Positions 1 to 49,184 of a DNA stretch of 49,184 nucleotides are shown piece by piece. Source of the stretch: Acidobacteriota bacterium (GTDB lineage: Bacteria; Acidobacteriota; Terriglobia; Terriglobales; Acidobacteriaceae). The stretch is from assembly GCA_003225465.1 (NCBI GenBank), contig QIAH01000346.1, positions 14,338-63,521 of the forward strand, read 5' to 3'. Below the pieces are notes generated by a model. That model made no database searches. It saw nothing but the letters and a program-made list of their open reading frames with translations, and was not told the DNA's origin. Made by a program: the position numbers and the translations under genes. Numbering within the stretch: the stretch's first letter is position 1; every line of letters begins with the position of its first letter.

Positions 1-253
1 TTGTGTCGTCATAGACCGAACCATCCTTAAAGCGAAAGATCAGACGGCTCGTCACCCGGTCACCCTCTGGGACTTGGGTCATTTCACCGTCTGCAAGGCG
101 CTTGCCATCAAGGGTGCGAAGTGCAAGAAAGCCGTGCATCAGGCCTTCCATGTGGCGCACGTGGACCTGATCACCAGTCAGCGGGATTGTCTCGAACACG
201 CAGGCCAACAGGATCGCCAGCACGCGAAACCAGAATTGTCCTAACTTCACCAT
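1..253 (-). CDS. exported hypothetical protein, 3' end runs off the window
   Basis: Reverse-strand reading from ATG at 253: MVKLGQFWFRVLAILLACVFETIPLTGDQVHVRHMEGLMHGFLALRTLDGKRLADGEMTQVPEGDRVTSRLIFRFKDGSVYDD..., open to the window edge; hydrophobic N-terminus. Not in the ORF track because it is incomplete. Confidence 0.6.
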   Translation of the reverse strand, partial: MVKLGQFWFRVLAILLACVFETIPLTGDQVHVRHMEGLMHGFLALRTLDGKRLADGEMTQVPEGDRVTSRLIFRFKDGSVYDDT

Positions 254-453
254 GTCATCGAAACTATGCGTCGCCCGAGGCTCCCCTTCAACGTAGCATG
301 AGCGCATTCCGGCCGAAATACAGCAAATACTGAATATTCACATACGTAATCTGCCAGAATGAAGCGGTGCCGCGCACACGCCGATACGCAATTCCTGGTC
401 AGCGACGTGACCATTCTCCGTTCCACCCTGATGCCAGGGCTGAAATGCAACGA

Positions 454-735
454 CCAGCTTTGAAGCACCTTGCGCACCGTGGCCTGATCAACACCTAGCA
501 AATCGGCGAACGGCTGAAGGTTTGGTGCAAGCGACACGATATCGCCGACGTTCAAATCGCGATTTGCCCACCCATCTAGCCGATGCCCAATACCTTGAGT
601 TAAGGAGTTCTCAACGGTGGAGTGGCAAAGTGCACACTGAATTCCCACTGATTTCAAACTGCCATCGGAATTGAAGAATCCCGTGACACCGAGTACAGAG
701 TTTAACTTGTGGCTGGCGAATTGTTGTTTCGCCCA
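454..735 (-). pseudogene. c-type cytochrome fragment
   Basis: Segment of ORF 247..885: LNSVLGVTGFFNSDGSLKSVGIQCALCHSTVENSLTQGIGHRLDGWANRDLNVGDIVSLAPNL with a CxxCH heme motif; both flanks lose cytochrome-like character. Confidence 0.55.
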
Positions 736-774
736 TGATTTCTTGGGATTTCCCGTCCTGTTACGATTCTGCTG

Positions 775-924
775 ATGCGCGATCTGGTCGTTCTTTTCAT
801 CCACTTCATCGCGACCTTGGCCCGCTTGCTCGGACCTGGCGGCGCCCGCTCCATCGTTGCGGAGTCGCTTCTCCTCAAGCACCAACTCCTGATCCTGAAT
901 CGCTCTCGGCGCCGATCGCCGAAA
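775..924 (+). mobile_element. N-terminal remnant of an integrase-type (rve/IS481-like) transposase
   Basis: MRDLVVLFIHFIATLARLLGPGGARSIVAESLLLKHQLLILNRSRRRSP resembles the N-terminus of integrase-core transposases; the rest is absent and the frame runs into the radical SAM gene. Confidence 0.5.
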
Positions 925-984
925 TCGTTTGCAAAACTAAAAAAGCATTTCAGCGCTCATCAAAAAGGCATCCTACCGTTAAGT

Positions 985-2091
985 ATGCCCACGACCCGGG
1001 CCAAAATTTGGGATATGTTGCGGCTCCTTCGGCACGGTGGCCCCGCCTTGTGCAATGTCGCCGTTACCAATTCCTGCAATGCAACTTGCGACTTCTGCAA
1101 TTTTGCGAATGGCAAAATCCCTCATAAAGACTTGCGTTGGATAGACGCTACCCGTCTTGACGCTGCGCTCCAGATTCTGCATGGTCGCGGCATCCGTTAC
1201 GTCAGCTTCTTTGGCGGCGAGCCTCTTCTTCATCCATATATCGCCGAAATTGTTGCTCTCTCGATTGAAAAGGGCATGGGAACGGCCTTGATTACGAATG
1301 GCTGGTTGCTACCGGCGAAGCTCGATGAACTGGTGGGTTCCGGACTCAAGACGATTTACATCTCCATCGATGCGGCATCCATCGATGCTCACGAAGCCAA
1401 CCGGGGATTGAAGCGATTGGGCGAACGGATTCGCGCAGCAACGGCAAGAATGCCCCGGCTTGGGATTACACCAATCGCCCAAGTGACCATGAGCAAGCTC
1501 ATCAAGAACTATCACCTTCTCGCGCCTTTTCTTCGTGACCTCGGCTTTGAGGCAGTTGCATTCTCGTATCCACAGCGCACACGATTGGGATCGTCATCGC
1601 TTGCTTGGTCAGATACCTCCAAGCTGGTGGACTTTACAGACCGGGAACTAATTGAGGCTTTTGAAGCAGTGGACGAACTGCGAACCGCTTTTCCGGTCAA
1701 CAATCCTCACGCCTCAATTGCCGATATGAAACGTCACCTTCGGGGCGAGTCGGAGCATTTCGTCTGCTATGGGGGATACAAGAGTTTTTACATGGACTGG
1801 AATTTCGACGTGTGGCGCTGCGATGCTTGGCGAGAACGGATGTGCTCCGTATGGGACTTCGATAAGACCCCGTTTGTGCGCGACGGCTGCACTGCCTGCA
1901 TCGCTGATTGCTACAGGGATTCGAGTGTAATGCTGCATTTTGCCGTCTCTCTAGGTGACACATTGGACGGAATATGTGAAGGAAAACTGGTTGCCACGCT
2001 CAAGACTATCGCGAATACGAGGAACCTTGAATCATTGAGCGCAGTGTTCGAAAATGCCCGGGTACGTTCCCGGTTGGCACGAACAGGATAA
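985..2091 (+). CDS. radical SAM protein
   Basis: CNATCDFC (CxxxCxxC) plus FFGGEPLLHP and a Cys-rich C-terminus (CTACIADC). Internal ATG at 985 is the likely true start. Confidence 0.85.
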   Translation: MPTTRAKIWDMLRLLRHGGPALCNVAVTNSCNATCDFCNFANGKIPHKDLRWIDATRLDAALQILHGRGIRYVSFFGGEPLLHPYIAEIVALSIEKGMGTALITNGWLLPAKLDELVGSGLKTIYISIDAASIDAHEANRGLKRLGERIRAATARMPRLGITPIAQVTMSKLIKNYHLLAPFLRDLGFEAVAFSYPQRTRLGSSSLAWSDTSKLVDFTDRELIEAFEAVDELRTAFPVNNPHASIADMKRHLRGESEHFVCYGGYKSFYMDWNFDVWRCDAWRERMCSVWDFDKTPFVRDGCTACIADCYRDSSVMLHFAVSLGDTLDGICEGKLVATLKTIANTRNLESLSAVFENARVRSRLARTG

Positions 2092-2186
2092 ATTGCGGAC
2101 TCCTACGCGCATCAGTCTTCCGCACCCCCTTGATTAATCCCGAACCGTTTCCGTTCCAGAACTATGTTGACCGGCCCGGTTCTCAT

Positions 2187-2214
2187 GAGCCGTCATTACC
2201 AGAGATGACGGCTC
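2187..2214 (+). terminator. hairpin/terminator-like stem-loop after the radical SAM gene
   Basis: GAGCCGTCAT-TACCAGAG-ATGACGGCTC, perfect 10-bp stem followed by GTTTGTTCT; nested within outer arms CCAGAAC (2156-2162)/GTTCTGG (2219-2225). Confidence 0.55.
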
Positions 2215-2287
2215 GTTTGTTCTGGTGACGCAGATCACACACCGCAAGGTCTATTTTCTTTAGGCTTCGCGTCACGAGAGATCAGCC

Positions 2288-2470
2288 GTGGAAAAGCCCA
2301 TTATGACGGCAATCGGAAAGCTGGTTCTCGCTGGAGAGCAGGCGGGATTCAGTGTCGAACAGATGATTCAGTTGTTGCAGACCGGCGGGAGCGTGGGAAC
2401 ACTTTTGTGCCTTATCGAGTTGCGACTCTCTCCGCCAACAGGTGGTCGGTCGTCGCGCTGGGTAATGTGA
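2288..2470 (+). CDS. small conserved-looking protein
   Basis: 60 aa ORF MEKPIMTAIGKLVLAGEQAGFSVEQMIQLLQTGGSVGTLLCLIELRLS..., amphipathic N-terminal part, downstream of the terminator. Confidence 0.45.
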   Translation: MEKPIMTAIGKLVLAGEQAGFSVEQMIQLLQTGGSVGTLLCLIELRLSPPTGGRSSRWVM

Positions 2471-2566
2471 CACTAGAAACATTCGCACTGGCCTACGAAT
2501 CGGGCCAGAAAATTTGGATTCTGGAAATTCTCATCGACACACAAAGTTAGCGCGCAAGAAATAAAA

Positions 2567-2630
2567 ACCCCGCACTGATCTCGGTCAGGGTTCAGGCACG
2601 AAGCCGAGAAGCCAGATTCCAGTGCGGGGT
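2567..2630 (-). terminator. nested stem-loop terminator for the minus-strand gene 2637..2879
   Basis: Outer arms ACCCCGCACTG (2567-2577)/CAGTGCGGGGT (2620-2630), inner TCTCGG (2579-2584)/CCGAGA (2604-2609); on the minus strand it is followed by TTTTTATTTC. Confidence 0.5.
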
Positions 2631-2636
2631 AGACGT

Positions 2637-2879
2637 TCAGTCAGCGGCGTTTGAGGATGATGTCTTTTCAGCAACGTCTCTCGTTACTCCTACGGTCACA
2701 TATTGGAGGAATTCGGCATGCTCATGCAGAGCGGTACGTAAGTCCGATAGCACGGATTGCAATTCTGGCCCCTTCGCCGCGACCGCCTTCGTGCAGAGAT
2801 TCCTGATTCGGTCTTCGAAGAGATTCTTGATTCTCTCTTCGAAGAGATTTCTCATTCGCTCTTCAGATGGAATTTCCAT
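2637..2879 (-). CDS. small helical protein, paralog A of a local family
   Basis: MEIPSEERMRNLFEERIKNLFEDRIRNLCTKAVAAKGPELQSVLSDLRTALHEHAEFLQYVTVGVTRDVAEKTSSSNAAD; start taken as ATG at 2879. Confidence 0.65.
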   Translation of the reverse strand: MEIPSEERMRNLFEERIKNLFEDRIRNLCTKAVAAKGPELQSVLSDLRTALHEHAEFLQYVTVGVTRDVAEKTSSSNAAD

Positions 2880-3047
2880 GAACAGCCCACTTCGGATTGA
2901 AAGATACGGACAGTGTGGCAGAATCACAATACGGAAACCAATGTAGGGAAAGCTACAAAGCCTTGGTACGAGCTGGAATTTGCCTGTGGATCCTATTGGC
3001 ACAGATTTTTTAAGGTGTTCGCTACACTGAAATACAGGAGTTGCTGT

Positions 3048-3254
3048 ATGCACACGAGACATACTGTCCGCAAGTGGCAGGTGATCGCCGCAGAGGTTTC
3101 AAAGGAACGGAATCACGAACGATTCGAAGAACTGCTAAAGGAACTCTCCGAAGCTCTGAATGTAGGGGAACACCGAAAGCTGAAGGCGGAGGACGTGCCG
3201 AAAGTTTCCAACAAAATAACGCAATTTCCGCTTAAAGCAGCTCCGAGCCGATGA
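3048..3254 (+). CDS. small hypothetical protein
   Basis: MHTRHTVRKWQVIAAEVSKERNHERFEELLKELSEALN...; CAGGAG ribosome-binding site upstream of ATG 3048. Confidence 0.5.
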   Translation: MHTRHTVRKWQVIAAEVSKERNHERFEELLKELSEALNVGEHRKLKAEDVPKVSNKITQFPLKAAPSR

Positions 3255-3361
3255 TCTGGCCCCCTGCGACTAGCGCTTGAACCTCTAGAGAGCTTCACAA
3301 CCTACCCGCGATTCCGATAATGCCTACGTCGATAAATCTTGGAGGCGAAGAGTGTCCCACC

Positions 3362-3604
3362 ATGATCAAAAAGAAACGCAAGGAATTGAGGGGCAGGATC
3401 AATAAAGTGCTAAAGCCGATCCTTCCGCATGAACCCGAAAAAGCCGAAATCAGCGTTGAGGATGCCGACGACTTGTATCGAGAAATCCGTGTTGAAAATG
3501 TCTTGACTGATGAGAACGGCGAAAAGACCCGTCTCAAACCCGGAGCTGATGTCGATATCGTCATTGAAGCAGACACGGATGCTACCTCAAAGAAACCTGA
3601 TTAG
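3362..3604 (+). CDS. small conserved hypothetical protein
   Basis: MIKKKRKELRGRINKVLKPILPHEPEKAEISVEDADDLYREIRVENVLTDENGEKTRLKPGADVDIVIEADTDATSKKPD. Confidence 0.6.
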   Translation: MIKKKRKELRGRINKVLKPILPHEPEKAEISVEDADDLYREIRVENVLTDENGEKTRLKPGADVDIVIEADTDATSKKPD

Positions 3605-3624
3605 ATAAATTAGCAGATTTAAGT

Positions 3625-3850
3625 TCAGGCGGCAGTTTTAGATGGGGAGGTTCTTTGTCGAGTCAATTCCAATCGCTTGGCTGCGAGAAACCTGACGGCT
3701 GCAGAATGCTCCTTTAAGCAGTCCGTGCAGTTCGGCAAAAAGTACGGGCACTTCGGCATCATCGACGGTCGTTGCCTTCTCGCAAAGTTCCTTGACTCGC
3801 TCTTCTATAGAGTGTGTCTTCACAGCCCATTGAAAGTAGTGAAGAATAAC
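3625..3850 (-). pseudogene. frameshifted small-protein paralog B
   Basis: EERVKELCEKATTVDDAEVPVLFAELHGLL then, after a +1 shift at the AAA run (3713-3715), KEHSAAVRFLAAKRLELTRQRTSPSKTAA*; aligns with paralog A. Start not resolved. Confidence 0.5.
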
Positions 3851-4019
3851 TGTGAATGCAACACACCGCCTTTTGTAGTTTAGGAAACGCCGACCGCCTA
3901 TCCGCCGAGTAGTGGCAGAGCAAACACCAGAGTCACAACGAGACAGTTCTCGCGCTTCAGCCATGCGATCAACTTTTCCGCATTCCATTCAGGTTTACAG
4001 TAGCGAAGATGTCCTCCCT

Positions 4020-4224
4020 TCAGTCAGCCGTCTCGGCAGAGGAGGACGACCGGTTTGCTCTCAAGAACATGTATCCGACGAATTGAGCATGTTCCTGAAG
4101 AGCCGCTCGTAGGTTCGCAAAGGAGAGATTCGAGTTCAGGCCCTTCTGTGACTTTCACTTTCTCGGAGAGTTCCCGGATCGTTCGATGATTGGCTGAATT
4201 TCCAAGAGCCGATTTCGGTGACAA
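4020..4224 (-). pseudogene. frameshifted small-protein paralog C
   Basis: TIRELSEKVKVTEGPELESLL then, after a +1 shift at the TTT run (4119-4121), ANLRAALQEHAQFVGYMFLRANRSSSSAETAD*; aligns with paralog A. Confidence 0.5.
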
Positions 4225-4856
4225 ACCCCAAACGTTCGGGTTTGTTGCCGTGGCCGGGTGAGTGGCTGTACCAAATTTGGTTTCAAAAGCCGCGTGAGGA
4301 TGACGGATTCACCCAAAAGATATCACTTGGGTGGAGTCGGTCTTGTGACCAGCTGCTTGACCACCATGCATTCGGGCCAACCGTCATCGGAGACGGCTAC
4401 AAAATGCGGTGAAGTTCAAGTGGCCGAATTTTCTCGCGGGTCAGGGTCGCTGCTGGGCCGCTGTGCAAAGTGAAGTGCGACGGAGTTTTGGCCGTGGCTA
4501 GTGAGGCATCACCACGCTAAGCCTGCAGCGGACCCCTGTCAGGTCAGTGACCGCGGCATGGAAAGTGACCGAGCCAACCTGCATGCCGGCGAGATTCACC
4601 CGCACCTGTTGACCTGGATGCAACATGCGTACCATTTTGGTCCTAACGCGTAGGGTTTACAACATACGTTTGACCAACTCGTGGTCCCAAGCCTGTCGTT
4701 GAATCTTGATCTTGTCCACGATCTTTCGACGGCCTGCATACTGGGCCGAATCGAAGAGAGTTGCAGCGTGAGTTCTATTGCGGTGGGGTGTAAAATGGCT
4801 GACAATTTTCGCGTTCGGCGACGGCGCGCAAAAGTCGTCCTGAGTTGGGGGCTAAT

Positions 4857-5168
4857 ATGCATCACTTCTGCACAAGCAGAGTGCTGCCGTGCGTCTTTGT
4901 CTTGGCGGTGCATCTGTTCTGGATCCGGGCGTACGGCGATCAGCCCTATCGTGTGTTCATCGATGGCAAGCCGCTGATGGATTTTTGTTCACCCAGCAAC
5001 ATTCTCGGCTAATTCCGCACCGGTGGGACTTTGGGGCCGGACGGCACGCTGTCGCTTCTGGCGCAGGATGACAATTCGCTGAAACGCATCACGATTAAGT
5101 TTTTGCCGGAGACGAGCCTGGAGACAATGCTCGGCGGGAGCAGTGGGATGGTCGCAGCAAGGCAGTAG
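4857..5168 (+). pseudogene. exported hypothetical protein with one in-frame stop
   Basis: MHHFCTSRVLPCVFVLAVHLFWIRAYGDQPYRVFIDGKPLMDFCSPSNILG*FRTGGTLGPDGTLSLLAQDDNSLKRITIKFLPETSLETMLGGSSGMVAARQ*; TAA at 5010-5012, same frame continues to TAG 5166. Confidence 0.45.
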
Positions 5169-5230
5169 GGGCAACTTTCACTCAACTGTTTTGACGGTGA
5201 ACATAAGTCTTTCAACCAAGCGAGGAATCG

Positions 5231-5551
5231 ATGCAAAAGAAGTTCACTCTATCGAATGCACTTGCGCTGGCGCTGCTCGGGGTGCTGAGCATAACCATTG
5301 GCTGCGGCCGCAAAGTCGAAGGCAATACATATGAGGACAACGGTGGCGTGGTCAAGGTCGAGTTCAAGTCCGGTGGCAAGGCCTATGTTTCAACCGGACC
5401 GGTTACCAATACATGCAGCTACGAAGAAAGCGGCAAGAACGTCACCTTGGTATGTGAAGGCGACAAGACCGTATTCACAGTCGATGACGATGGGGCTCTG
5501 AATGGCCCGCCGGGTGGATTTCTGACGCGATTAACAAAAAAGAAGAAGTAA
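5231..5551 (+). CDS. small lipoprotein
   Basis: Signal and lipobox-like ALALLGVLSITIGCG; AGGA upstream; 106 aa. Confidence 0.7.
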   Translation: MQKKFTLSNALALALLGVLSITIGCGRKVEGNTYEDNGGVVKVEFKSGGKAYVSTGPVTNTCSYEESGKNVTLVCEGDKTVFTVDDDGALNGPPGGFLTRLTKKKK

Positions 5552-5706
5552 GCGAACTTCGGCAACTGACTGCCACATTTGCGAACTGCAGCTTAGAGCT
5601 TTTAACCGCACGGTGCGCGCAAAGGCCGCCAAGAAAGAGTCTGTCTTTGCGAACTTCGCAAATCCTTGGCGGACTTTGCCGTCAAGAGTTTTTCTTGGGG
5701 GTCGCA

Positions 5707-7557
5707 ATGAAGAATCACAAAGTAACCGCTTTGCTGTTTGGAGTGATCGTTACCGCTTCCGCCGCTAAGGCCCAACAACCGCCACCTCTGCGAGTGAACG
5801 TGCCTTACACCTGTCCCGGCAACATGATCGTCGTCGTAAAGCACTGCGAAATGAGAGGCGGTGCTGAGGTTTGTTCCCTGGTAAAGGGTGCGCCGAATGG
5901 GCCACTCGGTAATGAAATTTCTATGCCGAAGGCACAGGCCGCCGCTCTGGGAGCCATCTGTACGACACAGGGTGGTCCAACATCGCAGTCCGTGGCCGGA
6001 CCGGCCGCGGGCGGAAGAGGACTCAATCCTCCTTATCTCAGCGAAATGCCTTCCCCGGATCGAGTCTTGGCCGCCATGAAAACCAACGATCCGCGCGAGA
6101 CTGCAGTGCGCCAAATATGGGCATTTTATGAACTGACCGAAATTATCAAGACATTGATGGGCGACCGCGAAAGCTCCCGTACGGGCATGCTGCCCGACGA
6201 GGAAAAGATCCTTAGAGATTACCTAGCTGCTCAATACAAGGTGAGCCAGGAGACGGACAAGGCTTTTCCAACCAACAAGCCCAGCGAGGATCTTACCTAC
6301 CACTTCAGCCGCTGGGACCCGAAGTTCGGATTTAAGGGCATCAATATCTGGCAATTTTTTTCCGACAACCTGCAATCGCAATTCACGCAGATCGTCGCGA
6401 AAGATAATGCTCGTTATGCTGCTCTGCGCGCTGAACAGAAGCGCGTCGCGGCTCAGGGAGTAAGCGCGGATCCGCAAGCAACCGTACCCAGGGTCCAACA
6501 GGGGATGAAAAATGACCCCGGCAGAGTTGCCTTGCGTCGCTGCGTCGAGTCGGGACGAAGCGAAATGGAGTGCCTCAGTGAAGGTCTAAAGGTTGGCCTC
6601 AAAGATCTGGCGGGAGGGGACATGGTCGCTGCCATTACCGGGGAGACTGCTCCTCAAGGGCTGCGTTTGACCGGCTCATATTCCGGTTCCACCGGAAACA
6701 AGATTCACCTTGCATTTAATCAGGACAAAGTCGTGGTTACCTGTGGTCCGCTTATCGCCGCGAGCTATCCATATGAGGTGGAAAGGGCGGCAAATCAGAT
6801 ATCCGTGAAGATATCCATCTCTCCCAAGCCGCTCGTTGTGGCGTTCAGGCCAGATAACCGCTTGGCGGGCCCGGCAGATGTGGCCGTGCATGGACTCGTG
6901 CCGATTGGCCATGGCGGAGGAGGATCATCTGCACCCGCCTATCAAACGCAAACCCAAACCACAACTCGGGAGCGGCAGATCGACGCCGCCGAGGCCCAGA
7001 ACTACGCTGGCACTGACGCTGTACATCAAAACGGAATGGAATATTCCGTGACCGAGCAGGTCACAAGCACCTCGTACGAACCAGCGCCAGTTGCTAATTA
7101 CCAGCTGCCACCGATGGCTCCCAAAACCGAGCAGTGCACCGCAGGAATTATGCAGGGCAGCAGCAGTTCCGGAAGCGTTATGGAATCATTGACGCAAGTT
7201 GTGGCTCCGTCCGCTAAGCAGAAACCGCCCGTACCTCCTGGTTTGCGATTGGCAGGCGTGTACGCAGGACAGAGCGGCCTTCGCATTGAATTCCGCGAAG
7301 ATTCCGCGACCGTGGAATGCGGGGAAACGCATGTTGCTCAGACTTATTCCATGCAAGACAACAACGGCCAAGTCTTGCTGAAGATCGAGAATGGCGCGAC
7401 GCCGATAGCGCTCGATTTGCAAGCGAACGGAACGCTGGTCGGATCGGGAGTAGTAGATGTTGCCGGACGCCTTGTCACCGGATCAACCGACAATGCTCTT
7501 ACCTATGCCGCAAGGAATGCTCGCTGCGCAGTGGGGACTCTTACACCCCAAAAATGA
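5707..7557 (+). CDS. large exported protein with a duplicated C-terminal domain
   Basis: Signal peptide MKNHKVTALLFGVIVTASAAKAQ; internal ATG 5707 with signal peptide preferred over 5647; two GLRL(T/A)GxYxGxxG repeats. Confidence 0.75.
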   Translation: MKNHKVTALLFGVIVTASAAKAQQPPPLRVNVPYTCPGNMIVVVKHCEMRGGAEVCSLVKGAPNGPLGNEISMPKAQAAALGAICTTQGGPTSQSVAGPAAGGRGLNPPYLSEMPSPDRVLAAMKTNDPRETAVRQIWAFYELTEIIKTLMGDRESSRTGMLPDEEKILRDYLAAQYKVSQETDKAFPTNKPSEDLTYHFSRWDPKFGFKGINIWQFFSDNLQSQFTQIVAKDNARYAALRAEQKRVAAQGVSADPQATVPRVQQGMKNDPGRVALRRCVESGRSEMECLSEGLKVGLKDLAGGDMVAAITGETAPQGLRLTGSYSGSTGNKIHLAFNQDKVVVTCGPLIAASYPYEVERAANQISVKISISPKPLVVAFRPDNRLAGPADVAVHGLVPIGHGGGGSSAPAYQTQTQTTTRERQIDAAEAQNYAGTDAVHQNGMEYSVTEQVTSTSYEPAPVANYQLPPMAPKTEQCTAGIMQGSSSSGSVMESLTQVVAPSAKQKPPVPPGLRLAGVYAGQSGLRIEFREDSATVECGETHVAQTYSMQDNNGQVLLKIENGATPIALDLQANGTLVGSGVVDVAGRLVTGSTDNALTYAARNARCAVGTLTPQK

Positions 7558-7656
7558 AGCGGCGTTCGCCGCTGGAAGGCTTTGCCCGCCGCGGCTACCA
7601 GCAGTATTCTGAAAAGTTTGGGTGGGCATGAACTCGGCTTAGCGGTGGCGGATCGC

Positions 7657-8466
7657 ATGGACACTCTCTGGCCAAATGAATTTCGCGAACGGATGCGGAC
7701 CTTCGAAGGGAGAAGGAAGCCGCACCCCGGAGAGGCCGCAGTATCGATCAAGCTCCGCGTCAACTCAGGATGCTTCCATCGCGAGCACTCCCCGCACGCG
7801 TACGAAATGATCGACCAGAAACTCCGCAAGCTCGCCAAGACCGACACGGAACTCACACTCCAAGAGCACGAAACGGGTCCGGAGGTTCTCGCGTATATCC
7901 TCTTGGCCACTGCAGGTCTGAGCCTCGCAAAGGAAGTTGTCGGCCTGATCACAGAAATCGTCAAAGCCAGGAACGAAGGCATTGAGAGGGGAGACCGGGC
8001 AAACGAGCCGTTGCACCTTGTCGTCCGTCGCGTTCACGACAAAGACGGGATCAGAGACGAACAGGTCCTCACGATCGGGCACACAGACACCATCGACGAG
8101 GAAGAACTCCGGAAAAAGCTCAACGCATCCATTCGCAAGCTCTTGAAGGATGGCGAACAGCCAGAAACGAAAGCACCCGCCGCGAAGAAGAGGCTGCCAC
8201 AGCGAAAGAATGCATCGTGTTCGTTCTTGAGACGCGCCACTAATCCTCTCCCCTGTCGTTTAAACGGTGCGAACGGTGAAAGGCGCAGGGTTGAACACGC
8301 CACTTCCAGGCACGAACGACATCGAACGACATTCAATAGTCAAGGGTTGGTGCCGGGATCATCCGTTTTTAGCAAGGCCAATACCTCGTCACGCGTCGCA
8401 AAGATCTCTCCGCGCGCAACCAGAACTTTACTCCGAGACAACATGACCCACTCGTTGAGGAAGTGA
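7657..8466 (+). CDS. hypothetical protein with a hydrophobic helix
   Basis: VSIKLRVN...VLAYILLATAGLSLAKEVVGLI...PLHLVVRRVHDKDG; C-terminal ~80 aa look atypical and overlap the convergent ORF. Confidence 0.5.
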   Translation: MDTLWPNEFRERMRTFEGRRKPHPGEAAVSIKLRVNSGCFHREHSPHAYEMIDQKLRKLAKTDTELTLQEHETGPEVLAYILLATAGLSLAKEVVGLITEIVKARNEGIERGDRANEPLHLVVRRVHDKDGIRDEQVLTIGHTDTIDEEELRKKLNASIRKLLKDGEQPETKAPAAKKRLPQRKNASCSFLRRATNPLPCRLNGANGERRRVEHATSRHERHRTTFNSQGLVPGSSVFSKANTSSRVAKISPRATRTLLRDNMTHSLRK

Positions 8467-8870
8467 TCCACCTTGCGCCCTGGACTACGCTCGATAGCCT
8501 CCATGTCTATGGATTCTTTTCCGTTTTCCTTAGCGAAACAGTTGTAGCCGACGACCAATAACCGTGAGGTTTCGTGAGAAGAGGTAAGCTTTTTCTGGGA
8601 ATCTGCGAAGAGGACGTCGTGTCCATCAAAGAACCCCTCGGAAATCAAGTCCACCGCCCGCTCTAGAGCAACTACGTCGGCGAGGATCATGCAAAGTTTC
8701 TTCCGCCAGAGTTCCAGGAAATCTCCTGCCGTATCCACCTCGAAACGCGTCAACTGGTGTGATGCGGCGAGCATGGAGATCCCAAGCAGGCTGGCCCAGC
8801 TCATGAGCACTCGCCATCCCTGAGCCGCCGTCATCACTGCTCCGTTGACTTCGAATGCGAGGTTGTACAT
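8340..8870 (-). CDS. hypothetical protein
   Basis: 176 aa ORF with plausible helical composition; convergent with the previous gene. Confidence 0.5.
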   Translation of the reverse strand: MYNLAFEVNGAVMTAAQGWRVLMSWASLLGISMLAASHQLTRFEVDTAGDFLELWRKKLCMILADVVALERAVDLISEGFFDGHDVLFADSQKKLTSSHETSRLLVVGYNCFAKENGKESIDMEAIERSPGRKVDHFLNEWVMLSRSKVLVARGEIFATRDEVLALLKTDDPGTNP

Positions 8871-9032
8871 GAGCCCAGCTTCTTCGTCATCGGCCCCCGA
8901 TCTCGGCGCTTAGTCGATGCCGTCATCGAGCAACTACCTGCCGTTCACCTGCCGTTGGCATGTCCTTGTGTGTACTAACATCGCCTAAATCGCCGTCCGT
9001 CGCCTTCGATGTTGTTGAAAGTACGTTTCTCT

Positions 9033-9061
9033 GTGGATTCGAATCCCACTCTCCTCCGCCA
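9033..9061 (+). other. orphan tRNA 3' end (T arm + acceptor 3' strand + CCA), possible att remnant
   Basis: GTGGATTCGAATCCCAC-TCTCCTCCGCCA: T-arm-like hairpin with TTCGAAT loop and terminal CCA (tRNA-Ser-like), no matching 5' half upstream. Confidence 0.5.
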
Positions 9062-9164
9062 TTCTCGGGGCGCTAACCTCTCGACCTATCAACGCTCGGT
9101 GTCGAATCGTGCAATGGCAGATCACCCGGTCACGTTTCATATTGAATAGCTCGGAGCAACTGAT

Positions 9165-10541
9165 ATGGACAAGCACTCGAAGGCAGCAGTTATCGAGCGA
9201 GATGAGGTCACGTTAGCTTCGGAGAATGAACGCGACCAAGAACTTGCTACGCAAGCTCTCGATGAGATTCGCGGAGCGGAAAGGCTCAGCGGCTTTGGAC
9301 GCTTCGCGACAAAGATGCAGAGTATCTTCCAAGCCTCCCAAGCACAAGCGTCACACTCGACTGGTCACTTACGTGTAGCCCCGATCATGATGTCCGCCGG
9401 AGTGCTGCTGCTTATTGCAACGGGCTTGCTGTTTCTCTTCTCGAAACCCGAGAGCACCATCCCAAGCCATTTCCGTCAGCCCACGAGGCTCAGTGGTGCA
9501 GACAGACAAAAACCTGCTGCTGGCGCAAGCGATGCACGGGCTCCCGTAACCGAAAACCAACTTACCTCCAGCGATACGTCCGCGAGTTCGGAGAAGAAAG
9601 CAGATTTGCAGAACGTGAATGGGAGTCGAGACATGGCTGCGATGCGGCGCCTTAGCATTGCTGGCGTTCAAGCGAATGCGGGCACTCAGAATACCGTTCC
9701 ACCGCAAACGATGACGAATGAATTACAGAGTCCCGCCACAGTGTTCGTCGCAGGAATTCCCTCTGCACTCGCTGCAACCTCACCCAACCCATCTCCAGAA
9801 CCGGGGCGTCAGTCACAGCTTCCAGCGGGCACAGAGATCGTAGCGCATACCACCAATGCCATCAGTAGCGGATGGGAGTCGCCGGTGATCGCTGTCGTTG
9901 ACAGAAATGTCGAACTGAACGATTCCGTTGTTATCCCCCAAGGTGCGCAGGTGATCGGTTACACATCCGGAGCGGTCAAGGACCGGATCAATGTGCGTTT
10001 TACCTCCGTACTGTTGCCCAATAACCGCGAGATGGCGATCTCGGGTCTGGCGCTCATGAAAGACGGAAGTGCCGGTCTGGTTGGCAAGGTTCAGGGCGGC
10101 GGCCATCCGATCCTCTCCGGTGCTGCTCGCATCGGAACTGGTGCGGCTGTTGTCGCGACTGAGTTTGTCGGCCAGGGATCTCTCAATCAGCCTTTTTCCC
10201 AAACCGATTATCTTAGAAACCAGATGGCTGCGGAAGTTGCAGTGCAGGGGAATCGCTTGTCGAATCGTCTTCAGCAGCCGATGAACATCCCGATTGTGAA
10301 CGTGAGCACCAACCAACCATTGCGGATATTTTTGTTAAACGCGCTGGATATTGGTAGCGGACGCAATCAAGGTTCGCAATCAGGGGCATCCTCCACCTTT
10401 GCCACCACGATGCCAGATCAGAGCACACCGTCAGAACAATCGTTGGTTACGGCGCAGACAGCCTACATCCAGGCACTAGAAGCACAATTGGCAGACATGC
10501 GCGCTGCTCTGAATGGAAAGCAGACCAATGGACAGCGTTAG
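9165..10541 (+). CDS. TrbI/VirB10-type conjugation protein
   Basis: Single TM, Pro/Ser-rich spacer, C-terminal GTEIVAHTTNAISSG...VVIPQGAQVIGYTSGAVKDRINVRFTSVLLPNNREM typical of VirB10/TrbI. Confidence 0.8.
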   Translation: MDKHSKAAVIERDEVTLASENERDQELATQALDEIRGAERLSGFGRFATKMQSIFQASQAQASHSTGHLRVAPIMMSAGVLLLIATGLLFLFSKPESTIPSHFRQPTRLSGADRQKPAAGASDARAPVTENQLTSSDTSASSEKKADLQNVNGSRDMAAMRRLSIAGVQANAGTQNTVPPQTMTNELQSPATVFVAGIPSALAATSPNPSPEPGRQSQLPAGTEIVAHTTNAISSGWESPVIAVVDRNVELNDSVVIPQGAQVIGYTSGAVKDRINVRFTSVLLPNNREMAISGLALMKDGSAGLVGKVQGGGHPILSGAARIGTGAAVVATEFVGQGSLNQPFSQTDYLRNQMAAEVAVQGNRLSNRLQQPMNIPIVNVSTNQPLRIFLLNALDIGSGRNQGSQSGASSTFATTMPDQSTPSEQSLVTAQTAYIQALEAQLADMRAALNGKQTNGQR

Positions 10542-11442
10542 GGACTCCCACGCTTTGACTTCGGCGGCTGGCGATCTGGGACTGATCTTGGCGAAGCACG
10601 GGTATATTGCGAAGCCGGAGATCACGAACGTGATGTATCTCGCGCTCCGATTACAAAAGCCGTTGTTGTTGGAGGGACCGCCAGGTGCCGGGAAAACTCA
10701 GGTGGCGAAAGTTTTGTCAGAGGCATTCGAAATGCCTTTGATCCGGTTGCAATGCTACGAAGGAATCGATAAGGCGAAGGCGCTTTACCAGTGGAACGAG
10801 TCTCTGCAGCGCATTGCTCTGGAATTCATGCGTCAGTGTGATGATGGATCGCAAACCACGTGGACCGAACTGAAGCGACAACTCTATAGCTCAGATTTTC
10901 TGATTCCGGGCCCGATTCTGCGAGCTTTGCAGTCTGATAGCAAGTCAGTGTTGTTGATCGATGAAGTCGATAAGACTGGCCCCTCGTTCGAGGCATTTCT
11001 CTTGGAGATTCTTTCGGATTTCCAAGTTTCGATTCCTCAACTCGGCACCGTTGTCGCGAAGCGTCGGCCAATTGTGGTGCTGACGTCGAATGCCCAGAGG
11101 AAATTGACGGATGCTCTGCGCGGACGTTGCTTCCTGTTGTGGATGAATTATCCCGCACCAGATCAGGAGGCTGAAATCATCACGACGCATTCGCCCGCGT
11201 TTAAATCTCAGCTTGCAACGCAGGCAGCACGGTTCACCGCCGCCGTTCGTCACTTGGGAATGGCGAAGCCGCCCGAGATCCGGGAATCTTTTGATTGGAT
11301 TGACGCGCTGACTCTGTTGGGAGCAACCGAACTCACTGCTGACGTGGTTTCTGCCACTCTCCCCGTGCTACTGAAAACACGGGAGGACATCGACCGGGCC
11401 GCGGGAAATGTTGCGTTGCTTCTTCAACGCGCGTGCGCTTAG
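10528..11442 (+). CDS. MoxR-family AAA+ ATPase
   Basis: Walker A LLEGPPGAGKTQ, Walker B VLLIDEVDK; overlaps the VirB10 3' end. Confidence 0.85.
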   Translation: MDSVRDSHALTSAAGDLGLILAKHGYIAKPEITNVMYLALRLQKPLLLEGPPGAGKTQVAKVLSEAFEMPLIRLQCYEGIDKAKALYQWNESLQRIALEFMRQCDDGSQTTWTELKRQLYSSDFLIPGPILRALQSDSKSVLLIDEVDKTGPSFEAFLLEILSDFQVSIPQLGTVVAKRRPIVVLTSNAQRKLTDALRGRCFLLWMNYPAPDQEAEIITTHSPAFKSQLATQAARFTAAVRHLGMAKPPEIRESFDWIDALTLLGATELTADVVSATLPVLLKTREDIDRAAGNVALLLQRACA

Positions 11443-11485
11443 TTCAACACGACCATCCACAATCGCGCCGCATCACCCACCCACA

Positions 11486-13171
11486 ATGAATCGCAAGGAG
11501 CCAGATTTGTCCTTCGCTGTCGCGCAAATTCGACGATTTTCGTACCTGATATTAGGGTGGGCGTTGATAGCCGTCCTGTCTTTCTTGATGCCTGACCGAA
11601 TGTTCTTGAGCAGAGCCCAGGGCCGTTGGTTCGAAATCGCCTTAATGGGGGTCGCGCTCCTGCGTGGATCACGACAAGTTAGTCAGGGTCTGCCAGTCGA
11701 ACTTGATTTGCTCACTCTCTCGCAATTGCCCCGCAAAGACCAAATGCAATACGTGGGACACGGCTTCCTATGGAATTCCGAACGCGCCAATCAAGTGCTT
11801 GCAGTTGAACGGGCGAGCGAAACCATCTCGCGTACACGTGGCCCGGGGGATCTCGGCGGTGTGACTGTGCTTCACGCGGTCGGTCGAAAGCGAGAACAGC
11901 CGACTTTTCTCCCCCTCAGTGATCTGGAAGGGCACATGCTCGTGGCCGGAGCGACTCGAACTGGCAAGACGCACTATCTCCAACTCGACGTTCTGCAAGC
12001 CATTGAACGAGGCGATGAAGCCGTCATCTTCATTGACCCGAAGGGCGATTTGAAAGTTCTGCATCGCGCCTATGACGCAGCTGTGGGGACCGGTCGTGAG
12101 AAAGACTTTTTATTCTTCTCGCTCGCATTTCCTCATATTTCCTGCACGTACAATCCGCTCCACAATTTTGTGCTCGGTATGGAAATTCCTGACCGGCTCG
12201 CTGGCTTACTTCCTGGTGGCGGCCAATCAGAACCCTTCAAGGCCTTCGCGTGGGAAGTAATCAACGTGATCGCGCAGGCGATGCTGCTGGCCGGAGAGCG
12301 CCCACTGCTCTCAAAGATCGCGCGTTACGCGAAGGTCAACGGCACGCTGGAAGAACTGTTGCCCGAGATTCCCGAGCAGACTCCCGAATATGAGTATTTG
12401 CGGGGACTCATCAAGCATCCACCCGACCACTACGACAAGATGGTTTCCTCGTTGAAGCCGCTGCTTTCGAAGCTCGACACGCCGGACTTTCGCAGCCTGA
12501 TGTCGGTCCCGAACCCTGAACTGGACTGGGATTGCGCCATCCGAAACAAGCGCATTGTGTACATGTTCATGGGTTCGATGATCGTCAAAGAAACAGCGTA
12601 CGCAATTGGAATGTTGGCCTTGCAAGACCTGCTGAACTTTATCGGGCGAGCATATGCCTATGAACAAGCGAAAACTCCTGTGAGGCTCGTGGTAGATGAG
12701 GTTGGCAGGCTGGTCTTCCCCGGCTTTGTCGATTTGTTGGCGCAGGCCGGGGCGCAGGGCGTCATGGCTGTGCTGGCATTCCAGAGCGTTGCAGATTTGT
12801 TGAGCGTCCTAGGGCCAGCAGGGGCACAGCAAATTCTTGATAACACGAACACAAAACTGTGGTTCAGAGCCACGGACTACGCGACGGCCAAGGCTTTTGC
12901 TGATGTCGCCGGCCAGGGTCCTGTTCTCACGAAGCGCGAGTCCGCGAGCTATCGCCCTGTCTTGGACGGTAAACACGCACCACGTGGTCTGGCGTTCGAT
13001 GCCACCTTTTCCCAGCAGTCCACAGAGAAGATCGACAACCTCGTTCGCGAAGACTGGCTCATGAAACTTCCGCGTGGGCAGGCTTTCCTGTACGCGAGCG
13101 GCTACACGTATAAAACACGTTTTCCGCTAATGCCCGACCCGAAGCACCGCTTTCCCTTGGAGAAGTCATGA
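11486..13171 (+). CDS. type IV coupling protein, TraD/VirD4-like
   Basis: GHMLVAGATRTGKTHYLQLDVLQAI, IFIDPKGDLKVL, RLVVDEVGRLVFPGFVDLLAQAGAQGVMAVLAFQS. Confidence 0.87.
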   Translation: MNRKEPDLSFAVAQIRRFSYLILGWALIAVLSFLMPDRMFLSRAQGRWFEIALMGVALLRGSRQVSQGLPVELDLLTLSQLPRKDQMQYVGHGFLWNSERANQVLAVERASETISRTRGPGDLGGVTVLHAVGRKREQPTFLPLSDLEGHMLVAGATRTGKTHYLQLDVLQAIERGDEAVIFIDPKGDLKVLHRAYDAAVGTGREKDFLFFSLAFPHISCTYNPLHNFVLGMEIPDRLAGLLPGGGQSEPFKAFAWEVINVIAQAMLLAGERPLLSKIARYAKVNGTLEELLPEIPEQTPEYEYLRGLIKHPPDHYDKMVSSLKPLLSKLDTPDFRSLMSVPNPELDWDCAIRNKRIVYMFMGSMIVKETAYAIGMLALQDLLNFIGRAYAYEQAKTPVRLVVDEVGRLVFPGFVDLLAQAGAQGVMAVLAFQSVADLLSVLGPAGAQQILDNTNTKLWFRATDYATAKAFADVAGQGPVLTKRESASYRPVLDGKHAPRGLAFDATFSQQSTEKIDNLVREDWLMKLPRGQAFLYASGYTYKTRFPLMPDPKHRFPLEKS

Positions 13172-13705
13172 AACTGCTTTCGATTGGCGCATTTGTTCTG
13201 TTTGTGGCATGTGCCGCTTCGCTCTTCTCTGGCGGACAAGCCACAGTGCTTCTCCATCACACTTGGCGGCGTGCCGCGGATGTGTTGCCCGAACGGGAGA
13301 TCAACGAATTGGCAGTGGTGATTCCAGCATGCAGAGCGCGCGTTTTCGAACTGTTCCCGCCGACGCTTCGTGAGAAGGTTGCCGCCAAGACGTGGACTGC
13401 CGTCGAACTCATAACGCTGCGGCTGCTACTGGCTTTGTATCTTGCGCCGACATTCATTATCGCTTCTGGGATTGGTTTTCTGGAAGGCTCTTGGGCACGA
13501 TCGAATCAGCAGAGCTTAGTGAAGATTCACTCACCGATGCGGTTCAGCCTTTGCCTTGACCGGGGTGGGCTTGTGTCCTGCGGTGATTTTACTGTGGGCA
13601 ACTGTGCCCCTCATGGTGCCGGTAATCATCCTGATTTTGTTTGTGTCCACGTTGGCAGTTTTCAGTGTTCGCAACCTAGTTGTCCACTCACCAACGCAGT
13701 TCTAG
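13168..13705 (+). pseudogene. DUF4400-like conjugative-element membrane protein, frameshifted
   Basis: First frame ...GFLEGSWARSNQQSLVKIHSPMRFSL, then +1 at TTT (13550-13552): ALTGVGLCPAVILLWATVPLMVPVIILILFVSTLAVFSVRNLVVHSPTQF*. Confidence 0.55.
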
Positions 13706-13764
13706 CCGGGAGGAATCCACGAAGTCGCCTAACAAAATTTGATCGCGATGAAGGTTCACATCAC

Positions 13765-14062
13765 ATGTCTGACCGCTCACAAAATATCACCCTCGTCACA
13801 ATCGACGGCGAATTCACTATTGGAGTGTGGATGCGGATGAGTATTCGGTTTTCCGATCGCCTGGCGTCTCTGGACGCAAAAACGGGCGAGTTCCTGAGAA
13901 CTCTGGGATGCCTGGGCGGATATTGCACGGCCGATCAGGCGCGAAGGCTCGATCTCGCTAACTCGCCGACGCGTGTACTCGAACGGCTGAAGAGGTTGGA
14001 GGACCACAGGTTCCTACGTCGGGTCATTACATACCCGCTCGTGTACCAAGTCACAAAATCTC
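13765..14062 (+). pseudogene. N-terminal part of a replication-relaxation-like protein, 3' truncated
   Basis: RFSDRLASLDAKTGEFLRTLGCLGGYCTADQARRLDLANSPTRVLERLKRLEDHRFLRRVITYPLVYQVTKS (winged-helix-like); coding stops abruptly at the IS fragment. Confidence 0.45.
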
Positions 14063-14063
14063 T

Positions 14064-14539
14064 TCGGTCCCTGGGTTCCCATGGCCAGTACTTACGCACG
14101 GTTCTGGGGGACACCAGATGCCGAGTTTCAGATATAGTTCCGCTGCCACTCGCATCTGTCCCCAGGTCGGATTCTCTCCTGCCATGCGCAGGATCAATGC
14201 GCGAATCTCAGGATGAAGCGTCGGTCGACCCGGCCGGGACTTCCATCGCCAGAAGAGCCTGAAGCCCTTGCGATGCCAGCCGATCAGAGTGTCCGGCTTG
14301 ACGACCACCAGAGCATTTTTCCAGTCGAACATCCGAGACCAGACGACGAGAGTGTAGCGAGCCGCGTCCGTCAGCCGTTGCGGCTGCATTTTGTGTTCCT
14401 TATAAAAAGCCAACTGCTTTCGCAGAAACAAGTTCTCGGCTACCAACGAGGTGCGAGACCGAATCATCGCTTTCAGGAAGTTGCCGAGGTCGGAAGTGAC
14501 TGCGAGTGCGACCGCAACGATGGATTTCAGACACGGCAT
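14064..14539 (-). mobile_element. 5' part of an integrase-core transposase gene, truncated and frameshifted
   Basis: MIRSRTSLVAENLFLRKQLAFYKEHK...DTLIGWHRKGFRLFWRWKSRPGRPTLHPEIRALILRMAGENPTWGQMRVAAELYLKLGI, then VSPRTVRKYWPWEPRDRRD in another frame; catalytic core absent. Confidence 0.65.
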
Positions 14540-14687
14540 GGCGACGGGATTCTACCGAATGGGTCAGGGAATGGGAATCAGAAATAGAGTCGCGGCCAGG
14601 AAGAGCAACTCGCGAGGAAGGAACCGTGTCTTCTGAACCGCGTTGGGCGGCTGACGATATTTCTGCGTACCACAGCTCCAAATCGGA

Positions 14688-16052
14688 TCATGACACGCTC
14701 TCCACTGCACGAGTTGCTGTAACCCGAGATGTTGACAAAGACGAGTTGCTTTCACTTTCATCTGCGTGCGAGATAGTCGGAGCGCGGAAAGTCTGAAACT
14801 GCACTAGATCTTTTGTGAACAGGAGATCAAGAGTCCAGTCCAGCGCAACCCGGAGTTTTTTCTCGAACCGCGGAAGTTTGCTCAGATAAATCGTCCGCCA
14901 CATCCACCACGCTATGAATCCTGAAAAGTTGATTCCGAAAATGTTGGCCACTCCAGTGCGCCGTCCGATTGCGGCCAGTTGTCCGATGGTGGAAAACGAG
15001 AATGGTTTAAGCGTTCCACCTTGCACGCTGGCTATTAAGTTCTTGGCCAGCGTTTTTCCTTCGCGCAAGGCATGCTGAGCAGTCGGCGGATGAAATTGGC
15101 CGGTCTTGATGTCAGGCACGAGAGCACAATCGCCGAGCGCCCAAACCCCGGGCCAATCCGGAACGCGCAACATTTCGTCCACTTTCAGACGTCCGCGTTC
15201 TTTCATGCAGGGGAGGCAATCAAGTGCAGGGTTCGGCGACGTGCCGGCGGTCCAGATTAGAGCTTTACTCTCAATTTTCTCGCCACTGCTGAGTTCCACA
15301 CTGCTGTCTGTCACGCCAGTGACGCGCATGTTTACACGAATCTCAACTCCTCGTTCGGAAAGCTTCTTCTCGGTATACCGGCCTAGCTTCTCCCCGAGCT
15401 CGGGCAAGATTACCTTCCCTGGATGTACGAGCACAACGCGCAGCATGTCTTCACGCAGATTTGTGTAAAAGTGCACCGCTTCGCGGATGAAATCATTTAT
15501 CCCGGCTATGGTCTCAACACCTGCAAAGCCCCCGCCAGCGACCACGAATGTAAGCAAAGGCCGTCGCACAGCCGCGGAGCATTCCGTGTCGGCTTCTTCG
15601 AGATGCGCGATCAGCCGGTTTCGGAGGTGGATTGCATCCCCCAGCGACTTCATCGTCAGCGCTCTCTGTTCAAGCCCTGGGAGATTGAAGAAATTGGTAA
15701 TCGACCCCAGGCCGATGACCAGGTGATCATAGGGAAGCTCGTGATGGTGATGGTCGAAGCCGTGAGATACGGTCACGAGCTTGCATTCCAGATCGATGGA
15801 TTCAACCTCTCCTGCAAAAAAACTGATCCGCTTCAGGAGCTTCCGCACGGGGTTCACGATGTTCGTGAGATCGAGATCACTGGCAGCAACCTCATGCAAC
15901 ATGGGAGTGAACAGAAAGAAATTGTCCCTGTTGACTAGCGTGATCTCGATATCGGGATCGCGTGCCAATGTGCCATCCAGGTGAATGGCCGCATGCAGCC
16001 CGGCAAAGCCGCCGCCGAGAATGATTATCCGAGTTTTCTTTTGCTCAGTCAC
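14688..16052 (-). CDS. ndh: NAD(P)/FAD-dependent oxidoreductase, type II NADH dehydrogenase
   Basis: IIILGGGFAGLHAAIHL, VVAGGGFAGVETIAGI, VWALGDCALVPD; GTG start at 16052 preferred. Confidence 0.83.
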   Translation of the reverse strand: MTEQKKTRIIILGGGFAGLHAAIHLDGTLARDPDIEITLVNRDNFFLFTPMLHEVAASDLDLTNIVNPVRKLLKRISFFAGEVESIDLECKLVTVSHGFDHHHHELPYDHLVIGLGSITNFFNLPGLEQRALTMKSLGDAIHLRNRLIAHLEEADTECSAAVRRPLLTFVVAGGGFAGVETIAGINDFIREAVHFYTNLREDMLRVVLVHPGKVILPELGEKLGRYTEKKLSERGVEIRVNMRVTGVTDSSVELSSGEKIESKALIWTAGTSPNPALDCLPCMKERGRLKVDEMLRVPDWPGVWALGDCALVPDIKTGQFHPPTAQHALREGKTLAKNLIASVQGGTLKPFSFSTIGQLAAIGRRTGVANIFGINFSGFIAWWMWRTIYLSKLPRFEKKLRVALDWTLDLLFTKDLVQFQTFRAPTISHADESESNSSLSTSRVTATRAVESVS

Positions 16053-16087
16053 AGAACTCCTCCATCTCCTCCATCGGCACTTGTGAC

Positions 16088-17191
16088 CTAAAGGGCAGCC
16101 ACTTCGCAGAAAACCTTGATCGATCCGTTCGGATTGGTGAGCTTGTTGAATAGCTCGGTGTAGTTCTCTAGTCCGCGAACTGGATCGGTAAGGAGCCGGC
16201 TCAGCCAACCCGGATATTCGGCTTCCGCCTGGGACATATCACGCACGCCCATCTCGAAATATTCACGATTGGCGTTCACTGTGCCGACCATGACTTTGTT
16301 TCCAAGCACAAATTCCAGGTTGATGCGATCGGCTGGAACCTGAACCATGCGATCTCCACCAGTTACGCTGGACAAAACAAGAACACCATTCTTCCCAAGC
16401 GCCTGCATGCTGTCGAAAACGACGCCGGAGTTGCCAGTGGCTTCGAAGATCACATCGAACGGCCCGAATTTCTTCCCACCCTCAATAATCGGTAGTTCCT
16501 GCGTGATCACATAGCGGGCGCCGATCGCTTCGATGAGTTCGGCGTTGAGATTCGGCTTGGAGTTGCGCGCGAACGTAGTGACTTCAATTCCCCGCAGACG
16601 GAGCGCAAGGGTGGCGAGCAGTCCGATGGTGCCAGCTCCCATTACGGCCGCCCGGCGTGGATGCCAAACCTTCAGCCTGCGCTGAATTTCGTAAGCCTGG
16701 TGAATACCTTTTTCAACTACCGTGAATGGTTCGAGCAGCACTCCAACGTGTTTCAGTCCTTGCGGTACCTTCACGATGAATTGGACATCATCGACGTAGT
16801 ATTCCGTCAGATAGCCGTGGCGCAGGTTAATGCCGCGCTCGAAATACGTGTCATCTGTGGTCATGTCGTTCGTGCCGATCAGGTCGTAGATACTGTTGCC
16901 GGGCCGGCGGACAGTAGCTACGACGTAGTCCCCGGGCTTAACCTCGGTGACATTCGGGCCCACAGCTTCCACCTGGCCGAAGCCTTCATGGCCGATAACG
17001 AGAAAGTCGTATCCCGGAGGTGCTGCGCCGTATTCGGCGGCGTTAATTTCCTTGTCGGTGCCATCCACACCGACCCGGAGGACTTTCACTAGGACGCCGC
17101 GTCCGTCCGAGACTTGGTCGAGAGAGGGTTTCGGCAAGTCCGCCACATGGACGCTGTTGGGTTTTCCCGGGAATACACTAATGGCTTTCAT
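16088..17191 (-). CDS. glucose 1-dehydrogenase (MDR superfamily)
   Basis: [63 protein letters not shown]. Confidence 0.83.
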
Positions 17192-17210
17192 CTTGATCTC
17201 TCCTCATTAA

Positions 17211-19913
17211 TTAATCTGCGGCTACTTCAGCGGGCTCCAGTTCCGTGTTCTCTTTTTCACGAAGGCGTTCACGGGATTCTCCGCTCTGCTGCATTAACTT
17301 GGTGACCACCCCAGTCCATCCGGTCTGATGACTCGCGCCTACACCCGCTCCCGAGTCACCGTGGAAGTACTCATGAAAGAGAACGAGGTCCCGCCAGTGT
17401 GGGTCGGTCTGGAACTTTTCCACATTCCCGAACACTGGCCGGCGTCCGCTTTCATCCTGAAGGAATATATTCGTCATGCGCCGCGACAATTCTCCCGCCA
17501 CCTCCCACAGGGTCATCATCTTTCCTGATCCGGTTGGGAACTCAACCGTGAAGTCGTCGCCAAGGTAGTGGTGAAACTTCTGAAGCGACTCAACCAGCAA
17601 GTAGTTCACCGGGAACCAAATCGGGCCGCGCCAATTGGAGTTGCCCCCGAACAACCCAGTCGAAGACTCGCCGGGTTCATAGTCCACACGATGCTCCATC
17701 CCATTCACGTGGAGTTTGTACGGGTTGTCACGATGGAACTGTGACAGCGCCCGGACGCCGTAAGGCGACAGAAACTCACGTTCGTCCAACATGTATTTCA
17801 AAATGCTGCGCAGTTGGTCCCGCCCTGCGATTGAAAGTAGTCGGCGCTCACCCATCCCCTCGGTCCGCATGCATGCAAGATTCTTGGTGAGATCGGGACG
17901 GTTATCGATGAACCATTCCAAACGACGCTTGAAATCGGGCAACTTGTCGAGGACTTCCGGTTCGAGTGTTTCGACAGCGAACAACGGAATCAATCCCACC
18001 ATGGACCGGATCTTCATTGGAAAATGATTGCCGTCGGGAAGTTTCAGAACGTCATAGAAAAACCCGTCTTCCTCATTCCACAAGCCCATGCCGTCGTGGC
18101 CCCGGTGGCTCATCGCGTTGGCAATGTAGATGAAGTGCTCCCAGAACTTGCTGGCCACGTCCTCGTAGCAGGGTTCTTCCTTCGCTAATTCCAGCGCGAT
18201 CGCGAGCAGGTTCAGGGTATACATCGCCATCCAACTGGTCCCGTCCGACTGTTCGAGGTAACCGCCGGTTGGTAGCGGTGCGCTGCGGTCGAATACTCCG
18301 ATATTGTCGAGTCCGAGAAAGCCGCCCTGGAAAATGTTCATCCCTTCGGCGTCCTTGCGGTTCACCCACCAGGTGAAGTTCAACATCAGCTTGTGGAATA
18401 CGCGCTGCAGAAATGCCCGATCGCCTTTTCCCTTGCGCTTCTTGTCAATCTTGTAGACACGCCACGCAGCCCAGGCATGCACTGGAGGATTCACGTCACC
18501 GAACGCCCACTCGTACGCAGGAATCTGCCCGTTGGGATGCATGTACCACTCCCGCAACATGAGCGTCAGTTGTTCCTTCGCGAAGTCCGGGTCGACAAGC
18601 GCCAGCGGGATGCAGTGAAATGCAAGGTCCCACGCGGCATACCAAGGGTATTCCCACTTATCAGGCATCGAGATCACGTCTGCGTTATAAAGATGGGTCC
18701 ATTCGTGGTTGCGGCCCTGCTTGCGTTCCTCGGGCGGCGGAGGATTGCCCGGGTCGCCCTGCAGCCAGTCTTTGATTACGTAGTAGTAGAACTGTTTGGA
18801 CCAGAGCATGCCGGAAAAGCCCTGGCGCATGACGTTCTTTGCGTCGGCAGAAAGGTCCGTGGGAATTACCGTCGCATAGAACTCGTCCGCTTCGCGCTGG
18901 CGCAGAGCGACTGTCTTATCGAAACCGGCAAAAGCGTTCTTGCCCTGGAAATCGGAGTCGGCAAGGCGCAGGCGAACCACCACGGTTTCTCCGGCACCCA
19001 CCGTAAGCTTGTAGTGAGCCGCGGCTTTGGTGCCCTTATGCTCGGGATTCACCGCTTCCCTGGAGCCGTGCACGACGTAGTCGTTGATGCTGTCCTTGAC
19101 GTAGCGAGTACGGTTCTCGACTCCAAACAGCCGCTTAGCGTTGGTCTCATTTTCTGTGAACAGCAACTCTGGAGTGCCTTCACAATGGAGCCAGCGATTA
19201 CCCGGCTGATCATGATTCAGCTCGATCACGGGATTTGTGCTCGAACCTGATTCGTGAAGCTCAGGCCGTCGCTCACGTCCTCCCCACGACCATGTATTCC
19301 GGAACCACACTGTCGGCAGCAGGCGAAGCTTGGCCGGTTCCGGGCCGCGGTTCGCGACCGTGATCTTGATGAGTATGTCTTCCGTGTCGGCCTTGGCATA
19401 TTCCACAAACACATCGAAATAGCGATTGTCGTTGAACACATCGGTGTCCAACAGTTCGTACTCCGACTGATTCTTACCGCGACGCCGGTTCTCTTCCACA
19501 AGTTGGCCGTAAGGAAATTCCGCTTGTGGGTACTTGTAGAGGTACTTCATATACGAGTGTGTGGGAGTCGAGTCGAGGTAGAAGTAGTACTCCTTCACGT
19601 CCTCGCCATGGTTGCCCTCATTCCCCGTCAAACCGAAAATCCGTTCTTTCAGGATGGGATCGCGCTCGTTCCAGAGAGCCACAGCAAAGCAAATGTTCTG
19701 TTTCCTGTCGCTGATTCCCGCCAGTCCGTCTTCGTTCCAGCGATAAGCACGTGAGCGAGCGTGGTCATGGGACAGGTACTCCCAGGCGTTCCCGTAGGCG
19801 CTATAGTCTTCGCGCACCGTGCCCCACGCGCGTTCGCTGAGATAAGGCCCCCAACGTTTCCAATGCTTTCGGCGCGTGCCAGATTCCGATAGTCGAATCT
19901 CTTCGTGCGTCAT
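17211..19913 (-). CDS. MGH1/GH63-like glucosidase
   Basis: ~900 aa; [49 protein letters not shown]; (alpha/alpha)6-type sequence. Confidence 0.85.
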
Positions 19914-20122
19914 CGGATATCTCCGTGTTCCATGCAAATCAGATTTACCAGGCAGGCAAACTCGTCCGGCATCTGCAGATCCCCGCAACGGGGACCGAGT
20001 CCGGTGTCGTTTACCGGATCGTCGATGCCTGAATCACTGCACAGTACCGTGCGCGGCGACGTGTCGCTATCCAGGTTCAAGTCCGTCCTGATTAACTCGG
20101 CTTGGATAACAGTTCCGCTCAC
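19910..20122 (-). CDS. small hypothetical protein, translationally coupled to the glucosidase gene
   Basis: GTG start after AGGAGGAG; 70 aa; stop overlaps the downstream ATG as ATGA. Confidence 0.4.
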
Positions 20123-20130
20123 AACTCCTC

Positions 20131-21174
20131 CTACTTCTCCTCGATTTCGACGACGTGGCCGTCGGGATCTCGCACCAGAAAGGCTTTGCTGAATCCCAGC
20201 TGTTCCGTCTGATTCGCAACCACGCCAGAAGAGACAAAGTTCACGCTGTTGGCGCGCAATTGTTGAGCTACGGATTCGGCGGCGCGGGTCAGCAGAACTG
20301 TCTGCCGATGCACGACGTCGCTGGCACGTTCATCTGATGGGAAAGGACGGCCATCGCGTGGGGCCAAATACTCCAGCAATTCAATTCCTGGTCCGCTTGT
20401 TCCGCGCAACGCGGTGATCCGCAAATGGGCTCCAAACACGTTGTTCAGGTGCTCCTGCTCGGTTCCGTAGTTTTCGCTTTCTCCAGCTACGTTCATTCCG
20501 AGGAGGTCGCGATAGAACTTGACGCTGCTGTCGGTGTCCCATACCACGATTGCAGTATGGTCGATGCCGAGAAAAAGCTTCTCCGTCGGTCGGCGCCACT
20601 TCTGCAAGCCCTTGTCTGGCGGAAACTGTAATACCTCCACCGGATGCTCATCTGGGTCCTTGAAGTAGAAAGCTGAGATCCCAGCCGCATTCTTGTTCCA
20701 GTCAGGAAGCCGTTGCGGTCCCGACGAGGCATGTTCCACCTTATTCTGGCGCAACCAGGTGTAGGCTTTGTCCATATCGCTGACGATGATCGCAATGTGT
20801 TGAAACCAGCGATCGTTGCTGCGTGAATCAATGGGGATCGGTCGACTTTTCGGTGCGAGATACTCGGTGAGCTCTATGAACTCGTCACCGAGCCTCATTC
20901 GTACTACGCGGATTCGCAACCCGAACACGCCTTCGAGATGTTCATAGTTCTCGCCGGCGACTTCGGTGTCCGAAACTTTCTCGAACGTGAGCACCTTGGA
21001 ATAGAAGTCCACGGCGCGGTCCATGTCGGAAACGGTGATTCCGATTGCATCGACGCCATCAACCAGTGCGGGGCGCTGTTGGGCCAACCCCTTGGGCACC
21101 GTGATAACCAACAACAGCGTCCAGAGAACCATCAGGGTCTGGCATTGACGACGAAATGAGACGAGTCGATTCAT
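20131..21174 (-). CDS. exported tandem VOC (glyoxalase-fold) protein
   Basis: Signal peptide then two VOC units (IGITVSDMDRAVDFYSKVL...; IDHTAIVVWDTDSSVKFYRDLLG...). Confidence 0.8.
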   Translation of the reverse strand: MNRLVSFRRQCQTLMVLWTLLLVITVPKGLAQQRPALVDGVDAIGITVSDMDRAVDFYSKVLTFEKVSDTEVAGENYEHLEGVFGLRIRVVRMRLGDEFIELTEYLAPKSRPIPIDSRSNDRWFQHIAIIVSDMDKAYTWLRQNKVEHASSGPQRLPDWNKNAAGISAFYFKDPDEHPVEVLQFPPDKGLQKWRRPTEKLFLGIDHTAIVVWDTDSSVKFYRDLLGMNVAGESENYGTEQEHLNNVFGAHLRITALRGTSGPGIELLEYLAPRDGRPFPSDERASDVVHRQTVLLTRAAESVAQQLRANSVNFVSSGVVANQTEQLGFSKAFLVRDPDGHVVEIEEK

Positions 21175-21180
21175 CGTCTG

Positions 21181-22824
21181 TCACCGAGCCAACGCAAGTT
21201 CCCGGTCCTGCACGCGGTTCTGTTCATATTCCGTTTCAGACACTCCCAGACGCTTCATCAGGTGATCACCTACCCGCAAAGCATTCGCGATGATGGTTAG
21301 CGCCGGATTTACGGCTGCGCTCGATGGAAAAAAGCTCCCATCGACCACATAGAGGTTGTCGAGATCGTGCGCCTTACAGTTGCTGTCCAGTGCAGACGTT
21401 TGGGGATCGTCACCGAAACGAATCGTGCCGTTCTGGTGGGCGACACCAGCGAGCGGAATTCGCTGTCCCACGTAAAAGTTTCTGCCAAAAAGCCCCTCGC
21501 CAAAAAGCCCCTGATGACAGTCGTGGCCGTGGATCGCGCAATTAGTCTGCTTCATGGCTTCCTTCAGCTTCGCCTGCAGCCGCGCATGCGCTTCGAGGTT
21601 GTTTGGCGTGTAGGTCAGAACGATCTTGCCGTCCCGGCCGATGCTGACCCGATTATTGGGATCGGGCAGATCTTCGGACGTAAGCCAGAAGTCCAGCGAG
21701 TGTTTTGCCATTAGTTCCAGAGTGAAATTCGGGGCAATAGCCGGAGCTCCAGCCTTGAGTGTGATTGCGTCCAGCTTCCCGACGAACGAAATGTGCCCCA
21801 TCGGATACTCGAAGTCCTTCGAGCCAAAGTAGAAATCATTGACTCCAAGCGTCTTCTGAAAAATCGTTGGATTGGGGCACTTTGAAATCGCCATCATCAC
21901 TGAATTCGTATGTCCCATGTAATGGCGCCCTACGATGTCGGAGCTGTTGGCCAGCCCGCGAGGATGTTTGTCATTCGCGGAGCGCAATAGCAGCGCGGCG
22001 GAGTTGATGGCACCACACGATACGACAACGATATCCGCGGAGTAAGTTTCCAGGCTCCCGTTGCGCTCTACAACTACGCTCCGCACCTCACGGCCCGTCG
22101 TATCTGTATCCAGTCGCTTCACAAGCGAATTGGTCAGAAGCGTTACGTTTGAATGTTTCACGGCCTCATCGACACATACAACTTGCGCATCGGATTTGGC
22201 GCCTACCAGACAGGCGAATCCATCGCACGTATTGCAGCGTATGCAGCGGCTTTTGTGGGGGTTCTTTTCGTCGAGCATAACCCCCACCGGGACGTGGAAC
22301 GGCTTCAGACCCGAACGGACGAAATCGTCGGACAATTGCTGAATGCGTGGCTCATGGCTAATGGCGGGCCAGGGGTATTGCGAATTGGACGGCGGTTCAG
22401 TCGGGTCTTCTCCGCGGTTGCCGTGGACTTGATAGAGATTCTCCGCTTGAGTGTAGTAGGGCTCGAGATCGTCATAGCTGATCGGCCACGCCGGCGAAAT
22501 TCCTCCGTGGTGACGCAGTTCACCAAAATCTTCTTTGCGCAATCGGAACAGTGCAGCCCCATAAAACTTTGTGTTGCCGCCCACATAGTAGTTGGTGTGC
22601 GGATGCAGTTCCTTGCCGTCCTTGTCGAGCCAGGATTCTTTGGCGTTGTAATGGGCATCCACGTTCACAACTTGCGGATCCCAATTCGCCTTTTCGCGAG
22701 GAACATAGTCTCCACGCTCAAGGATGAGGATCCGTTTGCCTGATGGAGCCAGGTGGTAAGCTAGCGTTCCGCCGCCGGCTCCCGTTCCGATGATGATTAC
22801 GTCGAACTGATTCTCTCGGCTCAT
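21181..22824 (-). CDS. GMC family oxidoreductase
   Basis: DVIIIGTGAGGGTLAYHLAPSGKRILILERG; C-terminal VVDGSFFPSSAAVNPALTIIANALRVGDHL. Confidence 0.9.
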   Translation of the reverse strand: MSRENQFDVIIIGTGAGGGTLAYHLAPSGKRILILERGDYVPREKANWDPQVVNVDAHYNAKESWLDKDGKELHPHTNYYVGGNTKFYGAALFRLRKEDFGELRHHGGISPAWPISYDDLEPYYTQAENLYQVHGNRGEDPTEPPSNSQYPWPAISHEPRIQQLSDDFVRSGLKPFHVPVGVMLDEKNPHKSRCIRCNTCDGFACLVGAKSDAQVVCVDEAVKHSNVTLLTNSLVKRLDTDTTGREVRSVVVERNGSLETYSADIVVVSCGAINSAALLLRSANDKHPRGLANSSDIVGRHYMGHTNSVMMAISKCPNPTIFQKTLGVNDFYFGSKDFEYPMGHISFVGKLDAITLKAGAPAIAPNFTLELMAKHSLDFWLTSEDLPDPNNRVSIGRDGKIVLTYTPNNLEAHARLQAKLKEAMKQTNCAIHGHDCHQGLFGEGLFGRNFYVGQRIPLAGVAHQNGTIRFGDDPQTSALDSNCKAHDLDNLYVVDGSFFPSSAAVNPALTIIANALRVGDHLMKRLGVSETEYEQNRVQDRELALAR

Positions 22825-22850
22825 GACCGTCTCCTTTCGAAGTTCAGGCA

Positions 22851-23717
22851 TCACTGGTTCATCGCGCTCATTGCTGTTGGGGTGCTCAACGGAGCCGTCG
22901 CGAAGTTCACGCCGAAGCGCTTGCACCAGATGGTTACCGCACGATACCTGTTGAGGTCCAGATCTGAAGCGAGCTCGTAGTTCTGGTCGCCAAGGTTGCC
23001 CTTCAGAGTCCCAACTTCAACAAAGCCAGCCTGTTTCACTGTCTCGCTGTCGCTGGCATCTTTGGTCGCGACCAAGTAAACGTGGACGTCGGGCCCGTTT
23101 GAAGTTTCGAAGTCCGTGAATCGGAGAATGCGCTTTCCATCGCCCAGTTGGTAAATCGTGGCCTGCCCAACGCCTTTGTGCGCAACACCGTGAAAATTGC
23201 CGGAAGCGATGGCCTGCGCCATGCTCCCCGCAGCGCTGGTTGAGTTCAGAGGCGCAGTGGCGAAGTTCACGCTAAATCGCTGACACCAGATCGTGACGGC
23301 ACGGTATTTCGCGAGATCAACATCAGCAGGAAGTTCGTAATTCTGATCGCCGATATTGCCCTTCAGCGATCCGATCTCACGGAATCCTGCTTTCTTGACC
23401 ATCTCGCTATCGGTCGCATCGTTTGCCGCAACCAGATAAACGTGCACATCCGGACCGTTCGAGGTTTCAAAGTCGGTGAGCCGGAGGATGCGTTTCCCAT
23501 CTGACAGCTTGTAAATACTCGCAGTTCCTTTTCCGTCGTGTGCGACGCTATGGAACGGCCCGGACGCCAAAATTGTTTCTGCACCAGTAGTATTAGCGGA
23601 GGTGGGCATTGCTTCGTTGATCTTCGCATTGACGAACAGCCGTTCGGGCCTGAATGCAGCCCACAGCGCCACTGCCGCGATGAGGAGTAAGCCGTAGATC
23701 AAATTCTTGCGTTTCAT
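22851..23717 (-). CDS. exported protein with two DM13 domains
   Basis: Two copies of G.FH.VAH.G.G.A.IY.L.DGKRILR.TDFETSNGPDVHVYLVA..DA.DSE..K.AGF...G.LKGN.GDQNYEL...YRAVTIWC. Confidence 0.82.
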   Translation of the reverse strand: MKRKNLIYGLLLIAAVALWAAFRPERLFVNAKINEAMPTSANTTGAETILASGPFHSVAHDGKGTASIYKLSDGKRILRLTDFETSNGPDVHVYLVAANDATDSEMVKKAGFREIGSLKGNIGDQNYELPADVDLAKYRAVTIWCQRFSVNFATAPLNSTSAAGSMAQAIASGNFHGVAHKGVGQATIYQLGDGKRILRFTDFETSNGPDVHVYLVATKDASDSETVKQAGFVEVGTLKGNLGDQNYELASDLDLNRYRAVTIWCKRFGVNFATAPLSTPTAMSAMNQ

Positions 23718-24625
23718 TAGATAGTCTCCTTGAGAGTGATTGGTGTTAACAGAGCTTGGTAGTTACAGCGGAAGATGCATCGCTTGTTGTTGTGATGGTG
23801 CAGCTTCGCGCAAAAGACCGCGTGCTTACCGCGCAACCACAGGTAGACCTGTGCGGCTAGCATCATTCCGAGGGGAGGTGCGGTGAAATAAATCCAAAGT
23901 GAGTTCCAGAGTTGTCCCGGGGCGGCTGACGCGAAGGACCGCGCCGGGCTCATGCTCATACCTGATAGCGGTGACTCGATGGTGATGTAAGTTGCAACCA
24001 GTGCTCCGGCAACAACTCCCGTGAATCGTGCAATGCGCGCAGAGTTGGAAACATTCAGGACCATAGTCATCATCAGAAACGAGATGGCTAATTCCGCCAC
24101 GAATGCGACCGCCGTCCCACGACCACCAGGAACGGTGATCGCATAACGAACGTTTTCATCCGCAACCGCTTTTCCCCATATAACAGCACTCAAAAGCACG
24201 CCCAGAGTTCCGCCCAGGAATTGAGCGACGATGTAGAACCATGCGTCCCAGGGTTCAACCTTTCCCAGACGCAGGAACGTCAACGTCACAGAGGGGTTCA
24301 AGTGCGCACCCGATTGCTTGCCCCATGGCGAATAGATAAGCGCGATTGCAGTCAGACCCATGGCGAGGCCAGTAAATAACCGACGAAGGAAAACGCTGGG
24401 GACCATCTGGCGGAGAATCGAACCCGGATGCTGCAACAGAACGGTGAAGCTGCAGGCCGAAACCATGAACAGGCCCAGACACGCAGCTTCGATCAGATAT
24501 TCAGGCCAGTGACTGCTGGCGGCCGAGATCGCGCTCGCAAACCAGGTTCGGTCTGCGCCGTGCGTCTCGGCCCCGGTTGCCGGTTGCTGGTTAATTCCGC
24601 CTGTAGCTTCCGTTTGCATTCGCAC
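23717..24625 (-). CDS. MIP/aquaporin family channel
   Basis: GAHLNPSVTLTFLRLG and SGMSMSPARSFASA, six hydrophobic segments; TAATG overlap with the DM13 gene. Confidence 0.83.
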   Translation of the reverse strand: MRMQTEATGGINQQPATGAETHGADRTWFASAISAASSHWPEYLIEAACLGLFMVSACSFTVLLQHPGSILRQMVPSVFLRRLFTGLAMGLTAIALIYSPWGKQSGAHLNPSVTLTFLRLGKVEPWDAWFYIVAQFLGGTLGVLLSAVIWGKAVADENVRYAITVPGGRGTAVAFVAELAISFLMMTMVLNVSNSARIARFTGVVAGALVATYITIESPLSGMSMSPARSFASAAPGQLWNSLWIYFTAPPLGMMLAAQVYLWLRGKHAVFCAKLHHHNNKRCIFRCNYQALLTPITLKETI

Positions 24626-24785
24626 ATCGGATTCACCGCTACAGCTTTGGTGACAAATGAGCGGGGAATTTATGAACGCAGAGAGCTAGAAAAGCCCGTG
24701 TCACCTTTTCCGGGAACCCGAATCTGATGGTGTTGAGGAACCACTTGATAAGGGAGCTTAGAAGTGTCCCGGACTGGGGGAGTTT

Positions 24786-25016
24786 GTGGAGATTAGTTGC
24801 CTAGAGGTGATCCGGGAGCTTTCAAACTACGTTGATAAAGATGTGAGGCCTAATTTGCGGGCGCAAATCGCGACACACTTGCCGACTTGCGCACACTGCA
24901 CGGCAATTTATGACGGGCTGCGAAACACGATCACCCTGGTCGCAGATGACAGGACTTTTGAATTACCAGTGGGATTCAGTCAACGGTTGCGAGTAAAGCT
25001 AACCCAATCATCCTGA
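24786..25016 (+). CDS. zf-HC2-type anti-sigma-like zinc finger protein
   Basis: CLEVIRELSNYVDKDVRPNLRAQIATHLPTCAHCTAIYDGLRNTITLV; H-x3-C-x2-C. Confidence 0.68.
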   Translation: MEISCLEVIRELSNYVDKDVRPNLRAQIATHLPTCAHCTAIYDGLRNTITLVADDRTFELPVGFSQRLRVKLTQSS

Positions 25017-25036
25017 GTTGCACAGAGCTGATTCCC

Positions 25037-25726
25037 TCACGCCCCTTGGCCCTGAGATTGTCCCGCCCATGAGCCTCCCCAGCCTGGCGCCATCAGATCG
25101 CGCATCTGCAAACGTGCACGCGAAGTGCGCGTCTTAACGTTCTCTTCTGAAATCCCCAGCATCTTCGCAGTTTCCGCAATGTTCATCTGCTGCACATCTC
25201 GAAGCACAAGGACGGTGCGGTATTTCTCGGGCAATGATTTGAGCGCCTTATTCAACGCTTCTCGCAACTCGCGCTGCTCCAGCGCGTCGGATGGAATCTC
25301 GCGCCAATCTGCAAAGTCGGTGGGAATGTAATCACCATCGTCCGTTTGCTGGCCGCTATCGAGCAACTCGTACAGATGCCGGCGAGCTTTGCGCAGCTTC
25401 ATCTTGGCCTCATTAATCGCGATCTGGATTAACCAGGTACTGAATTTAGATTCCTGCCTGAAGCGTGCGAGATGCTTGTATGCCTTCAGTATGGCCTCTT
25501 GCGCTGCGTCTTCGGCGTCGGCATCGTTGCCGAGGATTGATGCGGCCGCGAGGAACACCCCGCGTTCGTAAGGCCGGATCAATTCATAGAAAAGCTCCGT
25601 CTCTCCGGCAATGACGCGCTGCATCAATTCGCACTCGCGTGCTGTTTTAGCATCGACTGACTGCCCGGGCGCCGGTGCAACAGTAGTTGTGCCGGTGAGA
25701 ACAACGATGGGGCTGGGGCTCGTCAT
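25037..25726 (-). CDS. ECF RNA polymerase sigma factor
   Basis: sigma2 DAEDAAQEAILKAYKHLARFRQESKFSTWLIQIAINEAKMKLRK; sigma4 LPEKYRTVLVLRDVQQMNIAETAKMLGISEENVKTRTSRARLQMRDLM. Confidence 0.88.
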   Translation of the reverse strand: MTSPSPIVVLTGTTTVAPAPGQSVDAKTARECELMQRVIAGETELFYELIRPYERGVFLAAASILGNDADAEDAAQEAILKAYKHLARFRQESKFSTWLIQIAINEAKMKLRKARRHLYELLDSGQQTDDGDYIPTDFADWREIPSDALEQRELREALNKALKSLPEKYRTVLVLRDVQQMNIAETAKMLGISEENVKTRTSRARLQMRDLMAPGWGGSWAGQSQGQGA

Positions 25727-26037
25727 ATGGTTGTCTCCTTCAACTGCTGAGTAAGGAAGGCGGAGCAATTCACGTGTTCGACCTGGCGGGTCGCGAGTTC
25801 TCTCAGCAGTGTGGTTCCTCTCGGATCAACAAACCAGACTTTTGCGAGATCGAGCGTGAGCGTCTTTCTCTCCGACAACGTCTGCTCGCTTTGCTTGCGC
25901 AACTCGTTAACCCACGGACCGACCAGCCAACCTTCCAAGCTCAGCCGAACGCTTCCTTCTGACTCGTCAATGATCGAAATTCTCAGCACTGTTTGTGTTC
26001 CTCTGAACGAGATGAGTAAAGGCAAACGACGTGCCAA
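25723..26037 (-). CDS. STAS-domain-like protein (anti-anti-sigma type)
   Basis: RISIIDESEGSVRLSLEGWLVGPWVNELRK...LTLDLAKVWFVDPRGTTLLRELATRQ; ATGA overlap with the sigma gene. Start uncertain. Confidence 0.6.
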   Translation of the reverse strand: MARRLPLLISFRGTQTVLRISIIDESEGSVRLSLEGWLVGPWVNELRKQSEQTLSERKTLTLDLAKVWFVDPRGTTLLRELATRQVEHVNCSAFLTQQLKETTI

Positions 26038-26117
26038 GTCTGAGGGAGACAGCGAATGAACTATGTTGTTGGAAAGATGGGGATTCCGCGAAGGGCAGAA
26101 AAAGAACTACGGGGTCT

Positions 26118-26177
26118 TCCCACGAAATCTCGTGGGGAGGTTAGACCATGGGTTCGTGGCCACGAGATTTCGTGGGA
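26118..26177. promoter_or_regulatory. 18-bp perfect inverted repeat with clustered CCACGA/TCGTGG hexamers
   Basis: TCCCACGAAATCTCGTGG (26118-26135) ... CCACGAGATTTCGTGGGA (26160-26177), with TCGTGGCCACGA palindrome at 26154-26165. Confidence 0.6.
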
Positions 26178-26226
26178 ATCGCAGTCACCGTGGAGCCGAT
26201 CTGCTGAGTAGCGAAGGAGGAAGCGT

Positions 26227-26763
26227 CTAAGTTATTGGGCGGACAACTCGACACGGATTGCCTACGGCTAGCTTGTTCGCCGGAATATCTCGTACTACCA
26301 CATTCCCGGCCCCAATCACTGTGTTATCCCCAATGCTCACGCCTGGGCCGACGACGCAACATCCTCCGAGCCAGACGCTGTTCCCGATGGTGACTGGTTT
26401 AGCCCCTTCCAGCCCGCTGCGCCGTGTACTGGAATCAAGCTGATGAAATGCCGTGTAGATATGGACTCCTGGCCCGATCTGAGCATCATCCCCAATTTCG
26501 ATGAAATTGCAGTCCAAGAACACGCACCCGTAATTGACGAACCCGTTGCTGCCGAAGCGGATGTGCCGGCCGTAGTCGCAGCTGAAGGGCGACTTGAGTT
26601 GAGTGCCGCAACCGATGCTACCCAACAAGACTTCCAGCAGCGCTCTCCGAAGCTGGGTGTCTTCATTCGGGATTGTATTCAACCGGCGCAAGTATGTTTG
26701 CGCTTCTGCCAAAGCGGACTGGAGTTGCGGATCAGTTGAAAGATAGAGTTCGCCCGCGAGCAT
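26227..26763 (-). CDS. sugar O-acetyltransferase (maltose acetyltransferase/NodL-like, left-handed beta-helix)
   Basis: NYGCVFLDCNFIEIGDDAQIGPGVHIYTAFHQ...PVTIGNSVWLGGCCVVGPGVSIGDNTVIGAGNVVVRDIPANKLAVGNPCRVVR. Confidence 0.82.
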   Translation of the reverse strand: MLAGELYLSTDPQLQSALAEAQTYLRRLNTIPNEDTQLRRALLEVLLGSIGCGTQLKSPFSCDYGRHIRFGSNGFVNYGCVFLDCNFIEIGDDAQIGPGVHIYTAFHQLDSSTRRSGLEGAKPVTIGNSVWLGGCCVVGPGVSIGDNTVIGAGNVVVRDIPANKLAVGNPCRVVRPIT

Positions 26764-26820
26764 CTTTATCTTTTTCGGAGACAGTCATTGCTTTGAGTAT
26801 GCAGGATTCCGATCGGCGGC

Positions 26821-29013
26821 TCACACTGGCGCAGCTGCAGACGAACTCGGTTCAGAAACCGGGCGTTCGATGCCCAGCTTCTTCATTCTGCTGCGGAGTG
26901 TGTTGGGGTGGAGGTTGAGAATCTTCGCGGCGCCGCGAGGCCCTTCAATAACACCGCGCGTTTCAAGCAGTACCTGGACGATGTGAGCTCGCTCGACGTT
27001 CTCCAGCGAGTGGGGGGAATCGATCTGAGTAACGGAGGCACTAGTGCTTACGATCTCGTCTTCGCGCTGTTCGCTAGTGGCTGGCAGAAGGTCTTTTCCT
27101 AGTCGCAGCACAGTACCGGGGCATAACACCACCGCACGTTCGATCACATTCTGTAGCTCGCGAATATTACCCGGCCAGGAATACCGCGACAGCAGATCCA
27201 CGGTCTCCTGAGACATGCCTGTGATCTGTTTGCCGAACTGGCGACTGAATCTCTCCACGAAGAATGAGCCCAGCAGCGGAATATCGGCGCGGCGCTCCCG
27301 CAGGGGCGGTAAGGTAATCGGTAGTACGTTCAAGCGGTAAAACAAGTCCGCGCGGAAACGGCCTTCCTGCACAGCTTTCTCCAGATCACGGTTACTCGCA
27401 GCGATGATGCGCACGTTGACCTGGATCGTGCGGCTGCTTCCTAACGGCTCGAATTCATGCTCCTGCAGAACACGCAGCAATTTGACCTGTGTGTCGAGGG
27501 GGAGCTCGCTAACCTCATCAAGAAAAAGGCTGCCCCCATCTGCCAATTCAAAGCGACCGGTCCGACGTTCGAGCGCACCGGTGAATGCACCCTTCATATG
27601 CCCAAAAAGCTCGCTTTCGACCAGTCCGGTTGGGATCGCTCCGCAATTCACTTTCACTAGGGGTCGATGTTTGCGTCTGCTGTGATTATGAATCGCACGG
27701 GCAATTAATTCCTTTCCGCACCCGGTTTCGCCAAGGATCAACACGGTGGAATCAGTTGGGGCAACCGTCTCCACTCTTCGCAGGACATCCAGCAGACCCT
27801 TGCTGTTTCCGACGATCTCCTCGAAATTGTGCTCTTTGCGGATTTCTTCCTGGAGATAGATGTTTTCAGCTTCGAGCTTCTTCTGCAGCACTTGCACTTG
27901 TTGAAGCGCGGCCTGCAAATCTGCCTCGGCCCGCTGTCGCTTCAATTCCGCTGCAGCTCGGGCTGCAAAAATCGTGACCAGGTCGATGGCGTGAGGATCC
28001 CGCTCCATCGGCTTGTCATCGAGGATCGCGATGTGCCCGATCACCCGCCCACCGCTGTCAAGCATCGGAACACCGAGGTAGCTCTCCGCCTGCCAGTCCA
28101 CGAGGCCTGTGTCGAGAGGAAACAGCGCCTGGAGCCCTTCTTCGTAGTGGCACACCTCGCCTTTCAGCACCTTCATGCAGGGCGTATCTGCGATATCGAA
28201 CTCGAAGGTCTCTCCAAATCCGTCACCAGTCCAGACCGCCAAAACCTTGGCGCGCTTCTGATTGTCGCAGTCGCTGATAAATGCGTAGCGAGACCGAAGT
28301 GCTGTCGCCATGTGGCGTACCAGCGTCGGGAAGAACTCCTTCCCAGTAGCCGATGCGGTGCCGACCACAATCGACTTGAATCTCTCCTCTTCGAGGTGCC
28401 GCTCAGTAACGTCGCGCACCAATCCAATGACTCCGGTGATCGTGCCGTCGGCGTCGTGATGAGGAGCGAAGCTGCAAGATTCCCAAACATCCCTCCCGTC
28501 GGCCGAATGTTTGGGCACCAGAATATCCCGGACATGAACTGTCTCTCCACAGAGCGCCCGTTTCAGCATTTCTTCCAGCCCGCTGGTACGCAAACGGGGG
28601 AACACTTCAGCCGCCACTCTGTCCAAGACTTCTTCGGCATTCTTGCCGGTCAGCCGCTCCATGAATGGATTGAAGAGTTGGTAGCGTAGTTCGCGGTCGT
28701 AGAAGATGACCCCTTCGGCTGCGTCCCTGATGATTTCCTGGCTGATCTGAGTAGCGGCCTCTGCGGTTTTCTCTTGCTGTTTGGTTCGAATGCGAGCCAT
28801 GACCTGGCTCACGAGAGGTTCCATGTCACAGCCCGAGAGCGTAAACGATTCGCTGTCTGTAACAAACCGAATCGTCTTGCGGGTAGTGTCCATGATCACC
28901 TGGCAGGTCTTGCATTCGTGTAAGTGCTCCTCCAGGCGCGCCCTCGCTTGCGGATCGGCAGCATCCTCCAGATACTCCCCGAATTCGGTCAGGAATTCAG
29001 CGCAACTAAGCAT
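26821..29013 (-). CDS. sigma54-dependent activator with N-terminal zf-HC2 anti-sigma-like domain, PAS, GAF, AAA+, Fis HTH
   Basis: N-term CAEFLTEFGEYLEDAADPQARARLEEHLHECKTCQVIMDTTRKTIRF; AAA+ GETGCGKELIARAIH, FGHMKGAFTGA, SWPGNIRELQNVIERAV; C-term HTH AAKILNLHPNTLRSRMKKLGI. Confidence 0.9.
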   Translation of the reverse strand: MLSCAEFLTEFGEYLEDAADPQARARLEEHLHECKTCQVIMDTTRKTIRFVTDSESFTLSGCDMEPLVSQVMARIRTKQQEKTAEAATQISQEIIRDAAEGVIFYDRELRYQLFNPFMERLTGKNAEEVLDRVAAEVFPRLRTSGLEEMLKRALCGETVHVRDILVPKHSADGRDVWESCSFAPHHDADGTITGVIGLVRDVTERHLEEERFKSIVVGTASATGKEFFPTLVRHMATALRSRYAFISDCDNQKRAKVLAVWTGDGFGETFEFDIADTPCMKVLKGEVCHYEEGLQALFPLDTGLVDWQAESYLGVPMLDSGGRVIGHIAILDDKPMERDPHAIDLVTIFAARAAAELKRQRAEADLQAALQQVQVLQKKLEAENIYLQEEIRKEHNFEEIVGNSKGLLDVLRRVETVAPTDSTVLILGETGCGKELIARAIHNHSRRKHRPLVKVNCGAIPTGLVESELFGHMKGAFTGALERRTGRFELADGGSLFLDEVSELPLDTQVKLLRVLQEHEFEPLGSSRTIQVNVRIIAASNRDLEKAVQEGRFRADLFYRLNVLPITLPPLRERRADIPLLGSFFVERFSRQFGKQITGMSQETVDLLSRYSWPGNIRELQNVIERAVVLCPGTVLRLGKDLLPATSEQREDEIVSTSASVTQIDSPHSLENVERAHIVQVLLETRGVIEGPRGAAKILNLHPNTLRSRMKKLGIERPVSEPSSSAAAPV

Positions 29014-30721
29014 CTGCTGGGTCCTTCTCGATGCGCATGAAGTGGGGAGCAAGGCTCTCCCGCAACATTAGTCGTCCCCGCAACACGCGCGCTTTCAGCG
29101 CCGGAACACCGAGTTCCAGAGCAGCGGCTGCTTCTTCACTCGAAAGTTGGTTGATGTCTCGCAAAATAAGAGCAATCCGATACTTTTCAGGCAATCGAAG
29201 GATCCCCTCCCGGACTAGCTCGCTTCGCTGGGCTGCGGAAAGCAGTTGCTCCGGATCGTCTGCCCAGCTTTGCACTTGCCGCGGACGAAAATCATCTTCA
29301 TCGTCCGTACTCTCCAGAGTCTCCAATGGTTTGCGTCGCCGGATGATCTCCGTTCCGGTGTTAATGGCGATGCTGAGAAGCCAAGTCGAGAACTTTGATC
29401 TTCCCTTGAACTGGCCTATCTTCTCGTAGGCCTTCAGGAACACATCCTGCGTCGCGTCATGGGCGTCATCCTCGTTCCCTACCATTCCTGCCAGCGTGCT
29501 GAAAACCCGGCGCGAATGACGGCGCACCAGTTCTTCGAATCCATCAACGTCGCCCCCCTGGACTCGTACCACTAGCGGCGCGTCTGGGTCGACCACAGGG
29601 ACCGCATCAACTGTAGGACGGGCTTCGCGGGACGCCGGATACAAATCTTTTGGCGTGAACACCCGGCGCGGCGGAAAATCAGGAACCGCCCCCAGCCCGA
29701 ACTGCAAGGTGTTGAGAAAATTAGTCAATCCGGCCATGACGATGGCTTCTATGATCTGAGGCTCGGTGAAGCCGTGCTGTCGAAGTGTGCCTCTATCGAG
29801 TTGAGCCTGAGGATGGCAGGATGACTGGCTCAGCTTGCGCACCTCGTCGAGCAGGGCTTTATCTTCCGTTGAGATGGGAGCAACCCGATGGTCTTCTACG
29901 ATCTGGTCGCATTCTTCGAGCGGCACACCAAGCGCGTTCAGTATCTGGGTGTGCACCGCGATAAGGTAGGTATTAAGGTTCGCCGCCGAGATCACCAGCA
30001 GGATGTTTTCCTTCTGGATACGACTGAGTAGGTCTTCCGCGAACAAGATGCGCTCGAGAGCCAGAACCTCGGCCTCGACCAGATCTGGTCTGACTGACTG
30101 GGCGCGAAAGAGATTCGGAATAAAGCCGATCTGCTCTCGAAGGCAGATGAAAGGCTGGCAATCAACAGCGTCTTGCGGAGGGGTACGGAGATAGGGTCCC
30201 GGCGTCTGAACCCAGTCTTCTGGAAGTTCCGGAAGCGCGTAGATTTCGTTGATGCGGGGCTGAACCACTTCAGAATCGAGTTTTGGCTGTAGGCCTTCTG
30301 CAAGGGTACAAAGCATTTGGCTGAGCGCCGTTGTGGCGATGGTCTCCAGAATTGCTGCATCGTCGAACCCAAATTTCGCCAGGCCTTCGACATCTTTCCC
30401 CGAAAAGCACGGTCCTTTGTGGGCCAGTTTCAAGGAAAATGCGAGAAGAGCATCGTCTTGGCGATCAGGCGTCGGGAAGGTTTGCGCGTAGAGAGCCTGA
30501 CAGTACTCGTTGTGCGAAGTCCTGGCCAGGGCCTTGAGGAGCGTCTGCTTCTGGTTCGAGGTTAGCTTGCCTCGGCTACCTTGGATTGCTCCCAGCAATT
30601 GTGCCTCTGCATGGATCGCACCGGGCACAGTGCTCAGAGCGCGAAACAGATTTGGAACGAAACCGTAGGCCGCAACCAGGACAGCTTCGATCTCATTCGG
30701 CGTTATGGGCAAGGTGCTCAT
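29006..30721 (-). CDS. two AhpD/carboxymuconolactone decarboxylase-like domains fused to a C-terminal ECF sigma factor
   Basis: Domain 2 FICLREQIGFIPNLFRAQSVRPDLVEAEV...AVPDF aligns with the neighbouring AhpD-like protein; C-term DAHDATQDVFLKAYEKIGQFKGRSKFSTWLLSIAINTGTEIIRRR and LPEKYRIALILRDINQLSSEEAAAALELGVPALKARVLRGRLMLRE. Confidence 0.87.
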   Translation of the reverse strand: MSTLPITPNEIEAVLVAAYGFVPNLFRALSTVPGAIHAEAQLLGAIQGSRGKLTSNQKQTLLKALARTSHNEYCQALYAQTFPTPDRQDDALLAFSLKLAHKGPCFSGKDVEGLAKFGFDDAAILETIATTALSQMLCTLAEGLQPKLDSEVVQPRINEIYALPELPEDWVQTPGPYLRTPPQDAVDCQPFICLREQIGFIPNLFRAQSVRPDLVEAEVLALERILFAEDLLSRIQKENILLVISAANLNTYLIAVHTQILNALGVPLEECDQIVEDHRVAPISTEDKALLDEVRKLSQSSCHPQAQLDRGTLRQHGFTEPQIIEAIVMAGLTNFLNTLQFGLGAVPDFPPRRVFTPKDLYPASREARPTVDAVPVVDPDAPLVVRVQGGDVDGFEELVRRHSRRVFSTLAGMVGNEDDAHDATQDVFLKAYEKIGQFKGRSKFSTWLLSIAINTGTEIIRRRKPLETLESTDDEDDFRPRQVQSWADDPEQLLSAAQRSELVREGILRLPEKYRIALILRDINQLSSEEAAAALELGVPALKARVLRGRLMLRESLAPHFMRIEKDPADA

Positions 30722-30828
30722 AGCAGGCGCAATCTAGGGTATCCCAAAGACAAACTCGCAGTCGCGTGCTGCGGAATCGGCTGGACCTCAGCATCCGCCT
30801 GGTGACACACGGTTTGCGCGTTTTGCTC

Positions 30829-30834
30829 TATAAT
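30829..30834 (+). promoter_or_regulatory. TATAAT -10-like hexamer upstream of the AhpD-like gene
   Basis: TATAAT in the intergenic region between divergent genes; no convincing -35 at 17 bp. Confidence 0.3.
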
Positions 30835-30869
30835 TTCGCCACTCTGTGAGTTCGCTTGGGGAGAAACAT

Positions 30870-31478
30870 ATGAGCTACCTGCGGAACCCTCCGTTTGACG
30901 AAAAGGATTTTCCCTCATTCGCCACGATGCGGGAGCAACTCGGATTCTTGCCGAATTTTTACGTGGCCCAAACCACGCGGCCCGACTTGATTGAGGCCGA
31001 GGTTGCGCTCATGGGCGCCATCTTGTTGAAAGATGGAGCCCTCTCAAGAAAGCAAAAGGAATACGTCTTCCTGGTTACGTCAGCGGCCAACCTGAGCACC
31101 TATTGTGTAACAGCGCACTGCGAAATCGTTCGCATGCTCAAGCTGGAAGGACCTGAGCCCGAGCAAATCGCCATCGATCACGTTCACGCCAAGATTCCGA
31201 TCGCCGACAAGGCACTGCTGAACTTCTGCGCCAAGTTCAACAAACAACCTTCCAAAATTGCCTCCAACGATATCGAGACCTTGCGTACCTATGGCTTCAC
31301 CGAGCAGCAAATAATGGAAGCAATTGTGATCGTCGGCTTTTCCCAGTTTGCCAACACCGTCGCATTTGGACTGGGAACCGTCCCGGACTTCCACAACGCG
31401 AAGATTAATGCCGCCCTCGGCCAGGGTGAGGGAGCGGCTCAGACGACGCAAGAAGCGCCCGCTACCTCTCGCGCTTGA
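30870..31478 (+). CDS. AhpD-like / peroxidase-related (CMD family) protein
   Basis: SAANLSTYCVTAHCEIVRML (CxxxHC) and QLGFLPNFYVAQTTRPDLIEAEV; ATG 30870 after GGGGAG. Confidence 0.84.
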   Translation: MSYLRNPPFDEKDFPSFATMREQLGFLPNFYVAQTTRPDLIEAEVALMGAILLKDGALSRKQKEYVFLVTSAANLSTYCVTAHCEIVRMLKLEGPEPEQIAIDHVHAKIPIADKALLNFCAKFNKQPSKIASNDIETLRTYGFTEQQIMEAIVIVGFSQFANTVAFGLGTVPDFHNAKINAALGQGEGAAQTTQEAPATSRA

Positions 31479-31494
31479 CGACCAAGTCTCCCGT

Positions 31495-33138
31495 TCAGGG
31501 ACGGATCCCGGGAATGTTCAGCCGGATTCGATACAGTCCTGTCTTCGCGCAGAGATAAAGTGTCTTCCCGTCATCGTCGCCCCAAGCGAAGTTGTGGGGG
31601 TGCTCGGGGCCAACGATCGTGCCAAGGTGTTTACCCTCCGGCGAGATAATCCACAATCCGCTGGGACCCGACACGTAAAGATTCCCCTTCTGATCGATTT
31701 TCATCCCATCGAGCGCATCTTTGCCTTCGGCCGATGTCATGTCGAAGAAAACTTTCCCGTTCGACAATGTTCCATCAGGATTCACTTCGTACCGCATGAT
31801 GATCTTCTTCTTCTCGTCCCAGTTGTCCACATAGAAATACTTTTCATCGGGTGAGAAGGCGAGGCCATTGGGGCCGCTCAGTTCGTTCGTCAGAAGTTGG
31901 ACGATCTTGCTGTCTGGAGACACGCGGAACACGCCGCTGTACGGCAACTCCTTGCGTGGATCGTCGAAGAACTTTGGGAGTCCGAATGGCGGATCGGTGA
32001 AATACAGCGCTCCATCCGATTTGTAAACCAGATCGTTAGGGCTGTTGAGCCGCTTGCCTTCATAGCGATCAGCCAGCACGGTAAGCTGACCATTCTTCTC
32101 CATGCGAACCACACGCCGATTGCCATGCTGGTTGATGGTGAGCCGGCCTTGCTTATCAAGCGTGAGCCCGTTGGAGCCAGGCTGGCCATACTCGCCAATG
32201 TCCACGCCGCGGTAGCCGGACTTCGTCATGAAGATCGAAAGCTGACCATCTTGTGTCCAGCGGTAGATAAGGTTGTTGTTGGGATCGCTGAATAGGAGGT
32301 AGCCGTCTGTGTCTTCAGTCCGCGGAACCCAAATGGGACCTTCGGTAAAAAGGAACCCTCCTGCCAGTTTCTCGATCTTCGCGTCCCTAGGAACAATCTC
32401 GTCCAGCGCTGGGTCTTTGCGTATCACTTGAGCCGGCGTGTCGTCGATGGCAACCTTGGGTGATTTATAGAAGTCGAGGGTGGCCGATTTGATCCAGATG
32501 AAATTCTGTGGGCTATAGGAGATCGGCCCGTTGATGCCGAAGACAGCGAGCTGAATCCGCTCGCCGGGCTTAACATGCCTCGCGATAATCAGACGGTTGG
32601 GAGCGTTGAATCCCTTGATGACAGGGCCGCCAGGTTGGCCGAGTACACGCGGCATCTTCCCGTCTACCCAGACTTCAGCGTAATCGTCGATCACAATTTC
32701 CAAGGCGACTGTAGAACCCGCGGTTTCAAGGTTGGCAATCCTCTCAGGGATGGTGATGTTGATGCGATACCAGTTGAAACACACCTTGGCCGTGGATCTC
32801 CGTTGGTCAAGGGTGGTGGCATCGATAGCTTCCCATTGCGAATCGTCGAAGTCCGCTGCGCCCGCGTGAGGAGCGTAATCATAGGTCTTGCTCGGTGCCC
32901 CGCTCGGCTTCAGGTCAGGTCCTACCGTGCGGGAGTCGGCATCAACGATCCTCACGTCGTGATACCGCCATTGGCCGTTCACCACTTGCACGCCTTCGCG
33001 TGAAGCCAAATCAACGACTGCGTCGGGGCGGCCGAAAGGAGGGTCCTGGATTGACTGTCCCTCAGCATTCAGAAATGCGAGTGACAAGATCAATGTCAGG
33101 AGTATTGAGAAACACAAAGTTCGCTGTCGGTTGTTCAT
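31495..33138 (-). CDS. exported SMP-30/gluconolactonase-like protein
   Basis: Signal peptide; EGPIWVPRTEDTDGYLLFSDPNNNLIYRW, GSNGLTLDKQGRLTINQHGNRRVVRME, LNSPNDLVYKSDGALYFTDPPFGL, GPNGLAFSPDEKYFYV. Confidence 0.86.
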   Translation of the reverse strand: MNNRQRTLCFSILLTLILSLAFLNAEGQSIQDPPFGRPDAVVDLASREGVQVVNGQWRYHDVRIVDADSRTVGPDLKPSGAPSKTYDYAPHAGAADFDDSQWEAIDATTLDQRRSTAKVCFNWYRINITIPERIANLETAGSTVALEIVIDDYAEVWVDGKMPRVLGQPGGPVIKGFNAPNRLIIARHVKPGERIQLAVFGINGPISYSPQNFIWIKSATLDFYKSPKVAIDDTPAQVIRKDPALDEIVPRDAKIEKLAGGFLFTEGPIWVPRTEDTDGYLLFSDPNNNLIYRWTQDGQLSIFMTKSGYRGVDIGEYGQPGSNGLTLDKQGRLTINQHGNRRVVRMEKNGQLTVLADRYEGKRLNSPNDLVYKSDGALYFTDPPFGLPKFFDDPRKELPYSGVFRVSPDSKIVQLLTNELSGPNGLAFSPDEKYFYVDNWDEKKKIIMRYEVNPDGTLSNGKVFFDMTSAEGKDALDGMKIDQKGNLYVSGPSGLWIISPEGKHLGTIVGPEHPHNFAWGDDDGKTLYLCAKTGLYRIRLNIPGIRP

Positions 33139-33149
33139 GTCACGCTCTC

Positions 33150-34040
33150 TTAACGAACCTTCACCACGTAATAGAGAAACGGATTGGTCACTTCTAGGAA
33201 CTGATGGGGAACACCGTGCGGCACGATGACGACGTCGCCCTTGGCGATCTGCCGGGTCTGTCCGTTGCGGATGCTGCTTCCACGGAGTTCGTCAGGCGCG
33301 GTGGTTTTCGCGTCGACGGCTTCGCCACCCGTGATGAAGGTGGCCGTCCCATCTAGTACATAGATCACGTCGGCGTCTTTCGTGTGGATCTCTACCTGCC
33401 CGGGCTTTTCCCGGCGACTGGCGTGAACCATGTAGTTGCGGCCATCCCTTCCGTCAAAAAGCACTGACCCTTTGGCAAAGGCTTCTTCGACTTGGCTCTT
33501 GTCCCAATAAGACACGGCCGGCGACGAGTCGCCATTCGTGCTCGTCGCGCTGGTGTCGAATGCCTTCGAGCCTGCGATCGCCAACTGCTCGTCCTGATCT
33601 GCGGTCGCGGCCCCGCTAACGCCCACGCCGCCCACGATCTGACCGTCAACCAAGATCGGGATGCCGCCGATGAGCGGGGTGAAGTTCTCCAGCGCCGTCA
33701 TCACCGTCCGGCCTTTGCCATTGGAGTTGATCAGTTCTTCAAAGAACCGGGTGGGCTTCTTGAACATCACGGCGGTTTTCGCTTTGCCGATTGAAACGTT
33801 GGCGCCGGCGGAGAATGTATTATCGAGCCGTTCAAGCGCCATTAGGTTGCCGCCATCATCAACGACTGCGATCACCGCGCCGGGAGCATTGAGCTGTTTT
33901 GCTTGAGCTTCCGCCGCCGCAATGACTCGCTTTGCGCCATCGAGAGTTAAGGCTTTCTTGTCGGCGATCTGAGCGGATGCAGTAATAGCAGTCATTACTG
34001 CAAGCAAGAAACTGAGAGGAATTGCGCCTTTTTTTCTCAT
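33150..34040 (-). CDS. exported GlcG/HbpS-type heme-binding-like domain fused to a cupin domain
   Basis: LTLDGAKRVIAAAEAQAKQLNAPGAVIAVVDDGGNLMALERLD...GIPILVDGQIVGGVGVSGA, then cupin GDVVIVPHGVPHQFLEV. Confidence 0.8.
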   Translation of the reverse strand: MRKKGAIPLSFLLAVMTAITASAQIADKKALTLDGAKRVIAAAEAQAKQLNAPGAVIAVVDDGGNLMALERLDNTFSAGANVSIGKAKTAVMFKKPTRFFEELINSNGKGRTVMTALENFTPLIGGIPILVDGQIVGGVGVSGAATADQDEQLAIAGSKAFDTSATSTNGDSSPAVSYWDKSQVEEAFAKGSVLFDGRDGRNYMVHASRREKPGQVEIHTKDADVIYVLDGTATFITGGEAVDAKTTAPDELRGSSIRNGQTRQIAKGDVVIVPHGVPHQFLEVTNPFLYYVVKVR

Positions 34041-34108
34041 CTTTTCTCCTTTCCGGCCAATCTTCAGTACAGATTCCGCGCACGATCAGCCGGCTTTTTT
34101 GTCAGTGG

Positions 34109-34501
34109 TTACATGACCGGCGAGGTGAACGATGCTTCCCCAAGTAGCGTCTCTGCAAAAGCGCACCAGATCTGCACTCGCGTGACGTTTGGAATGTACG
34201 GGGGTAGCGTGATCGACTTGTTGAATTTGCCGTTCTTCGCCTGCAGCCGTTCAAGCGTGTAGACGTTGCCCTTTGAGTCGACTACCTGCCAGTGTGGATC
34301 GGGCGTTTCGGGAACCTTAAAATCATCGGAAAGCGTGAGGATATTGCGATCGCCTTGCTTCGAGTGCGTCACAGTTCCGCCGTTCACCTTTACGCCGCGG
34401 AATTCGTTTGTCGTGTGCGCGTCTTGAGCGAAGCCGACGCCCGTCAACAAACATCCGAATACGACCAGCGCCAGGACCCGTGAGCTAGATAGAAATTTCA
34501 T
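34109..34501 (-). CDS. exported DM13-like protein
   Basis: Signal MKFLSSSRVLALVVFGCLLTGVGFAQD; LTLSDDFKVPETPDPHWQVV...VTRVQIWCAFAETLLGEASF resembles DM13 units. Confidence 0.68.
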   Translation of the reverse strand: MKFLSSSRVLALVVFGCLLTGVGFAQDAHTTNEFRGVKVNGGTVTHSKQGDRNILTLSDDFKVPETPDPHWQVVDSKGNVYTLERLQAKNGKFNKSITLPPYIPNVTRVQIWCAFAETLLGEASFTSPVM

Positions 34502-34673
34502 TTCTGATTCTCCTTGGAAAGTTTTTGTGTTGCGGGCTGTCTGATTCGGAAAACTGCGGAAAGTTACGAACTGAATGCGCGAATAGTGTTTGTCACGTTT
34601 TGCTGGAATCGCAGTCTCACGTAGCGAGACAAGCGACAATCAGTTCTAAGAGTCTGGCGCTACGAGGTGAATT

Positions 34674-34796
34674 ATGGCGAGAGTAATTGAGTTTTACGTA
34701 CCACAGAACTACAAATCTAAACAGCGATGGGTTCCGATGGACGAGCGCGGGAAACTGATCGTATTCACGAAGGTGTTGGCCCAGAAGTCTGCGTAG
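34674..34796 (+). CDS. small protein (40 aa)
   Basis: MARVIEFYVPQNYKSKQRWVPMDERGKLIVFTKVLAQKSA*; not in the ORF track (below length cutoff). Confidence 0.45.
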   Translation: MARVIEFYVPQNYKSKQRWVPMDERGKLIVFTKVLAQKSA

Positions 34797-35003
34797 GAAC
34801 CACGAACTTCATCGGGTCCAAAGCAATTCGAATCAAAACTAACACTCGCAATGAACTTGTTGTGACCGCTCGCCCTGCTCGCTAAATTCCACAAGGCAAA
34901 ATGCTCTCAATGCAGACGTTGCTCCGTCACCATCGAAACGCCTAAAGGTAGCAGAAACAGAATCAAATACGACCCCTCGCGCCGGCAATTTAAGCTGTCT
35001 AAA

Positions 35004-35405
35004 GTGATGCCCGAGGGCATGATGTTTCCTTACGATTTTGGTTTTGTGCCCCTCACCAAGGCTGACGACGGTGATCCATTGGACGTGCTGGTTCTCACCG
35101 ATGAACCGCTTTTTCCAGGCTGTCTGGTCGAGTGCTCACTAATCGGAGTTCCGAAAGCCGAACAAAAAGAAGAAAGGCACACAAATCGAAATGACCGACT
35201 AATTGCTGTCGCGAATCAATCACTCCTTTATTCCGGCACAAAGACGCTGAAAGACTTGAATCCGAAAATACTGCAACAAGTCGAGGAATTCTTCGTCAAC
35301 TACCAAAAAGTTTGTGGCATTGAGGTCAGAATTCTGGGGCATGCTGGTTCACGCGAAGCGCTGAAGATTCTTACCGGAGCTACAGATATTAAGAAAGCTG
35401 CCTGA
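35004..35405 (+). CDS. ppa: inorganic pyrophosphatase (family I); 5' end unresolved
   Basis: MPEGMMFPYDFGFVPLTKADDGDPLDVLVLTDEPLFPGC; homologous VTIETPKGSRNRIKYDPSRRQFKLSK lies in frame upstream without an obvious start. Confidence 0.78.
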   Translation: MMPEGMMFPYDFGFVPLTKADDGDPLDVLVLTDEPLFPGCLVECSLIGVPKAEQKEERHTNRNDRLIAVANQSLLYSGTKTLKDLNPKILQQVEEFFVNYQKVCGIEVRILGHAGSREALKILTGATDIKKAA

Positions 35406-35591
35406 AGTTCTGGCAGAGAAAAGCAGTTCCGACTTCCGAAACCATTGTGCCCAGCCGCCAATCGATCACTCCCCAGATGGATGTGTCGCGCGATTTGCAA
35501 TCATCATGAGGAATTCTGCCATCCAACCCGCAAGGCTTTTCCTAACATCTGGAAAGGCCGAAGCGCGCATCAAAGTCGTGCGGGAGGACAT

Positions 35592-35692
35592 ATGCGAAGT
35601 GGATACCGGGAGCGGCATCCGTTTACATCGTTGATCGTCGGAGCGATCAGCGGTTTGGCTGGAACGGTCGTCATGACTCAGTTTCAAAATAT
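35592..35692 (+). pseudogene. fragment of a small membrane-protein gene
   Basis: MRSGYRERHPFTSLIVGAISGLAGTVVMTQFQNMWNKL, abutting the ku coding frame in a different phase. Confidence 0.35.
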
Positions 35693-36250
35693 GTGGAACA
35701 AATTGATCCGATTTACTTCGAGCGGTCATACTACGTCGCTCCCGACTCAGGCGCGGAAAAAGGTTACGCACTGCTACTCGAAACAATGAGGAGAGAGGAG
35801 TGTCTTGGGATTGCCCGAATCGGTATGCACCGTCGGGAGCACATGTTGATTCTCCGGCCTTCGGAAGGTTACCTCGTCGCATATACGATGTTCTACGCGA
35901 ACGAAGTACGCCCCGCACCACAACTGGAGTTAACAGCCGAATTCAGCAATAAAGAATTGTCTATGGCGACGGCGCTAATCAAGGGTTATGAGGGAGATTT
36001 CGACCCCAAGCAGTTCAAAGACCTATACCAAGAACGCATAAGCAAAATTATCGAGGCGCAAGTGGACAATCGTATCGAGATGGATCCAGCGCACGCAATC
36101 CCGACGAGTGGTGCTCCAGACCTGATGGAGCAGATTCGCTTGAGCTTGGCTCAGATTGAATCGAAGAAACCTGATGCAAATCCCTCCAAGAAGCCAGGAC
36201 GCAAGGCGCTGACCGTTGTGAAAAAGAAACCGCAAAAAGTACGTGCGTGA
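35693..36250 (+). pseudogene. ku: Ku protein lacking its N-terminal part
   Basis: EQIDPIYFERSYYVAPDSGAEKGYALLLETMRREECLGIARIGMHRREHMLILRPSEGYLVAYTMFYANEVR; Ku proteins have about 100 more residues before this. Confidence 0.75.
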
Positions 36251-36333
36251 GTCTCGGACAATGCCCAAGACCGCGAGAATTCCCAAGCTGGTTTCACTAA
36301 GGTTCTTCAACATAGTCGCGTTTAATTTCGATC

Positions 36334-37305
36334 ATGGCTAGGGATAACTTCAAAGCCCGATTTGTCGAACCTATGCTCCTGCAGCGAAAAGAGCGCCTCC
36401 CCGAGGGTGTCGACTGGCTGTATGAAATCAAACTGGATGGTTATCGTGCTCTCGTAATTAAGAACGACAGTCGGGTCGCGCTACGCTCGCGCAATGACAA
36501 TGATTTCAGCCTGCGTTATCCCACGATCGTCAAGTCTCTCGCCGCCCTGCCGGACGAGACCGTAATCGATGGCGAGGTTGTTGCTTTCGACGAAACGGGC
36601 AAGCCGTCGTTCAACGTCCTTCAGAATTACGGCTCGTCGCCGACGGCGATTTTCTACTACGCATTCGATGTGCTCGTGCTCCGAGGTCGCGATGTGATGA
36701 GCGAGCCGCTCGTCGCACGGCGGGCACTGCTCGAAAACCGCATCCTGCCGAAGCTGCGCGATCCCATCCGATATTCGCGCGAACTTAAGGCTAGTCTGCC
36801 CGACCTTATCGTCTCCGTTAAGGCGCAAGGTTTGGAGGGGCTCGTCGCCAAAAGACGCAGCGGGGTCTACGAACCCGGCCAGCGTTCCGGTAGCTGGCAG
36901 AAAATGCGGGTGAATCAGGGCCAGGAATTCGTAATCGGGGGCTATACACCGAGTGACCGGAATTTTGACGCGCTCATTATCGGATATTACGAGGAAGGGA
37001 AACTCTTTTACGCCGGCCGCACGCGTAATGGCTTCACTCCTCCGCTTCGAGTGGAACTCATGAAACGGCTCCGTCCCCTGCGGACCGAGACCTGCCCATT
37101 CGCCAATCTTCCGGAGAAGAGACCCGGGCGCTGGGGCCAGGGCCTGACCGCCACCAAGATGAAGGAATGCCGTTGGCTCAAGCCCGCGCTCATTGGGCAA
37201 TTTGAATTTGTCGAATGGACCGCCGACCTTCACCTCCGCCACACGCGCTTCATTGCACTGCGCGACGACAAGACGGCCACTGACGTGCAGCGGGAAACGG
37301 CGTAG
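36334..37305 (+). CDS. ATP-dependent DNA ligase (LigD ligase-domain type)
   Basis: WLYEIKLDGYRALV (KxDG), IDGEVVAFD, LEGLVAKRRSGVYEPGQRSGSWQKMRV. Confidence 0.87.
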   Translation: MARDNFKARFVEPMLLQRKERLPEGVDWLYEIKLDGYRALVIKNDSRVALRSRNDNDFSLRYPTIVKSLAALPDETVIDGEVVAFDETGKPSFNVLQNYGSSPTAIFYYAFDVLVLRGRDVMSEPLVARRALLENRILPKLRDPIRYSRELKASLPDLIVSVKAQGLEGLVAKRRSGVYEPGQRSGSWQKMRVNQGQEFVIGGYTPSDRNFDALIIGYYEEGKLFYAGRTRNGFTPPLRVELMKRLRPLRTETCPFANLPEKRPGRWGQGLTATKMKECRWLKPALIGQFEFVEWTADLHLRHTRFIALRDDKTATDVQRETA

Positions 37306-37349
37306 CTGAATTCTCGCGTTACAATGAACAGGCTCTTTGATGCCTGGCT

Positions 37350-37766
37350 ATGAAATTCTGGTCCGTATTTTCAGTCGTGACACTAGCGCTTGTATTCACG
37401 TCGCAAGCCAAGACACTCAGTAACGAAGAGCTGCGCTCGGATTTTCAGTCGGCACTCTCGCTTGCTTCGGAAACAGAACTTTTTATCGGTCAGATCGAGA
37501 AGGGCCGCCTGTTGGCGCAATTCCAGGCAGGCCATGCTGATTATCTGCGCGATGCCGCCATGCGACACGCTAGCAAATTGCGCGAATCCTCCCGAGATTC
37601 CGGTGACAGAAAAATAGTTGCGACTTGTGCCGAGCAACTCGAATCCCTTGCCCGCGAACTGGCGCTGTTAAGCACAATGTCCGGCAATGATGAAGCGCTT
37701 CCTAAAGCTCGAGAGCGGGTCGAAGCGATCAAGAGTTCTATCACCGCGGCAAGAGCCGAGCTATGA
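37350..37766 (+). CDS. periplasmic hypothetical protein
   Basis: Signal peptide MKFWSVFSVVTLALVFTSQA and helical mature part; ATGA overlap with the next gene. Confidence 0.6.
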   Translation: MKFWSVFSVVTLALVFTSQAKTLSNEELRSDFQSALSLASETELFIGQIEKGRLLAQFQAGHADYLRDAAMRHASKLRESSRDSGDRKIVATCAEQLESLARELALLSTMSGNDEALPKARERVEAIKSSITAARAEL

Positions 37767-38998
37767 AGAAACTGCTCGGCGTTACACTCGGGATTATGAC
37801 GGCGCTTGGCGGGTTTGTCGATCTCGGGCAGATCGTGTTCACTACACAGGCAGGCGCTCTTTTCGGGTACAAGCTGCTCTGGACGATTGTCCTTGGCACC
37901 GTCGGCATCATCCTTTATATGGAGATGTGCGGCCGGGTCGCCGTTGTGGCCGGAGAGCCGGTCTTTGCGGTGGTCCGAAGGCGGCTGGGAAATCGCCTGG
38001 GCCTTGCCACGTTGGTAGCGTCGAACCTGCTCAACCTGATTACCTGCGCCGCAGAGATAGGTGGCGTAGCCATTATCCTGCATCTCCTTACCGGATGGCC
38101 GGAACGTGCAGTCCTGATCGGTAGCGGCGTCGCTATCTCGGCCATCATTTATTTATCGAAATTTCAGTGGATCGAGAGGAGTTTCGGCCTTTCGGGCCTG
38201 CTCATGATTGTGTTCGGAGTTGCAGCCGTGGTCCTGCATCCAGACTGGCGGGAGGTCCTCAGCGGATTGAATCCTATCGCTGAAATGTCCGGCAAGAAGC
38301 AGGTACTTCTATATGCCTACTTCGCCGTCGGGATTTTCAGCGCCATGCTGATGGAGTATGAAGTCCACTTCTACTCCTCGGGTGCGATCGAGGAAGAGTG
38401 GAAGCCCAAGGATCTCGGCGAGAATTTCATGGTCGCGGCGCTGGGCTCAATTTTGGGATCGTTCCTGACCATCGCCCTGATGGTACTCGGCGCTCTTCTC
38501 TTTCTGCCGCACCAAATCTTCCCGGCCTTGCTGAGCACTTCCATTATGGCGGGCGCCTTTCCGTTCGCCGGCAAGGCCCTGACAGTAGCGATGTTTGGCG
38601 CCCTCGCCTGCATCGGCGGCGCGGCGGTCGAGACCGCCTTGTCAGGCGCGTACAACATCTGCCAGTTCTACAATCTCGGATGGGGCAAGAATCACCGCGC
38701 AAAAGACGTTCCGGTCTTCAGTGTCGGCTGGCTGGGGATGCTCGCTCTGGCGCTCGTCATAGCTGTGACCGGCGTGCGGCCGCTTACCCTCGTGAACATC
38801 TCGATCATCTTTGGCATGGTGGTGATGCCCCTCACCTACTATCCAATCCTCCGAACGGCAGCCGCCAGGAACGTTATGGGCAAGCACGTCAATGGCCGTA
38901 TCGTGACTTTCCTGGGCGTCGTTTTTCTTACGCTGATCACCGCGGCCGCCGTTGCCGCTATTCCTCTGATGATCCTGACGCACGGTGGACAACCGTAG
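37763..38998 (+). CDS. Nramp-like metal ion transporter
   Basis: ~11 TM segments; GIMTALGGFVDLGQIVFTTQAGALFGYKLLWTIVLGTVGIILYMEMCGRVAVVAG. Confidence 0.7.
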   Translation: MKKLLGVTLGIMTALGGFVDLGQIVFTTQAGALFGYKLLWTIVLGTVGIILYMEMCGRVAVVAGEPVFAVVRRRLGNRLGLATLVASNLLNLITCAAEIGGVAIILHLLTGWPERAVLIGSGVAISAIIYLSKFQWIERSFGLSGLLMIVFGVAAVVLHPDWREVLSGLNPIAEMSGKKQVLLYAYFAVGIFSAMLMEYEVHFYSSGAIEEEWKPKDLGENFMVAALGSILGSFLTIALMVLGALLFLPHQIFPALLSTSIMAGAFPFAGKALTVAMFGALACIGGAAVETALSGAYNICQFYNLGWGKNHRAKDVPVFSVGWLGMLALALVIAVTGVRPLTLVNISIIFGMVVMPLTYYPILRTAAARNVMGKHVNGRIVTFLGVVFLTLITAAAVAAIPLMILTHGGQP

Positions 38999-39471
38999 GC
39001 GAACGCAAGTGTCTCTTGCGGTCGGTTCGAGAAGTTGGTACAGTCCAGAATCCACACAGGACTTTGCCCGACCAGCATTTCGCCCGATGGCATTCCGATT
39101 CGTCCTTCCCCCGTCGAGTGCGGACGGCACACTCCTAGCGCACCTTCTGGTACTTGTCGGCCAGACGCTATGCGCATTGGAACTGAAAAACGGCGGTACG
39201 ACGTGACCACTCTGACATCCGGAGCAAATAAGCGGAGCGCCGGACTATTCCACTACAAATTTGAACCCTCGGCCGATCAGCTTTTCTCCGTTGTCGATAT
39301 TCTTCGTTATGCTGCCACAGGAAACCTAGGGCCTCTTGCAAAGTCCGAATACAAATGAGCATTAAACCATGGCACTCATGCACACCAGAGCGGGAGCGTT
39401 CCGGCACAGCAAAAATTGAAGCAACCAACGCTGGGCGGACGATTTTCATCTATAAGGCAGGAGGGTTTGGT

Positions 39472-39648
39472 ATGTGCGACGATAAAAGCAAAACGGGAGC
39501 GCCCGATCGCGACCGAATCAATGTGAACGAGGATTACGAATTGCGGGGCTGGTCGAAAAAGCTTGGTGTCACACCCGAGCAGCTCAAGAAGGCGGTGCAA
39601 AATGTGGGGACGTCGGCCGACGCCGTCAGAAAACATCTGGGCAAGTAA
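39472..39648 (+). CDS. DUF3606 family protein
   Basis: GAPDRDRINVNEDYELRGWSKKLGVTPEQLKKAVQNVGTSADAVRKHLGK. Confidence 0.75.
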   Translation: MCDDKSKTGAPDRDRINVNEDYELRGWSKKLGVTPEQLKKAVQNVGTSADAVRKHLGK

Positions 39649-39707
39649 ATTTAGAAATAGTCCAAGGTCAGTTCCTTTACGTCACAGAATTCCAAAGGAG
39701 ATGGAAT

Positions 39708-39869
39708 ATGCCTGGCAAGGCGCACAGTGGACATGTGAAAGACAGAGATAAATATGAAGCCCTGAAACGCAAGGGCATGAGCAAGACGCGAGCTGCCAAA
39801 ATTGCCAATTCCGGTAAGGCCGGCTCAAAGAGAGGCGGGCGCCATAGCCATAAGAAATCGAGTCACTAA
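39708..39869 (+). CDS. small basic protein (53 aa)
   Basis: MPGKAHSGHVKDRDKYEALKRKGMSKTRAAKIANSGKAGSKRGGRHSHKKSSH*; AAAGGAG upstream; missed by the ORF track. Confidence 0.55.
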   Translation: MPGKAHSGHVKDRDKYEALKRKGMSKTRAAKIANSGKAGSKRGGRHSHKKSSH

Positions 39870-40418
39870 TCCCTTGTCGCCTGTGAAGGCGAAACGCGAT
39901 CATCTCCGAACTGCGTTATTAAGTGCGGCTGGGGAGCTTGCGGAGATCCGTGTCCCGTGCCGCGGCTGTGCTGCGTTACCAGAATCTGCCCCGATGCCAT
40001 TTGTATCAAACGACGTCCGCCGACACCATTTGATATCAATAAGTTACATCTCAGTGTCGCCGTGTCACCGGCCCGGCGCAAACGGAATCAGGCTTCCGCA
40101 CTGCCTTTGGCCATCGGTAGTTCTCTCCTGTACGTGCACACTCAGCGACATAATTTTATTGCTCGTTTGTTTAGAACGCCTGCCCGTCAGTACGACGCCG
40201 CACGTTCCAGTCCCGGTTTGCTCCGACCATTTGAATGCTCCCGCCCATGGCCCAAGCCCGGTTAAAGATCCCGCAGCGACGCCGTAAGATCTTGGGCTCG
40301 CTGCCAACCCAGCAGGTCTCATTTTCCTGATCTGCGTGAACGATTTCCCTTAACTAAGCCCCAAAATGTGGAGATCCTCCGCTCCTCTTTTAGCTCGCTT
40401 GAGATAAAAAAGAACGAG

Positions 40419-41432
40419 TCAGGGGACCTGATTGTTCTCTTGCGCCGCCTGTTCGTTCAATGTTGTGATCCAGGATGGCGACGCACTCGAGGAACTTTGC
40501 TTGCCGGTGCGAACATCGCTGCCAATCCCACCGGGCGGAGGCAATAGTACATTCATCAAACCGAGCACATCAGTCGTGGTTCCGGGCAACAAGCCGTGGA
40601 ATTTGACGGCAACCTTGGCAGGTAGGGACAGAACTATCTCGGCTTCGCCCCGGACGCAAGCATTTACGATTCGGCGAGCGGCACGCTTCGCACTCATGGA
40701 AATCACCGGCAGGGCGTCGCTAATACTGAACCAAGCATATTCGGCTTCGTTGTTGCTCTTGAACGAGGCGTTTCTTGGACTGCCAGTGCGCATGAGACCG
40801 GGACATACCGTGGTCACATAAATGTTGTCTTTAACGAGTTCGGAGCGCATGCCTTCCGAAAACCCAGTCAAGGCAAATTTCCCTACGCAGTAGGGAACGA
40901 GATGCGGAACTCCAATTTTGCCGCCAATCGAGGATATATTGACGATGCGGCCGCGCCGTCGTCTTTGAAATGATGGCAAAACGGCCATACTGGCAAAATA
41001 CGGGCCCCAGAAGTGTGTGTTGATCGAGTTGCGATAGTCATCAATGGTCATCGTCTCAACTGGGCCAACGCAAATGGTTCCGGCGTTGTTTACGAGAATG
41101 TCCAGAGAGCCAAAATGTTGCTCGATTTTATGAACCGCCAGCTCAACCTCTTCGCGCATCGTCATATCTGCTTCGAGGGTGAGTACCTGGTCGGTGATCG
41201 TGAGTAGTTGGGTTTCGGCCCGGTGCAGCTCGCTTCGATCTCGCGCCGAGATTGCGATCTTTGCCCCCCGCAGCGCAAATTCCTGAGCCAGCAGCAAACC
41301 AAGCCCTCGCGAGCCTCCAGTCACAAACACAGTTTTGCCGCGTATCGAGATTGGCTTTCGCCGCCCGAGCAACATCGATGCCGCCATACCCAGTACGATT
41401 CCAGCACTCACAGTGAGGTTGCGATGCACCAT
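40419..41432 (-). CDS. SDR family oxidoreductase
   Basis: KTVFVTGGSRGLGLLLAQEFALRGA, DILVNNAGT, Y-x3-K (YCVGK). Confidence 0.9.
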   Translation of the reverse strand: MVHRNLTVSAGIVLGMAASMLLGRRKPISIRGKTVFVTGGSRGLGLLLAQEFALRGAKIAISARDRSELHRAETQLLTITDQVLTLEADMTMREEVELAVHKIEQHFGSLDILVNNAGTICVGPVETMTIDDYRNSINTHFWGPYFASMAVLPSFQRRRRGRIVNISSIGGKIGVPHLVPYCVGKFALTGFSEGMRSELVKDNIYVTTVCPGLMRTGSPRNASFKSNNEAEYAWFSISDALPVISMSAKRAARRIVNACVRGEAEIVLSLPAKVAVKFHGLLPGTTTDVLGLMNVLLPPPGGIGSDVRTGKQSSSSASPSWITTLNEQAAQENNQVP

Positions 41433-41682
41433 AAATCAGACCGTAGGCTTTCCAGATCTTGACTGCAGCTTGGATGTCAGTGGGCTACGAGCGGTTGTTT
41501 GTTTTGAGTTCGTGGAAAGTTCGAGATCTAAACGCTCCGTCGCAGCCCTTACCGAATGACTCTTCAAACCGAAAGATTGTTGTTGGCAGCGTATGGGAGG
41601 GCGATGGTTTTTTGGAAGCTGCCTTCAGGAGTGGAAGGTGCATCAAATATTGGCCGAACCGGAATCAATGGAGTGTGGAAAC

Positions 41683-41853
41683 ATGGCTTCAACCAAACAA
41701 AAGAGCGCAGCAAAGAAGAACATTAGGAAAGCGGCGTCTGCCGCAAAAAGAAAGCGCACAATCGCACATTTGCCAAAATCCGTACGGACCGCACTGGGGA
41801 AGAAAGCCTCGTCGGTCGCTAAAAAGAGTAGGAAGTCCCGCAGCAGAGGCTGA
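41683..41853 (+). CDS. small Lys/Arg/Ala-rich basic protein
   Basis: MASTKQKSAAKKNIRKAASAAKRKRTIAHLPKSVRTALGKKASSVAKKSRKSRSRG. Confidence 0.55.
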   Translation: MASTKQKSAAKKNIRKAASAAKRKRTIAHLPKSVRTALGKKASSVAKKSRKSRSRG

Positions 41854-41869
41854 GAAGATTGCGCTGCTC

Positions 41870-42634
41870 ATGAAGTGTGACATTCGCATCGGCACATCCG
41901 GGTATCACTACAAGCATTGGCGAGGGTCTTTTTATCCGAATAAGATATCTTCTGACGAGATGCTTGACTTTTACTCGCAACAGTTCGACACCGTTGAGTT
42001 GAACAACAGCTTCTATCGTCTCCCTACAGAGGCCGCCTTCGACAATTGGCGACAATCGACTCCGCCGGATTTTGTTTTTGCGGTGAAAGCCAGCCGCTTT
42101 TTGACCCACCAGAAAAAGCTGAAGGATCCAGAGAATGCATTGGAAAACCTTCTTCCGCGAGCCTCTCGGCTTTCTGCCAAGCTGGGACCGATTCTTTTTC
42201 AGCTTCCGCCGAAATGGCAGGTAAATCCAGGACGCCTCGAGGCTTTGCTTGAGGCTTTGCCCCGCGATCTCCGATACACCTTCGAATTTCGGGATTTGAC
42301 TTGGATTCGCCCTGAGATCACCAAGCTACTTGCAAGATTCGGCGCTGCGTTCTGCATATACGAACTCGCGGGCTACCATTCTCCTCTGACCGTTACCGCC
42401 GACTTTGCATATGTGCGTTTGCATGGACCCGGCCTGGGAAAATATCAGGAGTCGTACAGCACCGATCGCCTGCGCCGCTGGGCCAAACAGGTCGAGGAAT
42501 GGGCGAAGTGCCTGGCTTCAATCTACATCTATTTCGACAACGATCAAGCGGGCTATGCCGCTCGGAATGCCTTAGAAGTCAAGCGACTGATAAACGGAAC
42601 AGACAGCCGCATAGAGAAGACATATGCCGCTTGA
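41870..42634 (+). CDS. DUF72 domain protein
   Basis: IRIGTSGYHYKHWRGSFYPNKISSDEMLDFYSQQFDTVELNNSFYRLP; RLHGPG; IYIYFDND. Confidence 0.92.
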   Translation: MKCDIRIGTSGYHYKHWRGSFYPNKISSDEMLDFYSQQFDTVELNNSFYRLPTEAAFDNWRQSTPPDFVFAVKASRFLTHQKKLKDPENALENLLPRASRLSAKLGPILFQLPPKWQVNPGRLEALLEALPRDLRYTFEFRDLTWIRPEITKLLARFGAAFCIYELAGYHSPLTVTADFAYVRLHGPGLGKYQESYSTDRLRRWAKQVEEWAKCLASIYIYFDNDQAGYAARNALEVKRLINGTDSRIEKTYAA

Positions 42635-43253
42635 TCGTAGGCGTAGCTTACGGAAGGGCCATGACGATTTGCATGGCAATGCTCCGGATCAGTCGCAAGC
42701 CGTGTTGCTGCTAATCGACGTCATCAATGATCTCAGCTTTCCTGATAACCAGGATCTGGTCCGCCGTTCCGTAGCGCTTGCCAAGTCGATCGCCAAACTG
42801 AAGAAGCGGTGCAAGAAGTCGGGTATCCCAGCAATCTACGTCAACGACAATCGGGGTCGATGGCGTTCCGATCTCTCCGCAGTGTTGCGTCATTGCTTGG
42901 ACACGCGCTCTCCTGGCCGCGAAATGACGAGGATGCTTGTTCCTGAAGCGGACGACTACATTGTCTTCAAGCCTAAACATTCCCCGTTCTATGCAACGCC
43001 GTTGCAGACGATACTCGATTCCATCGGTGCTCGGGTTGCGATCATCGCCGGCGTAACGACGAATGCGTGCGTCCTGATTGCCGCTGGAGATCTTCACGTC
43101 CGGGATTTCAGATTGTTCGTCCCGGCCGACTGTGTGGCTGCCCTCACAGAGCGCGAACACCGGCGTTCACTCGACGTCATGAAGGATAGCTTCGGTGCCA
43201 ATACCACTTCTTCGTCGCGGCTCAATTTGGCACGACTCAGAAAACAACCATAG
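42624..43253 (+). CDS. isochorismatase-like cysteine hydrolase
   Basis: AVLLLIDVINDLSFPD, KHSPFYATPLQTILDSIGARVAIIAGVTTNACVLIAAGDLHVRDF. Confidence 0.87.
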   Translation: MPLDRRRSLRKGHDDLHGNAPDQSQAVLLLIDVINDLSFPDNQDLVRRSVALAKSIAKLKKRCKKSGIPAIYVNDNRGRWRSDLSAVLRHCLDTRSPGREMTRMLVPEADDYIVFKPKHSPFYATPLQTILDSIGARVAIIAGVTTNACVLIAAGDLHVRDFRLFVPADCVAALTEREHRRSLDVMKDSFGANTTSSSRLNLARLRKQP

Positions 43254-43294
43254 GCTGTTTTGCGAGGCTTTGCTAGTCTTCATCCAGCCAATGT

Positions 43295-43825
43295 CTACTC
43301 TTCGTACTCATCGGATCCCAGCACCCAAATGAACGACTGAATGTCGATGAGATCTCGAGGGCGAAGGTCGCGGAGATCGCGTCTGATCTCTTCGGCAAAA
43401 GCGAGAAAACTGGAATATGTCTCCCATGACGGTCCGGATCGGTAGAAAAAATCGAAGCCGTATCCTCTGGCAGCCAGGCGAGTCACGGTAGGTTTCAAAA
43501 AGATCTGAGTGTCCGGTTGAGCAATGAACCCGAGCACGGTCGCTAAAGGCCAGGTAAGCACGCGGCTCTGTTTGCGCGGTAGTCCGGCGACAACTTCGCA
43601 CCAGCGGGTGAATTTAGTTTGCAGGTTTCCGCGGCCGTGCAGAAAAGCGTACAGACCTTCAGCAAAAGCTTGCGCTGCGCGCTCGGACTTCAGGGCGTCG
43701 CGAATTGCCATCTTTTCGAAAGAGAAAAGCAGATTTGTGCGCGATTCAATCTTGACAGCCTCCACTCCTATCTCAAGAAACTTTCCTTGGGACAGCTTCT
43801 CTCGCAGAAGAGTTTGGTCGCTCAT
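43295..43825 (-). CDS. hypothetical protein
   Basis: MSDQTLLREKLSQGKFLEIGVEAVKIESRTNLLFSFEKMAIRDALKSERAAQAFAEGLYAFLHG... Confidence 0.62.
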   Translation of the reverse strand: MSDQTLLREKLSQGKFLEIGVEAVKIESRTNLLFSFEKMAIRDALKSERAAQAFAEGLYAFLHGRGNLQTKFTRWCEVVAGLPRKQSRVLTWPLATVLGFIAQPDTQIFLKPTVTRLAARGYGFDFFYRSGPSWETYSSFLAFAEEIRRDLRDLRPRDLIDIQSFIWVLGSDEYEE

Positions 43826-43909
43826 TTCTTTTCGGCTGCGAAGCTCTGCCTTCGCCTGGTCGCCCAAACTTCATCCATACAAGACCCGAATCCACGCCAG
43901 CACCGGATC

Positions 43910-44692
43910 TTATCGGTGCGGGCCGGTGGGGTGAGTCTGGATTAACTTGTTGATTATCTCTTCACTCGGGTTACCGCCCTTGCACGTTGGATGTCCGAAG
44001 CCACTGCTACTAACGCCATTCTGGATATCGAAGATGAGGTTGTCACTCGGACCAGGAGCCACCCCCATTGGCACTGCGTGCAATTCCAGGGCTTGCCGGG
44101 TCTTCCAGGCGATTACGTGGTCGGCGCACGATGTGTCTCCGCTCACTCCCAGGCCTCCGACAATTTTTCCATTTTTGTCGTACAAGGCTAGCCCCCCGCC
44201 AAAGACGATGACCCCTCCAACCGGCTTTCCTACCAGCGGGTCATCGGGCTGACCGAACTTTTCCGGATCACCGGCGAACGCGGAATTCGGATTCGGTCCA
44301 CTTACGATGCTGTACAGGGAGTTGCCCGGCTGAGCAGCGGAATAGATATTGCCACTCGAAAGAGCAAAATTGTCGGTGCTGAAGGCGTTTGCCGTATTCG
44401 CCTTTTCCGCAGAGACGAGGCGACTTCCCGGCCATTCCGCTCCTCGATTCGGGCCAGTGAACACAACGGCGCAAACGATGCCATCGCGATTCACTACCGC
44501 GCCCCATTCCTGATTCCCGAGTCCGCCGTTCGCTCCTTTGCCCTCTTTAACAGCGCTTGTTAATGCTGCCTTAAGCTTGTTGTAGTCCGGAACCTTCGAA
44601 CAATCTTGCGGGTTCTGAGCAAAGGAAGAAAATGAAAAAGCTACGGATGCTAGCAAAGCAACGGCTGTACGCGAGGATATTAAGAATTGCAT
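43910..44692 (-). CDS. exported GlcG/HbpS-type heme-binding-like protein
   Basis: Signal peptide; GGVIVFGGGLALYDKNGKIVGGLGVSGDTSCADHVIAWKTRQAL. Confidence 0.8.
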   Translation of the reverse strand: MQFLISSRTAVALLASVAFSFSSFAQNPQDCSKVPDYNKLKAALTSAVKEGKGANGGLGNQEWGAVVNRDGIVCAVVFTGPNRGAEWPGSRLVSAEKANTANAFSTDNFALSSGNIYSAAQPGNSLYSIVSGPNPNSAFAGDPEKFGQPDDPLVGKPVGGVIVFGGGLALYDKNGKIVGGLGVSGDTSCADHVIAWKTRQALELHAVPMGVAPGPSDNLIFDIQNGVSSSGFGHPTCKGGNPSEEIINKLIQTHPTGPHR

Positions 44693-44711
44693 ATCAATCT
44701 CCTGTTGCGCT

Positions 44712-45098
44712 TCATCTTAGGGTGTACAAATAAGCCGCGATGTCGCGGCTGTCCTGCTCGGTGACTCCCATTTCTGGCATTGCGGTATGGGGCTCTACTC
44801 GTCGGGGATGCTGAATCCACAACATGAGATTGTCGGGCGTATTCGGAAGTTCACCAGCGATGTAATAGCGTTGCGCAAGGCCGTCGAGGCGCGGGCCGAT
44901 CAGACCTCGGGCGCCGGGCACGCCGGAAATTTCGTGGCAGGCACTGCACCCATATTTGCGAATTTCGGTTCGACCCATGCGAGCATCGCCGCCGCCGGTT
45001 AATGTCGCAGCATATTGCACCTTGCGGTGCGACAGCGACTCACAGCCAGTAGTCAGCAGCGTGAGAACAGCCGAAGCCAAGAATAGCGTCGTTTTCAC
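44712..45098 (-). CDS. c-type cytochrome lipoprotein
   Basis: Lipobox LLTTGCE; CSACHEISG; AMPEMGVTEQDSRDIAAYLYTLR. Confidence 0.83.
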   Translation of the reverse strand: MKTTLFLASAVLTLLTTGCESLSHRKVQYAATLTGGGDARMGRTEIRKYGCSACHEISGVPGARGLIGPRLDGLAQRYYIAGELPNTPDNLMLWIQHPRRVEPHTAMPEMGVTEQDSRDIAAYLYTLR

Positions 45099-46033
45099 TT
45101 GAGGCCTCTCTCAGATAAGCGACCCAGTTCCGCCATCCGTGTGTATTGCCATCGAGTCTGCGATTCGTTCATCCATTTCACGAGCAAGAAGAGAGCGACA
45201 ATCAGCAGTAGGGTCCCCGCCGGAATCCACATGATCAATCCACCAAGTTGTTGGTCCTCCAGAGCGGTGAGACCCCAAGCGGGAGCGGTTGTGATGTAGG
45301 ACGAGTACCAAGGTCGAGGCGCAAAGGTCAGAAGAGCTCCGAGGACGCTTGTATGCAGAATTGTGGTGAAGACATAGGCCAATCCTCCGCCGTAACCGAT
45401 GGTCGAAATGCGATTCGCTAATGGCCACCAAAAAATGATTGCTGTGACCAGGAACGTCGTGTGTTGTGCCGCGTGAATCCAGTTGCTGCGCAGGGTTTGG
45501 TCGAAAAGCCACGGGATGTGCCAAGTCCACAGCGCCAACGCCGACAGTAACCATGCCGAGACTGGGGCGGAAAAAGAGGCCCATAGTGTCCTGACAGCTT
45601 TTTCGCGAGCCAAGGTTGCCGCCCGGTCTCGCCATGATGGGGCCAGCGCCCAAAGAAAGGCAACGAGAGGCTGTCCGAGTACGAGTAGCGGGGCCGAGAT
45701 CAGCATCAGAATCTCGTGCTGCGTCATGTGCACCCAAAAAAGCTGCTCGCCGAGTTCGTGGAGTGGAGAATCCAGTGCAATGACCAGCGAAATCCAACCG
45801 AGGACAAACCAGAGTATCCGCCAAAGGAGCGATCGTCGATGGGCGGTCCGCCGTCGCATCCTGGTTACACCGATGCCGTAAAGAGTTGCCGTTAGCACCA
45901 AGGAAATGACGATGAAAGGCGGCCACGTCCAGTCGTTTGCCAGCGAACGACCAGTTGTTTCTAGAGCCCAAGAGGGTGTCGCCGAGAGGAGCGCTACTGC
46001 CGCCACCGCTGCGACTTGGCTACGCTTCAGTGT
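45095..46033 (-). CDS. ctaG: cytochrome c oxidase assembly protein, CtaG/caa3-type
   Basis: DSPLHELGEQLFWVHMTQHEILMLISAPLLVLGQP; multiple TM segments. Confidence 0.85.
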   Translation of the reverse strand, partial: TLKRSQVAAVAAVALLSATPSWALETTGRSLANDWTWPPFIVISLVLTATLYGIGVTRMRRRTAHRRSLLWRILWFVLGWISLVIALDSPLHELGEQLFWVHMTQHEILMLISAPLLVLGQPLVAFLWALAPSWRDRAATLAREKAVRTLWASFSAPVSAWLLSALALWTWHIPWLFDQTLRSNWIHAAQHTTFLVTAIIFWWPLANRISTIGYGGGLAYVFTTILHTSVLGALLTFAPRPWYSSYITTAPAWGLTALEDQQLGGLIMWIPAGTLLLIVALFLLVKWMNESQTRWQYTRMAELGRLSERGLK

Positions 46034-46037
46034 CATT

Positions 46038-46409
46038 TCATTCACACGGACCAAGAATCCATCGCGGGACGGAACCCGCAATGACCATTACGGCAAAGGA
46101 AAGACTAAAGGCCATTCCCAGAAGCGCCTGAAAATGCGCACGATCGAAATGGCTCCCGCCTTCTTCCGATGTGGTACCGGGAAAACGTTTGAATTCCACC
46201 CACCCGGTTCCAAAGCCCGTCAGCGCGATTGCGAGGCAGACGATGCTGATGACATGCAGCACATAATGATGACCGGTTGAACAACTGTGCTGTTCGAGCA
46301 CGTAGCTGAAACCGAGGTCGACGGCCCATGCCGCAAAACCCGCGATCTGACTCCACCACAGTCCCAGTGGTGTTCGCCCTGCCTGGATTTGCTGTTCAGA
46401 CCCGCCCAT
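46038..46409 (-). CDS. membrane protein in the oxidase operon
   Basis: ~3 TM segments, tightly packed between ctaG and subunit III. Confidence 0.55.
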   Translation of the reverse strand: MGGSEQQIQAGRTPLGLWWSQIAGFAAWAVDLGFSYVLEQHSCSTGHHYVLHVISIVCLAIALTGFGTGWVEFKRFPGTTSEEGGSHFDRAHFQALLGMAFSLSFAVMVIAGSVPRWILGPCE

Positions 46410-46417
46410 GATTCTTC

Positions 46418-47041
46418 CTATAGAAATCGAGTCGTCCCGTAAATCAGAAAATCAACCATCAAACCCGTTACCACCACGAAATACCAATAGTCGGAATTGA
46501 TCGCGGCATCGGCAAGTCGTGTCCCCTCCATTTTGGGAGTGAATGAAATAGCGAGAAGAACTAGGGTTTCGATCAGTTCGGTCACGAGATGCCCCGAATG
46601 TATTCCAATCAGGACCCACACCGTGGACGAGTAGGCGTCGTCGGTCCATCGGCAATTGAGGGCGCTGAACTCAAAGACGCGGAGAACCGTGGCCGCAAGC
46701 GCAAACAACGCGAGAACAAGGAGGCCATTCCTGACTGCCCTTCGATTACAATCAGGAGCGCGTCTCTTTACGATCCAGGCGGGAATGGTGCTCACGACAA
46801 AGACCAGCGCGTTCAGCGCACCGTATCTCAAACCCGGCGGCAAGTGCCCAGGAGGCCAGTCCGTCGAGCGCGTTCGCAGGTAGAAATACGCCGCAAACAT
46901 CAGGGCAAACATCATGCCCTCGATCGCCATATAGAAGACGTTTGCCAGCCATGTCGTGTTGCGGTGGCCAAAAGCCACGCTCGGCAAACCGGAAACATCC
47001 AGCGTCAGTGGCCTTCGAATTGGTTCGTTCAATGAACCCAT
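46418..47041 (-). CDS. ctaE: cytochrome c oxidase subunit III
   Basis: EGMMFALMFAAYFYLRTR, GIHSGHLVTELIETLVLLAI, DYWYFVVVTGLMVDFLIYGTTRFL. Confidence 0.87.
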   Translation of the reverse strand: MGSLNEPIRRPLTLDVSGLPSVAFGHRNTTWLANVFYMAIEGMMFALMFAAYFYLRTRSTDWPPGHLPPGLRYGALNALVFVVSTIPAWIVKRRAPDCNRRAVRNGLLVLALFALAATVLRVFEFSALNCRWTDDAYSSTVWVLIGIHSGHLVTELIETLVLLAISFTPKMEGTRLADAAINSDYWYFVVVTGLMVDFLIYGTTRFL

Positions 47042-48981
47042 GATTCACCAGTTTGTCGAGGCGTTGGGGATTGTCCGCGCGGCCAGAGCCATCCGATCAA
47101 AGTAGCTATGACCGGCGGCGCTCCAATCGGAACGGCCCACGGCGTAAAAATCGATCCGACAAATGCGGCCGATACGGTGAGCGCGCTCAAGAATGGCCAG
47201 ATGCTTGGACCGGGATCCTCGTCCTTGTGCTGCGGATCGGCATCGAGACTGTGAGTGACAAGCGTCTCGCGGATGTCGTCGCGCAGCCCTACCACAACGG
47301 GTTGATCCGGTGGGTCTTCCCACAAAGGATCCCGGCCACTGACGGTTGGCACATGAAGAAAGTTGTAGGGCGGAGGCGGAGACGACATCGACCATTCGAG
47401 GCCCGCATCTCCCCAAGGGCTATTGCCCGCAATTCCTCCAACCCGCACACTACGGAAAACATTGACAAGGAAGACCAGCAACCCGGCGGTCATAAAAATA
47501 ACCCCACTGGATGCGAGTACGTTTAATCCCTGCCAATGCATGTCCGGACCGTAGGTGTAAACACGACGGGGCATGCCGCGCAGGCCCAGAAAATGCAGCG
47601 TGAAAAATGTGATATTGAAGCCGATGAAGAAGAGCCAGAAATGCCACTTTCCCAATGTCGCGTTTGCCATTCGTCCCGTCATCTTCGGGAACCAGAAATA
47701 GATGCCCGCGAACATCGGAAAAAGAGCGCCGCCAATCAGAACATAGTGAAAGTGCGCGACAACAAAATAGGTATCGTGGACTTGCAAATCCACGGGCACG
47801 GAGGCCAGCATGACTCCCGACAATCCACCGATTAAAAAAACGAAGAAAAACCCGAGGCACCAGAGCATCGGTAATCGAAGCTGCAGCCGCCCGTACCATA
47901 GGGTCGCCACCCAGCAGAAGAACTGTGTCCCGGTGGGAATCACAATCATCAAGCTCGCGGCTGTAAAAAAACTTTGGCTCAACTGGGGCAAGCCGGTTGC
48001 AAACATGTGGTGGACCCACACACTGAATCCGATAAATCCCGTCGCTACGACAGAGACAACAATGGGCGTGTATCCGAAGATGCGGCGTCGCGAGAAGCAT
48101 TCCACCAGAGTTGAAACAATGGCAGCTCCCGGAAGGAAGATGATGTAGACCTCGGGGTGTCCGAAGAACCAGAACAAGTGCTGGTACAAGAGAACGTCTC
48201 CGCCTTCCGCGGGATTGAAAAAGTGCGTGCCCACCAATCGGTCCAGCAGCAGCAGGCCGCTCGCTACCATCACTGCCGGCATCGCAAATATGACTGCGAT
48301 GGAGATCACCAGCTTCTCCCAGAGCAGGATGGGCATGCGATTGAGCGTCATTCCGGGAGCGCGGTGTCGCAAGATGGTCGTTGCCAGGCAAATGGCCACA
48401 CCGAGGGCCGAGACCTCAGTAAAGGTGATCATCTGAGACCAGATATCGGCGCGGTGTCCGGGGGAATACGCCGGTCCAGAAAGTGGCACATAGGCGAACC
48501 AGCCAACATCGGGGCCGGTATTCGTGAGAAGACCACCCCAAAGGACGAGAGCACCTCCGACGTAGAGGTAGTAGCTGAAGGCATTCAAGCGGGGAAAAGC
48601 GATATTGCGAGCTCCGCACATCAATGGAACGATGTACACACCAAATCCCTGAAACATCATGGGCACGGCAAATAAGAAAATCATCGTGCTGCCGTGCATA
48701 GTGAAGACCTGGTTGTAGAGATCGGGACCCATCAGAGAGTTCTCTGGCCGGATCAACTGGAGCCGGATCATTGCCGCCAGCACTCCTCCCAATAGAAAGA
48801 AGATGAAGGCGGTCACCATGAAACGGATACCGATATCGGTGTGATGGGTGTTGCAAAACCATCCCCAGAGACCCTTCGGTTGAGACCACGTGCGAGCGAG
48901 GCGCTGAGCGAGTTCCGACTGCCCAGTGTCTTGATCATTCGCGAGGATGGGTTCTGCAACTGCCAAGTCTCTGTTCCTCAA
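47029..48981 (-). CDS. ctaD: cytochrome c oxidase subunit I
   Basis: QHLFWFFGHPEVYIIFLPG, VWVHHMFATG, DTYFVVAHFHYVLIGG. Confidence 0.97.
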   Translation of the reverse strand: MRNRDLAVAEPILANDQDTGQSELAQRLARTWSQPKGLWGWFCNTHHTDIGIRFMVTAFIFFLLGGVLAAMIRLQLIRPENSLMGPDLYNQVFTMHGSTMIFLFAVPMMFQGFGVYIVPLMCGARNIAFPRLNAFSYYLYVGGALVLWGGLLTNTGPDVGWFAYVPLSGPAYSPGHRADIWSQMITFTEVSALGVAICLATTILRHRAPGMTLNRMPILLWEKLVISIAVIFAMPAVMVASGLLLLDRLVGTHFFNPAEGGDVLLYQHLFWFFGHPEVYIIFLPGAAIVSTLVECFSRRRIFGYTPIVVSVVATGFIGFSVWVHHMFATGLPQLSQSFFTAASLMIVIPTGTQFFCWVATLWYGRLQLRLPMLWCLGFFFVFLIGGLSGVMLASVPVDLQVHDTYFVVAHFHYVLIGGALFPMFAGIYFWFPKMTGRMANATLGKWHFWLFFIGFNITFFTLHFLGLRGMPRRVYTYGPDMHWQGLNVLASSGVIFMTAGLLVFLVNVFRSVRVGGIAGNSPWGDAGLEWSMSSPPPPYNFLHVPTVSGRDPLWEDPPDQPVVVGLRDDIRETLVTHSLDADPQHKDEDPGPSIWPFLSALTVSAAFVGSIFTPWAVPIGAPPVIATLIGWLWPRGQSPTPRQTGESWVH

Positions 48982-49184
48982 TGAAGCGACTGTAAATACG
49001 CGACCACCGCCTGAAGATCGTCTGGGGCCAGTGGATTCGGTGACATTTGAGTCCCCGGCTTAATGCGTTGTGGATCGACGACCCACCCTGCCAGCGCGCC
49101 CGCCGTATTGGGCAGCGTCTCGGCAGCAATCATGTTGCGGCTGGCAACGTGGGTAAGGTCCGGACCGACTCGTGAGCCGGCATC
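48978..49184 (-). CDS. C-terminal cytochrome c domain, probably of cytochrome c oxidase subunit II, 5' end outside the window
   Basis: Reverse-strand DAGSRVGPDLTHVASRNMIAAETLPNTAGALAGWVVDPQRIKPGTQMSPNPLAPDDLQAVVAYLQSLH* just upstream of ctaD. Confidence 0.7.
   Translation of the reverse strand, partial: DAGSRVGPDLTHVASRNMIAAETLPNTAGALAGWVVDPQRIKPGTQMSPNPLAPDDLQAVVAYLQSLH

Follow-up and report, generated by a model that had tools for sequence, protein, structure and literature searches.

Sigma54-to-ECF cascades, in which one sigma factor decides the synthesis of another, are known mainly from HrpL. In the HrpRS-sigma54-HrpL system of Pseudomonas syringae (ECF32), bEBPs at UAS activate the sigma54 promoter from which the ECF sigma factor is made (PMC5263251; PMC8999054), and there is no evidence of an anti-sigma factor for HrpL (PMC5263251). 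Tandem enhancers are documented for NorR, which has three enhancer sites (PMC2941729). Here we describe a locus that would represent a second, metabolic kind of sigma54-to-ECF cascade, found in Acidobacteriota. It lies in a stretch of 49,184 nucleotides, called the window below, of a soil bacterium's draft genome of 590 contigs and 6.15 Mb. A first-pass annotation of this DNA had recognized a second sigma module whose anti-sigma gene has an unusual placement; our analysis supports that view. The three genes on which it was based, encoding an ECF sigma factor, a STAS-like protein and a zf-HC2 protein, are all real (Table 1), as are the ATGA overlap of the first two genes at 25723-25726 and the 20-nt gap between the stop of the convergent zf gene (25016) and that of the sigma gene (25037). 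The annotation had overlooked three elements: a sigma54 promoter, its enhancer palindromes and a putative promoter for the ECF.

The STAS-like gene had been thought to start at a TTG at 26037. That assignment was wrong, as this TTG marks the first base of the sigma54 -24 element. The start common to all aligned orthologues is a GTG at 25989, with a GGAGGAA-like site ahead of it in most of them, so the protein has 88 amino acids. The ATGA coupling to the ECF gene was kept in all 6 orthologues inspected. The promoter has the -24 GG and -12 GC at 10-bp spacing, in the context TTGGCACG-N4-TTGC, and RpoN is encoded in the genome (PF04552, E 1.6e-60). Sites were scored with a scheme drawn from the textbook consensus, the specificity of which was checked solely by shuffling and a reverse-complement control. 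An Rfam scan of the window found no RNA family, and we saw no convincing sigma70 promoter or terminator that would account for the region.

Table 1. Features of the locus, with positions counted from the first base of the window.
Feature	Position	Strand	Basis or remark
Glucose dehydrogenase-like	16088-17191	-	Pfam, synteny
MGH1-like hydrolase	17211-19988	-	Pfam, synteny
Glyoxalase-like	20131-21174	-	Pfam, synteny
GMC oxidoreductase	21181-22926	-	Pfam, synteny
DM13	22851-23717	-	Pfam, synteny
Remainder of conserved output cluster, DM13 to glucose dehydrogenase-like	16088-23717	-	
MIP aquaporin, first gene of putative ECF output operon	23717-24625	-	PF00230; kept in L054, L127, L128, L129
Putative ECF promoter TGTCACC-N14-GAATCCGAT, upstream of MIP operon	24626-24655	-	Locus-restricted motif
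Putative ECF promoter TGTCACC-N14-GAATCTGAT, upstream of zf gene	24699-24728	+	Locus-restricted motif
zf-HC2 (ZAS) protein, stand-alone, 76 aa; probable cognate anti-sigma of ECF	24786-25016	+	C-x25-H-x3-C-x2-C; PF13490; RsiW 5wuq; tree
ECF sigma factor, 229 aa	25037-25726	-	Sigma70_r2, Sigma70_r4_2; ATGA-coupled to STAS gene; orthologues 55-76% identical
STAS-like protein, 88 aa, GTG start	25723-25989	-	GTG conserved; AF2/Foldseek: SpoIIAA, RsbV
RBS of STAS gene, AGAGGAA	25998-26004	-	Sequence; GGAGGAA-like in orthologues
Sigma54 -24/-12 promoter TTGGCACGTCGTTTGCC	26021-26037	-	0 mismatches; TGG..TGC invariant in 8 orthologous loci
UAS-like palindrome 2, CCACGAGATTTCGTGG on -	26120-26135	.	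Exact palindrome; 40 bp from palindrome 1
Half-site CCACGAA between palindromes	26153-26159	-	Alignment; near-invariant in 8 loci
UAS-like palindrome 1, CCACGAAATCTCGTGG on -	26160-26175	.	Exact palindrome; putative bEBP enhancer site
bEBP: zf-HC2 + PAS + GAF + sigma54 AAA+ + HTH_8	26821-29052	-	Pfam domains; GAFTGA, Walker A; predicted activator of sigma54 promoter
CMD-CMD-ECF fusion; probable partner of bEBP zf domain	29006-30721	-	Domains; stand-alone zf next downstream in L056, L057, L127, L129

The two 16-bp palindromes ahead of the promoter are the sole exact copies of their pattern in the 6.15-Mb genome, and no other such site in it combines a strong sigma54 match with an exact twin close by. 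None of the other near-matches in the genome (2 mismatches) has a close twin, and a sigma54 site within 300 nt accompanies one of them only, a weak case (L011). Eight loci, namely the window, L054, L056, L158, L125, L159, L160 and L161, keep the order palindrome, half-site, palindrome, TGGCAC-N5-TTGC and GTG, with the palindromes spaced 39 to 40 bp apart. These orthologous loci come from a single family and are not independent of each other. All eight share the block UAS-UAS-sigma54-GTG-STAS-ATGA-ECF behind a bEBP gene, which lies immediately upstream in all but the window; there, a hexapeptide acetyltransferase gene (26227-26763, minus strand) stands between the bEBP gene and the enhancer sites, an arrangement seen at none of the orthologous loci. 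At the ECF loci that have no bEBP (L127, L128, L129 and L131 to L133), neither the palindromes nor a sigma54 promoter were found ahead of the ECF gene. From this promoter anatomy, we infer that the STAS and ECF genes are transcribed from the sigma54 promoter upon activation by the bEBP. The half-site between the palindromes suggests a three-site enhancer with a phasing of about 20 bp, and in L054 it is extended to TCACGA-N6-TCGTGA. An apparent STAS-ECF fusion in L160 (1-1188), where the two proteins are read in one frame, was discounted; at the end of the contig, the C-terminal part of the ECF is read from the other strand, probably as the result of an assembly break.

The ECF protein contains sigma regions 2 and 4 only, as do group IV sigma70 factors (Sigma70_r2, 62.7 bits; Sigma70_r4_2, 58.4 bits; TIGR02937, 109 bits against a cut-off of 42.9). 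Its putative targets are marked by two back-to-back copies of TGTCACC-N14-GAATC(C/T)GAT in the stretch that separates the zf gene from the divergent aquaporin gene, the only copies in the window under the strict pattern. The genome holds just these 2 sites, and since a search of 20 genomes found 6 exact matches, every one of them at this locus, the motif is probably the ECF's own promoter. The pair recurs, exact or slightly degenerate, between the zf and MIP genes in L054/L124, L127, L128 and L129, and the zf-side copy is present in L131. The gene order MIP-DM13-GMC-glyoxalase-MGH1 is conserved together with the motif pair, the glucose dehydrogenase gene being visible in L054. The true start of the aquaporin is probably at or after 24619. 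We infer that the ECF drives both the zf anti-sigma gene and this metabolic cluster. Conserved genes flank the regulators on both sides (16088-24625 and 31495-33138, both minus strand), SMP-30 among them, and suggest sugar or polyol oxidation.

The two zinc fingers, one in the stand-alone gene and one at the N terminus of the bEBP, are both zf-HC2 domains, scoring just over the Pfam cut-off of 22.2 bits, at 22.6 and 23.7 bits, respectively. They share the metal-ligand motif C-x25-H-x3-C-x2-C, which has the RsrA spacing. The stand-alone protein, with its Hx3Cx2C, upstream Cys ligand, adjacent ECF and PF13490 score (22.6 versus 22.2 bits), has the attributes of a ZAS/ASDI protein. Its score against the RsrA equivalog model TIGR03988 is 33.7 bits, under the cut-off of 62.5, and its closest solved anti-sigma relative is RsiW (5wuq; E 4e-4). 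A fold search of the PDB with a model of the protein, built from a 2-sequence alignment (pLDDT 74.5), found nothing. As for the placement of the gene, the remark that ECF anti-sigmas are usually co-directional with their sigma holds for this family, with a downstream co-directional zf gene at 21 orthologous loci and a convergent one at 6.

A tree of 45 zf domains placed the two zinc fingers far apart, with a long branch between their clades; the alignment has few columns, yet both forks are firm. The stand-alone zf shared its clade (99/97) with zf genes of L124, L127, L129 and L128 that are likewise convergent and belong to the same ECF, and it is probably the cognate ZAS anti-sigma of that factor. 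The bEBP zf grouped with stand-alone zf genes directly downstream of a CMD-ECF gene in L056, L057, L127 and L129 (100/100), so it looks like the anti-sigma of the CMD-ECF, fused to the bEBP in this genome. Cross-talk between the two modules through their zinc fingers, as the first-pass annotation had envisaged, is unsupported at the level of sequence because the two fingers form separate clades that match separate sigmas. In L056 and L057, the counterpart of the bEBP's N-terminal zf-HC2 domain is a separate in-frame upstream gene, and the fusion, through what looks like a deletion of the DNA between the two, was found in this genome alone. In the fused CMD-ECF gene, two carboxymuconolactone-decarboxylase/peroxidase-like domains precede the ECF sigma, and their CxxC motifs are degenerate (NTYL and NEYC). 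A stand-alone CMD gene (30846-31478, plus strand) with STYC is divergent from it, a pairing kept in L056, L057, L127 and L129.

The STAS-like protein scored below the Pfam cut-off for STAS_2 (20.6 versus 29.2 bits). A fold comparison was needed because phmmer against PDB sequences gave chance-like hits only. The label nevertheless proved apt: an AF2 model (pLDDT 75), built from the window protein and two orthologues, found its best matches in SpoIIAA and RsbV (Foldseek E 2e-4 to 9e-4). The conserved residues are G20, E29, D55 and G58. It had also been pointed out that VDPRGT takes the place of the DSxG in which phosphorylatable anti-anti-sigmas typically have their Ser. This stands for the window copy, which has no phosphorylatable Ser or Thr there, but not for the family, in which the residue aligned with the SpoIIAA Ser is Pro in the window, Ala in L054, Val in L161, Leu in L160 and Ser in L125, L158 and L159. 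Such variation makes a conserved phospho-switch unlikely, although those relatives that keep the candidate Ser could be phosphorylated. No HATPase (SpoIIAB/RsbW) anti-sigma partner was found among the 14 neighboring proteins scanned.

In a search with the ECF that found 30 orthologous loci, STAS was present at the 3 with a full bEBP, and both were missing from the remaining 27. A search with STAS in 60 genomes of the family returned 30 loci, 22 with a bEBP upstream, and a phylum-wide set gave 14 of 26; for a random gene, we estimate from the roughly 34 bEBPs in 6.15 Mb that about 0.4% would be expected to lie behind a bEBP. For 33 of the 52 distinct loci, the best sigma54-like site lies 38 to 68 nt before the STAS start, against 6.6 expected and 7 in the reverse-complement control (P ~1e-17). 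A second set, drawn from beyond the family on which the profile had been built, gave 18 of 26 (3.3 expected; control, 3; P ~4e-11). Both P values treat the loci as independent and ignore their relatedness. Read by eye, the genes downstream of STAS vary, encoding an ECF, a response-regulator-like protein, an FNR-like protein or something else. The order bEBP-STAS-ECF also occurs in other families (L244, L245, L247 and L255), and many STAS relatives lie behind a bEBP without any ECF. Given the bEBP adjacency, the position of the sigma54 site and the varied cargo, STAS seems to track sigma54 and its bEBP and not the ECF, which would be one of several second-tier regulators encoded alongside it. 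The idea that STAS is the ECF's private regulator is not supported, as the 27 bEBP-less ECF loci are without STAS and most relatives of STAS are found behind bEBPs, in many cases lacking an ECF.

Several other readings of the locus deserve consideration. The STAS protein might be an anti-anti-sigma that acts on the zf/ECF pair independently of phosphorylation, through translational coupling, with both zinc fingers cross-talking with both sigmas. The ATGA overlap, the SpoIIAA/RsbV-like predicted fold, the missing Ser in the window copy and the common ligand spacing of the zf domains are all in line with such a role. We nonetheless judge it very unlikely, since ECF-plus-zf loci without a bEBP do without STAS, STAS also follows bEBPs not accompanied by an ECF, the zf domains fall into separate clades that each match their own sigma, and the closest solved relative, RsiW, is an anti-sigma of the ASDI kind. 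Anti-sigmas of that kind are not known to depend on STAS partners, whereas STAS antagonists are known from the GHKL type.

A less far-fetched but still unlikely reading is that sigma54 operons generally carry STAS as a leader protein, which serves housekeeping or translation (an efficient start, coupling) and makes no signaling contact with the bEBP or the ECF. It would explain why STAS is usually the first gene past the sigma54 site and why the cargo that follows is so varied, but G20, E29, D55 and G58, along with the STAS fold, imply a folded and selected protein, and a leader role would not by itself readily account for the adjacency to bEBPs. The palindromes themselves could belong to another regulator, a repressor or a one-component activator, with a distant bEBP driving the sigma54 promoter. 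In its favor, the genome encodes about 34 bEBPs, and binding of the palindromes by the bEBP of this locus is a prediction. It is very improbable in our estimation, as the palindromes accompany an upstream orthologue of this bEBP and are lacking at loci without it. Moreover, bEBPs of the HTH_8 type are known to bind dyad sites upstream of -24.

We consider it likely that the locus encodes a sigma cascade of two tiers that carries its own brake, running from the bEBP through sigma54 to STAS and ECF, and from there to the anti-sigma and the metabolic operon. In this model, the bEBP would bind the palindrome pair and the middle half-site and activate sigma54 RNA polymerase at the promoter, giving a single STAS-ECF mRNA on which translation of the ECF would be coupled to that of STAS by the ATGA overlap. 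The ECF would then recognize TGTCAC-N14-GAATCYGAT at the two back-to-back promoters and switch on the convergent zf gene and the divergent MIP-DM13-GMC-glyoxalase-MGH1-glucose dehydrogenase cluster. Judged by homology and phylogeny, the zf protein would be the ZAS anti-sigma cognate to the ECF, and as its gene would be under the control of the ECF itself, it would close a negative feedback loop, adding control of a metal or redox type to a sigma factor whose synthesis sigma54 decides. These last two steps do not generalize fully: L056 and L057/L125 have the sigma54-STAS-ECF block with neither a convergent zf gene nor the ECF motif nearby. The weakest step concerns STAS, which may be a partner that the bEBP has in its own product operon; its most likely role would be to modulate the bEBP in feedback, by binding the sensory or AAA+ region, rather than to act as an anti-anti-sigma of the ECF. 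Extended to the whole of this small STAS family, which is widespread in Acidobacteriota, the proposal that it is a dedicated sigma54/bEBP component, first in the bEBP-activated operon and feeding back on the bEBP, is a tentative one to which we would give somewhat less than even chances.

The association of STAS with sigma54 activators is recurrent and apparently undescribed. We found no description of it in the open-access literature searched, so its novelty is provisional. If STAS does feed back on the bEBP, the fold would serve sigma54 control as well as the partner switching of the sigma70 family. The orthologous loci with and without a bEBP suggest how an ECF sigma can shift between classical anti-sigma control and sigma54 control. 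Since the locus offers a recognizable enhancer as well as a putative promoter for the ECF and a probable anti-sigma for feedback, every step of the cascade is testable.

Parts of the locus resemble several described systems. Like NorR, it appears to have several tandem putative enhancer sites that would nucleate a GAF-AAA+-HTH activator, a likeness of array layout, but the bEBP here differs in its sensory domains, which are zf-HC2, PAS and GAF. The window STAS shares with SpoIIAA and RsbV its predicted fold and the D-x-x-G at the phospho-site loop; unlike them, it has no Ser there, no HATPase anti-sigma kinase among the scanned neighbors and a link to sigma54 bEBPs. The stand-alone zf is akin to the RsrA/RsiW-type ZAS (ASDI) proteins in its ligand motif, its similarity to RsiW, its score against the RsrA model and its ECF neighbor. 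It differs from them in falling below the RsrA cut-off, in its 76-aa length with no evident membrane segment, and in being encoded convergently with the sigma gene, outside the sigma's operon and probably under the ECF's own promoter. HrpRS-sigma54-HrpL is the nearest working analogue. There too, an ECF gene stands under the control of sigma54 and bEBPs, an arrangement that our locus shows at the level of sequence; we do not propose homology to HrpL. HrpL has, to our knowledge, no STAS gene, whereas here a STAS gene leads the operon. A probable anti-sigma gene is adjacent as well, in contrast to HrpL, although it is absent nearby in L056 and L057. The output of the cascade would be metabolic, in place of the type III secretion governed by HrpL.
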